From NCBI GenBank assembly GCA_017480195.1, contig JAFVBE010000010.1, positions 1 through 45,061 on the forward strand: a DNA stretch of 45,061 nucleotides, read 5' to 3'. Below, one piece after another: positions 1-45,061 of this stretch (the first letter of the stretch is position 1; the number at the start of each line of letters is the position of its first letter). Origin of the DNA: Lachnospiraceae bacterium. Lineage in GTDB: Bacteria; Bacillota; Clostridia; Lachnospirales; Lachnospiraceae. The notes beneath the pieces are model-generated. The model searched no databases, was not told the origin of the DNA, and saw only the letters and a list, made by a program, of their open reading frames with translations. Position numbers and translations under genes: made by a program.

Positions 1-37
1 GTTCAAGTCGACTGCTTATCAAAAGGATAAGTTTAAA

Positions 38-126
38 CGGAGAAGGAGGGATTTGAACCCTGGCGCCGCTATTAACGACCTACTCCCTTTCCAGGGGAGC
101 CCCTTCAGCCGCTTGGGTACTTCTCC
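38..126 (-). tRNA. tRNA-Ser (anticodon GGA)
   Basis: On the minus strand this folds as a class II tRNA of 89 nt. The acceptor GGAGAAG pairs with CTTCTCC, followed by discriminator G, as usual for serine tRNAs. The T-arm GGGTTCAAATCCC and a long variable arm are present, and the anticodon loop CTGGAAA gives GGA (reads UCC/UCU). No CCA is encoded. It lies 38 bp downstream of the other tRNA-Ser and is probably co-transcribed with it. A weak hairpin (15-31) follows it. Confidence 0.95.
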
Positions 127-164
127 AAACAGCGCCTGAACGACACATCTTATTAAGATGTAAG

Positions 165-250
165 CGGAGAGAGAGGGATTCGAACCCTCGCGCCCTTGCG
201 GACAAACGGTTTTCAAGACCGCCTCGTTATGACCACTTCGATATCTCTCC
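165..250 (-). tRNA. tRNA-Ser (anticodon TGA)
   Basis: A class II tRNA of 86 nt on the minus strand. The acceptor GGAGAGA pairs with TCTCTCC, discriminator G. The anticodon loop CTTGAAA gives TGA (reads UCA/UCG). It has a long variable arm and the T-arm GGGTTCGAATCCC. It is first in a two-tRNA transcript. The two serine tRNAs are clearly different in the anticodon and variable arms, so this is not a simple recent duplication. Confidence 0.95.
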
Positions 251-284
251 ATAACTTAATTCTATATATTTTTTTCACATTTAA

Positions 285-309
285 AAGTCGCTGTTTCATT
301 CAGCGACTT
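285..309 (-). terminator. Hairpin after ispD
   Basis: A 9-bp perfect stem (AAGTCGCTG/CAGCGACTT) with a 7-nt loop, followed on the minus strand by TTTTAAA. It lies 30 bp beyond the ispD stop and probably ends ispD transcription. The T-run is short, so termination may be partial. Confidence 0.5.
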
Positions 310-313
310 GATT

Positions 314-342
314 ATCTTATCAAAATAACATTACATTGTCAA
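314..342 (-). promoter_or_regulatory. Candidate promoter for the tRNA-Ser pair
   Basis: On the minus strand TTGACA (342-337), a 17-bp spacer and TAAGAT (319-314). The -35 element overlaps the ispD stop codon. The predicted start near 307 falls inside the ispD terminator hairpin, so transcripts from this promoter would not form the full hairpin and could run on into the tRNAs. Read from sequence only. Confidence 0.5.
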
Positions 343-1109
343 CTGATTTTTTCATTTTTTTTAAAGAAATTTTCAACAAAATTTTTTGCTATTTTTATAT
401 CCTCCGGAGTGGTGATTTTTATATTTTCATAAGCTCCGTTTATAATCTTTGAACGAACACCATTATATTGTTCAACCAGCATTGTGTCATCGGTTATATT
501 GTGGTTTTCATCCTTAAGCATCTTATCATATGCTTCCTTAATCAACTTAAATCTGAATCCCTGAGGTGTCTGTATCTGCCACAATGAATTCCTGTCAGGG
601 GTTTCGATACCAAATCCATTTTCATCTACAACCTTAATCGTATCCTTAACCGGCACACCGACGGTACAGGCACCGCACTCTTTAACGGTATCTATTATAT
701 CGTCAATCATCTTATCCGTCACAAATGGTCTGGCACCATCGTGAATCAAAACAACATCATCATTTACTCTATTCGCCAAATCATTATCTATTTCCTTACC
801 GTCACCGCTACATTTATTATATTCAGCAAGCTTAACTATGCCATTATAAACGGAATTATATCTTTCCTTTCCTCCGGCTATAACATCTGTCACCTTGTCA
901 AAGTCATATTTTTTTATAATTTCATTTTGACAAAATTCTATATCTGTCCCTCTCGTAACAAGAATAATCCTGCTTATATGTTCATTATTCTGAAATGTAT
1001 ATAATGAATAATATAATACTTCCCTGTCATTCAATTTTATATACTGCTTGGCAACATCAGAATTCATTCTGCTTCCGCTGCCACCCGCAAGTACAATCGC
1101 AACCGCCAT
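339..1109 (-). CDS. ispD: 2-C-methyl-D-erythritol 4-phosphate cytidylyltransferase
   Basis: The third step of the MEP isoprenoid pathway: it joins CTP and methylerythritol phosphate. The protein is 256 aa. It opens with AIVLAGGSGSRM, the nucleotide-binding loop of the family, followed by K21QYI. It also has VLIHDGARPFV, GVPVKDTIK, the RNSLWQIQTPQGF stretch and TDDTMLVE near the C-terminus, all diagnostic of IspD. It is about 20 residues longer than usual because of a charged Asp/Asn/Lys-rich insertion around residues 97-114, which could be a surface loop. It starts at ATG 1109 after AGAGGTGAAAA. The next upstream gene ends 23 bp away, but that gene looks accessory, so co-transcription is uncertain. 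The assignment is firm. Confidence 0.95.
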   Translation of the reverse strand: MAVAIVLAGGSGSRMNSDVAKQYIKLNDREVLYYSLYTFQNNEHISRIILVTRGTDIEFCQNEIIKKYDFDKVTDVIAGGKERYNSVYNGIVKLAEYNKCSGDGKEIDNDLANRVNDDVVLIHDGARPFVTDKMIDDIIDTVKECGACTVGVPVKDTIKVVDENGFGIETPDRNSLWQIQTPQGFRFKLIKEAYDKMLKDENHNITDDTMLVEQYNGVRSKIINGAYENIKITTPEDIKIAKNFVENFFKKNEKIS

Positions 1110-1132
1110 TTTTCACCTCTGCAAATCTTCGA

Positions 1133-1591
1133 TTAACGCACACTCTCTTTATTGGTAATTTCAAATCCTACTTTATCATATAGCATTAGTGCTTTTTTAT
1201 TCCATTCAGCTAAATGTAACGAAATAGGCTCTTTACTCCTTTGACGGATATAGTTCATTCCCCATAATAAAAGTTGTCGTCCATATCCTTTATTTTGATA
1301 TTTTTCATTGACTATTAAATCATCAATTTCATTCCCATAACAAGCAACTGAACCAATTATTTTTTCCTTGCTTATAAGTAGGAAAATATCTTTACTTTTT
1401 TCATTTATCTGCTCATACTTGTTTAGAAAACTATATGGCTCAATATCCAAAAACCTACGCATTTCATAAAAACAATCATTATATATTTTCATATAGTCAC
1501 GAAAATATTTTTTCTCAAAAGGAATACACAATATATTACTTTTTTCGATATCATCTCTTGTATATTTCATTTCGTATACTGTAATTTTCAT
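1133..1591 (-). CDS. GNAT-family N-acetyltransferase
   Basis: A protein of about 152 aa. The C-terminal half carries the GNAT acetyl-CoA site: a beta strand (DDLIVNEKYQNKGYGRQLL) with the Q-x-K-G-Y-G variant of the R/Q-x-x-G-x-G/A loop, then AEWNKKALMLYDKVGFE, the usual end of the fold. The substrate cannot be told. I chose ATG 1591 (MKITVYEMK) because AAGGA lies upstream; an in-frame extension to 1651 lacks typical features. The base composition is clearly more AT-rich than the flanking ispD and tsaD genes, and together with the ankyrin gene next to it this suggests a small acquired patch. Confidence 0.8.
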   Translation of the reverse strand: MKITVYEMKYTRDDIEKSNILCIPFEKKYFRDYMKIYNDCFYEMRRFLDIEPYSFLNKYEQINEKSKDIFLLISKEKIIGSVACYGNEIDDLIVNEKYQNKGYGRQLLLWGMNYIRQRSKEPISLHLAEWNKKALMLYDKVGFEITNKESVR

Positions 1592-1713
1592 ATTGCATTT
1601 TTCCTTCTTCAATAATGGGCTGTATCCAAATTGGTGGTTTACCCTCGCCACCCGAATAATACTTCCTTTCCATTGTTATCTCCATACAAAAAGAATATTT
1701 GTTAAGTTCGATA

Positions 1714-2397
1714 TTAAAAACTAATATTCCTACTTTTAAAATACTCCTGTAAAAAATCTCTCAGTATTGCAATACGCGATAACTCAAATTCATTTTCCGG
1801 AAGAATAGGGTCAATAAACAAACTCCTGCTGGTTGGGCCCGGACAAGGTTCTGGATAATATCCCCTGTTTGCCCATGAAATATAATCTGCTCCATTATTA
1901 ATCAGTAAATCCAAAACACTTACAAGTTTTTCTCTTGCCTTATCCTGTGAACGAATATATAAATTAGGATGTTGAATAATCTGTTCAGCCTTTAATATAG
2001 CCCAATTGATAGTTCCCAAACCATTAGATGTAAATGAATTAACATCCGCACCTTTAGCTATCATTTTTTTCACAATCAGCAATGCCTCATCTGAAACATC
2101 AAATTTTTCATAACATAATGACACAATCGTTGCTGTTATTCCATCAAACAAAACCGGTGCTCTAAGTCCGGGATCATCATCCTCCGCCTCCATAAAATTC
2201 ACATCAGCTCCACAATCAATAAGATAGTCTGCAATCTCAGTTTGTCCGATTTTTAAGGCAACCTGAAGCGGTGATTGTCCATGATCTTTTTTAGGTGTAC
2301 TTCCTGCAACACAATTTACCAAAGAAGGATTCTTATTTATTATTGCTTGGACCTCTTCAAAATTCCCTTGTCTTATCATCGTAAAAAGTTTTTTCAT
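1714..2397 (-). CDS. Ankyrin-repeat protein
   Basis: A 227-aa cytoplasmic protein with no signal peptide. Ankyrin-type helical repeats are visible: residues about 4-35 (IRQGNFEEVQAIINKNPSLVN), 41-70 (GQSPLQVALKIGQTEIADYLIDCGADVN), a degenerate repeat ending VKKMIAKGADVN near 120, and another ending LDLLINNGAD near 170. The tail is rich in Pro and aromatic residues. Ankyrin proteins bind partners, and none is identifiable here. The start at 2397 has AGGGA upstream. It begins 15 bp after the end of a broken reading frame at 2413, so it may be the surviving member of a small accessory operon. AT-rich like the GNAT gene. Confidence 0.8.
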   Translation of the reverse strand: MKKLFTMIRQGNFEEVQAIINKNPSLVNCVAGSTPKKDHGQSPLQVALKIGQTEIADYLIDCGADVNFMEAEDDDPGLRAPVLFDGITATIVSLCYEKFDVSDEALLIVKKMIAKGADVNSFTSNGLGTINWAILKAEQIIQHPNLYIRSQDKAREKLVSVLDLLINNGADYISWANRGYYPEPCPGPTSRSLFIDPILPENEFELSRIAILRDFLQEYFKSRNISF

Positions 2398-2412
2398 ATA
2401 TTCCCTGCCATA

Positions 2413-2610
2413 TTATTTCTTTTTCTTCGGTACCGGCAATTCATCATACATTTCAACAAATAATTTATTCAGAAAATCTTTATTATCTATATCTTCAACC
2501 AAGAACATTTCCTTTGCACCCTCATATGGTAATTCAAGTGGTGCATCAGGCATAAGCTTTTTTGATGACTTTGTCTGCTTGAAGCCATTTTTACCTCCGG
2601 AAATTCCAAC
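2413..2610 (-). pseudogene. Possible C-terminal remnant of an unknown gene
   Basis: An open frame of 65 codons without a convincing start begins right after an in-frame TGA (2611-2613). It reads VGISGGKNGFKQTK, then MPDAPLELPYEGAKEMF, and ends in PVPKKKK. Upstream in the same frame is a short hydrophobic stretch (NGIVGILAII) before an earlier stop. The composition is protein-like (charged helix, Lys-rich tail), so this looks like the end of a decayed gene. The alternative is a short protein from ATG 2553. I do not recognise the family. Confidence 0.35.
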
Positions 2611-2669
2611 TCATATAATTGCTAATATACCAACAATTCCATTTAACTATGCCAAATATAGTGCTAACA

Positions 2670-3683
2670 TCAAATACTCTTCATCGGCAGATTAGGCTCC
2701 GCATTCAAATCCCAGCCATGTCTTGTACCGGCCATATACTCGTGATATCCGGCAACACCTATCATAGCTGCATTGTCGGTACAGAATATCGGTGAAGGAT
2801 TATAAAATGCAATTCCGTTTTCTTCACATGCTTTTCTCATAGCCTCTCTTAAAGAGGAATTCGAAGCAACTCCCCCCGCCAAAGCCACACTGCTGCAATT
2901 ATGTGCCTTCGCTGCATTAATTGAATTATCAACTAACACATCAATTACCGCCCTCTGGAATGAAGCTGCAACATCTGCGTTATTTACTTCAAGCCCCTTC
3001 ATCTGACAGCCGTTAAGATAATTAAGCACAGCCGACTTAAGACCGCTGAAAGAAAAATCATAAGAATTCTCCATATGTGCACGCGGGAAGTCAATAGCCT
3101 CGGGATTGCCCTCTTTTGCAAGCTTATCAATCTTCGGACCTCCCGGATATCCAAGTCCGATTGCACGGGCAACCTTGTCAAAGGCCTCACCTGCCGCATC
3201 GTCTCTCGTTCTACCTACTATCTCATACTTATTATAATCAAGCACGTGTACAAGATGCGAATGTCCGCCCGATGCCACCATACACATAAACGGCGGTTTA
3301 AGCTCCGGATTCTCTATATAGTTAGCAGCTATGTGCCCCTCGATATGATGTACTCCGACCAGATCCTTCTTCTTCGCATACGCTATCGACTTAGCAGCAC
3401 TTACACCAACTAATAAAGCCCCGACAAGACCGGGACCATAGGTAACTGCAATCGCATCTATATCATCCCAGGTTACACCGGCTTCATCTATAGCCGCCTT
3501 AATAACCTGATTAATCTTCTCAACATGCTTTCTCGAAGCAATCTCAGGCACAACTCCGCCATATAATTTGTGAAGTTCTATCTGGGAATAAATAATATTT
3601 GATTTTACATTTCTTCCGTCCTCGACAACTGCTGCCGCAGTTTCATCACACGAGGATTCTATAGCAAGTATATTTACGCTCAT
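2670..3683 (-). CDS. tsaD: tRNA N6-adenosine threonylcarbamoyltransferase TsaD
   Basis: The catalytic subunit that transfers threonylcarbamoyl to A37 of ANN-decoding tRNAs, working with TsaB and TsaE (both encoded at 5926-7124). The protein is 337 aa, the normal length. It has an ASKHA fold with [17 protein letters not shown] at the N-terminus, the metal ligands in [10 protein letters not shown] (H111-x3-H115 region), [10 protein letters not shown], a GEAFDKVAR stretch and the C-terminal [13 protein letters not shown] and CTDNAAMIG motifs. It is separated from the other tsa genes by two or three genes, but all are on the same strand with short gaps. Confidence 0.97.
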
Positions 3684-3755
3684 TTTAATTCCTTTTCTTT
3701 ATCCGATTAATACGCATATCGTATGCGCTCAAGTCTCATATAAAATCTTGTCTGT

Positions 3756-4367
3756 CTACTGACCGCTAATCGTAGAGCTACTCGTACTCGGAGCGCCCCA
3801 CGCATATATCTTCCACTTGTCGTCCTCCTTCTTAAGTACATACAGCACATACAAATATGCCTTACCGTCTGATGTATTTATCGTAAGAGTTATCTCGAGC
3901 GCAGCCATATCCATACCATCTTTGGTATAATACTTGACCTGACTTGCCTCAGGGAGTTCATACACCTGATAGGTGTATCCATCCTCCTTCATCTTCTCGA
4001 TATTCTTCTTCAGGTTTACGAGATTATCGTTTTCTCCATTTATAAGAAGAAGCTCTGACGCATATAAACTCCTCATCTGTTGATTAAGCAGTACAAGGTC
4101 ATCATCCGTCACACTATTATTACCATACAAAATCTTAAAATATCTGCAATGCAGCTTCACGACATCTCTCGGTGTCTTCGGATAATTGCCCGACATATCA
4201 TAGGATATAAGCTCTTCAAGCTCCGTCTTACTTGTAGCTTTTTTCTTCTCCGAAGAGAGATTACCGATATGATTAAAATACACCAAAACTACCGTAACTA
4301 AAAGAATTGCAACAAATACGAATTTGAAATTCTCAAGATTACTATTCTTATTCTTTTTCTTTTTCAT
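3756..4367 (-). CDS. Membrane-anchored protein of unknown function
   Basis: About 203 aa. A Lys/Asn-rich cytoplasmic start (MKKKKNKNS) is followed by one membrane segment (FKFVFVAILLVTVVLVYF) and an extracytoplasmic domain of about 165 residues that begins with a helical part (TPRDVVKLHCRYFKILYG) and ends in a beta-rich part (AALEITLTINTSDGKAYLYVLYVLKKEDDKWKIYAWG). The end resembles lumazine-type or NTF2-like secreted domains, but I cannot place it in a family. ATG 4367 is preferred over the upstream frame start at 4403 because AGAGGTG precedes it and the charged anchor starts there. It lies between tsaD and the ribonuclease Z gene and is probably co-transcribed. Confidence 0.7.
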   Translation of the reverse strand: MKKKKNKNSNLENFKFVFVAILLVTVVLVYFNHIGNLSSEKKKATSKTELEELISYDMSGNYPKTPRDVVKLHCRYFKILYGNNSVTDDDLVLLNQQMRSLYASELLLINGENDNLVNLKKNIEKMKEDGYTYQVYELPEASQVKYYTKDGMDMAALEITLTINTSDGKAYLYVLYVLKKEDDKWKIYAWGAPSTSSSTISGQ

Positions 4368-4458
4368 AACAGACACCTCTCCGCTTCGCTCCGGTCTGTG
4401 CATAACATATGTCCACCGGACGCATTGCGCCCTTCTTACACAAAATCAACTGTCAAAA

Positions 4459-5367
4459 TCAATCCTCGAATTTAAGCTCCTTCTCCATCCTGTCCTTACC
4501 CATTACCGCATTTGGAAATATGGATTTAACCATATTCTCGAACTCCGCAGGCCTATTTGTAGCAGGACTGTAATGTGTAAGCCACATTTCCTTTACGCAG
4601 GCTTCTTTAGCAAGGTTCGCCGCCTCACGCATAGTCATATGCTTATGCTCCTTCGCCTTGCCAATCTTGTCATCCTCACCGTACATTCCCTCACAGATAA
4701 AAAGGTCAGCGCCGCGTGCATGCTGCACAATCGACGGTACAGGTCTGGTGTCCGTACAGTATGTACACTTAAGTCCCTTTCTGCCTGCTCCCATCACCAT
4801 ATCACTTGTATATTCCTTATCTTCAAATGTTACCTTCTCGCCCTTCTGAAGCAGATTCCAGTACTTAACCGGAAGTCCGAGAGCCTTCGCCCTCTCGACA
4901 TCGAATCTGCCTGCCCTGTCTAAGATAAGGCTGTAGCCATAGCAGGTAACTCTGTGATTAACCTTAAATGCCTCAATTTTAAGTCCGCATATCTCTATGA
5001 CTTCACTTTCATTCTCAAGCTCTATAAACTCTATCTCAAACGGAAGCTCGGGTGCAATTATTCTAAGTGAATTAACTACCTTCTCAAGCCCCTTTGGTCC
5101 TATCATGGTAAGAGGACTTGTCCTCTCGGCATTTCCCATAGTTAGAAGCAGTCCTGGCAGTCCGCTTATATGGTCAGCATGGAAATGTGTTATGCATATT
5201 ACATCAATCGGCTTGAAGCTCCAGCCCTTAATCCTGATTGAATTCTGCGTACCCTCGCCACAATCTATCAATATATTGCTTCCGTTATATCTTACCATAA
5301 GTGAGGTAAGATATCTATATGGAAGCGGTAACATACCACCTGTTCCAAGTAAACATATATCCAGCAT
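4459..5367 (-). CDS. rnz: Ribonuclease Z (metallo-beta-lactamase fold)
   Basis: An endonuclease that trims tRNA 3' ends. It would be relevant here because neither tRNA-Ser gene in this window encodes CCA. About 302 aa. The zinc-binding motif THFHADHISGLPGLL sits near residue 60. LIDCGEGTQ precedes it, as in RNase Z rather than generic hydrolases. Later ligands are NHRVTCYGYSL, YCTDTRPV, CEGMY and the C-terminal LTHYSPA. I start at ATG 5367, preceded by GGAGGG at good spacing; the frame extends to 5394 without a better signal. Confidence 0.88.
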   Translation of the reverse strand: MLDICLLGTGGMLPLPYRYLTSLMVRYNGSNILIDCGEGTQNSIRIKGWSFKPIDVICITHFHADHISGLPGLLLTMGNAERTSPLTMIGPKGLEKVVNSLRIIAPELPFEIEFIELENESEVIEICGLKIEAFKVNHRVTCYGYSLILDRAGRFDVERAKALGLPVKYWNLLQKGEKVTFEDKEYTSDMVMGAGRKGLKCTYCTDTRPVPSIVQHARGADLFICEGMYGEDDKIGKAKEHKHMTMREAANLAKEACVKEMWLTHYSPATNRPAEFENMVKSIFPNAVMGKDRMEKELKFED

Positions 5368-5402
5368 TTTTCCCTCCAAAACCATATATTTCAAGTCGAA
5401 GC

Positions 5403-5948
5403 TTAATCATTTAAACTCTGATTATCAAGCTTACGCTCATAGATTATCGCATCCTCTACAGGCGCATTGTAATAATCCTTTCTTCGTGATATATCCTTAT
5501 ATCCGCATATCTCATAAAGCCTTCTGGCTCTTATATTACTTTGTCTGACCTCTAACAAGCTTCTCTTACAGGAGTATTTTATGTAATCAAGATATTCCTC
5601 CACGAGTCTTCTTCCTATACCCTGCCTCTGCATCTCAGAGGATACAGCTATACGAAGCAGCTCCGACTCATCAATTATGACATTCGCCATAAGATAACCT
5701 GCGAATACATAATCCTCGTTATCTATATAATTCTCCTTATTCATAGACAAATGCGTCTCGTTGTCTCTGTCGTAATCAGGTCCGCCGAATATTGTGTTTA
5801 TATGTATTTCTTTATCGCAGACATATGCTGCGAATAACACATTATAATCCTGCTCCATGGAATCAATAATGCTTTCCTCCGACCACGCATCCGAAAATGT
5901 TCTGCTCTCAATGTCAGCTATATGTTCAATCAGACTGTCTACTTCCAT
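5403..5948 (-). CDS. rimI: Ribosomal-protein-alanine N-acetyltransferase RimI-like
   Basis: A GNAT acetyltransferase of about 181 aa. The acetyl-CoA motif is SEMQRQGIGRRLVEEYLDY; the end motif is ARRLYEICGYKDISRRKDYY, typical of RimI, including the Tyr-Tyr pair. The N-terminal IADIESRTFSDAWSEESI also fits RimI. An extra charged stretch near residues 60-85 (DRDNETHLSMNKENYIDNED) lengthens it against the common size of about 150. ATG 5948 has AGGAG upstream; it overlaps the end of tsaB by 23 bp, which points to coupled translation. A rimI next to tsaB is a frequent arrangement. Confidence 0.88.
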   Translation of the reverse strand: MEVDSLIEHIADIESRTFSDAWSEESIIDSMEQDYNVLFAAYVCDKEIHINTIFGGPDYDRDNETHLSMNKENYIDNEDYVFAGYLMANVIIDESELLRIAVSSEMQRQGIGRRLVEEYLDYIKYSCKRSLLEVRQSNIRARRLYEICGYKDISRRKDYYNAPVEDAIIYERKLDNQSLND

Positions 5949-6642
5949 CTTTCTCCTCTCGCTCACGCTCCGCCTGCGATTTCCTGAGATAAATAGGTTT
6001 TACATCGTCAGCACTCTCATATTCGCCACGCTCATAATATATCCTGCCGAGAGCCGCCACTGCAGAAGCTCTCTGCCTGCTCAGATGTGCCGGTGCAAAT
6101 AACGCCTTTACCCTTATCTTATCCTCTATCACTGACCTAAACACAGGCACTCCGTCTCCTACGAAGATAGCCTCCCTGCCGATATCATTTATATGTTCTA
6201 TTATATCACATATGTCCATAGCTTCCTGCTCTTTTATGCATTTTAATTCATCATTTTCGTATTCATATAAAGCAGTATAGACCTGATTTCTCCTTGCGTC
6301 TAATATCGGGCAGATAATCCTCTCACTGCCCCACAGGTTATATGCCAATGCATGACAGGTCGGCACAGCTATAACGGGCTTATCAAGTGCAAGTCCAAAG
6401 CCCTTGACCGTCGCCATACCGATTCGAAGTCCCGTAAATGAACCGGGTCCTGCAGCCACAGCTATAGCATCCACCTCATCCAAATCAAGCTCCGTCATCT
6501 TAACAACCTCGTCCAGCATAGGAAGGAGTGTCTGTGAATGTGTCTTTTTGTAATTAACCGAATACTCTGCCACCATTATATCATCCTGCATGACGGCGAC
6601 GCTCGCTACCATTCCCGAGCTGTCAAATCCTAAAATTTTCAT
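5926..6642 (-). CDS. tsaB: tRNA threonylcarbamoyladenosine biosynthesis protein TsaB
   Basis: The non-catalytic ASKHA-fold partner of TsaD. About 238 aa. It starts MKILGFDSSG; GPGSFTGLRIGMATVKGF is the signature of the family, and VDAIAVAAGPGSFTG precedes it. It ends with a Lys/Arg/Glu-rich tail (PIYLRKSQAEREREEK). Two adjacent ATG codons (6645, 6642) follow AAGGTG; either may be used. It overlaps rimI downstream. Confidence 0.95.
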   Translation of the reverse strand: MKILGFDSSGMVASVAVMQDDIMVAEYSVNYKKTHSQTLLPMLDEVVKMTELDLDEVDAIAVAAGPGSFTGLRIGMATVKGFGLALDKPVIAVPTCHALAYNLWGSERIICPILDARRNQVYTALYEYENDELKCIKEQEAMDICDIIEHINDIGREAIFVGDGVPVFRSVIEDKIRVKALFAPAHLSRQRASAVAALGRIYYERGEYESADDVKPIYLRKSQAEREREEKDGSRQSD

Positions 6643-6704
6643 CATTAACACCTTATCATTTATAGTATGTCAGTAGAGACTATCCCCTCACTGGCAAAAT
6701 ATTA

Positions 6705-7124
6705 TTATACATCTTCAATCAGAATTTTTCTGTAGTCAAAGCCTTGGGAAGTATCCTTTTTAATTTCCACTCTTTTATAATGTGGCGGTAATATATCCTC
6801 AATAAGCTCTGCCCATTCTATAAGACATACTCCGTCACCATCTATCTTGTCGTAATATCCTATCTCATCCATCTCATCAGAATCACCGATTCTGTACACA
6901 TCGAAATGATAGAGTGGAAGTCTGCCCTTGTGATATTCCTTAAGTATTGTAAATGTCGGACTGCTCAAGGGTTCCTCTATACCAAGCCCTGCTCCGAAGC
7001 CCCGCGAGAATACAGTCTTACCGGTACCCAAATCTCCATACAGACAGTACACCTCACCTGCGCATGACTCCTGTGCTAATTTTCTTCCTATCTCAAATGT
7101 TTCCTCACTACTAAAGCTTTCCAT
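6705..7124 (-). CDS. tsaE: tRNA threonylcarbamoyladenosine biosynthesis ATPase TsaE
   Basis: A 139-aa P-loop ATPase that drives the TsaB-TsaD cycle. The Walker A motif is GDLGTGKTVFSRGF; SSPTFTILKEY and YHFDVYRIG follow, and LIEWAELIEDILP is the conserved late motif. The start at 7124 has AAAGGA upstream. A gap of 62 bp separates it from tsaB; the preceding gene ends 3 bp away, suggesting one transcript from 8159 down to tsaB or further. Confidence 0.95.
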   Translation of the reverse strand: MESFSSEETFEIGRKLAQESCAGEVYCLYGDLGTGKTVFSRGFGAGLGIEEPLSSPTFTILKEYHKGRLPLYHFDVYRIGDSDEMDEIGYYDKIDGDGVCLIEWAELIEDILPPHYKRVEIKKDTSQGFDYRKILIEDV

Positions 7125-7127
7125 TAA

Positions 7128-7667
7128 TTATAATCCTTTTCCCGTCTGATATACCCTAAGATTCCTGCTTAGTCTTGGCTTATATGCCGCTGTGAACTGC
7201 ACAACAGCAGACAATATCTTGCCCTTATCCTTCCCAAGCTCCGACAGCGGTATAACAAAAGCTGTAACCGGTCCGGTATATATCGCTACCATACTTGAAG
7301 TAAGCAAAATCCTGTATATATTCTCCCATGTAATTTTCTGACTTATCTCATCCTGACTTACCAATATACCATCATCGCCGAAGGTATAATTGAGCGGTTT
7401 CTTATAAGATGGACTTTTCTTAAGCTGTGAGGCAGTTTTCACTGCCAGCATAACAGGATTAATCACGGTAAATGCAAAGGCAATTATCATAAATATTATC
7501 TTCTGTCTTAAAAGCAGTCCATCCCAGCCTATAACAAGAATAATTATAGAGCCCAAGCTAAGGAACATACCCAAGGCTCCTGCTATGCTTCTGTAATTAG
7601 TATTCATAACATAACTGTATAATGCTCTAAAGGTCATATTTATAGATTTTGCATTCTTATCTGTCAT
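7128..7667 (-). CDS. YcxB-like membrane protein
   Basis: A 179-aa protein with two adjacent membrane segments (residues about 30-50 and 55-78) followed by a cytoplasmic domain. The domain begins YTFGDDGILVSQDE and continues ITWENIYRILLTSSMVAIY and AFVIPLSELG, which resembles the YcxB-like C-terminal domain of Firmicutes membrane proteins. The function is unknown. It is 9 bp downstream of the dCMP deaminase gene and 3 bp upstream of tsaE, so it sits inside the operon. The family call rests on motif shape only. Confidence 0.7.
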   Translation of the reverse strand: MTDKNAKSINMTFRALYSYVMNTNYRSIAGALGMFLSLGSIIILVIGWDGLLLRQKIIFMIIAFAFTVINPVMLAVKTASQLKKSPSYKKPLNYTFGDDGILVSQDEISQKITWENIYRILLTSSMVAIYTGPVTAFVIPLSELGKDKGKILSAVVQFTAAYKPRLSRNLRVYQTGKGL

Positions 7668-7676
7668 AGCTTCCTC

Positions 7677-8159
7677 TTACAATTCAAATTCTATCTTCTT
7701 ATGTTCATTTTTATATTCACGATACGAAACTCCTGCCATATCGAACATTTTCTTGGCAGCCACATTACTATCCGTTCCCTCATACTTATCTGAAAGGTAG
7801 ATAACCTCATTTATACCTGTTTGAATTATCGCCTTCGCACATTCATTACAAGGAAAAAGTGTCGCATAGCAGCGTGCCCCCTTTAAGTTACCGGCTCCGC
7901 GATAATTAAGTATCGCATTAAGCTCAGCATGGCACACATAAAAATACTTACTCTCAAGGGCAGCTCCTTCTCTGCTCCAAGGCATATCGTCATCATCACA
8001 GCCTGCAGGCATACCATTGTATCCCATAGACAATATCCTGTTGTCCTCTCCAACTATACAGGCACCCACCTGAGTGCTTGGATCCTTGCTCCTCTGTGCC
8101 GACATTATGGCTATTCCCATAAAATACTGATCCCATGTTATATAATTATCTCTCTTCAT
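7677..8159 (-). CDS. comEB: Deoxycytidylate (dCMP) deaminase
   Basis: A 160-aa zinc deaminase that converts dCMP to dUMP for thymidylate synthesis. The zinc and catalytic motifs are CHAELNAIL (His, catalytic Glu) and PCNECAKAI (two Cys). SKDPSTQVGACIV and GYNGMPAGCDD are typical of the dCMP deaminase/ComEB group. The start at 8159 has GATGAGG upstream. It is the first gene after the hairpin-rich spacer and probably the first of the tsa operon. Confidence 0.93.
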   Translation of the reverse strand: MKRDNYITWDQYFMGIAIMSAQRSKDPSTQVGACIVGEDNRILSMGYNGMPAGCDDDDMPWSREGAALESKYFYVCHAELNAILNYRGAGNLKGARCYATLFPCNECAKAIIQTGINEVIYLSDKYEGTDSNVAAKKMFDMAGVSYREYKNEHKKIEFEL

Positions 8160-8189
8160 AAAAATACCTCATCCAAACTGCTTATAGAC

Positions 8190-8365
8190 AAAATCGAGCA
8201 GGATGCCTACTCGATTTTTGTTCCTCAGTATACAAAGTCAAGACTCGCTCGCGAGTCTTGTGCGCCGTATTCGGGTCAGCCTTGGCTGACACATACCTAT
8301 CCGAATATGTGCGCATCCTCGCGGAGCGTTTAACTCAGTCGGGGCTTAAACCCCGACTGAGTTAA
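8190..8365. repeat. Intergenic array of four consecutive hairpins
   Basis: The spacer between lysC and the dCMP deaminase gene is almost completely palindromic. From left to right: AAAATCGAG..CTCGATTTT with an AGG/CCT extension (8190-8219, ends in a T-run in both directions, terminator-like); CAAGACTCGC/GCGAGTCTTG (8239-8260, 10 bp, 2-nt loop); a nested structure with GTCAGCC/GGCTGAC inside GCGC..ATTCGG/CCGAAT..GCGC (8262-8314); and a 15-bp perfect stem with a 6-nt loop (8330-8365) that contains the lysC stop codon. The sequence AAAATCGAGCAGGA recurs at 15327. Confidence 0.85.
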
Positions 8366-9567
8366 TTATCCCCAAGATTGAACTTGTCGTGGATGGCATT
8401 CATTGCCTTCTCGAGATTCTTCTCATTTATAAGAACCGTAACTCTTATCTCTGATGTAGATATCATTCTTATATTAATATTTGCATCATACAAAGCTTCG
8501 AACATCTTAGCCGCAACACCCGCATTGGTCTGCATACCGGCACCTACTATAGAAACCTTGGCAACCTTCGTGTCCACATCAATGCTCTCAAAGTCGCTAA
8601 AATTATCCTTTATAATCTGTGCAGCCTCATCAGCATTATCCACATCAGTCGTAAAGCTGATATCCTTAGTTCCGTGTCTACCTACCGATTGAAGTATCAT
8701 ATCAACATTTATATTATGCTTAGCCAGACTGTTGAACACTTTAAATGCAACACCCGGCTCATCCTTTAATCCTACTATAGCAATTCTTGCAGTATCTATA
8801 TCTCCTGCCACTCCACTAACAAGCATCTTTTCCATCTTAGCACCCTCCTTGACGATTGTTCCCTCTGAAGTATTTAAACTTGAACGTACAACAAGCTGTA
8901 CACCGAACTTCTTCGCTAATTCCACAGAACGGTTGTGAAGCACGCCTGCACCGAGTGTAGCAAGCTCAAGCATCTCATCATACGTTACAACATCTAACTT
9001 TCTTGCGCTCGGCACTTTACGCGGATCTGCCGTATATACACCGTCTACATCTGTATATATTTCGCAGGCATCTGCATTGAGTGCTGCAGCAAGTGCGACT
9101 GCCGTAGTATCTGAGCCGCCTCTGCCCAAGGTCGTATAATCATCGTATTTATTAATACCCTGAAAGCCTGTCACCAGAACTATCTTCCTGTGTTCAAGCT
9201 CATGTCTTATTCTCTCACTGTCAATTCTCTTAATTCTTGCATTTCCATAGACCGAAGTAGTATGCATGGCTACCTGAAAAGCATTAAGTGATATAGCCGG
9301 TACACCCAGCTTACTCATAGCCATCGCCATAAGTGATACAGACATCTGCTCGCCTATGGTGAAAAGCATATCCATCTCTCTCTTAGGCGGAGCTTCGTTA
9401 ATATCCTTAGCCATTGATATAAGCTCATCAGTGTATTTTCCCATAGCGGATAATACAACCACTACATCGTTGCCTTTTTTATAATCCTCTATACATCTTT
9501 CGGCAACATTAAAAATCCTCTCCTTGTCGGCGACTGATGTTCCGCCGAACTTCTTAACTATAAGCAT
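8362..9567 (-). CDS. lysC: Aspartate kinase
   Basis: The first step of lysine/threonine/methionine synthesis. About 401 aa. The N-terminal KKFGGTSVAD and the STLGRGGSDTTA-like motif (YTTLGRGGSDTTAVALA) mark the kinase domain; the C-terminal third has two ACT modules (VAIVGLKDEPGVAFKVF and VSIVGAGMQTNAGVAAKMF), so feedback control is expected. I start at ATG 9567 (MLIVKKFGG), which has a strong AGGAGGAC site; the open frame continues upstream to 9651 into hom without a signal. It is the last gene of prfB-cheW-hom-lysC; its stop lies inside a hairpin. Confidence 0.96.
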   Translation of the reverse strand: MLIVKKFGGTSVADKERIFNVAERCIEDYKKGNDVVVVLSAMGKYTDELISMAKDINEAPPKREMDMLFTIGEQMSVSLMAMAMSKLGVPAISLNAFQVAMHTTSVYGNARIKRIDSERIRHELEHRKIVLVTGFQGINKYDDYTTLGRGGSDTTAVALAAALNADACEIYTDVDGVYTADPRKVPSARKLDVVTYDEMLELATLGAGVLHNRSVELAKKFGVQLVVRSSLNTSEGTIVKEGAKMEKMLVSGVAGDIDTARIAIVGLKDEPGVAFKVFNSLAKHNINVDMILQSVGRHGTKDISFTTDVDNADEAAQIIKDNFSDFESIDVDTKVAKVSIVGAGMQTNAGVAAKMFEALYDANINIRMISTSEIRVTVLINEKNLEKAMNAIHDKFNLGDN

Positions 9568-9595
9568 ATCGTCCTCCTGAAAATAAGTGGTTAAA

Positions 9596-10804
9596 TCATA
9601 ATGTCGTTCTAATACGTGTAATAAGGTCGAAGGATTTAATCTTCTTATCAAATTCTCCCTGCTTCATAACACTTGTTAAAAATGCTACCTCGCCTAACAC
9701 CTTATCAGTATTAATATATGTCACATCACCGAATACGTCTTCTATATGAGTCTTGGAATTTGTATCTTTTACTCTGACTAAGAATCTGCATTCGAAATCT
9801 CTGATATCGCCAAGAGTAATTTTATCCTTCTCCCATATCGTCATTATATTAGTACCCTGATGCTTAACCGCGTCAACTACATCCGATACAACTGCCGATG
9901 CCGTAGGAAGCTTGCCTGCTCCTCTGCCGTAGAACATCGTATCGCCAAGTACATTGCCATGTATGAATATGCCATTGAATACACCGTTTACATTCATAAG
10001 AGGGTGCTCCTTATCAATCATGAAAGGTGCAACCATCGAATAAATCTTATCATCTATTACCTTAGTCATGCCAAGCAGCTTGATAACAGTGTTTGTAGCC
10101 TTGGCATACTCTATATCTGCATTAGTAATCTTGGAAATTCCTTCGGTATAAATATCTTCAAAATCCACCTGCTTGCCATAAGCAAGAGAAGTAAGAATAG
10201 CAATTTTTCTGCAGGCGTCATACCCCTCTATATCAGCCTCAGGATTTCTCTCAGCATAACCCTTCTGCTGTGCTTGTCTTAATACGGTATTAAAGTCCTC
10301 ACCCTCATCTGTCATCTTAGTTAAGATGTAATTGGTCGTACCATTTAATATACCTGTAATCTCGGTTATCTTATCTGCCGTAAGTGATTGGTTTATCGGT
10401 CTTATGATAGGGATACCGCCGCCTACACTTGCTTCGAAGAGGAAGTTTACATCCTTCTCCTTCGCAATCTCAAGAAGTTCTGCGCCATGTTTTGCAACCA
10501 GTTCCTTATTAGAAGTACATACACTCTTGCCGGCAAGAAGCGCATTCTTAGTGAACTCAAATGCAGGGTTAATTCCTCCCATAACCTCAACCACAATCTT
10601 GACATCAGGATCATTTAATATGACGCTGTAATCGTGGACAAGTATCTTCTCCACAGGATCCCCCGGGAAATCTCTCAAGTCCAAAACATACTTAATATTA
10701 ATCTCCTGACCTGCACGCCTGTTAATGCTGTCATGGTTTTTATTGATAACCTCAACTACACCTGAGCCTACAGTTCCATATCCAAGTACCGCTATATCAA
10801 TCAT
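9596..10804 (-). CDS. hom: Homoserine dehydrogenase
   Basis: An NAD(P)-dependent reduction of aspartate semialdehyde to homoserine. 402 aa. The nucleotide-binding loop is AVLGYGTVGSGVVEVI; VEVMGGINPA, TSNKELVAKHG, FEASVGGGIPIIRP and GILNGTTNYILTKM are the conserved catalytic parts; YAERNPEADIEGYDACRKIAIL follows. A short C-terminal ACT-like region (RFLVRVKDTNSKTHIEDVFGDV) is present. The start at 10804 has AAGGAGA. It is 12 bp after cheW and 28 bp before lysC, so the two aspartate-pathway enzymes are made together. Confidence 0.96.
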   Translation of the reverse strand: MIDIAVLGYGTVGSGVVEVINKNHDSINRRAGQEINIKYVLDLRDFPGDPVEKILVHDYSVILNDPDVKIVVEVMGGINPAFEFTKNALLAGKSVCTSNKELVAKHGAELLEIAKEKDVNFLFEASVGGGIPIIRPINQSLTADKITEITGILNGTTNYILTKMTDEGEDFNTVLRQAQQKGYAERNPEADIEGYDACRKIAILTSLAYGKQVDFEDIYTEGISKITNADIEYAKATNTVIKLLGMTKVIDDKIYSMVAPFMIDKEHPLMNVNGVFNGIFIHGNVLGDTMFYGRGAGKLPTASAVVSDVVDAVKHQGTNIMTIWEKDKITLGDIRDFECRFLVRVKDTNSKTHIEDVFGDVTYINTDKVLGEVAFLTSVMKQGEFDKKIKSFDLITRIRTTL

Positions 10805-10816
10805 CTTTGTATCTCC

Positions 10817-11308
10817 TTATTCCTGTGAATTTTCTTCTTCGATTAACTCCTCAAGGACTTCTGCCTCTTCGTCTGTTATCAGCCTATCAACCGATATACA
10901 TAATATTATATCCTTATGTCCCTTCCTCTCAGACTCAATCCTTATAACACTTTCAAGATAATTCGTATCATCCGTAGTAACAACGCCCGGAACACTCTTT
11001 ATATCGTCTTCCTCAACGCCGACTATTCCAACCACATCATCAACTTCAATACCAAGCTTAAGATTATGAGTCTCGGTAACTAAGAGCTGAACAGTCTTTC
11101 CCGAATAATCATTTTCCTGTTCAAATCTCTCCTTCAAATCATATATTGGTACAATCTCATTTCTAAGATGTATGATTCCTCTTATGAAATCTGCACTTGA
11201 CGGAATTCTGACAACCTGATAATCGCTCTCAATGCCCTTTATCTTAGATAAGTCTATGCAATACTTCTGTTCATTAATTAAAAAAACAATATACTTTGTC
11301 TCAGCCAT
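10817..11308 (-). CDS. cheW: CheW-like chemotaxis coupling protein
   Basis: A 163-aa protein that links chemoreceptors to the CheA kinase. Features of the fold: KYIVFLINEQKYCIDLSKIKGI at the start, VVRIPSSADFIRGIIHLRNEIVPIYDL in the middle, then VTETHNLKLGIEVDDVVGIVGVEEDDIK. The C-terminus is acidic (EAEVLEELIEEEN). No CheA, receptor or other che gene lies in the window; cheW sits between prfB (5 bp away) and hom (12 bp away), an odd setting for a motility gene. It could also be a CheV fragment, but no receiver domain is present. Confidence 0.88.
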   Translation of the reverse strand: MAETKYIVFLINEQKYCIDLSKIKGIESDYQVVRIPSSADFIRGIIHLRNEIVPIYDLKERFEQENDYSGKTVQLLVTETHNLKLGIEVDDVVGIVGVEEDDIKSVPGVVTTDDTNYLESVIRIESERKGHKDIILCISVDRLITDEEAEVLEELIEEENSQE

Positions 11309-11313
11309 AAATT

Positions 11314-12430
11314 TTATTCCTCCTTAGCTGTTTTTATCCACTTTAAATAAGCATTGATAAACAGGTCTAAATCACCATTCAGTACAGCATCTGCATTCGC
11401 AGTTTCACAATTAGTCCTGTGATCCTTAACCAACTTGTAAGGCTGTAGGAAATATGTTCTTATTTGATTTCCCCAACCGTTCTCAGATAGTTCGCCTCTA
11501 ATATCAGACAGCTTATCCTGATTTTCCTGTTGCTTAATCATATATAACTTAGCTCTTAGCATCTTCATAGCCTTATCCTTATTGCTATGCTGAGAGCGTT
11601 CGTTCTGACATTGAACGACAACACCCGTAGGTATATGTGTTATTCTTACCGCAGAAGATGTCTTGTTAATATGCTGTCCACCTGCTCCGCTTGCACGGTA
11701 TGTGTCTATCCTCAGGTCATCTTCATTTATCTCAACCTCTACATCCTCATCTATCTCCGGCATAACATCTACCGCAGAGAATGTAGTCTGCCTCTTGCCC
11801 GCCGCATTAAAGGGTGACATTCTGATTAGCCTGTGGACGCCCTTCTCGGATTTTAAATATCCGTAAGCATCATAGCCGCTTATCTGAAATGTAATAGACT
11901 TATATCCAACCTCGTCCCCCTCAAGGTAATCTAAAAGCTCAAGGTCATAGCCTTTATCCGAAGCCCACTTACTATACATTCTGTATAGCATTGATACCCA
12001 ATCGCAGCTTTCTGTACCGCCTGCACCGGCGTTGATATTTATTACGGCATTATTCTCATCAAACTCATCAGATAAAAGAGTAGCAACTCTTAAATTCTCA
12101 AAGCTGCTTTTTAATTCTTCTGAAATATTCGCTATCTCAGAGATAAGTGACTCGTCATTTTCTTCCTCAGCCATCTCGATGAGAGTTTCCATATCATCAT
12201 ACATGCCCTTAATGGAATTAAAATCCTCAAGGGATTTTTTCAAGCACTTAAGTTCCTTCATAACATTCTGACTTTCATCATTATCATTCCAGAAGTCTCC
12301 GCTCTCCATCTTGGCTTCAAGTTCTTTTATCCTTAACTCTTTATTAGCGATGTCAAAGTGAATCCCTCAATTCCTCAAGTGGACTCTTCATTTCCTTCAA
12401 CATAAATTTATAATTGTCAAGCTCAACCAC
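11314..12430 (-). CDS. prfB: Peptide chain release factor 2, with programmed +1 frameshift
   Basis: Recognises UGA and UAA stop codons. The gene is read in two frames: GTG 12430 opens a 25-codon first part (VVELDNYKF..LRDSL) that ends at an in-frame TGA (12355-12353); skipping one base continues as DIANKELRIKELEAKME. The joined product is about 371 aa. The main frame has the peptide anticodon region with SPF (RMSPFNAAG) and the GGQ loop (RASGAGGQHINKTSSAVR), which acts at the peptidyl-transferase centre. The start is preceded by AGGTGGTG. A conceptual translation without the shift would miss the first 25 residues or appear broken. Confidence 0.95.
12352..12368 (-). promoter_or_regulatory. prfB programmed frameshift site
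   Basis: On the minus strand the slippery CTTTGAC (12358-12352) has the in-frame TGA, and an internal Shine-Dalgarno-like GAGGGA (12368-12363) lies a few bases upstream. This is the known autoregulatory element: low RF2 leads to pausing at UGA and a +1 shift. Confidence 0.93.
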
Positions 12431-12454
12431 TATATCACCACCTATAATTTTCTT

Positions 12455-12668
12455 CGTGGGTCCCTCCTTCTACCTATCTCAAGGACCTACGCGCATCCTT
12501 AATTGCACTTCGTGCAATGCGCTCCGGTTTGGTACAAGGTATCCTCCCACTCCGTGGGTCCCTCCTTCTACCTGCCTCAAGGACCTACGCGCATCCTTAA
12601 TTGCACTTCGTGCAATGCGCTCCGGTTTGGTACAAGGTATCCTCCCACTCCGTGGGTCCCTCCTTCTA
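12455..12668. repeat. Tandem 98-bp repeat, about 2.2 copies
   Basis: CGTGGGTCCCTCC occurs at 12455, 12553 and 12651, an exact 98-bp period; the first two units are nearly identical (TATC versus TGCC differences). Each unit holds two small hairpins: TTGCAC-TTC-GTGCAA and CCCAC-TCC-GTGGG. The third partial copy ends at the secA stop codon, which lies within the repeated sequence. It fills the gap between secA and prfB. Several short frames run through it on both strands but none has a ribosome binding site or protein-like composition. Confidence 0.95.
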
Positions 12669-15233
12669 CCTACCATGACAAAACTTATATTTCTTTCCAC
12701 TTCCGCAAGGACACGGATCATTTCTTCCAATCTTGGCAGTAGCTCTTTTTACAGGTCCCTTCTTCGCTGAATCATCTCTGTTCGTACCTGTTACCTTAGC
12801 TACCTCTTCACGCTCAACCTTCTGCTCAATCTTAACATGCATGAGCATCTTAACGGTGTCCTCCTGAATAGCTGCCGTCATTTCGTTGAACATATCATAA
12901 CCTGCAAATTTATATTCCACAAGCGGGTCTCTGCTGCCGTATGACTGCAGTGAAATGCCCTGTCTAAGCTGCGTCATATCATCAATGTGTGACATCCATT
13001 TCTTGTCAATAACTTTAAGAAGTATGACACGCTCTATTTCTCTAATATGTTCAGCATCAGGGAACTCTGCTTCCTTAGCCTCATAAAGCTTAGCAGCTTC
13101 CTCCTTAAGACGCTGAGTAAGCTTCTTAACATCACTTGAATCTTTTTCATCATCAGTGAGTACAATCCTATCATATGGAATAATCGGGATAAGTATCCTG
13201 TTTAATTCCTCTATTTCCCATTCAGTATACGGAAGGTCAGGCGAGCAGGTCTGAGCAACATACCTTTCCACAACCTCCTGCATAAATCTAAATATAACAT
13301 CCCTCATATTCTCGCCGTCGAGAACTCTTCGTCTTTCTGCGTATATGATTTCTCGCTGCTCATTATTAACCTGATCGTATTCTAGAAGATTTTTTCTTAT
13401 TGCGAAGTTATTAGACTCTATCTTCTTCTGTGCTTTCTCAATAAAGCTCGTTATAGTCTTATGCTGTATCTCTTCACCCTCAGGAATCTTGAGTGCTTCA
13501 TATACCGACTTAACTCTCTCAGAACCAAAAAGTCTCATAAGGTCATCATCCAGAGAGAGGTAAAACTTTGATTCACCCGGATCGCCCTGACGACCTGAAC
13601 GACCTCTTAACTGATTATCTATACGTCTTGATTCATGTCTTTCCGTACCTATAATCTTAAGTCCTCCAAGTTCTGCCACGCCTTCTCCAAGCTTAATATC
13701 AGTACCACGACCGGCCATATTTGTAGCTATGGTTACGGCGCCTCTCTGTCCCGCATCAGCAACTATCTCCGCCTCAAGTTCATGAAACTTGGCATTTAAG
13801 ACCTTATGCTGTATGCCCTTCTTGGAGAGTAATCTGGATAATTCCTCAGATGCGTCTATGGTTATTGTACCAACCAATACAGGCTGTCCCTTCTCATGTG
13901 AAGCCACTACATCATTTACGATAGCATTGAGCTTCTCTGCCTTTGTCTTAAACACAGAATCCTGATGATCCACTCTCTTAATTGGAAGATTTGTAGGAAC
14001 CTCTACTACATCCATACCGTAGATTTCTCTGAACTCATTTTCCTCGGTAAGAGCCGTACCTGTCATACCTGCCTTCTTCTTATATTTATTAAAGAAGTTC
14101 TGAAATGTTATAGTTGCAAGAGTTCTGGTTTCTCTCTTAACCTTAACATTATCCTTAGCCTCTATAGCCTGATGAAGTCCGTCAGAGAATCGTCTGCCCG
14201 GCATTATACGACCGGTAAACTCATCTACTATAAGTACCTCATCATCCTTTACAACATAATCCTTATCCTTGAACATAAGAGCATGAGCACGAAGCGCCAT
14301 AATCATATTATGCTGTATATCAATATTATCTGCATCCGAATAGTTATCTATATGGAAGAACTGCTCGACCTCCTTAACACCTTGTGCAGTAAGTACAACC
14401 TGCTTATCCTTCTCATCTACAAGATAATCTCCGTCTTCCTCAATCTCATTACCCATTATGGCATCCATCTTGCTTATCTCCATGGATGCAGTTCCCTTCT
14501 TAAGTCTTCTTGCAAGGTAATCACACATCTTATAAAGGTCAGTAGATTTGCCACTCTGACCTGATATGATAAGAGGAGTTCTCGCCTCATCTATAAGCAC
14601 GGAGTCAACCTCATCGACAATTGCATAATGCAACTCTCTCTGAACAAGCTGTTCCTTATAAATAACCATATTATCTCTTAAGTAATCGAATCCTAATTCA
14701 TTATTCGTAACATATGTTATGTCGCAGTTATAAGCCGCACGCCTTTCGTCCTTCTTATCTGAATTAAGGATAATACCAACCTTAAGTCCTAAGAATTCGT
14801 GTACCTTTCCCATCCATTCCGCATCACGCTTAGCAAGGTAATCATTTACCGTAACTATGTGAACACCCTTACCCTCAAGCGCATTAAGGTATGCAGGAAG
14901 TGTCGATACAAGTGTTTTACCTTCACCTGTTCGCATCTCAGGTATACGTCCCTGATGAAGCAATATACCACCAATAAGCTGTACACGATAATGCTTCAGA
15001 CCTATGGCTCTTGATGCTGCCTCTCTTACCACTGCAAATGCTTCAACCAATATATCATCTAAGGTTTCACCCTCTTCTAATCTCTTCTTAAAATAATCCG
15101 TCTTAGCTCTAAGCTCCTCATCTGTGAGTGACTGCATTTCCTCATCTAATGCTTCTATCTTATCCACTATCGGATATATCTTCTTTAATTCCTTTTCACT
15201 GTGCGTACCAAAAACTTTTTCTATAAGGCTCAT
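12666..15233 (-). CDS. secA: Protein translocase ATPase SecA
   Basis: The motor that pushes preproteins through SecYEG. 855 aa. Walker A is [20 protein letters not shown]; Walker B region is [38 protein letters not shown]-type motif ([20 protein letters not shown]) and [25 protein letters not shown] mark the second helicase domain. The C-terminus ends with the zinc-binding SEC-C motif ([19 protein letters not shown]), used for SecB or ribosome contact. ATG 15233 is preceded by GGAGGT. One SecA is expected; no secB was seen. The stop codon overlaps the tandem repeat. Confidence 0.97.
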
Positions 15234-15325
15234 TGTAAAGCTACCTCCAAACTGATACAATATAATTATTGCACCGTAAACCTAAATATACCATTATTCA
15301 AGTCGTTAAGCAAGTTATTTTTATA

Positions 15326-15354
15326 AAATCGAGCAGGAGGCTCCTCCTACCTGA
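15326..15354. repeat. Partial copy of an intergenic hairpin sequence
   Basis: AAAATCGAGCAGGA followed by GGCTCCTCCTACC: its first 14 bases match 8190-8203, and AGGAGG/CCTCCT forms a small hairpin. It lies in the 230-bp spacer between hpf and secA. Apart from this and the hpf terminator I see no gene in that spacer. Confidence 0.5.
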
Positions 15355-15422
15355 TGTCGCACCACTCAGCACATATCCATATAAATATGCATTCATAGCT
15401 CTGGGAATCACACAAATAAAAA

Positions 15423-15447
15423 GGTGGTTACAGTTTTTGTAACCACC
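15423..15447 (-). terminator. Terminator of hpf
   Basis: A 9-bp perfect stem (GGTGGTTAC/GTAACCACC) with a 7-nt loop, followed on the minus strand by TTTTTATTTG. It begins about 15 bp after the hpf stop. Confidence 0.9.
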
Positions 15448-15462
15448 CCAAAAGCTTTATAT

Positions 15463-15987
15463 TTAGAATTCCGGCTCGATAAGTCCGTATGTATTGCCCT
15501 TTCTCTTATATACGACATTAACTTCCTCTGTCTCCGCATTCCTGAATACGAAGAAATTATGTCCAAGAAGTTCCATCTGTACACATGCATCCTCAGGATA
15601 CATAGGCTTTACAGCAAATCTCTTGCTTCTTATGATTTTAACCTCCTCGTCATCATCTGCGTCATCAAAGAAATCGTCTCTAATAAATGAAGCATTCTGC
15701 TCCTTATCTACTATCTTTTTCTTATATCGTGTAACCTGTCTTTCTATGACCTCCACTACCAAATCAATAGAAACATACATATCATCACTCGCCTGCTCAG
15801 CTCTTATGATGTGTCCCTTCATCGGTATTGTAACTTCGATTTTCTGTCTCTCCTTCTCAACTGATAATGTAACCTGAGCATCAGTATCATCAGTGAAAAA
15901 CTTCTCTAATCTTCCTAACTTATCATATATGGAAGACTTTAAACCCTCAGTAACCTCAATATTCTTTCCACTTATAATGTAATTCAT
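15463..15987 (-). CDS. hpf: Ribosome hibernation promoting factor, long form
   Basis: Binds the 30S decoding centre and dimerises ribosomes into inactive 100S particles. 174 aa, the long form: an N-terminal RaiA/HPF domain (MNYIISGKNIEVTEGLKS..KLGRLEKFF) and a C-terminal dimerisation domain (IIRSKRFAVKPMYPEDACVQMELLGHNFFVFRNAETEEVNVVYKRKGNTYGLIEP), separated by an acidic linker (DDFFDDADDDEE). ATG 15987 follows AAGGAGTGGGG; an open frame to 16080 is only repeat sequence. A promoter-like element inside a dispersed repeat lies 60 bp upstream. Confidence 0.95.
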   Translation of the reverse strand: MNYIISGKNIEVTEGLKSSIYDKLGRLEKFFTDDTDAQVTLSVEKERQKIEVTIPMKGHIIRAEQASDDMYVSIDLVVEVIERQVTRYKKKIVDKEQNASFIRDDFFDDADDDEEVKIIRSKRFAVKPMYPEDACVQMELLGHNFFVFRNAETEEVNVVYKRKGNTYGLIEPEF

Positions 15988-16047
15988 GTGCCCCACTCCT
16001 TTTTTGTCAAAACTAATGTGCCACAATCTTAGTGATACATTAAAGTA

Positions 16048-16076
16048 ATTATACCACAATAAAGTGAGCCAAGCAA
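16048..16076 (-). promoter_or_regulatory. Candidate hpf promoter carried by a repeat
   Basis: On the minus strand TTGCTT (16076-16071), a 17-bp spacer and TATAAT (16053-16048), about 60 bp upstream of hpf. The -35 and the spacer lie in the repeated sequence 16051-16099. The second copy gives TTGCTT-N17-TATAAC. Confidence 0.6.
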
Positions 16077-16180
16077 GCACGAAGTGCTTATTTGGCGAGC
16101 GAATGCGATAATGACCGCTTTAGCGGTTGTTATACCACAATAAAGTGAGCCAAGCAAGCACGAAGTGCTTATTTGGCGAG
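16051..16180. repeat. Two copies of a 49-bp palindromic repeat
   Basis: Copies at 16051-16099 and 16132-16180 are identical over 49 bp (period 81). Each contains the hairpin AAGCAC-GAA-GTGCTT and starts ATACCACAATAAAG. Between them is an extra small stem (ACCGC/GCGGT). A third, slightly diverged copy lies at 43372-43420. The copies have the same orientation relative to the minus-strand gene that follows. Confidence 0.93.
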
Positions 16181-16186
16181 TAAAAA

Positions 16187-16207
16187 AACGGCTGCATAGC
16201 AGCCGTT
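16187..16207 (-). terminator. Terminator of the NlpC/P60 gene
   Basis: A 9-bp stem (AACGGCTGC/GCAGCCGTT) with a 3-nt loop, followed on the minus strand by a run of seven T. It lies 18 bp beyond the stop at 16225. Confidence 0.92.
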
Positions 16208-16224
16208 AATCATAAATTTGTTTA

Positions 16225-17556
16225 CTAATATACTCTCGTAGCCTTACAAGGTGTACTGTAATACATATTGGATACTATAACACCTGTAGTCTCCGTACTT
16301 GCATGTACAACCTGTCCTCCACCTATGTATAATGCAACATGTCCTATCGAAGATCCCCCATTTTTATAGAATATAAGATCTCCCGCCTGAACCTCAGACA
16401 ATCCAACCTCTGTTCCACAATTAGCCTGTGAAGATGATGAGTGCGGTAAAGACACACCAAAATTCGAATATACACTCATTGTAAATCCTGAGCAATCCGT
16501 ACCATCAGTAAGGCTTGAACCACCATAAGAATAAGGGCTTCCCACATATTGCAAAGCATAATTCACAACACTTCCAGCATTTGCATTAACCGCCGGTGCT
16601 GCCGGTGCTGCTGTAGTAGGTGCTTCAGTTGTAGGCGCTTCCGTAGCAGGTGCCTCTGTAACAGGAGCTTCTGCAACAGATTGAGTTGTAGCCTGAGCCT
16701 GAGTAGTCTGTGTTGTTGTAGCCTGAGCAACATTCTCTGTCGTAGAAGGCTTATCCGAAACTACCTGCTCAGTCGTTGCTTCAGAGGTTTCAGCAACTTC
16801 TGTAGTTGTCTCAGATTCATCAATTACAGCAATCGCCCTGCTTGTCCTATATGATATACTTATATAATCATTTTTGACATATCCTGACAATGAATCATCA
16901 ACCTCTATATAGGTCCAACCATTTCCCTGCTCTATAATTCCATATTCCTCACCACCGGTAAGAAGTGTGAGACAATCGCTCTGTTCATTGTCTTCTGCTC
17001 TTAATTTTAGAGTTGTTGCATTAATAACAACAACCTTTTGAAGATATTTATCAGCATAGGCTTTTGCATCATTTCCAAATACGAGAAACTCATTTTTTAT
17101 GTATCCGTCACAATTACCTGATGTAATATGTGACCATTCGCTTCCCTTTTCTACTACGGTTACGAGTCCTCCGCCATTAATAATTCCTACCTTATTAGAA
17201 TTAATATCAGCCTCTTTTCTAATATTAACCTGTCCCTCGGCAGCAACTATAGCCTTATTGGAAAAGTCTATATAATCACCACTTACAACCTTCTTTTCTT
17301 CTTTTGATTCTGAAGTCTCGTTCTCATCTCCTAATATATCTGCCAAGGCTGAAGAAGAATTAAATGCTATATATCTGTCAAGTGCAGAAGATATACTTAC
17401 ATTTGAATCATCATATACAACCTGTGAAATAACCTCAGCTTCATTTTCGGTCACAACTGTATATTCGTTAGCTTTGATATTAAGTACTTGTCCTGAACAT
17501 ACAAAAACACCAAGTGCAGTAAAAATAGCAAGGTTCTTTTTTGTATTTCTTATCAT
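16225..17556 (-). CDS. Secreted SH3 / NlpC-P60 cell-wall hydrolase
   Basis: About 443 aa. A signal peptide (residues 1-30, LAIFTALGVFVCSGQVLNIKA) is followed by two bacterial SH3 domains: residues about 100-160 (GQVNIRKEADINSNKVG..WSHITSGNCDGYIKNEFL) and 175-240 (TLKLRAEDNEQSDCLTLL..WTYIEVDDSLSGYVKNDY). A low-complexity Thr/Ala/Glu/Pro linker (TEAP repeats) leads to a C-terminal NlpC/P60 domain with catalytic Cys in TDCSGFTMSVY, His in GHVALYIGGG and a third polar site in VVHAST. It should cut peptidoglycan stem peptides. ATG 17556 follows AGGAGGA. It is monocistronic, with its own promoter and terminator. Confidence 0.93.
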   Translation of the reverse strand: MIRNTKKNLAIFTALGVFVCSGQVLNIKANEYTVVTENEAEVISQVVYDDSNVSISSALDRYIAFNSSSALADILGDENETSESKEEKKVVSGDYIDFSNKAIVAAEGQVNIRKEADINSNKVGIINGGGLVTVVEKGSEWSHITSGNCDGYIKNEFLVFGNDAKAYADKYLQKVVVINATTLKLRAEDNEQSDCLTLLTGGEEYGIIEQGNGWTYIEVDDSLSGYVKNDYISISYRTSRAIAVIDESETTTEVAETSEATTEQVVSDKPSTTENVAQATTTQTTQAQATTQSVAEAPVTEAPATEAPTTEAPTTAAPAAPAVNANAGSVVNYALQYVGSPYSYGGSSLTDGTDCSGFTMSVYSNFGVSLPHSSSSQANCGTEVGLSEVQAGDLIFYKNGGSSIGHVALYIGGGQVVHASTETTGVIVSNMYYSTPCKATRVY

Positions 17557-17626
17557 ACCAATCCTCCTAAAATATTCATTTACAAACACTATATTAAATA
17601 AACACAATATCCCATAGTTATCGTTT

Positions 17627-17655
17627 AGTATAACAAGTTGACATAAAGTTGTCAA
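17627..17655 (-). promoter_or_regulatory. Promoter of the NlpC/P60 gene
   Basis: On the minus strand TTGACA (17655-17650), a 17-bp spacer and TATACT (17632-17627), 70 bp upstream of the start. TGTCAA is repeated in the neighbourhood (17638-17672), so an operator is possible. Confidence 0.75.
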
Positions 17656-17680
17656 CCATAATTTGACATAATAAGAAAAA

Positions 17681-17704
17681 AAGGATTTGGAAATCCAAAT
17701 CCTT
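17681..17704 (-). terminator. Terminator of the YjfB-like gene
   Basis: An 11-bp stem (AAGGATTTGGA/TCCAAATCCTT) with a 2-nt central gap, followed on the minus strand by a run of T. It ends the gene at 17730. Confidence 0.9.
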
Positions 17705-17729
17705 GTTAAATCAAATATTCATATAAAGC

Positions 17730-17915
17730 CTAAAGGCGAATATCAATGTTACCACCGATGTTAGGATTAATTGAGCGCTCCATCATCTGTGTAATCATCT
17801 CTCCGCCGGTCTCTACCGTATCTAACGATTTCTTCAACATAGCAATATCAACAGCATTCATTGTCTGTGTATCAGTAACCGATAAATTTGTCATACCAAG
17901 TGAACTAATATTCAT
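17730..17915 (-). CDS. YjfB-like putative motility protein
   Basis: A 61-aa protein: MNISSLGM at the start, then a helix with VDIAMLKKSLDTVETGGEMITQMMERSINPNIGGNIDIRL. The pattern (short Met/Ser-rich start, LKKSLDT-x8-MI helix, Asn/Gly-rich end) fits the YjfB family, associated in Bacillus with motility regulons; biochemical function is not known. It has its own promoter (17977-18005) and terminator. AAAGGAAGTAG lies upstream of the start. With cheW it is the second motility-linked gene here. Confidence 0.72.
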   Translation of the reverse strand: MNISSLGMTNLSVTDTQTMNAVDIAMLKKSLDTVETGGEMITQMMERSINPNIGGNIDIRL

Positions 17916-17976
17916 AATATCTACTTCCTTTATCTAAATCCAAACCGTTCATTTTATACTAATTTCAATTTCCATC

Positions 17977-18005
17977 ATTATACAATAAACAAATATAATA
18001 AGCAA
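17977..18005 (-). promoter_or_regulatory. Promoter of the YjfB-like gene
   Basis: On the minus strand TTGCTT (18005-18000), a 17-bp spacer and TATAAT (17982-17977), about 60 bp upstream of the start codon. It looks like a vegetative promoter rather than a flagellar sigma one. Confidence 0.6.
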
Positions 18006-18029
18006 GCAGAATTTTGAAAATAATAGCTT

Positions 18030-18695
18030 TTATTTTAAAAAAATATTCTCAACGGCTTTGGCTATTCCCTCTGCAAGCTTCTGCTGATACTTGTCATCAA
18101 CAAGTTTTGCCGTCTCTTCCTGATTACTTAAGAAACCACACTCTATAATAACTGACGGGCATGCACTCTTCCTTAATATATAGTAGTCACTTCCTGTTTT
18201 AGCCTTTCTGGTATTATCGGAATCTACATATTTTTGTATACAGCCTTGTATTTCCTTAGCAATAGCTTCACTCTTCTCAGAATCGCCATAAAACACCTGC
18301 GCCCCCTTAACACTTTTATCCGTATAACTGTTCTGATGTATACTGATAAGCAGGTCTGCATTCTCGCCATTGACTATAGCCATACGTTGATTAAGGTCAG
18401 ATATTTTTTTATTAGTAGCACCATCTATAGCAAGACTCGTATCGCTGTCTCTGGTAAGAATTACTGTCGCCCCTTTTGCCTCAAGCTCAGTCTTAAGTTT
18501 AATTGCTATGGCGAGATTTACATCCTTCTCCATAATACCATTTGCACTTACCTTACCGGGATCATTGCCACCATGACCGGCATCTACAACTATTACAAGT
18601 TCATCCTTAGTCTCCTCAGCGGAAGAAAAATATACAAAGCAGTTTACGAATAGCAACGCTATCAGAATTAAGGTTCCAACAATCATTTTTTTCAA
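18030..18695 (-). CDS. N-acetylmuramoyl-L-alanine amidase (CwlD-like)
   Basis: A 221-aa exported amidase_3 enzyme that removes stem peptides from muramic acid. An N-terminal membrane anchor or signal (residues 3-22, IVGTLILIALLFVNCFVYF) precedes the catalytic domain. Zinc ligands: His in VVDAGHGGNDPGK, Glu in NGIMEKDVNLAIA, His in LLISIHQNSY; catalytic Glu in VIIECGFLSNQEE. Size and single-domain layout resemble CwlD, which makes muramic lactam in spore cortex, and SpoIIID is also encoded here, but other single-domain amidases look the same. Confidence 0.9.
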   Translation of the reverse strand: MKKMIVGTLILIALLFVNCFVYFSSAEETKDELVIVVDAGHGGNDPGKVSANGIMEKDVNLAIAIKLKTELEAKGATVILTRDSDTSLAIDGATNKKISDLNQRMAIVNGENADLLISIHQNSYTDKSVKGAQVFYGDSEKSEAIAKEIQGCIQKYVDSDNTRKAKTGSDYYILRKSACPSVIIECGFLSNQEETAKLVDDKYQQKLAEGIAKAVENIFLK

Positions 18696-18770
18696 AGCAT
18701 AATCTCCGGAACATCATATATAATATTATTATGCCGACAAACATCATATTAGAATATTTTTCTGTAAAAA

Positions 18771-19529
18771 TTATTCAGCTTCCATTCTATGCCGTTCCTT
18801 CTTCATAGCTCCGATAATTGTCTCTCTCGCTTCTATAGCCTGCTGCTTAGTCGCCGGTTCTACATCCTTTAAAACATAATCTATACCCATATTTTCATAC
18901 TTAGCCTTGCCCATATCATGATAAGGAAGCACATCCAAGGCCTTGATATGCTTAAAGTGTGCTAAGAATGTTCCAAGTCTCTCAAGATATTCAGGCACAA
19001 GAGTTATACCCGGTACTACAACATGTCTTATCCAGATTTCCTTCTCCTGTTCATCAAGGAATTTTAAGAAGTCAAATATATTTTCACAAGGCTGACTTGT
19101 AAGCTTCTTATGCTCCTCAGGGTCTATATGCTTAATATCAAGCATTATCAAATCAGTTGACTTCATAAGTCTCTCATACTTAGCAAGAAGCTCAGGGTTA
19201 TTCCTTCTGAACATTATACCCGATGTATCAAGACAGGTATGAATACCTTTTTCCTTCGCTTTCTCAAAAAGCTCTATAAGAAAGTCAATCTGTACCAACG
19301 GCTCACCACCCGTAACCGTGATGCCGCCTTTCTGATAAAACTCCTTATATCCATCATAATCCTTAAGTATCTCATCCGGTGTCATCTTCGTTGCGCCAAC
19401 CGATTCCCATGTATCAGGATTGTGGCAGTACAAGCATCGCATAGGACAGCCCTTTACGAATACTACATATCTTGTTCCCGGTCCGTCAACCGTTCCGAAT
19501 GTTTCTATTGAATGAATTAAACCTTCCAT
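18771..19529 (-). CDS. pflA: Pyruvate formate-lyase activating enzyme
   Basis: A radical SAM enzyme that abstracts a hydrogen from the glycine of pyruvate formate-lyase. About 252 aa. The cluster motif is GCPMRCLYCHNPDTW (CX3CX2C), and FGTVDGPGTRYVVF before it is characteristic of PFL activases. GGEPLVQ (TVTGGEPL) binds SAM. The downstream half has LDTSGI and DLIMLDIKH. ATG 19529 follows AAGAAGGG. It lies downstream of the split pfl genes on the same strand; a hairpin at 19602-19625 separates them, so expression may be partly independent. Here its target Gly is on a separate small subunit (19649-19888). Confidence 0.95.
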   Translation of the reverse strand: MEGLIHSIETFGTVDGPGTRYVVFVKGCPMRCLYCHNPDTWESVGATKMTPDEILKDYDGYKEFYQKGGITVTGGEPLVQIDFLIELFEKAKEKGIHTCLDTSGIMFRRNNPELLAKYERLMKSTDLIMLDIKHIDPEEHKKLTSQPCENIFDFLKFLDEQEKEIWIRHVVVPGITLVPEYLERLGTFLAHFKHIKALDVLPYHDMGKAKYENMGIDYVLKDVEPATKQQAIEARETIIGAMKKERHRMEAE

Positions 19530-19601
19530 GATAGACACCCTTCTTTCTCATTTGCTTTTTATTATAACACATATCTGTAATATAATTCCACAAAAGAATA
19601 A

Positions 19602-19625
19602 AGAGGCCGGCATAAGCCAGCCTCT
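19602..19625 (-). terminator. Hairpin between the pfl genes and pflA
   Basis: AGAGGC/GCCTCT with inner GGC/GCC pairs, followed on the minus strand by TTTATTCTTTTG. It lies 24 bp after the glycyl-radical subunit gene. It probably reduces read-through into pflA. Confidence 0.75.
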
Positions 19626-19648
19626 CTTGATATTATAGCCAATAATTA

Positions 19649-19888
19649 TTACATTGACTCATGGAATGTACGTGAAATTACATCAGCCTGCTGCTCAGGA
19701 GTAAGCTTGATGAAGTTTACAGCATATCCTGATACACGGATAGTAAGCTGTGGATAATTCTCAGGATGCTTCTGAGCATCAAGTAAAGTGTCTCTGTTAT
19801 ATACATTAACATTTAAGTGATATCCACCTTTTTCTACATATCCGTCTAACATATTTACTAAGTTATCAATCTGCTGAGTACTTGCCAT
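19649..19888 (-). CDS. Stand-alone glycyl-radical domain of pyruvate formate-lyase
   Basis: A 79-aa protein that matches the C-terminal domain of [44 protein letters not shown] and [17 protein letters not shown]. Gly54 in RVSGYAV is the expected radical site. E. coli has a similar autonomous protein, GrcA (YfiD), as a repair part for damaged PFL. Here it seems to be the obligate missing piece, since the large subunit at 20158 stops right before this region; 687 plus about 68 residues equals the normal PFL length of about 760. It has a strong site (AAGGAGGA) before ATG 19888 and is last in the operon. Confidence 0.92.
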
Positions 19889-19914
19889 TTTTATATCCTC
19901 CTTAATTTTATTAA

Positions 19915-20130
19915 TTAGTTATTGTCTTCAAATGCATCGTCTATGCCTTCATGTAAAGTAGGGACATTACAAGCGAGGTTACCTTTTGCACAATCTATGC
20001 AGCCGAGCGTCTCTACCTCTTTGCCCTCCTGATCCGGATCATAGGATACATTGATGTGTCCATGACCGTTTGCAACCATACCATCAAGCATTGCGACAAT
20101 ATCTTCGACATTATTTAAACCATTATCCAT
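19915..20130 (-). CDS. Cysteine-containing paralogue of the glycyl-radical domain, no radical loop
   Basis: A 71-aa protein between the large and small PFL subunits. Its first part, [26 protein letters not shown], aligns with the start of the 79-aa subunit (MLDG-x-V-x2-G-x2-H-x-NV in both). The second half is different: no RVSGY loop and no Gly radical site; instead Cys44, Cys47 and Cys54 (CX2CX6C) and an acidic end. Four Cys are not present, so a full metal site would need a partner or homo-oligomer. I start at ATG 20130: AAAGGA directly abuts the earlier ATG at 20139 with no spacing, but sits 9 bases before 20130. Function unknown. Confidence 0.8.
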
Positions 20131-20157
20131 TAAACTCATTCCTTTTAAATGTTAATC

Positions 20158-22221
20158 TTACTTACTAAGGTCAACTTCAAGGTCACCTGCGAATACCTGA
20201 TCTTCCTTACCAAGAGCTCCAGGAATTATTGAGAAGGTATTTGAGATACCATCCTGTGAATCCATATATGGGAGCTTAGCAACTGAAGCAAGTGATGCTA
20301 CTGCACCATGAGTATCTCTCTTGTGCATTGGGTTAGCACCAGGAGCAAATGGCTCGCCATGCTTTCTACCACAAGGAGTATCTCCTGTATTCTTACCATA
20401 AGTTACATTTGAAGTTATTGTAAGAATTGACATTGTTGGGAAGCCGTTTCTGTATACATGATGCTTTCTAAGCTTATGCATAAATGTTGAAACAAGGCTT
20501 GCTGCAATCTGGTCAACTCTGTCATCGTTGTTACCATACTTAGGGAAATCTCCCTCAGTCTCGTAGCTGGTTACAATTCCCTGCTCATTTCTGATACACT
20601 TAACCTTAGCATACTTGATAGCTGAGAGTGAGTCAGCTACAACTGAAAGACCTGCAAGACCGGTTGCGAAGAATCTCTTAACATCTCTGTCATGGAGGGC
20701 CATCTGGATTCTCTCATAAGCGTACTTATCATGCATATAGTGGATGATATTAAGTGCACTTACATAAACCTTAGCAAGCCATTCCATCATATCATCGAAC
20801 TTCTCCATAACCTCATCATAATCAAGATATTCTGAAGTTACAGGTCTGTACTTAGGACCAACCTGAACGCCTGTGCACTCATCAACACCACCGTTGATAG
20901 CGTAGAGTAAGCACTTAGCAAGGTTAGCTCTTGCTCCGAAGAACTGCATATCCTTACCGATTCTCATTGAAGATACGCAACATGCGATACCATAATCATC
21001 ACCGTGTACAGGTCTCATTAAGTCATCATTCTCATACTGAATTGATGAAGACTTGATAGACATCTTAGCACAATACTGCTTCCAGTTTACAGGAAGATGT
21101 GTTGACCAGAGAACTGTTAAGTTAGGCTCCGGTGAAGTTCCTAAGTTATCAAGTGTATTAAGATAACGGAAGCTCATCTTTGTTACAAGTGGACGACCAT
21201 CAACACCCATACCACCAAGTGACTCAGTAACCCATACAGGATCACCTGCGAAGATTGAGTTATACTCAGGTGTTCTTGCGAACTTAACGCATCTTAACTT
21301 CATAATGAAGTGGTCTACGAACTCCTGAATCTGCTCCTCTGTAAATGTACCGTTCTTAAGGTCTCTCTCTGCGTAGATATCAAGGAAAGTAGAAGTACGT
21401 CCGAGTGACATTGCTGCACCGTTCTGCTCCTTAACTGCTCCAAGATAACCGAAGTATAAGAACTGAATAGCTTCCTGAACATTCTTAGCAGGTTTTGATA
21501 TATCAACACCATAGAATGAAGCCATCTTCTTTAACTCCTGTAATGCACGAATCTGCTCTGAGATTTCTTCCTTTCCTCTGATAACATCATCAGTATATAC
21601 AGTACCAAAAGATTCCTTCTGAATCTTCTTGTCTTCAATAAGAAAATCTATACCGTAGAGAGCAACTCTTCTGTAGTCACCGATGATACGTCCGCGACCG
21701 TAAGCATCAGGAAGTCCTGTAATGATGTGGTTTGAACGACATCTTCTGATTTCATCATCATATACATCAAATACACCCGCATTATGAGTCTTTCTGTGAG
21801 TAGTAAAGAACTCAACTATCTCAGGGTCTACCTTATATCCATTGTCCTCGCATGCCTTCATAGCCATACGAATACCGCCGTATACATTCATACCTCTCTT
21901 GAAAGGTGCATCTGTCTGGAAACCAACGATCTTTTCCTTACTCTTATCTAAGTATCCTGCCTGATGTGAAGTAAGAGTAGATACAACCTTAGTATCCATA
22001 TCTAAAACTCCACCTGCTTCTCTCTCCTTCTTCGAAAGGTCGAGAACCATCTGCCATAAGTCCTTAGTATCCTGAGTAGGACCTGCAAGGAAGGTATCAT
22101 CACCTTCATATGGAGTATAATTTCTCTGAATGAAATCTCTAACCTCAACTTCTTTCTGCCACTTTCCAGCTACGAATCCATCCCAGCTGTCAGTCTCAAG
22201 TGCATTCATTTTTAATAACAT
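20158..22221 (-). CDS. pflB: Pyruvate formate-lyase large subunit, lacking the glycyl-radical domain
   Basis: Cleaves pyruvate with CoA to acetyl-CoA and formate. 687 aa. The catalytic pair Cys414-Cys415 lies in [15 protein letters not shown], matching Cys418-Cys419 of the E. coli enzyme. Other PFL signatures: [14 protein letters not shown] near the N-terminus, [16 protein letters not shown] and EPNLTVLWS. It ends [20 protein letters not shown] plus 14 residues, the point where E. coli PFL continues into its radical domain. A second in-frame TAA follows six bases after the first, so simple read-through cannot join it to the next gene. ATG 22221 has AAGGAGGA upstream. Confidence 0.95.
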
Positions 22222-22287
22222 CTTTTTGTCTTCCTCCTTTTATTTTTTTCTCCGTTCTATCAAAATCCGATGTTGCAAATACAAAGA

Positions 22288-22407
22288 TTGTATACACGCT
22301 CAAATTCTGATGATGTCTACATTATAAGGCTTTCGTGTATACTCGTCAATGTCAAAAAATGAATTTATTGTACTTTTTTTAATACACGAATTGTATACAT
22401 GTATACA
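22288..22407. promoter_or_regulatory. Candidate operators with repeated GTATAC core
   Basis: Within 120 bp: TTGTATACACG (22288-22298), CGTGTATAC (22334-22342, inside the pfl promoter spacer), ACACGAATTGTATACA (22384-22399) and a perfect 16-bp palindrome TGTATACATGTATACA (22392-22407). The shared unit CGTGTATAC/GTATACACG suggests one regulator acting on pfl and perhaps on the divergent operon. It does not match the usual Rex (TTGTGA..TCACAA) or FNR (TTGAT..ATCAA) boxes. Confidence 0.65.
22321..22349 (-). promoter_or_regulatory. pfl promoter
   Basis: On the minus strand TTGACG (22349-22344), a 17-bp spacer and TATAAT (22326-22321). The leader would be about 90 nt. The spacer contains GTATACACG, so a protein bound there would block RNA polymerase. 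Confidence 0.8.
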
Positions 22408-22465
22408 TTATGAAAAAATAACAATTTTTTTGCATTTTAACTTATAATTATGGATAACATTTCAA

Positions 22466-22495
22466 TAGACATATATAATTAAGGTATGTTATACT
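22466..22495 (+). promoter_or_regulatory. Candidate promoter of the DUF1858-BI1-tkt operon
   Basis: TAGACA (22466-22471), an 18-bp spacer and TATACT (22490-22495), 65 bp before the start of the DUF1858 gene. The rest of the 338-bp divergent region holds the GTATAC operators and the pfl promoter. Confidence 0.5.
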
Positions 22496-22560
22496 TATCA
22501 TTGTTTGAAGATAATTATAATAAAAGATAAGTCATATTAATTAACGAGGAGGAATAAAAA

Positions 22561-22794
22561 ATGGCTGCACAGATAAATAAAGATATGCTGATACATGAGC
22601 TTATTGAGATTGACCCGGGTAACGCTGCAATCCTTATGGCATCAGGTATGCACTGCGTGGGTTGCCCCGCATCCGCTATGGAATCCCTTGAGGAAGCATG
22701 TGCCGTACACGGTATGGATGTTGATGAGGTAATAGACGCAATCACAGAGTATCTTGACAGAAAAAATGCCGCAAAAGAAACTGAGAAAGTATAA
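22561..22794 (+). CDS. DUF1858-type redox-disulfide protein
   Basis: A 77-aa cytoplasmic protein. MLIHELIEIDPGNAAILMASGMHCVGCPASAMESLEEACAVHGMDVDEVI has the layout of the DUF1858 / hybrid-cluster-associated small domain: short helical lead, a GMHCVGCP motif with two Cys, then helices. Such domains are linked to redox or iron-sulfur chemistry; the precise role is unknown. It starts after GAGGAGGAA, is 20 bp from the next gene, and is divergent from pfl, sharing the control region. Confidence 0.85.
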   Translation: MAAQINKDMLIHELIEIDPGNAAILMASGMHCVGCPASAMESLEEACAVHGMDVDEVIDAITEYLDRKNAAKETEKV

Positions 22795-22814
22795 TTATTT
22801 ATGGAGGTGTTATT

Positions 22815-23726
22815 ATGCAACTAAAGAATGAAAATCAAAACAATGGTTACAACAATGATTATAGCCAAAATAATATGAATTATAATGCCTATAATCAAGG
22901 TAACTATAACCAAAATTATAACCAGAACTATAATCAGAATAATTACAATATGTATAATCAGGGTTACAATCAAAATTACAATAATGCCTATAATCAAGCC
23001 AATCAGGCATTTAATATGAGCAATGCTTACATGGCTGCAAATAACGGCAGCTACGCACAGGCAGGTTCTTATTCAAATGCAGAAAGAATTTCTGATACCA
23101 AGTTCAATCTTATACTTGGGGGCTGCTTATTCTGGGGATTTTTAGTGAATTGTATACTTTGCTCGGTATTTGCAGATTCGATAATTGATTTTGCTTTAAC
23201 CAGCGGCGTATTCTTCTTCATCTTCTATTTCGCACTTGTAATAATAGGTAATGTTATGGTTAATAAATCCGACAATCCTATAGTAAGCTTTATCGGATAT
23301 AACCTGATAGTTATTCCAATCGGCATGGTAATATCAATAGTTCTTACCGCTTATGTCGCAGAAGGTTATGCAAGTATTATACCGGTCGCTTTTGGCATTA
23401 CTGCTGCAGTAACTTTAGGTATGATGATCATAAGTTCATTCTTCCCTAACTTCTTCGCAAGCAGTACGATGGCTAAGACCCTTTTTGTCACACTTTTGCT
23501 TACAATAGTTATCGAGCTTATATTGATGTTTGCAGGTGCAGACCTCGCAATTATCGACTATTTAGTAGTATTGATTTTCTGTGGATATATAGGATATGAC
23601 TGGGCAAGAGCAAATCAGGGTGAAAAAACAGTTGACAAAGCCGTTGATGCCGCTGCGATGCTCTATGTGGATATAGCCAATCTGTTCTTAAGAATAATGA
23701 GAATCCTTGCAAGAGCAAGACGCTAA
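22815..23726 (+). CDS. Bax inhibitor-1/YccA-like membrane protein with Asn/Gln/Tyr-rich N-terminal tail
   Basis: 303 aa. Residues 1-80 are low complexity with repeated YNQN units and almost no hydrophobics, resembling prion-like segments. From about 95 on come seven hydrophobic segments, beginning LILGGCLFWGFLVNCILCSVF, and ending with the BI-1 signature IGYDWARANQGEKTVDKAV..AAMLYVDIANLFLRIMRIL (Asp pair involved in proton/calcium handling in the family). The tail is the odd part; BI-1 homologues usually start with a short N-terminus. It has GGAGGTG upstream and is 25 bp before tkt. Confidence 0.85.
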   Translation: MQLKNENQNNGYNNDYSQNNMNYNAYNQGNYNQNYNQNYNQNNYNMYNQGYNQNYNNAYNQANQAFNMSNAYMAANNGSYAQAGSYSNAERISDTKFNLILGGCLFWGFLVNCILCSVFADSIIDFALTSGVFFFIFYFALVIIGNVMVNKSDNPIVSFIGYNLIVIPIGMVISIVLTAYVAEGYASIIPVAFGITAAVTLGMMIISSFFPNFFASSTMAKTLFVTLLLTIVIELILMFAGADLAIIDYLVVLIFCGYIGYDWARANQGEKTVDKAVDAAAMLYVDIANLFLRIMRILARARR

Positions 23727-23751
23727 TCAATTAATTTAAGGAGAAAATCAA

Positions 23752-25740
23752 ATGAGCAACATTGATATAAAATCCGTAAACTCTATAAGAGTTCTTGCGG
23801 CAGACACAATTCAAAAGGCAAAATCAGGTCATCCGGGGCTTCCTCTTGGGGCAGCTCCGGCTGCTTATGAACTCTGGGCTAAGCATATGAGACATAATCC
23901 TGCCAATCCGAATTGGGTGAACAGAGACAGATTTATATTATCAGGAGGTCATGGTTCTGCACTTCTTTATTCACTCCTGCATTTTTTTGGATATGGTATC
24001 ACTATAGAAGATATGAAGAACTTCAGACAACTTGGCTCTAAAACTCCGGGACATCCGGAATACAGTCATACTATAGGAGTCGAAGCAACGACGGGTCCAC
24101 TCGGTGCAGGTATGGCTATGGCTGTAGGTATGGCTATGGCTGAGAATCATCTTGCCGCTACATTTAATAAAGAAGGCTACCCTGTAGTTAATCACTATAC
24201 CTATGTACTTGGCGGAGACGGCTGTATGATGGAAGGAATATCCTATGAAGCGTTCTCATTAGCAGGTACACTTGGACTTGAGAAGCTTATCGTGCTATAT
24301 GACTCAAATAATATCTCAATTGAGGGAGATACCAATATTGCTTTCAGAGAGAATGTAAGAGCAAGATTTGAAGCCTTCGGCTTCCATACTCAGTTAGTTG
24401 CGGACGGTAATGATCTTGATGCAATCGGCGCAGCTATAGAGGCTGCAAAGGCGGAGAAGGGTCGCCCTTCCATGATAGAGATTAAAACTAAGATAGGTGC
24501 CGGCTGTCCGGCCAAAGAAGGAAAAGCCTCTGCCCATGGTGAACCTTTGGGAGAAGAAAATGTAGCCGCTTTAAGAGCTAATCTTGGTATTGAAGACAAG
24601 GGTGCATTCGTGTTACCTGAGGATGTATATGAGAACTTCTCATCGATAGCTAAGTCTAATGCTTCTTATGAAGAGGAATGGAACAGATTATTTGCAGACT
24701 ATTGTGAAAAGTATCCCGAAATGAAAGAATTATGGGACGCATATTATGATAAGGATAATGCAAAGAAGCTTTATGACCTTGAGGAGTTTTGGAACTCCTT
24801 TGATAAGCCTGAGGCAACAAGAAATGTATCAGGCAAGCTGATAAATATTATCAAGGATATAGTTCCGAATATGTTCGGTGGTTCGGCAGATCTTGCTCCA
24901 TCTACCAAGACTTATATGAATGACGCGGGAGATTATTCCAAGGAAAATCCTCTCGGCAAGAATGTTCATTTTGGTATTAGAGAAATTGCTATGGCAGCTA
25001 TAGGCAACGGTATCGTACTGCATGGAGGACTAAGACCTTATGTGTCAACCTTCTTCGTATTCAGCGACTATGTTAAACCGATGGCAAGACTTTCTGCACT
25101 TATGGGAGTACCGCTTACCTATGTATTAACCCACGACAGTATCGGTGTCGGCGAGGATGGACCTACCCATGAGCCTATAGAACAGCTTGCTATGCTTCGT
25201 GCCCTGCCTAACTTCTATGTATTCCGTCCGGCAGATGCTACGGAATGTGCAGCGGCCTGGTATTTCGCACTTAATAAGGAAGATGCTCCTACTGCTCTCG
25301 TATTATCAAGACAGAATCTTCCTCAGCTTGACGGCAGCAGCCAGGAAGCTTTAAAAGGCGGATATATAATAGCAGATTCTGACAAGGACACTCCTGATGC
25401 AATTATAATCGCTACAGGCTCAGAGGTATCTCTTGCTGTCGAGGCAAAAACAAAGCTTATAGAAGATGGTATTGATGTACGAGTTGTAAGTATGCCTTCC
25501 ATGGATTTATACGAAGATCAGCCGGAAGAATACAAAGAAAGAATACTTCCTAAGTCTGTCACCGCAAGAGTCGGTGTCGAAGCGTTAAGCGAATTCGGCT
25601 GGGGAAAGTATATTGGCATAAACGGCAAATTTATCGGTATGAAATCCTTCGGCGCATCAGCACCGGGCGGACAGTTATTTGAACATTTTGGAATAACAAC
25701 GGATGCAGTCGTACAAGCCGTAAAGGAAGTAGCTAAATAA
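23752..25740 (+). CDS. tkt: Transketolase
   Basis: A 662-aa full-length thiamine diphosphate enzyme of the pentose phosphate pathway. Motifs: SGHPGLPLGAAPAAYELW, DRFILSGGHGSALLYSLLH, TTGPLGAG, and the ThDP motif GGDGCMMEGISYEAFSLAG..YDSNNISIEG; the middle domain has FGIREIAMAAIGNGIVLHGGLRPYVSTFFVF and HDSIGVGEDGPTHEPIEQL. The C-terminal domain includes VSMPSMDLYEDQPEEY. AAGGAG precedes ATG. Last gene of the DUF1858-BI1-tkt unit. Confidence 0.97.
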   Translation: MSNIDIKSVNSIRVLAADTIQKAKSGHPGLPLGAAPAAYELWAKHMRHNPANPNWVNRDRFILSGGHGSALLYSLLHFFGYGITIEDMKNFRQLGSKTPGHPEYSHTIGVEATTGPLGAGMAMAVGMAMAENHLAATFNKEGYPVVNHYTYVLGGDGCMMEGISYEAFSLAGTLGLEKLIVLYDSNNISIEGDTNIAFRENVRARFEAFGFHTQLVADGNDLDAIGAAIEAAKAEKGRPSMIEIKTKIGAGCPAKEGKASAHGEPLGEENVAALRANLGIEDKGAFVLPEDVYENFSSIAKSNASYEEEWNRLFADYCEKYPEMKELWDAYYDKDNAKKLYDLEEFWNSFDKPEATRNVSGKLINIIKDIVPNMFGGSADLAPSTKTYMNDAGDYSKENPLGKNVHFGIREIAMAAIGNGIVLHGGLRPYVSTFFVFSDYVKPMARLSALMGVPLTYVLTHDSIGVGEDGPTHEPIEQLAMLRALPNFYVFRPADATECAAAWYFALNKEDAPTALVLSRQNLPQLDGSSQEALKGGYIIADSDKDTPDAIIIATGSEVSLAVEAKTKLIEDGIDVRVVSMPSMDLYEDQPEEYKERILPKSVTARVGVEALSEFGWGKYIGINGKFIGMKSFGASAPGGQLFEHFGITTDAVVQAVKEVAK

Positions 25741-25772
25741 ATTTAAAGGTAAAAATTGATATAAAAAATAGC

Positions 25773-25801
25773 TTGATATATGTACAAAAATGATTTAAAA
25801 T
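25773..25801 (+). promoter_or_regulatory. Candidate ferredoxin promoter
   Basis: TTGATA (25773-25778), a 17-bp spacer and TAAAAT (25796-25801), 53 bp before the ferredoxin start. Confidence 0.55.
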
Positions 25802-25853
25802 AATAATAGCTTATTAAATTATCAAACAATCATTATAAAAGGAGGATACATAT

Positions 25854-26024
25854 ATGGCATACATAATCGGTGATGGTTGTGTAAGCTGTGGTGCTTGTGC
25901 AGGTGTATGTCCTGTAGGCGCTATCAGCGAGGGCGATGGAAAGTTCGAAATTGATCCAGATACTTGCATCTCATGTGGTGCATGTGCCGGCACTTGTCCA
26001 ACAGGTGTTATTTCAGAGGGTTAA
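25854..26024 (+). CDS. 2[4Fe-4S] ferredoxin
   Basis: A 56-aa clostridial-type ferredoxin. Two cluster motifs: CVSCGACAGVCPVGAI and CISCGACAGTCPTGVI (each CX2CX2CX3CP). The sequence starts MAYIIGDG and is almost internally symmetrical, as expected. It probably carries electrons between pyruvate or other oxidoreductases and [FeFe] hydrogenase. ATG 25854 has AAAGGAGGA upstream; its own terminator follows. Confidence 0.96.
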   Translation: MAYIIGDGCVSCGACAGVCPVGAISEGDGKFEIDPDTCISCGACAGTCPTGVISEG

Positions 26025-26054
26025 TTCAATACATAACCTATAAGGATTAGAAAG

Positions 26055-26078
26055 AGGGAGTTCAATTAAGAACTCCCT
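26055..26078 (+). terminator. Terminator of the ferredoxin gene
   Basis: A 9-bp stem (AGGGAGTTC/GAACTCCCT) with a 6-nt loop, followed by TTCTC. The T-run is weak. Confidence 0.75.
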
Positions 26079-26086
26079 TTCTCATT

Positions 26087-26499
26087 AGTGTTTTATAAAT
26101 GCAATATGAAGTTATTGTATACCTTTTTAAATCAACACCTGCTTTCATTATCATTTATAAACCATAAGGATTTTAGTGATATATTCTTGTATATTCTTTT
26201 ATAAATGATTTTTGTACAAATTAAGAAAAAGTATAATTTTTATATTGTATCACATATATTATTAATGGGTAAATATGGATATTTTTTTAGAAAATGGGTA
26301 GGATTAATTGACTTTTCCTCTCATTTGTATATAATAATATACTACAAAAAAAAGTTTATTGCAAGTATTACCTATAAAAAGTAAAAATTCCAATAAAAAA
26401 TTCTTTACACAATAAAAATTTGTGATAAACTAATATTGATTAAATCAATAATATATACTGTGCCTATTGTAGTTAATATTTTAAAGTGAGGTAACTGGT
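26087..26499. other. AT-rich spacer before mecA
   Basis: 413 bp without a gene. Very AT-rich, with no reading frame of note and no clear RNA fold. A candidate mecA promoter is TTTACA (26404-26409), a 16-bp spacer and TAAACT (26426-26431), about 69 bp before mecA. I see nothing else that I can support. Confidence 0.6.
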
Positions 26500-27270
26500 A
26501 TGAAGATAGAACGATTAAGCGAAAACCAAATAAGATGTACTCTATATAAATCAGATCTTGCCGACAAAGAAATGCTTTTAACCGAATTAGCTTATGGTAC
26601 GGATAAAGCAAAGGAACTCTTTAGAGAGATGATGGAACAGGCATCAGATGAATTAGGCTTTGAAGTGGACAATATTCCACTTATGATAGAAGCTATACCG
26701 GTTTCACCGGAATGCCTTATATTGATAGTCACAAAGGTTGAAGATCCTGAGGAGCTCGATACGAGATTCTCAAGATTTACACAGCCACTGCAGGAGGAAT
26801 CCGAGGAGGAAGACAGAGATGATGAGATTGAGGTTTCATTTGAAGGAAATGATGCTCCAACTGCCGACTCTTTGATAGAAGCTCTGGGCAATCTTGCAGA
26901 GAATTTAAGTGCATTAGGCAGCAGCAGAATGTCTAAGAAAACTAAAAATGCTGTCAAGAAGCACGATGTCAACAGAGAAATCTTCAGAATATATGCGTTT
27001 AAGACTTTAGATGAGGTAATACTCTCATCAAAGCTTATTAAGGATGTATATGTAAGTCATAACTCCTTATATAAAAATCCACAGGACAGCAGATTTTATC
27101 TCTATCTTACCAAGAATAAAAATAACGACGGTGAATTCACAAGAATATGTAATATAGTCAGCGAGTATGGTACCAGAATAAAATCAACCTATGCTACTCC
27201 TAATTATATGGATGAGCATTTTAAGATAATTATTGAGACAGATGCAGTACAAAAATTATCTGAAATATAG
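26500..27270 (+). CDS. mecA: Adaptor protein MecA
   Basis: An adaptor that delivers substrates to the ClpC-ClpP protease. 256 aa. The N-terminal domain (MKIERLSENQIRCTLYKSDLADKEM..) is the substrate-binding part; an acidic linker follows (EESEEEDRDDEIEVSFE); the C-terminal domain from about residue 155 (EIFRIYAFKTLDEVILSSKLIK..LYKNPQDSRFYLYL) contacts ClpC. ATG 26500 has GTGAGGTAA upstream. It is monocistronic and ends at a strong terminator shared with the gene opposite. Confidence 0.9.
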   Translation: MKIERLSENQIRCTLYKSDLADKEMLLTELAYGTDKAKELFREMMEQASDELGFEVDNIPLMIEAIPVSPECLILIVTKVEDPEELDTRFSRFTQPLQEESEEEDRDDEIEVSFEGNDAPTADSLIEALGNLAENLSALGSSRMSKKTKNAVKKHDVNREIFRIYAFKTLDEVILSSKLIKDVYVSHNSLYKNPQDSRFYLYLTKNKNNDGEFTRICNIVSEYGTRIKSTYATPNYMDEHFKIIIETDAVQKLSEI

Positions 27271-27286
27271 AAATCATGACAAGAAC

Positions 27287-27330
27287 AAAAATACCTTGAA
27301 CATAATTTAAAATGATGTTCAAGGTATTTT
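27287..27330. terminator. Bidirectional terminator, mecA / glycosyltransferase
   Basis: A 16-bp perfect stem (AAAATACCTTGAACAT/ATGTTCAAGGTATTTT) with T-runs on both sides, between convergent genes. Confidence 0.93.
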
Positions 27331-27338
27331 TTATATTC

Positions 27339-28334
27339 TTATTTATTTTTTCCGAATAGCAAAAGTACCGGAAGCATCAGATGAAGCTTAAAAAGCGAAT
27401 AATAAATAATAACAAATATATGAAATTTTGGTCTTTCGCCAGGCATATGTTTAAACCAAAGATATGGATTCTTAGTATAGTTAGGGTAATTCTCTTTAAG
27501 CCAGCTATGAAGCTCACTGTATCTTTTTTTAATATCAGCTCTCCTGCTGCCCCTTGAAGCAAAAAGCATATACCAGCATGCATATCTTGCCATAAAATAT
27601 TCAGTATATATACTCTTTTTAAAGCTGTCTGTACTATCATTATATATACTTTTCAAAAGTGATAACGGATTAATTTTATCATCTATAGTATTCTGTCTGC
27701 TATTGGATACAGAACTCTCATTATAAAACCATTTATATCCAGCATAAGCTATAGCACTCAAATTCTGTGTATGTGATAGAGCTGTCAGGTTGAAATATAT
27801 ATCTTCACCTATTCCATCATCTGCAAAATGTATATTATGCTTAAATAGAAATTCCCGCCTATAGATATGTGCCCACGGAGCAGTTGTAAGATAATGGCTC
27901 CAGTACTCCTGCTTCGGTTTAACACGGCGTAGTATCTTGCCGGTATAATCAATTCTTTCATATCCACCGACTACAATATCATATTCTCCACTCTCAATAG
28001 CTTTGATGTATGTGCTCACATAATCCTTAGCTATAAAATCATCCTGGTCAATAAACATAATATATCTGCCGCCAGCCATATCAATGCCCATATTTCTTGT
28101 ATATGATACGCCATGATTTATTTCATGCTTCACTATCACATCTATGTTGGATGGTGAGCGTTTACTTATATCATCTATTATACTCTGAGATTCATCGCTT
28201 GAACCATCGTTAATAAGAATCAATTCGATATTATCCTTATAATCCTGCGCATAGACAGATTTAACAGCCCTCCTAATATGTCTTTGTCCATTATATATAG
28301 GTATAATAATAGTTACCAAATTCTCTTTACTCAT
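27339..28334 (-). CDS. Family 2 glycosyltransferase
   Basis: 331 aa. The GT-A fold starts TIIIPIYNGQRHIRRAVKSVYAQDY; INDGSSDESQ, GVSYTRNMGIDMAGGRYIMFIDQDDF (nucleotide/metal site D-x-D) follow, and HFADDGIGEDIYF gives a further acidic motif. The last 60 residues are basic and aromatic with a hydrophobic end (FVIIYYSLFKLHLMLPVLLLFG), probably membrane-attached. The sugar and acceptor are unknown; a surface polysaccharide is likely. It is 26 bp downstream of hydF, with no evident functional link. Confidence 0.9.
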   Translation of the reverse strand: MSKENLVTIIIPIYNGQRHIRRAVKSVYAQDYKDNIELILINDGSSDESQSIIDDISKRSPSNIDVIVKHEINHGVSYTRNMGIDMAGGRYIMFIDQDDFIAKDYVSTYIKAIESGEYDIVVGGYERIDYTGKILRRVKPKQEYWSHYLTTAPWAHIYRREFLFKHNIHFADDGIGEDIYFNLTALSHTQNLSAIAYAGYKWFYNESSVSNSRQNTIDDKINPLSLLKSIYNDSTDSFKKSIYTEYFMARYACWYMLFASRGSRRADIKKRYSELHSWLKENYPNYTKNPYLWFKHMPGERPKFHIFVIIYYSLFKLHLMLPVLLLFGKNK

Positions 28335-28360
28335 TAGCCCTTGCTCATACTTTCCAAAAT

Positions 28361-29563
28361 TTATGTGTATTTACCCTTGAATATCTCAAGTGTTCTATGT
28401 AATATTCCATTGGTATACGCTATAACCGTTCCATAATTCGTAAACGGCACATCCTGATCTACTGCACATTTCATACGATATTTCATCTCTCGCTCATTAA
28501 GCATACATCCTCCACAGTGTATAATAACTGCGTAATCCGATAATTCATCAGGAAATGATGTGCCTGATGTAAATTCATATACAAGCTCTGCACCTGTAAA
28601 TTCATTAATCCAATTCGGTAATTTCACTGTTCCTATATCACCACACTGTCTATGGTGCGTACAGCCTTCCGAAATAAGTATTTTATCGCCGTCTTTAAGG
28701 TCATCAAGGGCAAACGCCCCCCTTACTGCTTCCTCCAGAAATCCTTTATATCTTGCCATCAAAATCGAAAATGATGTAAGCAATATATCATCCGGCACCT
28801 GCATTGAAACCTTCTTAAATACCTGACTGTCCGTAATCACAAGTGATGGTCTTATACCTATCTTGACAAGCATTTCCGACACCTGATTTTCTTTAACGAC
28901 TATAGATGGAATATCATTATCAAGCAGCTCTCTTATTACCTGCTGCTGCGGAAGTATAAGTCTGCCCTTAGGTGCTGCCTTATCTATCGGAACTACCAGC
29001 ATAACAGGATTCTTGTCCGTAACTAAATCCGATACAAGAGGAGTCTCAGTTCTCCTGCTGCTATCCATAATAAATGCAATTTTTTCTTTCAGTTGGTCAA
29101 TATTTTTCTTATCCTTGGCACTTACAAGAACCGCGTTCTCCTCCGTAGATAGTCTTCTAATGTCCCGTACATCTAATAAATCACACTTATTATAAACCAA
29201 TAAATAGTCTATGTTTTTTTCTTTGAATATATTTATTATCTCATAATCAGGAGGTGTCAGTCCTACAGTAGCATCTACCACAAGAACAGCTATGTCCGTC
29301 TTATTTAACACCTGCTTGGTTCTTTTTACTCTAAGTTCTCCGAGCTCGCCTTCATCATCAAAACCAGGCGTATCTATAATAAGAACCGGTCCTATCGGAA
29401 GAAGCTCCATAGATTTATTTACCGGGTCAGTCGTCGTTCCCATTACCTCAGAAACCACTGAAAGCTCCTGATTGGTTACGGCATTCACAACACTTGATTT
29501 ACCTGCATTGCGTCTGCCGAAAAAACCTATGTGTATTCTGTTAGCTTGTGGTGTATCGTTCAT
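28361..29563 (-). CDS. hydF: [FeFe]-hydrogenase H-cluster maturation GTPase HydF
   Basis: A scaffold that assembles and delivers the 2Fe precursor of the hydrogenase H-cluster. 400 aa. GTPase domain: GFFGRRNAGKSSVVNAVT (G1), TTTDPV (G2), DTPGFDDEG (G3), NKCD (G4). The C-terminal cluster domain has CTHHRQCGDIG and IIHCGGCMLN, the known C-x-H and HCxxC ligands. ATG 29563 follows GGGAGC. It overlaps closely with hydG (11 bp gap), same direction. The hydrogenase itself and hydE are not in the window. Confidence 0.97.
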   Translation of the reverse strand: MNDTPQANRIHIGFFGRRNAGKSSVVNAVTNQELSVVSEVMGTTTDPVNKSMELLPIGPVLIIDTPGFDDEGELGELRVKRTKQVLNKTDIAVLVVDATVGLTPPDYEIINIFKEKNIDYLLVYNKCDLLDVRDIRRLSTEENAVLVSAKDKKNIDQLKEKIAFIMDSSRRTETPLVSDLVTDKNPVMLVVPIDKAAPKGRLILPQQQVIRELLDNDIPSIVVKENQVSEMLVKIGIRPSLVITDSQVFKKVSMQVPDDILLTSFSILMARYKGFLEEAVRGAFALDDLKDGDKILISEGCTHHRQCGDIGTVKLPNWINEFTGAELVYEFTSGTSFPDELSDYAVIIHCGGCMLNEREMKYRMKCAVDQDVPFTNYGTVIAYTNGILHRTLEIFKGKYT

Positions 29564-29574
29564 ATTTATGCTCC

Positions 29575-31017
29575 CTAGAATCTAAAGTCTCTGCTTCCAT
29601 CTTCTTCCATACTCTTGATATATTCCAAGCATTTCTTTCTGACATTTTCCTTAGGAATATTATTAAGTTCCGCCTCTATCATAGCTTCGCCGATTCTCTT
29701 GGTATCCTCTCCCGCATAATCTATAAGGTATTCCTTAAGTGTCATAAGTGCATTAGGATGACAGCAGTTCTGTATCTGTCCTGTCTTACACAGACTCATA
29801 AAACGGTCTCCGGTTCTTCCGGCTCTGTAGCAGGCTGTACAGAAGCTTGGTATATGTCCACTCTCCATAAGCCATTTTACAACCTCATCCAATGTTCTCT
29901 GGTCTGATACATCGAACTGCTCTGTATCATGTGGTCTTTCCTCCTCGGTATACCCACCTACAGATGTACGCGAGCCACCGCTTATCTGAGATATACCAAC
30001 CTGTAGCATCCTTGCTCTGACCTGTTCATTCTCTCTGGTAGAGATAATCATACCCGTATAAGGTACTGCAAGTCTGATACAAGCTGCAATCTTCGTAAAT
30101 ATCTCGTCTGATATCGAATTATCAAATGCATCGGGATCAATATCATCTGCACGCTTAACTCTTGGTACACTTATGGTGTGCGGTCCAACTCCATGAACAG
30201 CCTCAAGATGCTCGGCATGCATTATGAGCCCTGCGAATTCGTATTTGTAGCCCTCAAGTCCAAATAATACTCCAAGTCCTACATCATCTATACCACCCTC
30301 CATTGCTCTATCCATAGCTTCGGTATGATAAGCATAGTCGTGCTTAGGACCAGTTGGATGAAGTTCTTCATATCCTTTTTTATTATAAGTCTCCTGGAAC
30401 AAAATATAAGTACCTATTCCTGCATCTCTTAATTTCCTGTAGTTCTCAACAGTAGTAGCCGCGATATTGACATTTACACGCCTTATATCACCATTCTTAT
30501 GGTGAACACTATAGATAGTTTTTATACTCTCCAATATATATTCTATAGGATTATTAACAGGATCCTCTCCTGCCTCTATCGCCAGTCTCTTATGCCCCAT
30601 ATCCTGAAGTGCAACGACCTCATTATATATCTCCTCCTGAGTAAGCTTCTTCCTTGCAATATGAGTATTCTTTATATGATATGGACAGTAAAGACATCCG
30701 TTTACGCAATAATTAGACAGATAAAGCGGTGCAAATATAACTATTCTGTTGCCATAGAATGCAAGCTTAATCTCTTCCGCAACCTCATACATACGCTCAA
30801 TCTTGTCCGACATTTCACAAGCAAGAAGCACAGATGCCTCCCTGTGTGTAAGCCCCTCACAATGCCAGCCGTCCTTAGTCTTTATGGGTCTTGCTTTCTC
30901 TAATATCTTATCAATAAGCTCAACATTATCTTTATTAGCTTCTGCGTAGGCAAGAGTTTCTCTTATCTCTTCATCATTGATGAATTCCTCTGCCTTAAGC
31001 GATTTAGGATTATACAT
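29575..31017 (-). CDS. hydG: [FeFe]-hydrogenase maturation radical SAM enzyme HydG
   Basis: Cleaves tyrosine to make the CO and CN ligands of the H-cluster. 480 aa. The radical SAM cluster motif is CVNGCLYCPY (CX3CX2C). The extra C-terminal cluster binds CTACYRAGRTGDRFMSLCKTGQIQNCCHP (CX2C..C). ISVPRVKRADD and GGSRTSVGGY are also typical. ATG 31017 has AGAGGTAA. It sits between pyk and hydF on the minus strand; the 49-bp gap to pyk has no clear terminator, so a pyk-hydG-hydF transcript is possible. Confidence 0.97.
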   Translation of the reverse strand: MYNPKSLKAEEFINDEEIRETLAYAEANKDNVELIDKILEKARPIKTKDGWHCEGLTHREASVLLACEMSDKIERMYEVAEEIKLAFYGNRIVIFAPLYLSNYCVNGCLYCPYHIKNTHIARKKLTQEEIYNEVVALQDMGHKRLAIEAGEDPVNNPIEYILESIKTIYSVHHKNGDIRRVNVNIAATTVENYRKLRDAGIGTYILFQETYNKKGYEELHPTGPKHDYAYHTEAMDRAMEGGIDDVGLGVLFGLEGYKYEFAGLIMHAEHLEAVHGVGPHTISVPRVKRADDIDPDAFDNSISDEIFTKIAACIRLAVPYTGMIISTRENEQVRARMLQVGISQISGGSRTSVGGYTEEERPHDTEQFDVSDQRTLDEVVKWLMESGHIPSFCTACYRAGRTGDRFMSLCKTGQIQNCCHPNALMTLKEYLIDYAGEDTKRIGEAMIEAELNNIPKENVRKKCLEYIKSMEEDGSRDFRF

Positions 31018-31066
31018 TTATTTACCTCTTTTCCATTTGTAACTATATACCTTAGTTTTAATAAAT

Positions 31067-32485
31067 CTACTCTACTACCTGTACCTTAATCATGTTGGTC
31101 TTACCTGTTATACCGAGTGGAACACCCGCCGTCATAACAACCGTATCATCAACATCTATCATACCAAGCTTTTTGCCTGCTGCTATAGCATGGTCGAAAA
31201 GCTCAAATATCTCATTCTTCTCCTCTATCTTGACAGGATGTACGCCCCATGACAGATTAAGCTGCCTGCACACCCTCTCGTCTGTCGAGCCTGCCAATAT
31301 ATCACAAGAAGGTCTGTAGCGACATATCATCCTCGCAGATGTACCTGACTTGGTAACCGTAACTATAGCCTTCGCATTTAAGTCCATTGCTGTCGTACAT
31401 GTAGCGTGACACACCGCATCGGTAACATTAGGATTAACTGCTCTGTCAAAGCTGAAGAATCTCTTCCTGTAGTCGATATCCTCCTCGGTTCTCTCAGCAA
31501 TTCTCACCATAGTTTTAATCGCCTCTATCGGATAAAGTCCGGCTGCCGTCTCACCTGAGAGCATGATTGCACTTGTTCCGTCATATATAGAGTTCGCCAC
31601 ATCTGTTGTCTCCGCTCTCGTAGGTCTTGGATTCTTCATCATAGAATCAAGCATCTGCGTAGCAGTTATAACCTGCTTACCCGCATTGTAAACCTTCTTG
31701 ATAATCATCTTCTGTATCACAGGAACATCCTCGCCCGGAATCTCTACACCCATATCACCTCTGGCAACCATAATTCCATGTGAAGCAGCAATTATCTCAT
31801 CAATATTATCAACGCCCTCTGCGTTCTCAATCTTTGCTATAATATTAATACCCTTAGCACCATTGTCATCTAAGAGATTCCTTATCTCAAGTACATCCCT
31901 TGCTGAGCGGACGAAGGAAGCAGCAATAAAATCTACTCCCTGTTTGATGCCAAACATAATATCATTTACATCCTTCTCACTCATATATGGCATATTAAGA
32001 TGCACCCCAGGCACATTTACACCCTTATGGTTAGATACATAGCCACCATTGATTACATCACACACAATATCAGTATCCTTAATTTCCTTTACATGAAGCT
32101 CAATAAGTCCGTCATCTATTAGGATTCTCGTTCCGACCTCTATATCCTCAGGAAGCTTCTCGTAGGTAATATGAGATATATGCTTGTCCCCCATTATCTC
32201 CCTCGTAGTAAGAGTGAATTCCTGACCAGCCTCAAGCATAACTTTACCATCCTCAAAATTACCTGTCCTTATCTCAGGACCTTTAGTATCTAATAGTATA
32301 GCAATCTGCTTGCCTTCTTCCTTTCTGAGTCTCTTTACAGCGTCCATACGCTTTTTCTGCTCCTCGTATGTACCATGCGAGAAGTTAAGTCTTGCCACAT
32401 CCATACCCTCATCAATAAGCGCCTTTAAAACATTTTCATCATCAGTAGACGGTCCAAGCGTACATACAATCTTTGTCTTTCTCAT
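31067..32485 (-). CDS. pyk: Pyruvate kinase
   Basis: The last step of glycolysis. 472 aa. RKTKIVCTLGPSTD at the start, ARLNFSHGTYEEQ, ILLDTKGPEIRTG, VDFIAASFVRSARDV, MVARGDMGVEIPGE and the TATQMLDSMMKNPRPTRAETTDVANSI signature are all present. The C-terminal domain ends TAGVPLGITGKTNMIKV. No extra phosphohistidine domain is present, so it is the short form. ATG 32485 has GAGGGAG upstream. A candidate promoter lies at 32530-32557. Confidence 0.97.
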   Translation of the reverse strand: MRKTKIVCTLGPSTDDENVLKALIDEGMDVARLNFSHGTYEEQKKRMDAVKRLRKEEGKQIAILLDTKGPEIRTGNFEDGKVMLEAGQEFTLTTREIMGDKHISHITYEKLPEDIEVGTRILIDDGLIELHVKEIKDTDIVCDVINGGYVSNHKGVNVPGVHLNMPYMSEKDVNDIMFGIKQGVDFIAASFVRSARDVLEIRNLLDDNGAKGINIIAKIENAEGVDNIDEIIAASHGIMVARGDMGVEIPGEDVPVIQKMIIKKVYNAGKQVITATQMLDSMMKNPRPTRAETTDVANSIYDGTSAIMLSGETAAGLYPIEAIKTMVRIAERTEEDIDYRKRFFSFDRAVNPNVTDAVCHATCTTAMDLNAKAIVTVTKSGTSARMICRYRPSCDILAGSTDERVCRQLNLSWGVHPVKIEEKNEIFELFDHAIAAGKKLGMIDVDDTVVMTAGVPLGITGKTNMIKVQVVE

Positions 32486-32529
32486 ATAAAGCTCCCTCTT
32501 TTCATTATGGTTTAAACATACATATCTAT

Positions 32530-32557
32530 AGTATAACATTATACGCTCGAAAATCAA
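32530..32557 (-). promoter_or_regulatory. Candidate pyk promoter
   Basis: On the minus strand TTGATT (32557-32552), a 16-bp spacer and TATACT (32535-32530), 45 bp before the start codon. Confidence 0.6.
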
Positions 32558-32575
32558 CTACAAATAAGCTATAAC

Positions 32576-32739
32576 TTATCTCGCCTGACGGCTCGATGGG
32601 TTTTCTCGTCAAAGTGCCACCTGCGCCAGCGCAGCGGCACCTTTCCTCGTATTATTCTTATCTCGCCTGACGGCTCGATGGGTTTTCTCGTCAAAGTGCC
32701 ACCTGCGCCAGCGCAGCGGCACCTTTCCTCGTATTATAC
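32576..32739. repeat. Tandem 82-bp palindromic repeat, two copies
   Basis: TTATCTCGCCTGACGGCTCG begins the first unit at 32576 and the second at 32658; the two units are identical except at their ends. Each unit contains a strong stem GTGCC-x-CTGCGC/GCGCAG-x-GGCAC. It fills most of the spacer between divergent pyk and the lipoprotein gene. Frames across it on both strands look like chance. Confidence 0.95.
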
Positions 32740-32749
32740 CATATTCTAT

Positions 32750-32778
32750 TTGACAAATTTTCACAACACATTTACAAT
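32750..32778 (+). promoter_or_regulatory. Promoter of the lipoprotein-murC unit
   Basis: TTGACA (32750-32755), a 17-bp spacer and TACAAT (32773-32778), 30 bp before the lipoprotein start. Confidence 0.7.
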
Positions 32779-32807
32779 GAAATATATTATTAATGAAAGG
32801 AAAAATT

Positions 32808-33302
32808 ATGATAATAAAAGGAAAAAAAGTTCTGCTGACACTCATGGTGCTTATACTTTGTATAACTTCTCTTACGAGTTGTAACAGCAATCCGAAAAAT
32901 TTTACATATAATAATCTAACCGTAACTCTCAATAAATCCTTTACGGAAGAAACTCATTCCGGCTTTGACTTATATGCAGCAAGCGAAAATGTCATATTCT
33001 CGGTAGTTGAAGAAAGCGAAGAAGAATTGGAATACTCAGGATATTCTATAATTAATTTGAAAGCTTACTGCGATGAAATCCTGCTTCTTAACGGAGTATC
33101 AAGTGATGAATTAAAGCAACGCAATGACTATTATTATTTCATTAATACCAGAACCATATCCGGTGCAAGCTATACCTATGTTCACTGTATGTACTACGGA
33201 AGCGGCTCATACTGGATATGTGAATTCGTATGTAAAACCAAAAGCTATGACAGATATGAAAAAAGAATATTCAAATGGGCAGATTCTGTCACTATTAAGT
33301 AA
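32808..33302 (+). CDS. Small lipoprotein of unknown function
   Basis: About 164 aa. A lipoprotein signal: charged start (MIIKGKKVLL), hydrophobic core and lipobox LTSC, then NSNPK. The mature domain of about 140 residues has an alternating beta pattern (NLTVTLNKSFTEE..NVIFSVVEES..YYYFINTRTISGASYTYVHCMYYGSGSYWICEFVCKT), suggesting a single compact domain; two or three Cys could form disulfides. ATG 32808 follows AAAGGA; the ATG at 32793 has no site of its own. Family not recognised. 37 bp before murC. Confidence 0.8.
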   Translation: MIIKGKKVLLTLMVLILCITSLTSCNSNPKNFTYNNLTVTLNKSFTEETHSGFDLYAASENVIFSVVEESEEELEYSGYSIINLKAYCDEILLLNGVSSDELKQRNDYYYFINTRTISGASYTYVHCMYYGSGSYWICEFVCKTKSYDRYEKRIFKWADSVTIK

Positions 33303-33339
33303 CAACAGCCCAATAATATAAGATTGAAAGGTGACTATT

Positions 33340-34722
33340 ATGTATAAGGTAGATTTTGACAAACCCTGTAAGGTGTATTTTATGGGTATCGGCGGCATAA
33401 GCATGAGCGGTCTGGCAGAGATACTTCTCCAGAGGAACTTCACTGTATACGGCTCAGATGTCAAGGAGTCCGATATCGTAAGAAAGCTTAGAGACTTAGG
33501 TGCCAGTATAAATATCGGGCAGGTCAAGGAAAATATAACTGATGATATAGAGCTGGTTGTCTACACTGCCGCGATAAGCAGAGATAATGAAGAATTTCAG
33601 GCTGTCTTAAGTAAAGGAATTCCAACGCTTACAAGGGCGGAGCTCTTAGGGCAGGTTATGAATAATTATAAGTATTCTCTCGCCATAAGCGGTACACATG
33701 GTAAGACCACAACCACATCAATGATGACGCATATACTGCTCTGTGCTGATACAGACCCAACTATATCAATTGGCGGCATGCTCGATGTTATAGGCGGAAA
33801 TATCAGAGTCGGAAACTCAGATTACTTCGTGACGGAGGCCTGTGAATATACGAACAGCTATCATGCCTTTAATCCATATATAAGTATCATTTTAAATGTT
33901 GATGAGGATCACCTCGACTTCTTCTCAGGTATAGATGAGATAGTCGAATCCTTCAAGACTTTTGCCGAGAAATTAGATGACAGTGGTTTGCTTGTAATAA
34001 ACGGTGATATGGAGCATAAGACAAGAATTATATCCGAGCTAAAATGTAATATCATAACCTTTGGACTTAATAAGGATAATGATTATAGTGCAGCAGATAT
34101 AAGCTTTGATGATGAAGGACATCCTACATATAAGCTTGTTAAGAATGGTGAGATAAAGGATGAGATAGTTTTGCGTGCAACAGGTATCCATAATGTTGTC
34201 AATTCATTGTCCGTCATAGCTGTAGCAGAGTATCTCGGTATAGATATGAAATATATTAAAGAAGGACTTTATAATTGCAACGGCGCTAAGAGACGCTTTG
34301 AGCATAAGGGAGTGACAGATGAGGGCGTAATAATAGTTGATGATTATGCACATCATCCGACAGAGATTGCTGCCACTCTTAAAGCAGCACAGAGCACGCC
34401 TCATGAAAGATTATACTGTGCCTTCCAGCCACATACTTATACTAGAACTTATGCTTTGCTTGACAGCTTCGCAGATGCGCTTAAAGTCTGTGACTATGTT
34501 CTGCTTGCAGATATATATGCAGCAAGAGAGAAGGATACGGGAATGGTCTCATCTAAGGATCTCTGTGATAAAATTAATGCTCTTGGAGGAAATGCTGTAT
34601 ACCTAAAAGACTTTTTGTCAATAGAAAATTTTGTCAAAAAAAATTGCAAAAAAAATGATTTGTTGATAACTATGGGAGCCGGAGATATTGATACTGTTGG
34701 AAATTCCCTTCTAAAGAAATAA
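33340..34722 (+). CDS. murC: UDP-N-acetylmuramate-L-alanine ligase MurC
   Basis: Adds the first amino acid to the peptidoglycan precursor. About 460 aa. The N-terminal Rossmann motif is VYFMGIGGISMSGLAEIL; the P-loop is AISGTHGKTTTTSMM; EACEYTNSYHAFNPYISIILNVDEDHLDFF is typical of MurC, as are RRFEHKG and VDDYAHHPTEI. ATG 33340 has AAAGGTG upstream. Its stop codon is directly followed by DnaA boxes. Confidence 0.97.
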   Translation: MYKVDFDKPCKVYFMGIGGISMSGLAEILLQRNFTVYGSDVKESDIVRKLRDLGASINIGQVKENITDDIELVVYTAAISRDNEEFQAVLSKGIPTLTRAELLGQVMNNYKYSLAISGTHGKTTTTSMMTHILLCADTDPTISIGGMLDVIGGNIRVGNSDYFVTEACEYTNSYHAFNPYISIILNVDEDHLDFFSGIDEIVESFKTFAEKLDDSGLLVINGDMEHKTRIISELKCNIITFGLNKDNDYSAADISFDDEGHPTYKLVKNGEIKDEIVLRATGIHNVVNSLSVIAVAEYLGIDMKYIKEGLYNCNGAKRRFEHKGVTDEGVIIVDDYAHHPTEIAATLKAAQSTPHERLYCAFQPHTYTRTYALLDSFADALKVCDYVLLADIYAAREKDTGMVSSKDLCDKINALGGNAVYLKDFLSIENFVKKNCKKNDLLITMGAGDIDTVGNSLLKK

Positions 34723-34740
34723 TTATCCACATTATCCACA
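34723..34740 (+). promoter_or_regulatory. Two abutting DnaA boxes
   Basis: TTATCCACA at 34723-34731 and again at 34732-34740, head to tail with no spacer, both perfect matches to the consensus TTATNCACA. They begin right after the murC stop codon and run into the murC terminator. Confidence 0.85.
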
Positions 34741-34773
34741 GGTCTGTTTGAGAAAACCAAATCAAGCAGACCT
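34740..34773 (+). terminator. Terminator of murC
   Basis: AGGTCTG/CAGACCT with a partly paired loop (TTGA/TCAA), followed by a run of eight T. The first base overlaps the second DnaA box. Confidence 0.8.
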
Positions 34774-34854
34774 TATTTTTTTTGTTTACATAATTTATAT
34801 GTTATTATAGCAAAACCATAATATAATTAAAAGTAATAATATTATGGAAACATC

Positions 34855-34881
34855 CAATCCACATTATCCACATTATCCACA
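34855..34881 (+). promoter_or_regulatory. Second DnaA-box cluster (two perfect, one imperfect)
   Basis: CAATCCACA (34855-34863, imperfect), TTATCCACA (34864-34872) and TTATCCACA (34873-34881), abutting and in the same orientation as the first cluster. 36 bp downstream begins the candidate promoter of the DnaD-type gene. The 80 bp between the murC terminator and this cluster are AT-rich. Confidence 0.85.
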
Positions 34882-34916
34882 AATTTTAATCAGATGCCTT
34901 GAGAAATTATGTTCGG

Positions 34917-34944
34917 TTGCAATTTATTTTTCCTATGCTATAAT
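34917..34944 (+). promoter_or_regulatory. Promoter of the DnaD-dnaC-prs operon
   Basis: TTGCAA (34917-34922), a 16-bp spacer and TATAAT (34939-34944), 26 bp before the first ATG. The second DnaA-box cluster lies just upstream of the -35 element. Confidence 0.7.
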
Positions 34945-34970
34945 CATCATTGCATTAGCAAAAAGGGGAA

Positions 34971-36182
34971 ATGAGTAGTATGAAAACTATAACGATTTCA
35001 ACAGAAAACAGCGAGACATATTCTTCTATTTCAAACTTCTTTATTGACTTTTATATGACGGATGCAAATGGAGAGTTCGTGAAGGTATACTTATATCTTG
35101 TACGGTTATTAAACAAAAATTCCAACATCTCCATAGCTGATATAGCAGACCACTTTAATCTGACCGAAAAAGATATATGCCGGGCTATAAAATATTGGAT
35201 TTCAAAGGATGTAATAAAGCTTAATTATGACGGCAAGGGACACCTCAATGGTATTGTCCTTCTCCCACTTCACAATCCCGGCTCGGAGATTATGGTTCAT
35301 GATACAGATATGATGTCCATACTTATGGAAGATATTCCGGTAAATAGTTCTAATGAGAGTGTTGCTACCACGGAAGACATGATGAAAAAGCCACATTATA
35401 CTAAGGCTAAAAGTAATCATAAAATCTCTATCATTTCTTCGAGAGCTTTTTCCTCAGAGGACTATCCTGCGGACAAGGTAGAATTAACCGCACCACAAAA
35501 ACCGGTATTCTCCAAGGAGCTTCTTGACAGCAAGACGAATGATGATGATTGGGCTGACATAGTATATCAAGTCGAGACACTGTTTGGCAAACAGATATCA
35601 TCAAGAGATACTGAAACCTTACTATACATATATGATTCACTCAAGTTCAATATAGACCTGTTTGAATATCTGATAGAATATTGTGCAACAATGGGCAAAA
35701 AGAACTGCCGCTATATGGAAGCTGTTGCAATAGCATGGTATAAGGACGGCATAAGAACCCGTGAGGATGCTAAAGAGCAGTCATTAATAACCAATAGTAT
35801 AGCAAGAACCATATTTAAGACATTGGGCATCAGATACCATACATTAACCAATGTAGAACTTGGATTTATTAACACCTGGAACAAGGATTTCGGTTTCCCT
35901 GAGGAGATAATTAAAAAAGCTTGTGAAAAGGCAATTATAAACAATGCACCTAATTTTAGTTATATCAATGGTATACTGGACAATTGGAATAAAAACGGTA
36001 TACGCACCCTGACCGATATTGAAAATATGGACAAGCTTTATGCTGCCAAAAAACAAAACGCCCTTAAATCAGCCAACATTGACAAAACTAAAAATGGTTT
36101 TAATAATTTTCCGCAGACTAAGCTTGATGATAAATTAGACGAGATGGAAAAACTATTACTAAAAGAGGTTAATGCCAAATGA
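34971..36182 (+). CDS. DnaD/DnaB-type primosomal protein
   Basis: 403 aa. A helix-turn-helix domain at the N-terminus (FVKVYLYLVRLLNKNSNISIADIADHFNLTEKDICRAIKYW), then a disordered linker, then two DnaD-like helical domains; the last carries the family motif FSYINGILDNW (Y-x3-I-x3-W form), the part that binds ssDNA. In Firmicutes such proteins load the replicative helicase at origins and restart sites. Two ATG codons at 34971 and 34980 follow AAAAGGGGAA; the second is better spaced. The stop overlaps the dnaC-like gene by 4 bp, so translation is coupled. Confidence 0.85.
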   Translation: MSSMKTITISTENSETYSSISNFFIDFYMTDANGEFVKVYLYLVRLLNKNSNISIADIADHFNLTEKDICRAIKYWISKDVIKLNYDGKGHLNGIVLLPLHNPGSEIMVHDTDMMSILMEDIPVNSSNESVATTEDMMKKPHYTKAKSNHKISIISSRAFSSEDYPADKVELTAPQKPVFSKELLDSKTNDDDWADIVYQVETLFGKQISSRDTETLLYIYDSLKFNIDLFEYLIEYCATMGKKNCRYMEAVAIAWYKDGIRTREDAKEQSLITNSIARTIFKTLGIRYHTLTNVELGFINTWNKDFGFPEEIIKKACEKAIINNAPNFSYINGILDNWNKNGIRTLTDIENMDKLYAAKKQNALKSANIDKTKNGFNNFPQTKLDDKLDEMEKLLLKEVNAK

Positions 36183-37183
36183 CATACAAAAAACTTAGTA
36201 TTACAGACATTCAGCGTGATTATGACAAGACTCGTCAAAGAAACACACGAACAGAGAACGACAGGCAGGCTGAGATATATTCAAAACTGCCTCGTATAAA
36301 AGAGCTTGATGAAGAGATAAAGCTGTCATATCTAAATGCTGCCAGAATGGGCATTATGAATAAGGACGCAGAAGACATAGAACAATTAAAAGCCAAAGCG
36401 AAAGAATTAAGTCGTGAAAAAGCCTCGCTCCTTACATCTGCAGGATATCCCGATGACTATCTGTCACCTATATATGATTGTCCAATATGTCAGGATACAG
36501 GCTTTGTAAACCAACAGAAATGCTCCTGCTTCAGAGCGAAGATTATAGATGCATTATATCTACAGTCCAATATGCAGAATGTATTTAAAAAAGAGAATTT
36601 TGATACATTCAATACATCATATTACAGCAAGGAGGTACCGAATAACAAAGAGTACTCTCCTTATGACAATATCATAAGCGTGTTAGAGCGTGCACATAAT
36701 TTTGTAGATGCATTTGACAGTTCGAAAACTGCCGGAATATTGATATATGGCGAAACAGGCTTAGGCAAAACTTTTCTTACGAATTGTATTGCTAAAGAAT
36801 TATTGGATCGGGAACACAGTGTATTCTATCTGTCAACTAATGAGCTTTTTGACCGGATATTATCCAATTACATTATGAACAACAATACAGATTACGAAGA
36901 TTTATACAGATATCTATATAGCTGTGAGCTTCTTATAATCGACGATTTGGGTACTGAGCTTACAAATAATTTTGTCAGGTCAGAACTTTTTGAAATAATC
37001 AATAAAAGAGAGATATCAGAAAGAAAAACTCTTATCTCAACTAATTTGTCTATGAAAGATTTAAGAGACAGATATTCCGAAAGAATAATGTCACGTATAA
37101 TTGATAATTATACTGTGTTTAATATATATGGTGACAACATAAGGTACCAGAAAAGAAAAAACGCTATTAACCAAGCAAATTAA
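36179..37183 (+). CDS. DnaC/DnaI-like helicase loader
   Basis: 334 aa AAA+ ATPase. A zinc-type N-terminal part (YDCPICQDTGFVNQQKCSCFRAK, four Cys) precedes the ATPase domain: Walker A ILIYGETGLGKTFLTNC, Walker B LLIIDDLGTE, sensor LISTNLSMKDLRDRYSERIMSRI. It loads the replicative helicase; together with the gene before it this is the primosome pair. Overlap ATGA with the previous gene. Confidence 0.9.
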   Translation: MTYKKLSITDIQRDYDKTRQRNTRTENDRQAEIYSKLPRIKELDEEIKLSYLNAARMGIMNKDAEDIEQLKAKAKELSREKASLLTSAGYPDDYLSPIYDCPICQDTGFVNQQKCSCFRAKIIDALYLQSNMQNVFKKENFDTFNTSYYSKEVPNNKEYSPYDNIISVLERAHNFVDAFDSSKTAGILIYGETGLGKTFLTNCIAKELLDREHSVFYLSTNELFDRILSNYIMNNNTDYEDLYRYLYSCELLIIDDLGTELTNNFVRSELFEIINKREISERKTLISTNLSMKDLRDRYSERIMSRIIDNYTVFNIYGDNIRYQKRKNAINQAN

Positions 37184-37201
37184 ACTATGGAGGATAAGAG
37201 A

Positions 37202-38413
37202 ATGCCAGATTCAAGCAATCTAATCAATTTACCCGTTGGAAAATTAGGTATTATACCTTTGGAAAGCTCCACTACCTTAGGTGAGAAAATTGACAATTAC
37301 ATCGTAAGATGGAGAAAGGAAAGACACAACGAGCACAAGGACAACCTTACATTTACAGGTTATGATAAGGATTCATATATATTAGAAGCTTCCTGTCCAC
37401 GCTTTGGCTCAGGTGAAGCCAAAGGTATGCTCAAGGAATCCGTAAGAGGAACAGACCTTTATCTTTTGGTAGATGTCATAAATCATAGTATAGAATACTC
37501 TATCTGTGGTGTTAAAAACAAGATGTCACCTGATGATCATTACAGTGATTTAAAGAGAATTATAGCTGCCATCGGAAGCAAGGCTACCAAGCTTACAGTA
37601 ATTATGCCATTCTTATATGAGAGTAGACAGCATAAGCGTTCCGGTAGAGAATCTCTTGACTGTGCCGTAGCACTTCAGGAACTTGTGGCAATGGGTGTAG
37701 ATAATATTATCACCTTTGACGCACACGATCCAAGAGTTGTAAATGCAATTCCATGCTGTGGTTTTGAGAACATTATGCCTACCTATCAGTTCATCAAAAC
37801 CCTGCTCCGCACAACTCCTGATTTGGAGCTTGATAAAGAACATATTATGGTAATTAGTCCTGATGAAGGTGCAATGAACAGAGCAATTTACTTCGCCAAC
37901 CATCTCGGCGTAGATGTAGGTATGTTCTACAAGAGACGCGATTATACGACTATTGTAAATGGTAAGAACCCTATTATCGCACATGAATTCTTAGGTGATT
38001 CTGTAGAAGGCAAGGATGTAATCATCATAGATGATATAATTGCCTCCGGTGAAAGTATGTTAGATGTCGCAAAACAGCTAAAGGACAGAAAAGCAAGAAG
38101 AGTCTACTGTCTGGCTACATTCGGCTTATTTACAACAGGACTCGAAATCTTTGATGAATACCATCAGAAAGGTATCATAGAAAAGGTTATCACTACTAAC
38201 CTTACTTATCAAAGACCTGATTTGTTCGAGAAAGACTGGTATGAATCAGCAGACTTAAGCAAATATATTGCAATACTTATAGACCACTTAAATCACAATG
38301 CCTCTATAAGCTCCCTGCTTGACCAGTCAGAGCGTATCCAGGCGCGTATTCAGGAATATAAAAAGACCGGAACCATAACACCAAATTACAAGGCACCGGA
38401 ATTAACTGATTAA
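37202..38413 (+). CDS. prs: Ribose-phosphate pyrophosphokinase (long form)
   Basis: Makes PRPP from ribose 5-phosphate and ATP. About 403 aa, longer than the usual 315. Catalytic parts: PFLYESRQHKRSGRESLDCA, DAHDPRVVNAIP and the PRPP loop VIIIDDIIASGESMLDVAKQL. Extra length lies at the N-terminus and the end. ATG 37202 has GGAGGATAAG upstream; an in-frame ATG at 37187 lies before it without a site. In the primosome operon. Confidence 0.92.
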   Translation: MPDSSNLINLPVGKLGIIPLESSTTLGEKIDNYIVRWRKERHNEHKDNLTFTGYDKDSYILEASCPRFGSGEAKGMLKESVRGTDLYLLVDVINHSIEYSICGVKNKMSPDDHYSDLKRIIAAIGSKATKLTVIMPFLYESRQHKRSGRESLDCAVALQELVAMGVDNIITFDAHDPRVVNAIPCCGFENIMPTYQFIKTLLRTTPDLELDKEHIMVISPDEGAMNRAIYFANHLGVDVGMFYKRRDYTTIVNGKNPIIAHEFLGDSVEGKDVIIIDDIIASGESMLDVAKQLKDRKARRVYCLATFGLFTTGLEIFDEYHQKGIIEKVITTNLTYQRPDLFEKDWYESADLSKYIAILIDHLNHNASISSLLDQSERIQARIQEYKKTGTITPNYKAPELTD

Positions 38414-38423
38414 TTATCATTTT

Positions 38424-38453
38424 ATAAGGGCGTGGTATTTACCACGCCCTTAT
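38424..38453 (+). terminator. Terminator of prs
   Basis: A 13-bp perfect stem (ATAAGGGCGTGGT/ACCACGCCCTTAT) with a 4-nt loop. The T-run after it is weak. It also lies 46 bp beyond the spoIIID stop on the other strand and may serve both. Confidence 0.8.
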
Positions 38454-38498
38454 CTGTATTAAATATCTTCATACCGGAAATAATTTTAAAAGGTTCTA

Positions 38499-38756
38499 TC
38501 ATCCGATATTTGAACGACTGTATTTATCACGCGTGGCAAGTCCACCGCGTATGTGTCGTTCAGATTTGTTGACATCAAGAACCTTGCGTACATTTTGAGC
38601 AAGTGCAGGATTAATCTTAGGCAGCCTGTCCGCAGCATCCTTATGTGCAGTTGATTTGCTTACTCCGAATTCTTTTGCTGCCTGTCTTACGGTAGCATTA
38701 TTGGCAACTATGTATTCTCCTATATTCAGTACCCTCTCCTCAATATATTCTCTCAA
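38499..38756 (-). CDS. spoIIID: Sporulation transcription factor SpoIIID
   Basis: A mother-cell regulator of sporulation. 85 aa. REYIEERVLNIGEYIVANNATVRQAAKEFGVSKSTAHKDAADRLPKINPALAQNVRKVLD matches the SpoIIID layout, including the helix-turn-helix (VRQAAKEFGVSKSTAHKD), then HIRGGLATRDKY. I choose TTG 38756 because GAGGAA lies 8 bases upstream and the protein then begins like B. subtilis SpoIIID; a TTG at 38771 has no site. The presence of this gene suggests the organism can sporulate or recently could. Confidence 0.95.
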   Translation of the reverse strand: MREYIEERVLNIGEYIVANNATVRQAAKEFGVSKSTAHKDAADRLPKINPALAQNVRKVLDVNKSERHIRGGLATRDKYSRSNIG

Positions 38757-38899
38757 TATTAATTTCCTCAAATAATCTCATTTTTACAGTTTATGCAATG
38801 GAATTATCTGATAGTACATTTTATAGTATTTAAAATATCTCAAGGTTGTGATAGAATTATATTAACATTTTAATTTTTGTAAAATTGCGGGGTAATATC

Positions 38900-39709
38900 T
38901 TGAGAAGAAAAAGAAAAATCATTTTTGCCGCAGCATTGATATTTTTAACTGTTATAATATGTGGCAGTGTATTTTTTATAAAACACAAAAAGAAAAAGAA
39001 AGAAGAACCTGCAAAGGCTTCATTTGAAGTTAATGGTCTTACATTTGATTTCTCAATAGAATCCTTTGCTCGCATCAATTCAGAAACAGGTGAAGTAACC
39101 ATACCCACTGTAGAATTTCCGGAGAATCCTGATAAGGTCGAGCTGACACTCGAACTAATCTACCAAAACCCTGAGTATCCTGCCGGATGTGAAGCCATAG
39201 CGCTTACAATGCTTCTTAATTATTACGGTTATAATCTTGATAAAAGCACCATAATTAATGACTATCTCATATATTCTGAAGAAAATTATATACAAGGGTA
39301 TAAGGGCAAGCCTGATATATCTCCAGGCGGAGGCTGTTATGCTCCTGCGATAACCAATACAACCAACAGATTTTTAATTGAGAAAAAAAGCAATTATATT
39401 GCCAAAAATATAAGCGGGACAGAATTAACAGATTTATTCCCATACATCGCACAGGGATATCCCGTGTTAGTATGGACTACAGTCGGACTTAATCCATGCC
39501 GTAAAGCATCTTATATTTACAAATATGGCGATACTGAATACACATGGGTTTATAATGAGCATTGTGTAGTACTGACAGGCTACGATTTAAACGAAAATAC
39601 AGTAACGGTATATGATTCCATAGACGGGATAATAACTCATGACACAACTGATTTTCAAACTATATATAATGATATGTGGAAGATGTGCGTGGTACTTGAA
39701 CCAAGGTAG
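38900..39709 (+). CDS. Membrane-anchored C39-like peptidase
   Basis: About 269 aa. A basic start (LRRKRKIIFAAALIFLTVIICGSVFFI) is a membrane anchor; a Lys-rich spacer follows. The peptidase C39-like domain has the catalytic Cys in YPAGCEAIALTMLLNYYG, a Gly-rich SPGGGCYAPAIT and the His in NEHCVVLTGYD, then VYDSIDG (Asp). Probably cleaves peptides outside the cell; no leader-exporting ABC domain is attached. The probable start is TTG 38900, preceded by GGGGT at 7 bases; an earlier TTG at 38885 lacks a site. Confidence 0.85.
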   Translation: MRRKRKIIFAAALIFLTVIICGSVFFIKHKKKKKEEPAKASFEVNGLTFDFSIESFARINSETGEVTIPTVEFPENPDKVELTLELIYQNPEYPAGCEAIALTMLLNYYGYNLDKSTIINDYLIYSEENYIQGYKGKPDISPGGGCYAPAITNTTNRFLIEKKSNYIAKNISGTELTDLFPYIAQGYPVLVWTTVGLNPCRKASYIYKYGDTEYTWVYNEHCVVLTGYDLNENTVTVYDSIDGIITHDTTDFQTIYNDMWKMCVVLEPR

Positions 39710-39738
39710 ATGTCCCACTGTATAATGCATAAATTATC

Positions 39739-39785
39739 AGAAGGTCAACGACAATCTGCAATCAATTTGTTGTCGTTGACCTTCT
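39739..39785. terminator. Bidirectional terminator between convergent genes
   Basis: A 16-bp perfect stem (AGAAGGTCAACGACAA/TTGTCGTTGACCTTCT) with a 15-nt loop, between the C39-like gene (+) and the gene at 39827 (-). No strong T-run. Confidence 0.75.
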
Positions 39786-39826
39786 ATCAATTTCTACGCT
39801 GTATAATGTGTCTAATTAATTATATA

Positions 39827-40903
39827 TTAGTCTACGGTTACGAATACATTTACTGCTTTACCTGTCGTAGCATCTTTAATAGTTATTGTGGTTGAGCCTG
39901 ATGAAACCGGTGTAACACTAAGTGTTGCAACTAATTCCAAATCTCCGAATATTTCCCATTCACCAGTCCACTCACAGGATACAACTCCCGGATTCGCAGC
40001 ATCAACCTCGAAATCCACACCATCCTCAGACGGGCAGAACACCTTTATCTGCTTTACATCACTTCCGCTTATATGAAGCACTGTATCACTTACAAATATT
40101 TCTGAGCTTCCCTGACCGATTGCTGTTGTATTAAAGAAATTAATTAAAGAATCGTATGCTGAATATGCTCCTACAGATTCTGCATAACCATCAATCTGTG
40201 CCTGCAGATCACTATTACTCGACTCAAGATCTGCAATCTGTGACTTGTAGTCTTCTATGTCGCCATCCTTATCATCAAGCTGTGCCTCGTAATCATCAGT
40301 CAAATCTGCCTTATCTATCTCTAACTGTTCCTTTTCAGCTTTAAGGGCATCAATCTTCTTATTATAGTGAAGATAACCCCATACGCCTACTCCCGCCATA
40401 CCAAGTATCAATATAATTGATATAACTATGTAAGCTATTACTCCACCACCTAATTTACCCTTCTTTTCCTTAGGTTCTTTTGGCTGCTTTGGTGGTTTTT
40501 GTGCCTTTGCAGGCTTTTGCTGTGCCCCCTGTGGCACTGCTCCCTGTGGTGCCATACCCTGTGGTGCCATACCCTGCGGAGCCATACCCTGCGGTGCCAT
40601 ACCTTGTGGTGCTATGCCCTGTGGCATCATACCTTGTGGGCGCTGATTCTGTGGCGCCTCCATCCCCTGTGGTGCACCTATAGGAGAAGCATTCTGCTTC
40701 GGATTTTCCTGTAATGAATCTATCGCCTTATCCTTTTGCTGCTCTACAGCTGACGCGGCTTTCTCAGCATCCTCTTTAAGCATATCAGCAGTAAGTACTG
40801 TAGTACTTTCTTCGCTTTTATCATTATTAAGCATATCAGCAGTAAGCACTGTCGTGCTTTCCTCACTAATATCCTCTTTAACAACTTCATCCTTTTCTTC
40901 CAT
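39827..40903 (-). CDS. Membrane protein with TTVL motifs, PQGMA repeats and coiled coil
   Basis: 358 aa, modular. Residues 12-43: two near-identical copies of EESTTVLTADML. Residues 90-125: Pro/Gln/Gly/Met/Ala repeats (PQGMA). A Lys/Pro stretch (KPPKQPKEPKEKK) precedes one membrane helix (residues 155-178, GVIAYIVISIILILGMAGVGVWGYL). Then a coiled coil of about 60 residues rich in Asp/Leu/Lys, and an extracellular C-terminal domain of about 110 residues that looks Ig-like (beta pattern, ITIKDATTGKAVNVFVTVD). T-T-V-L motifs resemble targets of Ser/Thr kinases recognised by FHA domains, as in GarA-type regulators. Function unknown. Own promoter. Confidence 0.8.
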   Translation of the reverse strand: MEEKDEVVKEDISEESTTVLTADMLNNDKSEESTTVLTADMLKEDAEKAASAVEQQKDKAIDSLQENPKQNASPIGAPQGMEAPQNQRPQGMMPQGIAPQGMAPQGMAPQGMAPQGMAPQGAVPQGAQQKPAKAQKPPKQPKEPKEKKGKLGGGVIAYIVISIILILGMAGVGVWGYLHYNKKIDALKAEKEQLEIDKADLTDDYEAQLDDKDGDIEDYKSQIADLESSNSDLQAQIDGYAESVGAYSAYDSLINFFNTTAIGQGSSEIFVSDTVLHISGSDVKQIKVFCPSEDGVDFEVDAANPGVVSCEWTGEWEIFGDLELVATLSVTPVSSGSTTITIKDATTGKAVNVFVTVD

Positions 40904-40936
40904 AACATACCTCCAATTAAATAATTGTATAGCTAT

Positions 40937-40964
40937 ATTTTACTGCAAAATCGTAAACTGTCAA
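40937..40964 (-). promoter_or_regulatory. Promoter of the TTVL-motif gene
   Basis: On the minus strand TTGACA (40964-40959), a 16-bp spacer and TAAAAT (40942-40937). Confidence 0.6.
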
Positions 40965-40978
40965 TTAAAAAATAAAAA

Positions 40979-41012
40979 GAGGTTGAATAATGTGATAGAT
41001 ATATCCAACCTC
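40979..41012 (-). terminator. Terminator of the amino acid ABC operon
   Basis: GAGGTTG/CAACCTC stem with a long loop, followed on the minus strand by TTTTTATTTTTT. It lies 17 bp after the ATPase stop. Confidence 0.85.
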
Positions 41013-41028
41013 ATATATTAACCATTTA

Positions 41029-41796
41029 TTAATGCTTTAATTTTCCTAAAAATTCCTGCATACGAGGATTATCTGAATTAAACACCTCTTCCGGCGTTCC
41101 CTGCACTGCAATTACGCCTTTATCCATAAAGATAATCCTGTTGGAAATATTCTTAGCAAAGGACATCTCATGAGTAACTATAACCATAGTCATCTTCTCC
41201 TCTGCGAGAGATTTTATAACCTTAAGGACCTCACCTGTAAGCTCCGGGTCAAGCGCAGAGGTTGGTTCATCAAAGAATAAAACCTTAGGCTTAAGCGCCA
41301 ATGCTCTGGCTATGGCAACACGCTGCTGCTGTCCACCTGATAATTGTGACGGATAATAATCCTCCTTATCCGATAGTCCCATCTTAGAAAGCAATGCCCG
41401 CGCCTCCTCTATAACCTCATGTCTATCTCTTTTCTGAACATGTATAGGAGCATCAATTAAATTCTGCATAACAGACTTATGCGGAAAAAGATTAAAATTC
41501 TGAAATACAAGTCCGAAGTATTTCTTAATCTCCTTAAGCTTCGCCGGCTTTGCATAGCTTACAACGCCATCCTTAGCACTTGCAGCCTCCTCGCCCATAT
41601 ACTTTAATGAACCTGAGTCCATGGTCTCAAGCATGGTAGCAATTCTAAGCAGCGTTGACTTACCCGAACCAGATGGACCTATGATAGACAGGACCTCTCC
41701 CTCTTCCACCTTAATGGATATATCCTCTAAAACCTGAAGGTCGCCAAATGATTTTTTTATATTGTTCATTTCAAGATATGTACTTATCTCACTCAT
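41029..41796 (-). CDS. Polar amino acid ABC transporter, ATP-binding subunit
   Basis: 255 aa. Walker [21 protein letters not shown], signature [21 protein letters not shown], Walker [22 protein letters not shown]-loop [11 protein letters not shown]. Layout fits the glutamine/cystine-type ATPases (GlnQ group). The insertion [19 protein letters not shown] near residue 60 is slightly long. It is 14 bp after the permease, last in the operon. Confidence 0.95.
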
Positions 41797-41810
41797 TTAT
41801 TAACCTCCAT

Positions 41811-42455
41811 TTAATAATATGCAAGTCTTTTTTCCAGTCTTCGCATAACAAATGATACAAGCAGATTAAACACATAGTAAAATAACGCTGCTACTGCAAA
41901 TGGTACAAGCGTAACATTTGCCGAAGCAATCTGCTTTGCAATCGTGAACATTTCCACATACGATACCGTAAACGCAAGAGAGGTATCCTTCACAAGTGTT
42001 ATTACTTCATTTGTAACCGCCGGAAGTATAACTCTTATGACCTGCGGAAGAATAATCGTAAAAAAGGTCTGAACCTTATTATATCCTAAGATATGTGCCG
42101 CCTCATACTGTCCCACAGGTATAGCATTCATTCCCGAACGATAAATCTCAGCAAAATATGCTGCATAATTAATCGAAAATCCAATAATAATTGCAGGAAA
42201 TCTCCAATCATTTATGGATATACCGGCCAGAAAATACGGTCCGTAAAGAACCACCATTAGCTGAAGCATAAGCGGCGTTCCTCTCAAAACGGATATTATA
42301 AAGCCCGTTATCCCACTCAGTATTTTATTCTTGGACATACGCCCGAATGCTACAATCCATCCGAGTGGAAGTGCAAACAACAGTGTAAGTGCAAAAATCA
42401 ATATTGTTGAAAGCATTCCGACAGAGATTTTCTCAAGCATGGTTAAAAAATCCAT
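41811..42455 (-). CDS. Polar amino acid ABC transporter, permease subunit
   Basis: 214 aa with about five membrane segments. The typical HisM/GlnP signature is present: FIISVLRGTPLMLQLMVVLYGPYF, SINYAAYFAEIYRSGMNAIPVGQYEAAHILGYNKVQTFFTIILPQVIRVILPAVTNEVITLVKDTSL. AGGAGTAG precedes ATG 42455. Second gene of the operon. Confidence 0.95.
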   Translation of the reverse strand: MDFLTMLEKISVGMLSTILIFALTLLFALPLGWIVAFGRMSKNKILSGITGFIISVLRGTPLMLQLMVVLYGPYFLAGISINDWRFPAIIIGFSINYAAYFAEIYRSGMNAIPVGQYEAAHILGYNKVQTFFTIILPQVIRVILPAVTNEVITLVKDTSLAFTVSYVEMFTIAKQIASANVTLVPFAVAALFYYVFNLLVSFVMRRLEKRLAYY

Positions 42456-42501
42456 ATACTACTCCTAAAATATTCTAATCAAGTCATATTTAATCTTCAA
42501 A

Positions 42502-43293
42502 TTATGGTTCAAGACAAGTCATATCCGACAAGCCATACTTCTCTGCAAGTTCGTCGAACTTACCATTTGACTTTAACTCCTTTAAAGCAGAATTAACCTT
42601 ATCACGCGTATCAGTATTACCCAGCTTAAATCCAACACCATACTGTTCTGAATTAAGGTGTTCATCAAGGATTATAAACTCATCTCCACGACCACTTATC
42701 TGATACTGGGCTACGCCTATATCCATTGCAACAGCATCGACAGAACCTGCCTGAAGCTCAATAAATGCAGTATTATAATCAGCAAACTCCTGAAGCTTCT
42801 TAAAGGTATCAGCCAAATCCTTCTGACCCTCTTCATCAGACAAAAGCTCAAGTGCAGCAGAGGCAGCCTGCACACCAACCACCTTATCTGACAGATCTGA
42901 CAGACTATTTATACCAGCATCCGACTTAACAACTATTACCTGGCTGTTGTCAACATAAGGAACTGACCACTCATAATCATCCTCTCGTCCGTTGATTGTA
43001 AAACCATTCCATATACAATCGATAGAGCCTGAATTAAGCTCATTATCCTTATTATCCCATGCAATAGGCTGTTTTTTAAGCTCCCATCCATTAATCTTGC
43101 AGACTTCCTCTGCAAGTTCAAGGTCAAAGCCTGTATACTCACCATTCTCATCCATATAACCATATGGCGGATACTCTGCATCAAAACCAACTGTGAAGGT
43201 CTTAGTCTCTTCCTTTTTTCCACAGCCCGTCAGTAAAGCTGCAACAGTACCTACAGCAAGCAGACCACATATTATTCTCTTCTTTAATTTCAT
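42502..43293 (-). CDS. Polar amino acid ABC transporter, substrate-binding lipoprotein
   Basis: 263 aa. Lipoprotein signal with lipobox LLTGCGKKEE. The mature part is the type II binding fold: FTVGFDAEYPPYGYMDENGEYTGFDLELAEEVCK, DCIWNGFTINGRE, SVPYVDNSQVIVVKSD and VAMDIGVAQYQI. The ligand is a polar amino acid, not further assigned. Downstream are the permease and ATPase. A copy of the dispersed promoter-bearing repeat (43372-43420) lies upstream and may drive the operon. Confidence 0.95.
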   Translation of the reverse strand: MKLKKRIICGLLAVGTVAALLTGCGKKEETKTFTVGFDAEYPPYGYMDENGEYTGFDLELAEEVCKINGWELKKQPIAWDNKDNELNSGSIDCIWNGFTINGREDDYEWSVPYVDNSQVIVVKSDAGINSLSDLSDKVVGVQAASAALELLSDEEGQKDLADTFKKLQEFADYNTAFIELQAGSVDAVAMDIGVAQYQISGRGDEFIILDEHLNSEQYGVGFKLGNTDTRDKVNSALKELKSNGKFDELAEKYGLSDMTCLEP

Positions 43294-43368
43294 TGTTCTC
43301 TCTCCTTATAATTTATTTTGCTATCGTGATAACTAATTAGCACACTAAAGTGTACAAACCACCGATTC

Positions 43369-43420
43369 ATTGTACCACAATAAAGTGAGCCAAGCAAGCA
43401 TGAAGTGCTTATTTGACAAG
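43369..43420 (-). repeat. Third copy of the 49-bp repeat with promoter-like sequence
   Basis: 43372-43420 matches 16051-16099 with about four differences. On the minus strand it gives TTGCTT (-35), a 17-bp spacer and TACAAT (43374-43369), about 75 bp before the binding-protein gene. The hairpin is weakened by one mismatch (AAGCAT-GAA-GTGCTT). Confidence 0.85.
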
Positions 43421-43564
43421 CTTTCTCTCATCTTGACAGACTTTTCCCTGCCATAACCTTTTCTTATTATTTCAACTATATTGAAGATTGTATTACAAAA
43501 ATTATTAAACGCAATAAAGATATAAAAATATATGGTGAATATCATTTTCTAAAAGTAATAATCG

Positions 43565-43609
43565 TGTCATTTTTATGTAAACTTGAGTCAATTATGTAAA
43601 CAAATGACA
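43565..43609. promoter_or_regulatory. Nested repeats upstream of the BlaI-type gene
   Basis: An inverted pair TGTCATTT (43565-43572) / AAATGACA (43602-43609) encloses two direct ATGTAAAC copies (43575-43582, 43594-43601; period 19). It could be an operator of the downstream regulator; the layout is not the classical BlaI box. Confidence 0.45.
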
Positions 43610-43754
43610 ATATTTATATATTATTGTAAAACCTGCTATAAATGTCGAATTTTAAGGATATTATTAAGATAAAAAACGATTGACTATAATGATGAAATTA
43701 TATATACTTAATAGGAAATTTATTTCACAAAATAAAAAAAGGAGGTGTTTATCT

Positions 43755-44129
43755 ATGCGTCGCAATGAGTTATCAGAATGTGAATTAATAGTTATGAAGT
43801 GCGTATGGGATGGCAACGGAGACATCACATGTGCTGAAGTTATAGAAAAGCTCAAAACAAAGTATGGTCTTGATTACGCTGAAACCACTGTTTATACATT
43901 CTTGAAGAATCTTAAAAACAAAGGCTTCATCGAAACATATAAAAATAGAATCACTCGCTTTAAACCTATAAGATCAGAAGAAGAATACAGAAATGAAATG
44001 CTTAAGAAATCTATAGACTTCTGGTTTGATGGCTCAACTTCACAATTAGTCTCAGCCGCAGTTAAAACTAAGAAGATGAGCAGCAAAGAAAAAGCCGAAC
44101 TTCAAAACTTAGTTAAAAAGCTTAAATAA
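43755..44129 (+). CDS. BlaI/MecI/CopY-family transcriptional regulator
   Basis: 125 aa. The winged-helix domain: ELSECELIVMKCVWDGNGDITCAEVIEKLKTKYGLDYAETTVYTFLKNLKNKGFIETYKNRITRFKPIRSEEEYRN, followed by a C-terminal dimerisation helix region. The fit to the family is clear, including the W-x2-G and TVYTFL segments. ATG 43755 has AAAGGAGGTG; an in-frame extension to 43680 lacks a site. No BlaR1/MecR1 sensor or target gene is next to it, so it is an orphan here. Confidence 0.93.
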   Translation: MRRNELSECELIVMKCVWDGNGDITCAEVIEKLKTKYGLDYAETTVYTFLKNLKNKGFIETYKNRITRFKPIRSEEEYRNEMLKKSIDFWFDGSTSQLVSAAVKTKKMSSKEKAELQNLVKKLK

Positions 44130-44148
44130 TTATTAAAATCTATATTTT

Positions 44149-44194
44149 ATTAATCCCGAATGCGTAAAGCCGGCAAGCTGCATTCGGGATTAAT
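44149..44194 (+). terminator. Terminator of the BlaI-type gene
   Basis: A 15-bp perfect stem (ATTAATCCCGAATGC/GCATTCGGGATTAAT) with a partly paired loop (GCCGGC), followed by TTTTATG. It may also serve the convergent gene at 44235. Confidence 0.9.
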
Positions 44195-44234
44195 TTTATG
44201 AAAAATATCTATGCGTCCTAAATTTATATAACAA

Positions 44235-44744
44235 TTAATAGGTGTATCCAACAACCACATCGATTGTCGTGTCGCTGTTATTATAAACATATACCTTATG
44301 TGTACCATTCTGTGTTATAGAAAAAGTATGTGCCATTGGACCTGTTCCCGTTACACATCTTATAACACCATTTGGTTGAAGTATTCCAATTTGGTAGGAT
44401 TTATTATTTGGATCAGCTAATGATGTGATATTTATAGAATCTCCTTTTGATAATTTAATTCCTGATGACAAACCAGATTCTCCAGGCGATAGAGTTCTTC
44501 CAAGACCGCCATAACTATTAATAGAATAATACTCATCTAAACTTGTAAAAGTAACTCCCTGTTCTACAAGCTCTTTCAATGTAATTGTCTCCTCGTCACA
44601 ATCATCTGTAGTGCTTTCATAATTAAGCCCCTCATCTGAATCATTATCATAATCTGATGCATATACTGCAATATTGCTTACAAACAATACACAAATTGAC
44701 ATAAATACCAATAATTTTCTTTTTAATTTTCTCTTCATTTTCAA
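44235..44744 (-). CDS. Small secreted protein, paralogue of the next gene
   Basis: 169 aa. A signal peptide (MKMKRKLKRKLLVFMSICVLFVSNIAVYA, cut after VYA) precedes an acidic stretch (DYDNDSDEGLNYESTTDDCDEETI) and a C-terminal beta-rich domain: GDSINITSLADPNNKSYQIGILQPNGVIRCVTG..AHTFSITQNGTHKVYVYNNSDTTIDVVVGYTY. It resembles small peptide-binding or beta-sandwich domains, but no family is evident. It starts at 44744 after GGAGG, with promoter TTGACG-N17-TATACT. Confidence 0.8.
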   Translation of the reverse strand: MKMKRKLKRKLLVFMSICVLFVSNIAVYASDYDNDSDEGLNYESTTDDCDEETITLKELVEQGVTFTSLDEYYSINSYGGLGRTLSPGESGLSSGIKLSKGDSINITSLADPNNKSYQIGILQPNGVIRCVTGTGPMAHTFSITQNGTHKVYVYNNSDTTIDVVVGYTY

Positions 44745-44787
44745 CCTCCATATTCACTATATAAATATATAGAATTTCTACAACAAT

Positions 44788-44816
44788 AGTATAATGAAAT
44801 AATAACTTATCGTCAA
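44788..44816 (-). promoter_or_regulatory. Promoter of the small secreted protein gene
   Basis: On the minus strand TTGACG (44816-44811), a 17-bp spacer and TATACT (44793-44788). Confidence 0.7.
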
Positions 44817-44875
44817 TACTTTTTTATATAAGATATTTTAATTTTAAGCATCTTTTTTTGAACTCTTGGTACCTT

Positions 44876-45061
44876 TTAATGCATATATGAAATAGAAATT
44901 GATACTAAATTATCACTGCTGTTGTACACATATATCCTATATTCACCATCTTGCTTAATGACAAAATCATGAAATATATTATCTAAACCATCTATATATC
45001 TGATTATCCCGTCTGGTTGAATAATACCTATTTGTATTTCATTATTTTCTGGTTCCACTGA
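44876..45061 (-). CDS. C-terminal part of a second small secreted protein (cut by the window edge)
   Basis: Only the last 60 or so residues are visible: NEIQIGIIQPDGIIRYIDGLDNIFHDFVIKQDGEYRIYVYNSSDNLVSISISYMH. It matches the end of the gene at 44235 (IGI-x-QP-x-G-x-IR, F-x-I-x-Q-x-G, VYVYN-x-S) over the whole stretch, so the two are tandem paralogues. The start lies outside the window. Promoter of the downstream gene lies 60 bp after its stop. Confidence 0.8.
   Translation of the reverse strand, partial: SVEPENNEIQIGIIQPDGIIRYIDGLDNIFHDFVIKQDGEYRIYVYNSSDNLVSISISYMH

What the first reader, a model, noticed from the sequence alone, without database searches (positions are those of the whole stretch)
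19649..22221. Pyruvate formate-lyase split into a catalytic chain and a separate glycyl-radical chain
The large gene encodes 687 aa with the catalytic Cys414-Cys415 pair but ends right where E. coli PFL enters its glycyl-radical domain. That domain, with RVSGYAV (Gly54), is an independent 79-aa gene with its own strong ribosome binding site, in the same operon. Known GrcA (YfiD) acts as a spare part beside a complete PFL; here no complete PFL is in the window. If no full-length PFL exists elsewhere, this is an obligate two-chain radical enzyme whose radical subunit can be replaced after oxygen damage.
Basis: partly seen in the sequence, partly recalled or inferred. Interest (0 to 1): 0.85.

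Follow-up and report, generated by a model that had tools for sequence, protein, structure and literature searches.

The report
Split pyruvate formate-lyase with third protein
In this gut-type bacterium a key sugar-fermenting enzyme is made as separate chains, with the oxygen-fragile radical part as its own tiny protein, and a little-known cysteine-bearing third protein (or, in relatives without it, a cysteine tail on the big chain) goes with nearly every split version examined.

Summary
The window encodes a pyruvate formate-lyase (PFL) catalytic chain (687 aa) that stops at the hinge before the glycyl-radical domain; a 79-aa protein (NCBIfam GrcA3) supplies that domain. No full-length PFL was found in the own genome (84.7% complete) or in 24 same-genus genomes. 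Of 392 genomes of the order, 80 show a separate GrcA3: 79 of these carry a split large chain, and only 2 also carry a full-length PFL. This is a conserved, apparently obligate split enzyme. Between the two genes lies a conserved ~71-aa protein ("M"): its first ~32 residues are homologous to the start of the radical domain, the rest holds a Cys motif (window: C-x5-AC-x-VPTL). M occurs in 60 of the 80 and in 0 of the other 312. In 19 of the 20 without M the large chain ends in a Cys tail; in 46 of 46 M genomes inspected it does not. Only 4 of the 19 tails share M's AC-x-IP core. M or tail is probably a third element that helps dock or exchange the radical chain; that role, and oxygen rescue, are inference. 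Two recent PDB chains (38la, 38lb) seem to lack the radical domain, so others may know of split PFLs.

The parts
20158..22221 (-). PFL large (catalytic) chain, 687 aa, ends at the hinge before the radical domain; catalytic C414-C415
19915..20130 (-). middle protein M, 71 aa (74 aa if the ATG at 20139 is used): radical-domain-like start, then Cys motif [22 protein letters not shown]
   Evidence: pooled pN/pS 0.212 over 12 same-genus sequences
19649..19888 (-). separate glycyl-radical chain, 79 aa, RVSGYAV with G54; NCBIfam GrcA3
   Evidence: (162.9 bits, cut-off 158)
19600..19627 (-). intrinsic-terminator-like hairpin (12 pairs, 7 G-C) after the radical chain
   Evidence: pattern only; 2 found, 1.8 expected in shuffles
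18771..19538 (-). pflA, PFL-activating radical SAM enzyme (start perhaps the ATG at 19529, as relatives begin MEG..)
   Evidence: (TIGR02493 E 1.6e-87)
22321..22349 (-). sigma-70-like promoter upstream of the large chain (11 of 12 matches)
   Evidence: pattern only; 18 found, 14.6 expected

Best explanation
An obligately split PFL. The large chain folds the catalytic barrel but has no glycyl-radical loop of its own; the GrcA3 chain supplies it in trans, is charged by PflA, and passes the radical to C414/C415. A third element works with this split enzyme: either the separate protein M, or a short Cys tail at the end of the large chain. M's first ~32 residues copy the segment that starts the radical domain and probably dock M at or near the radical-domain slot; its Cys segment is the working part, which other lineages may carry on the large chain directly. 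The most likely job is recognition, loading or exchange of the detached radical chain, standing in for the piece of E. coli cleaved PFL (residues 696-733) that YfiD needs for binding. Shown: gene structure, absence of full-length PFL in nearly all sampled split genomes, conservation, N-terminal homology, complementary occurrence of M and Cys tail. Inferred: complex formation, equivalence of tail and M, docking role, oxygen rescue. My odds: obligate split 0.9; M is a working partner 0.7; tail equivalent to M's Cys segment 0.55; docking/exchange role 0.4.
For: Own genome: one PF02901 hit, the split chain. Genus: 21 of 25 genomes have the small chain and the same 21 have M whole or in part; 20 of these show a large chain or its end stopping at TIGR01255 665-670, none a full-length one. 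Order: PFL1 in 278 of 392 at E 1e-150, separate GrcA3 in 80; 79 of the 80 split, 2 of them with a second, full-length PFL. M in 60 of the 80 and 0 of the other 312 (62 hits, of which G250 and G330 are only the GrcA3 start). Large-chain end with 2 or more Cys: 0 of 46 M genomes inspected (45 with none, 1 with one), 19 of 20 without M (the criterion was set after seeing the tails). M start versus GrcA3: hhalign probability 96.8; trimmed score 51.3 versus a best of 20.3 in 200 column shuffles and 9.4 reversed. The M profile also hits the start of the radical domain inside the full-length PFLs of G411 and G266 (25.9 bits) and G398 (21.4 bits) and inside frames of 744-795 aa in 11 genomes elsewhere in the phylum (these frames were not typed further). 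Purifying selection on M. Tail and M labels interleave on the tree. One full-length PFL inside the split clade, G398, keeps a Cys-rich stretch between barrel and radical domain. E. coli tPFL(1-695)+truncYfiD is catalytically competent but is activated less than whole PFL (PMC8683613, Results and Discussion, first parts read).
Against: No protein-level evidence. The own genome is 84.7% complete. G212 has a split PFL with neither M nor a tail of 2 or more Cys. Only 4 of 19 tails (G250, G330, G282, G394) share M's AC-x-[IV]P core; 14 read C-[AL]-C-C-E-P and G382 reads ACDGATLFEGLD, so descent of tail and M Cys segment from one another is not shown. Four full-length PFLs inside the split clade (G411, G266, G150, G350) lack the Cys motif. 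In three genomes of genus g52 M is encoded away from the operon. In PMC8683613 the truncated YfiD without its N-terminal half was activated 5.4-fold better than whole YfiD on tPFL, so a short radical chain can work to a degree with no third factor. AlphaFold gave a poor M model (pLDDT 59); no complex could be modelled.
Confidence: 0.6

Rival explanations
1. M (or the Cys tail) is a plug, guard or quencher: it fills the empty radical-domain slot or takes the radical from a dissociated or idle radical chain through its thiols, preventing oxygen cleavage or stray radical chemistry.
For: M has the strand-like segment that would fit the slot but no glycine loop; 62 of 64 distinct M proteins found by profile have a C-x5/6-C-x-x-PT motif (the 56 further ones were fetched by that motif and prove nothing on this point); M occurs only with trans radical chains in the order sample. 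The motif's best ungapped match in the large chain is the catalytic loop IACCVSSM, but 56 to 156 of 2000 shuffles score as well for the 8-letter motifs, so mimicry is only suggestive.
Against: Tail-type enzymes lack the strand-like segment; no redox or binding data; for 17-letter motifs the match is not significant (821 and 1369 of 2000 shuffles).
Confidence: 0.3
2. PFL is proposed to carry one radical per dimer: one barrel takes the radical chain, the other takes M as a blank, giving a fixed L2-R-M complex.
For: M looks like a radical domain without its loop.
Against: Tail-type lineages have no such segment for the second slot; half-site reactivity was not supported in vivo by PMC12338860 (abstract in listing and passages read).
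Confidence: 0.08
3. M is a decaying tandem copy of the radical chain with no function.
For: N-terminal homology; M of G338 ends early.
Against: pN/pS 0.212, Cys motif in 62 of 64 profile-found M proteins, M in 60 of 80 genomes with separate GrcA3, separate location in g52 without loss.
Confidence: 0.04
4. Ordinary spare part: GrcA3 rescues a full-length PFL that is missing from these assemblies.
For: The own genome is incomplete; NCBIfam names the small chain an autonomous glycyl radical cofactor.
Against: 79 of 80 genomes, 75 of the 80 at least 90% complete and at most 5% contaminated, have the split chain and only 2 have a full-length PFL as well.
Confidence: 0.04

Closest known systems
E. 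coli YfiD/GrcA with oxygen-cleaved PFL (Andorfer et al. 2021, PMC8683613)
   Same: A small radical-domain protein completes a PFL barrel that lacks its own domain; the natural split lies close to the engineered tPFL end (residue 695).
   Different: Here the barrel is encoded without the domain, most split genomes have no full-length PFL, the radical chain lacks YfiD's long N-terminal half (6owr is matched from residue 68 of 127), and M or a Cys tail is added.
NCBIfam NF038360 autonomous glycyl radical cofactor GrcA3
   Same: The small chain scores 162.9 bits against a cut-off of 158.
   Different: The name suggests a spare part. In 77 of 80 genomes the split large chain is the only PFL1 chain found; 2 also have a full-length PFL, and G097 shows none, its M lying 271 bases from a contig start. 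A search for 'GrcA3' found 0 papers.
PDB 38la_A (687 aa) and 38lb_A (739 aa), 'Formate acetyltransferase'
   Same: Best-scoring solved chains for the large chain (1080.7 and 1108.4 bits); neither was listed when the small chain was searched at E 0.001, so both seem to lack the radical domain; 38lb reads KPDCACAA at about residues 720-727 of 739.
   Different: Titles, organisms and papers could not be seen; the fold library ends in April 2026 and did not list them. They could be natural split chains or engineered truncations. The M profile found no convincing chain in the PDB.
Benzylsuccinate synthase accessory subunits beta and gamma (PMC12590467; outline with abstract read)
   Same: Small accessory subunits of a glycyl radical enzyme that tune radical chemistry.
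   Different: Those bind [4Fe-4S] clusters in a HiPIP-like fold; no call compared M with them directly, and 21 of 64 profile-found M proteins have only two Cys.

Membership tests
Pyruvate formate-lyase (TIGR01255) | PFL barrel with adjacent catalytic cysteines | tested here: met
   1101.3 bits over positions 2-666, cut-off 994.2; C414-C415 invariant in 30 sequences
Pyruvate formate-lyase (TIGR01255) | glycyl-radical domain in the same polypeptide | tested here: not met
   The domain lies in a separate 79-aa gene
Pyruvate formate-lyase (TIGR01255) | cognate activating enzyme encoded nearby | tested here: met
   pflA, TIGR02493 292.8 bits, cut-off 231.75
[quoted passage not shown]
   needs protein
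Autonomous glycyl radical cofactor (GrcA) | separate small protein with the RVSGYAV radical loop | tested here: met
   GrcA3 162.9 bits; residues 20-79 aligned to YfiD 6owr 68-127
Autonomous glycyl radical cofactor (GrcA) | acts beside a complete PFL as a spare part | tested here: not met
   No full-length PFL found in the own genome (84.7% complete) or 24 congeners; 2 of 80 order genomes have one
Autonomous glycyl radical cofactor (GrcA): protein M | glycine radical loop | tested here: not met
   M aligns with GrcA3 only over its first ~32-35 residues and has no RVSGY

The most novel reading that the evidence does not exclude
Split PFLs are a modular radical machine with an exchangeable radical cartridge. 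M, or a corresponding Cys tail, is a third functional module, a radical-domain mimic with a thiol switch. It holds the slot, admits or ejects the radical chain, and lets strict anaerobes park the enzyme safely under oxygen and restart it by swapping a 9-kDa part.
Probability: 0.3. Interest if true: 0.87.

Novelty: new variant of a known kind. Interest (0 to 1): 0.72.

Why it matters
PFL is a central enzyme of anaerobic sugar fermentation, and its glycyl radical is a main reason why it dies in air. A natural enzyme that keeps the fragile part on a separate chain gives a direct handle on how the radical domain docks, is activated by PflA and might be replaced. It is a natural counterpart of the tPFL:truncYfiD construct of PMC8683613, and names a candidate extra factor (M or the Cys tail). 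Annotations that call the small gene a spare cofactor, or the large gene a complete formate acetyltransferase, are misleading for the 34 genera of this sample.

Tried and rejected
Frame error or pseudogene: rejected, because the arrangement is conserved with separate starts in many genomes. M as chance ORF: rejected (pN/pS 0.212; wide conservation). M in phages or plasmids: no match for the window's M at E 0.01. M in Pfam or NCBIfam: no hit at cut-off (DUF7247 E 0.012; GrcA3 start E 0.073 for the window and 4.4e-4 for L048). M in PDB: one weak hit, E 0.31, to an adenosylhomocysteinase. The two structure models were poor (pLDDT 59.3 and 59.9) and are not used as evidence; the fold second look of the large chain put E. 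coli PFL first and listed only glycyl radical enzymes and class III ribonucleotide reductases. Mimicry of the catalytic loop by the Cys motif is not significant for the longer motifs. A 37-aa tail query found nothing in the PDB.

Literature: eight searches. No listed title or abstract start described a PFL encoded in two or three genes, nor did the passages opened in PMC8683613, PMC12338860, PMC11528403, PMC9403272, PMC7478625, PMC12288474 and PMC13252398. The library lacks most subscription papers, and PDB 38la/38lb suggest work that I could not see.

Counting limits: the weakest rows were not listed, so 80 is the number of genomes with a listed row in a short frame (141 aa or less); all listed rows weaker than about 1e-44 lie in frames of 742 aa or more. 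In one search the match of five large chains (G375, G055, G206, G299, G279) runs on through a stop. In some searches some large chains carry open-frame lengths up to 948 aa, and for G020 and G010 the tool adds large and small chain as neighbours in one frame (1183.4 and 1179.9 bits); the DNA shows a stop after the large chain and M between them (L044, L038). In one search, 46 of the 60 M genomes were inspected. In the final tree (quick method, midpoint root) 11 full-length PFLs were left out because my boundary pattern failed on them, and identical cores were merged; the trees left out more full-length ones. The motif count of 118 of 120 mixes in sequences fetched by that motif; one search gives the 62 of 64 used here.

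Full report
What is there. On the minus strand the window reads: large PFL chain 22221-20158 (687 aa), a 71 to 74 aa gene 20139-19915, a 79 aa gene 19888-19649, a terminator-like hairpin 19627-19600, then pflA 19538-18771. NCBIfam places the large chain as formate C-acetyltransferase over positions 2-666 of 744 of TIGR01255, and the small one as the remaining part (665-744) and as GrcA3 at 162.9 bits, above its cut-off of 158; Pfam agrees. Aligned to E. coli PFL the large chain covers residues 8-682 and the small one 683-759, with RVSGYAV intact.

No full-length PFL. In the own genome (2.4 Mb, 63 contigs, 84.7% complete) the only PF02901 hit is this chain; the only Gly_radical hit outside the window reads as NrdD followed by NrdG (by eye). 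In 25 genomes of the genus, the own one included, no full-length TIGR01255 chain was found at E 1e-20: 17 have a complete split chain; G006, G008 and G022 show its end, starting at or near base 1 of a contig; G009 has a fragment covering 1-456; G017 has only the small chain and a piece of M; G002, G005 (a one-contig genome) and G011 have no match. The small chain is in 21 of 25 and M in the same 21, in two contig pieces in G015 and as one piece in G017. In 392 genomes drawn from the order, 278 have PFL1 at E 1e-150 and 80 have a separate GrcA3. Of these 80, searched again, 79 show a large chain whose match ends at profile positions 663-686, or at 700-707 in three whose match runs on through a stop (G375, G206, G055); 2 (G372, G396) also have a full-length PFL, G166 is spread over two contigs, and G097 shows none. 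The 80 span 34 genera and the families labelled f1, f8, f11 and f22. So the split is widespread in this order, and the separate chain is the only radical domain found for these PFLs in 77 of 80 genomes.

The third protein. The middle gene encodes a family of about 70 aa with a [IV][DE][DE][IL]V-x-[ML][IL]D...GH-[VILM]-N start and a C-x5/6-C-x-x-P-T motif near the end. Of 64 distinct members found by profile, 62 have the motif; one (G338) stops before it and one (G316, contig 3) is a divergent homologue; 37 have three Cys, 21 two, 5 four, 1 five. Twelve same-genus sequences give pN/pS 0.212, against 0.092 for nine small chains. Profile comparison of M with GrcA3 gives probability 96.8 over 35 columns; the trimmed comparison scores 51.3, against a best of 20.3 in 200 column shuffles and 9.4 reversed. 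The M profile also hits the start of the radical domain in the full-length PFLs of G411, G266 and G398, and, in 299 genomes of the phylum, hits outside the genus only 11 frames of 744-795 aa, at profile positions within 3-34 (E 5.6e-5 to 0.001; frames not typed further). So the first ~32 residues of M share descent with the segment that opens the radical domain, and the glycine loop is replaced by a Cys segment.

M goes with the split. In the order sample 62 genomes hit the first M profile; two (G250, G330) hit only by the GrcA3 start, leaving 60, all among the 80 with separate GrcA3 and none among the other 312, of which 199 have PFL1. A scan of GTDB species genomes with 18 M proteins gave 355 pattern matches and 350 confirmed relatives; the best 80 loci were kept, all from metagenome-assembled genomes titled Lachnospiraceae, Clostridia, Clostridium, Eisenbergiella, Acetatifactor or Lachnoclostridium, and one Bacteroides. 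Among these 80 loci the radical chain was found beside M in 79 (not in L190), and a large-chain end without any Cys was read in 80. L208 has the order large, small, M. Because that scan used the Cys motif as its pattern and kept the closest matches, it says nothing on how often the motif or M is absent.

The Cys tail. In the 20 genomes with separate GrcA3 but no M, the large chain ends in a tail with two or more Cys in 19, against 0 of 46 M genomes inspected; G212 is the exception with neither. The tails are of three sorts: 4 share M's AC-x-[IV]P core (for example EECGNQACNIPNIMESIDNE, LECGVDSACAIPNLMVAVDDWK), 14 read C-[AL]-C-C-E-P, and G382 reads GECCSGGACDGATLFEGLDRE, whose last part resembles M's PTLFEGLD (count by eye). 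On a tree of 99 large chains the split rows form one group with five full-length ones inside (support 99), and the tail label needs 6 changes, at least 3 forced by well-supported branches, so tail and M seem to have replaced each other more than once. The five full-length PFLs inside look like re-fusions; one, G398, keeps TCGCEEVTCAVDANDQQIENLVGLLDGY, a Cys-rich stretch, between barrel and radical domain, and the other four do not. My reading is a Rosetta stone: the Cys segment works at the end of the large chain, and M's radical-domain-like start is what brings it there when it is not attached. The need for it seems tied to having the radical domain in trans.

How it probably works. In E. coli, cleaved PFL (1-733) is rescued by YfiD; removing residues 696-733 cuts radical installation 32-fold and abolishes measurable binding, although catalysis after activation is normal (PMC8683613). 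Against a simple version of my reading, YfiD without its first 60 residues was activated 5.4-fold better than whole YfiD on the truncated PFL (same paper), so a short radical chain can work somewhat unaided. The natural split chain ends close to that truncation and lacks the recognition piece; M carries a homologue of part of it. The simplest reading is that M, or the tail, restores recognition, loading or exchange of the radical chain; a plug or thiol guard is the main rival. None of this was tested at protein level. Hints of an oxygen link are weak: of eight genomes with a second separate GrcA3 seven second loci were fetched, and two lie beside rubrerythrin, one with desulfoferrodoxin and a Crp-type regulator, the other with thioredoxin.

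What is known. The chemistry and the spare-part idea are known; the small family has an NCBI name (GrcA3) without a paper in the library. Two PDB chains, 38la and 38lb, seem to lack the radical domain, so structures of such chains exist; I could not read their titles. The window's M has no curated family in Pfam or NCBIfam at cut-off and no match in the phage and plasmid collections. I file the enzyme as a new variant of a known kind, with a third component, not described in anything that I could search, as the most novel part.

Noticed in passing
window 22561-22794 (+): DUF1858 small protein (Pfam E 3.2e-21) divergent from the PFL large gene, sharing its upstream region.
   Followed up: partly
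L126 (2381-2626 -) and L125 (2234-2491 +): A second, orphan GrcA3 near oxygen-defence genes: desulfoferrodoxin, rubrerythrin and a Crp-type regulator in L126; thioredoxin and rubrerythrin in L125.
   Followed up: partly
L114, L116, L118 with L115, L117, L119: In three genomes of one genus (g52) the order is large, pflA, radical chain, and M is encoded elsewhere; the gene after M is YitT-type in L114 and looks alike in the other two.
   Followed up: partly
L120 1686-2201 (-): G136 has a second M + radical chain + pflA set; the contig ends soon upstream of M, so a large chain beside it cannot be excluded, but only one PFL chain was found in that genome.
   Followed up: partly
L146 1447-1614 (-): M of G338 ends at a stop before the last Cys motif; may be a decayed copy or an assembly error.
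   Followed up: no
L150 1448-1705 (+): Divergent M-like protein (24 bits) with no PFL gene in the fetched 3 kb, in G316.
   Followed up: no
L256 (G398): Full-length PFL inside the split clade that keeps a Cys-rich stretch between barrel and radical domain, a probable re-fusion.
   Followed up: partly
window 22300-22440 (-): Several GTATAC-like repeats upstream of the large gene (seen by eye), possibly a regulator site.
   Followed up: no
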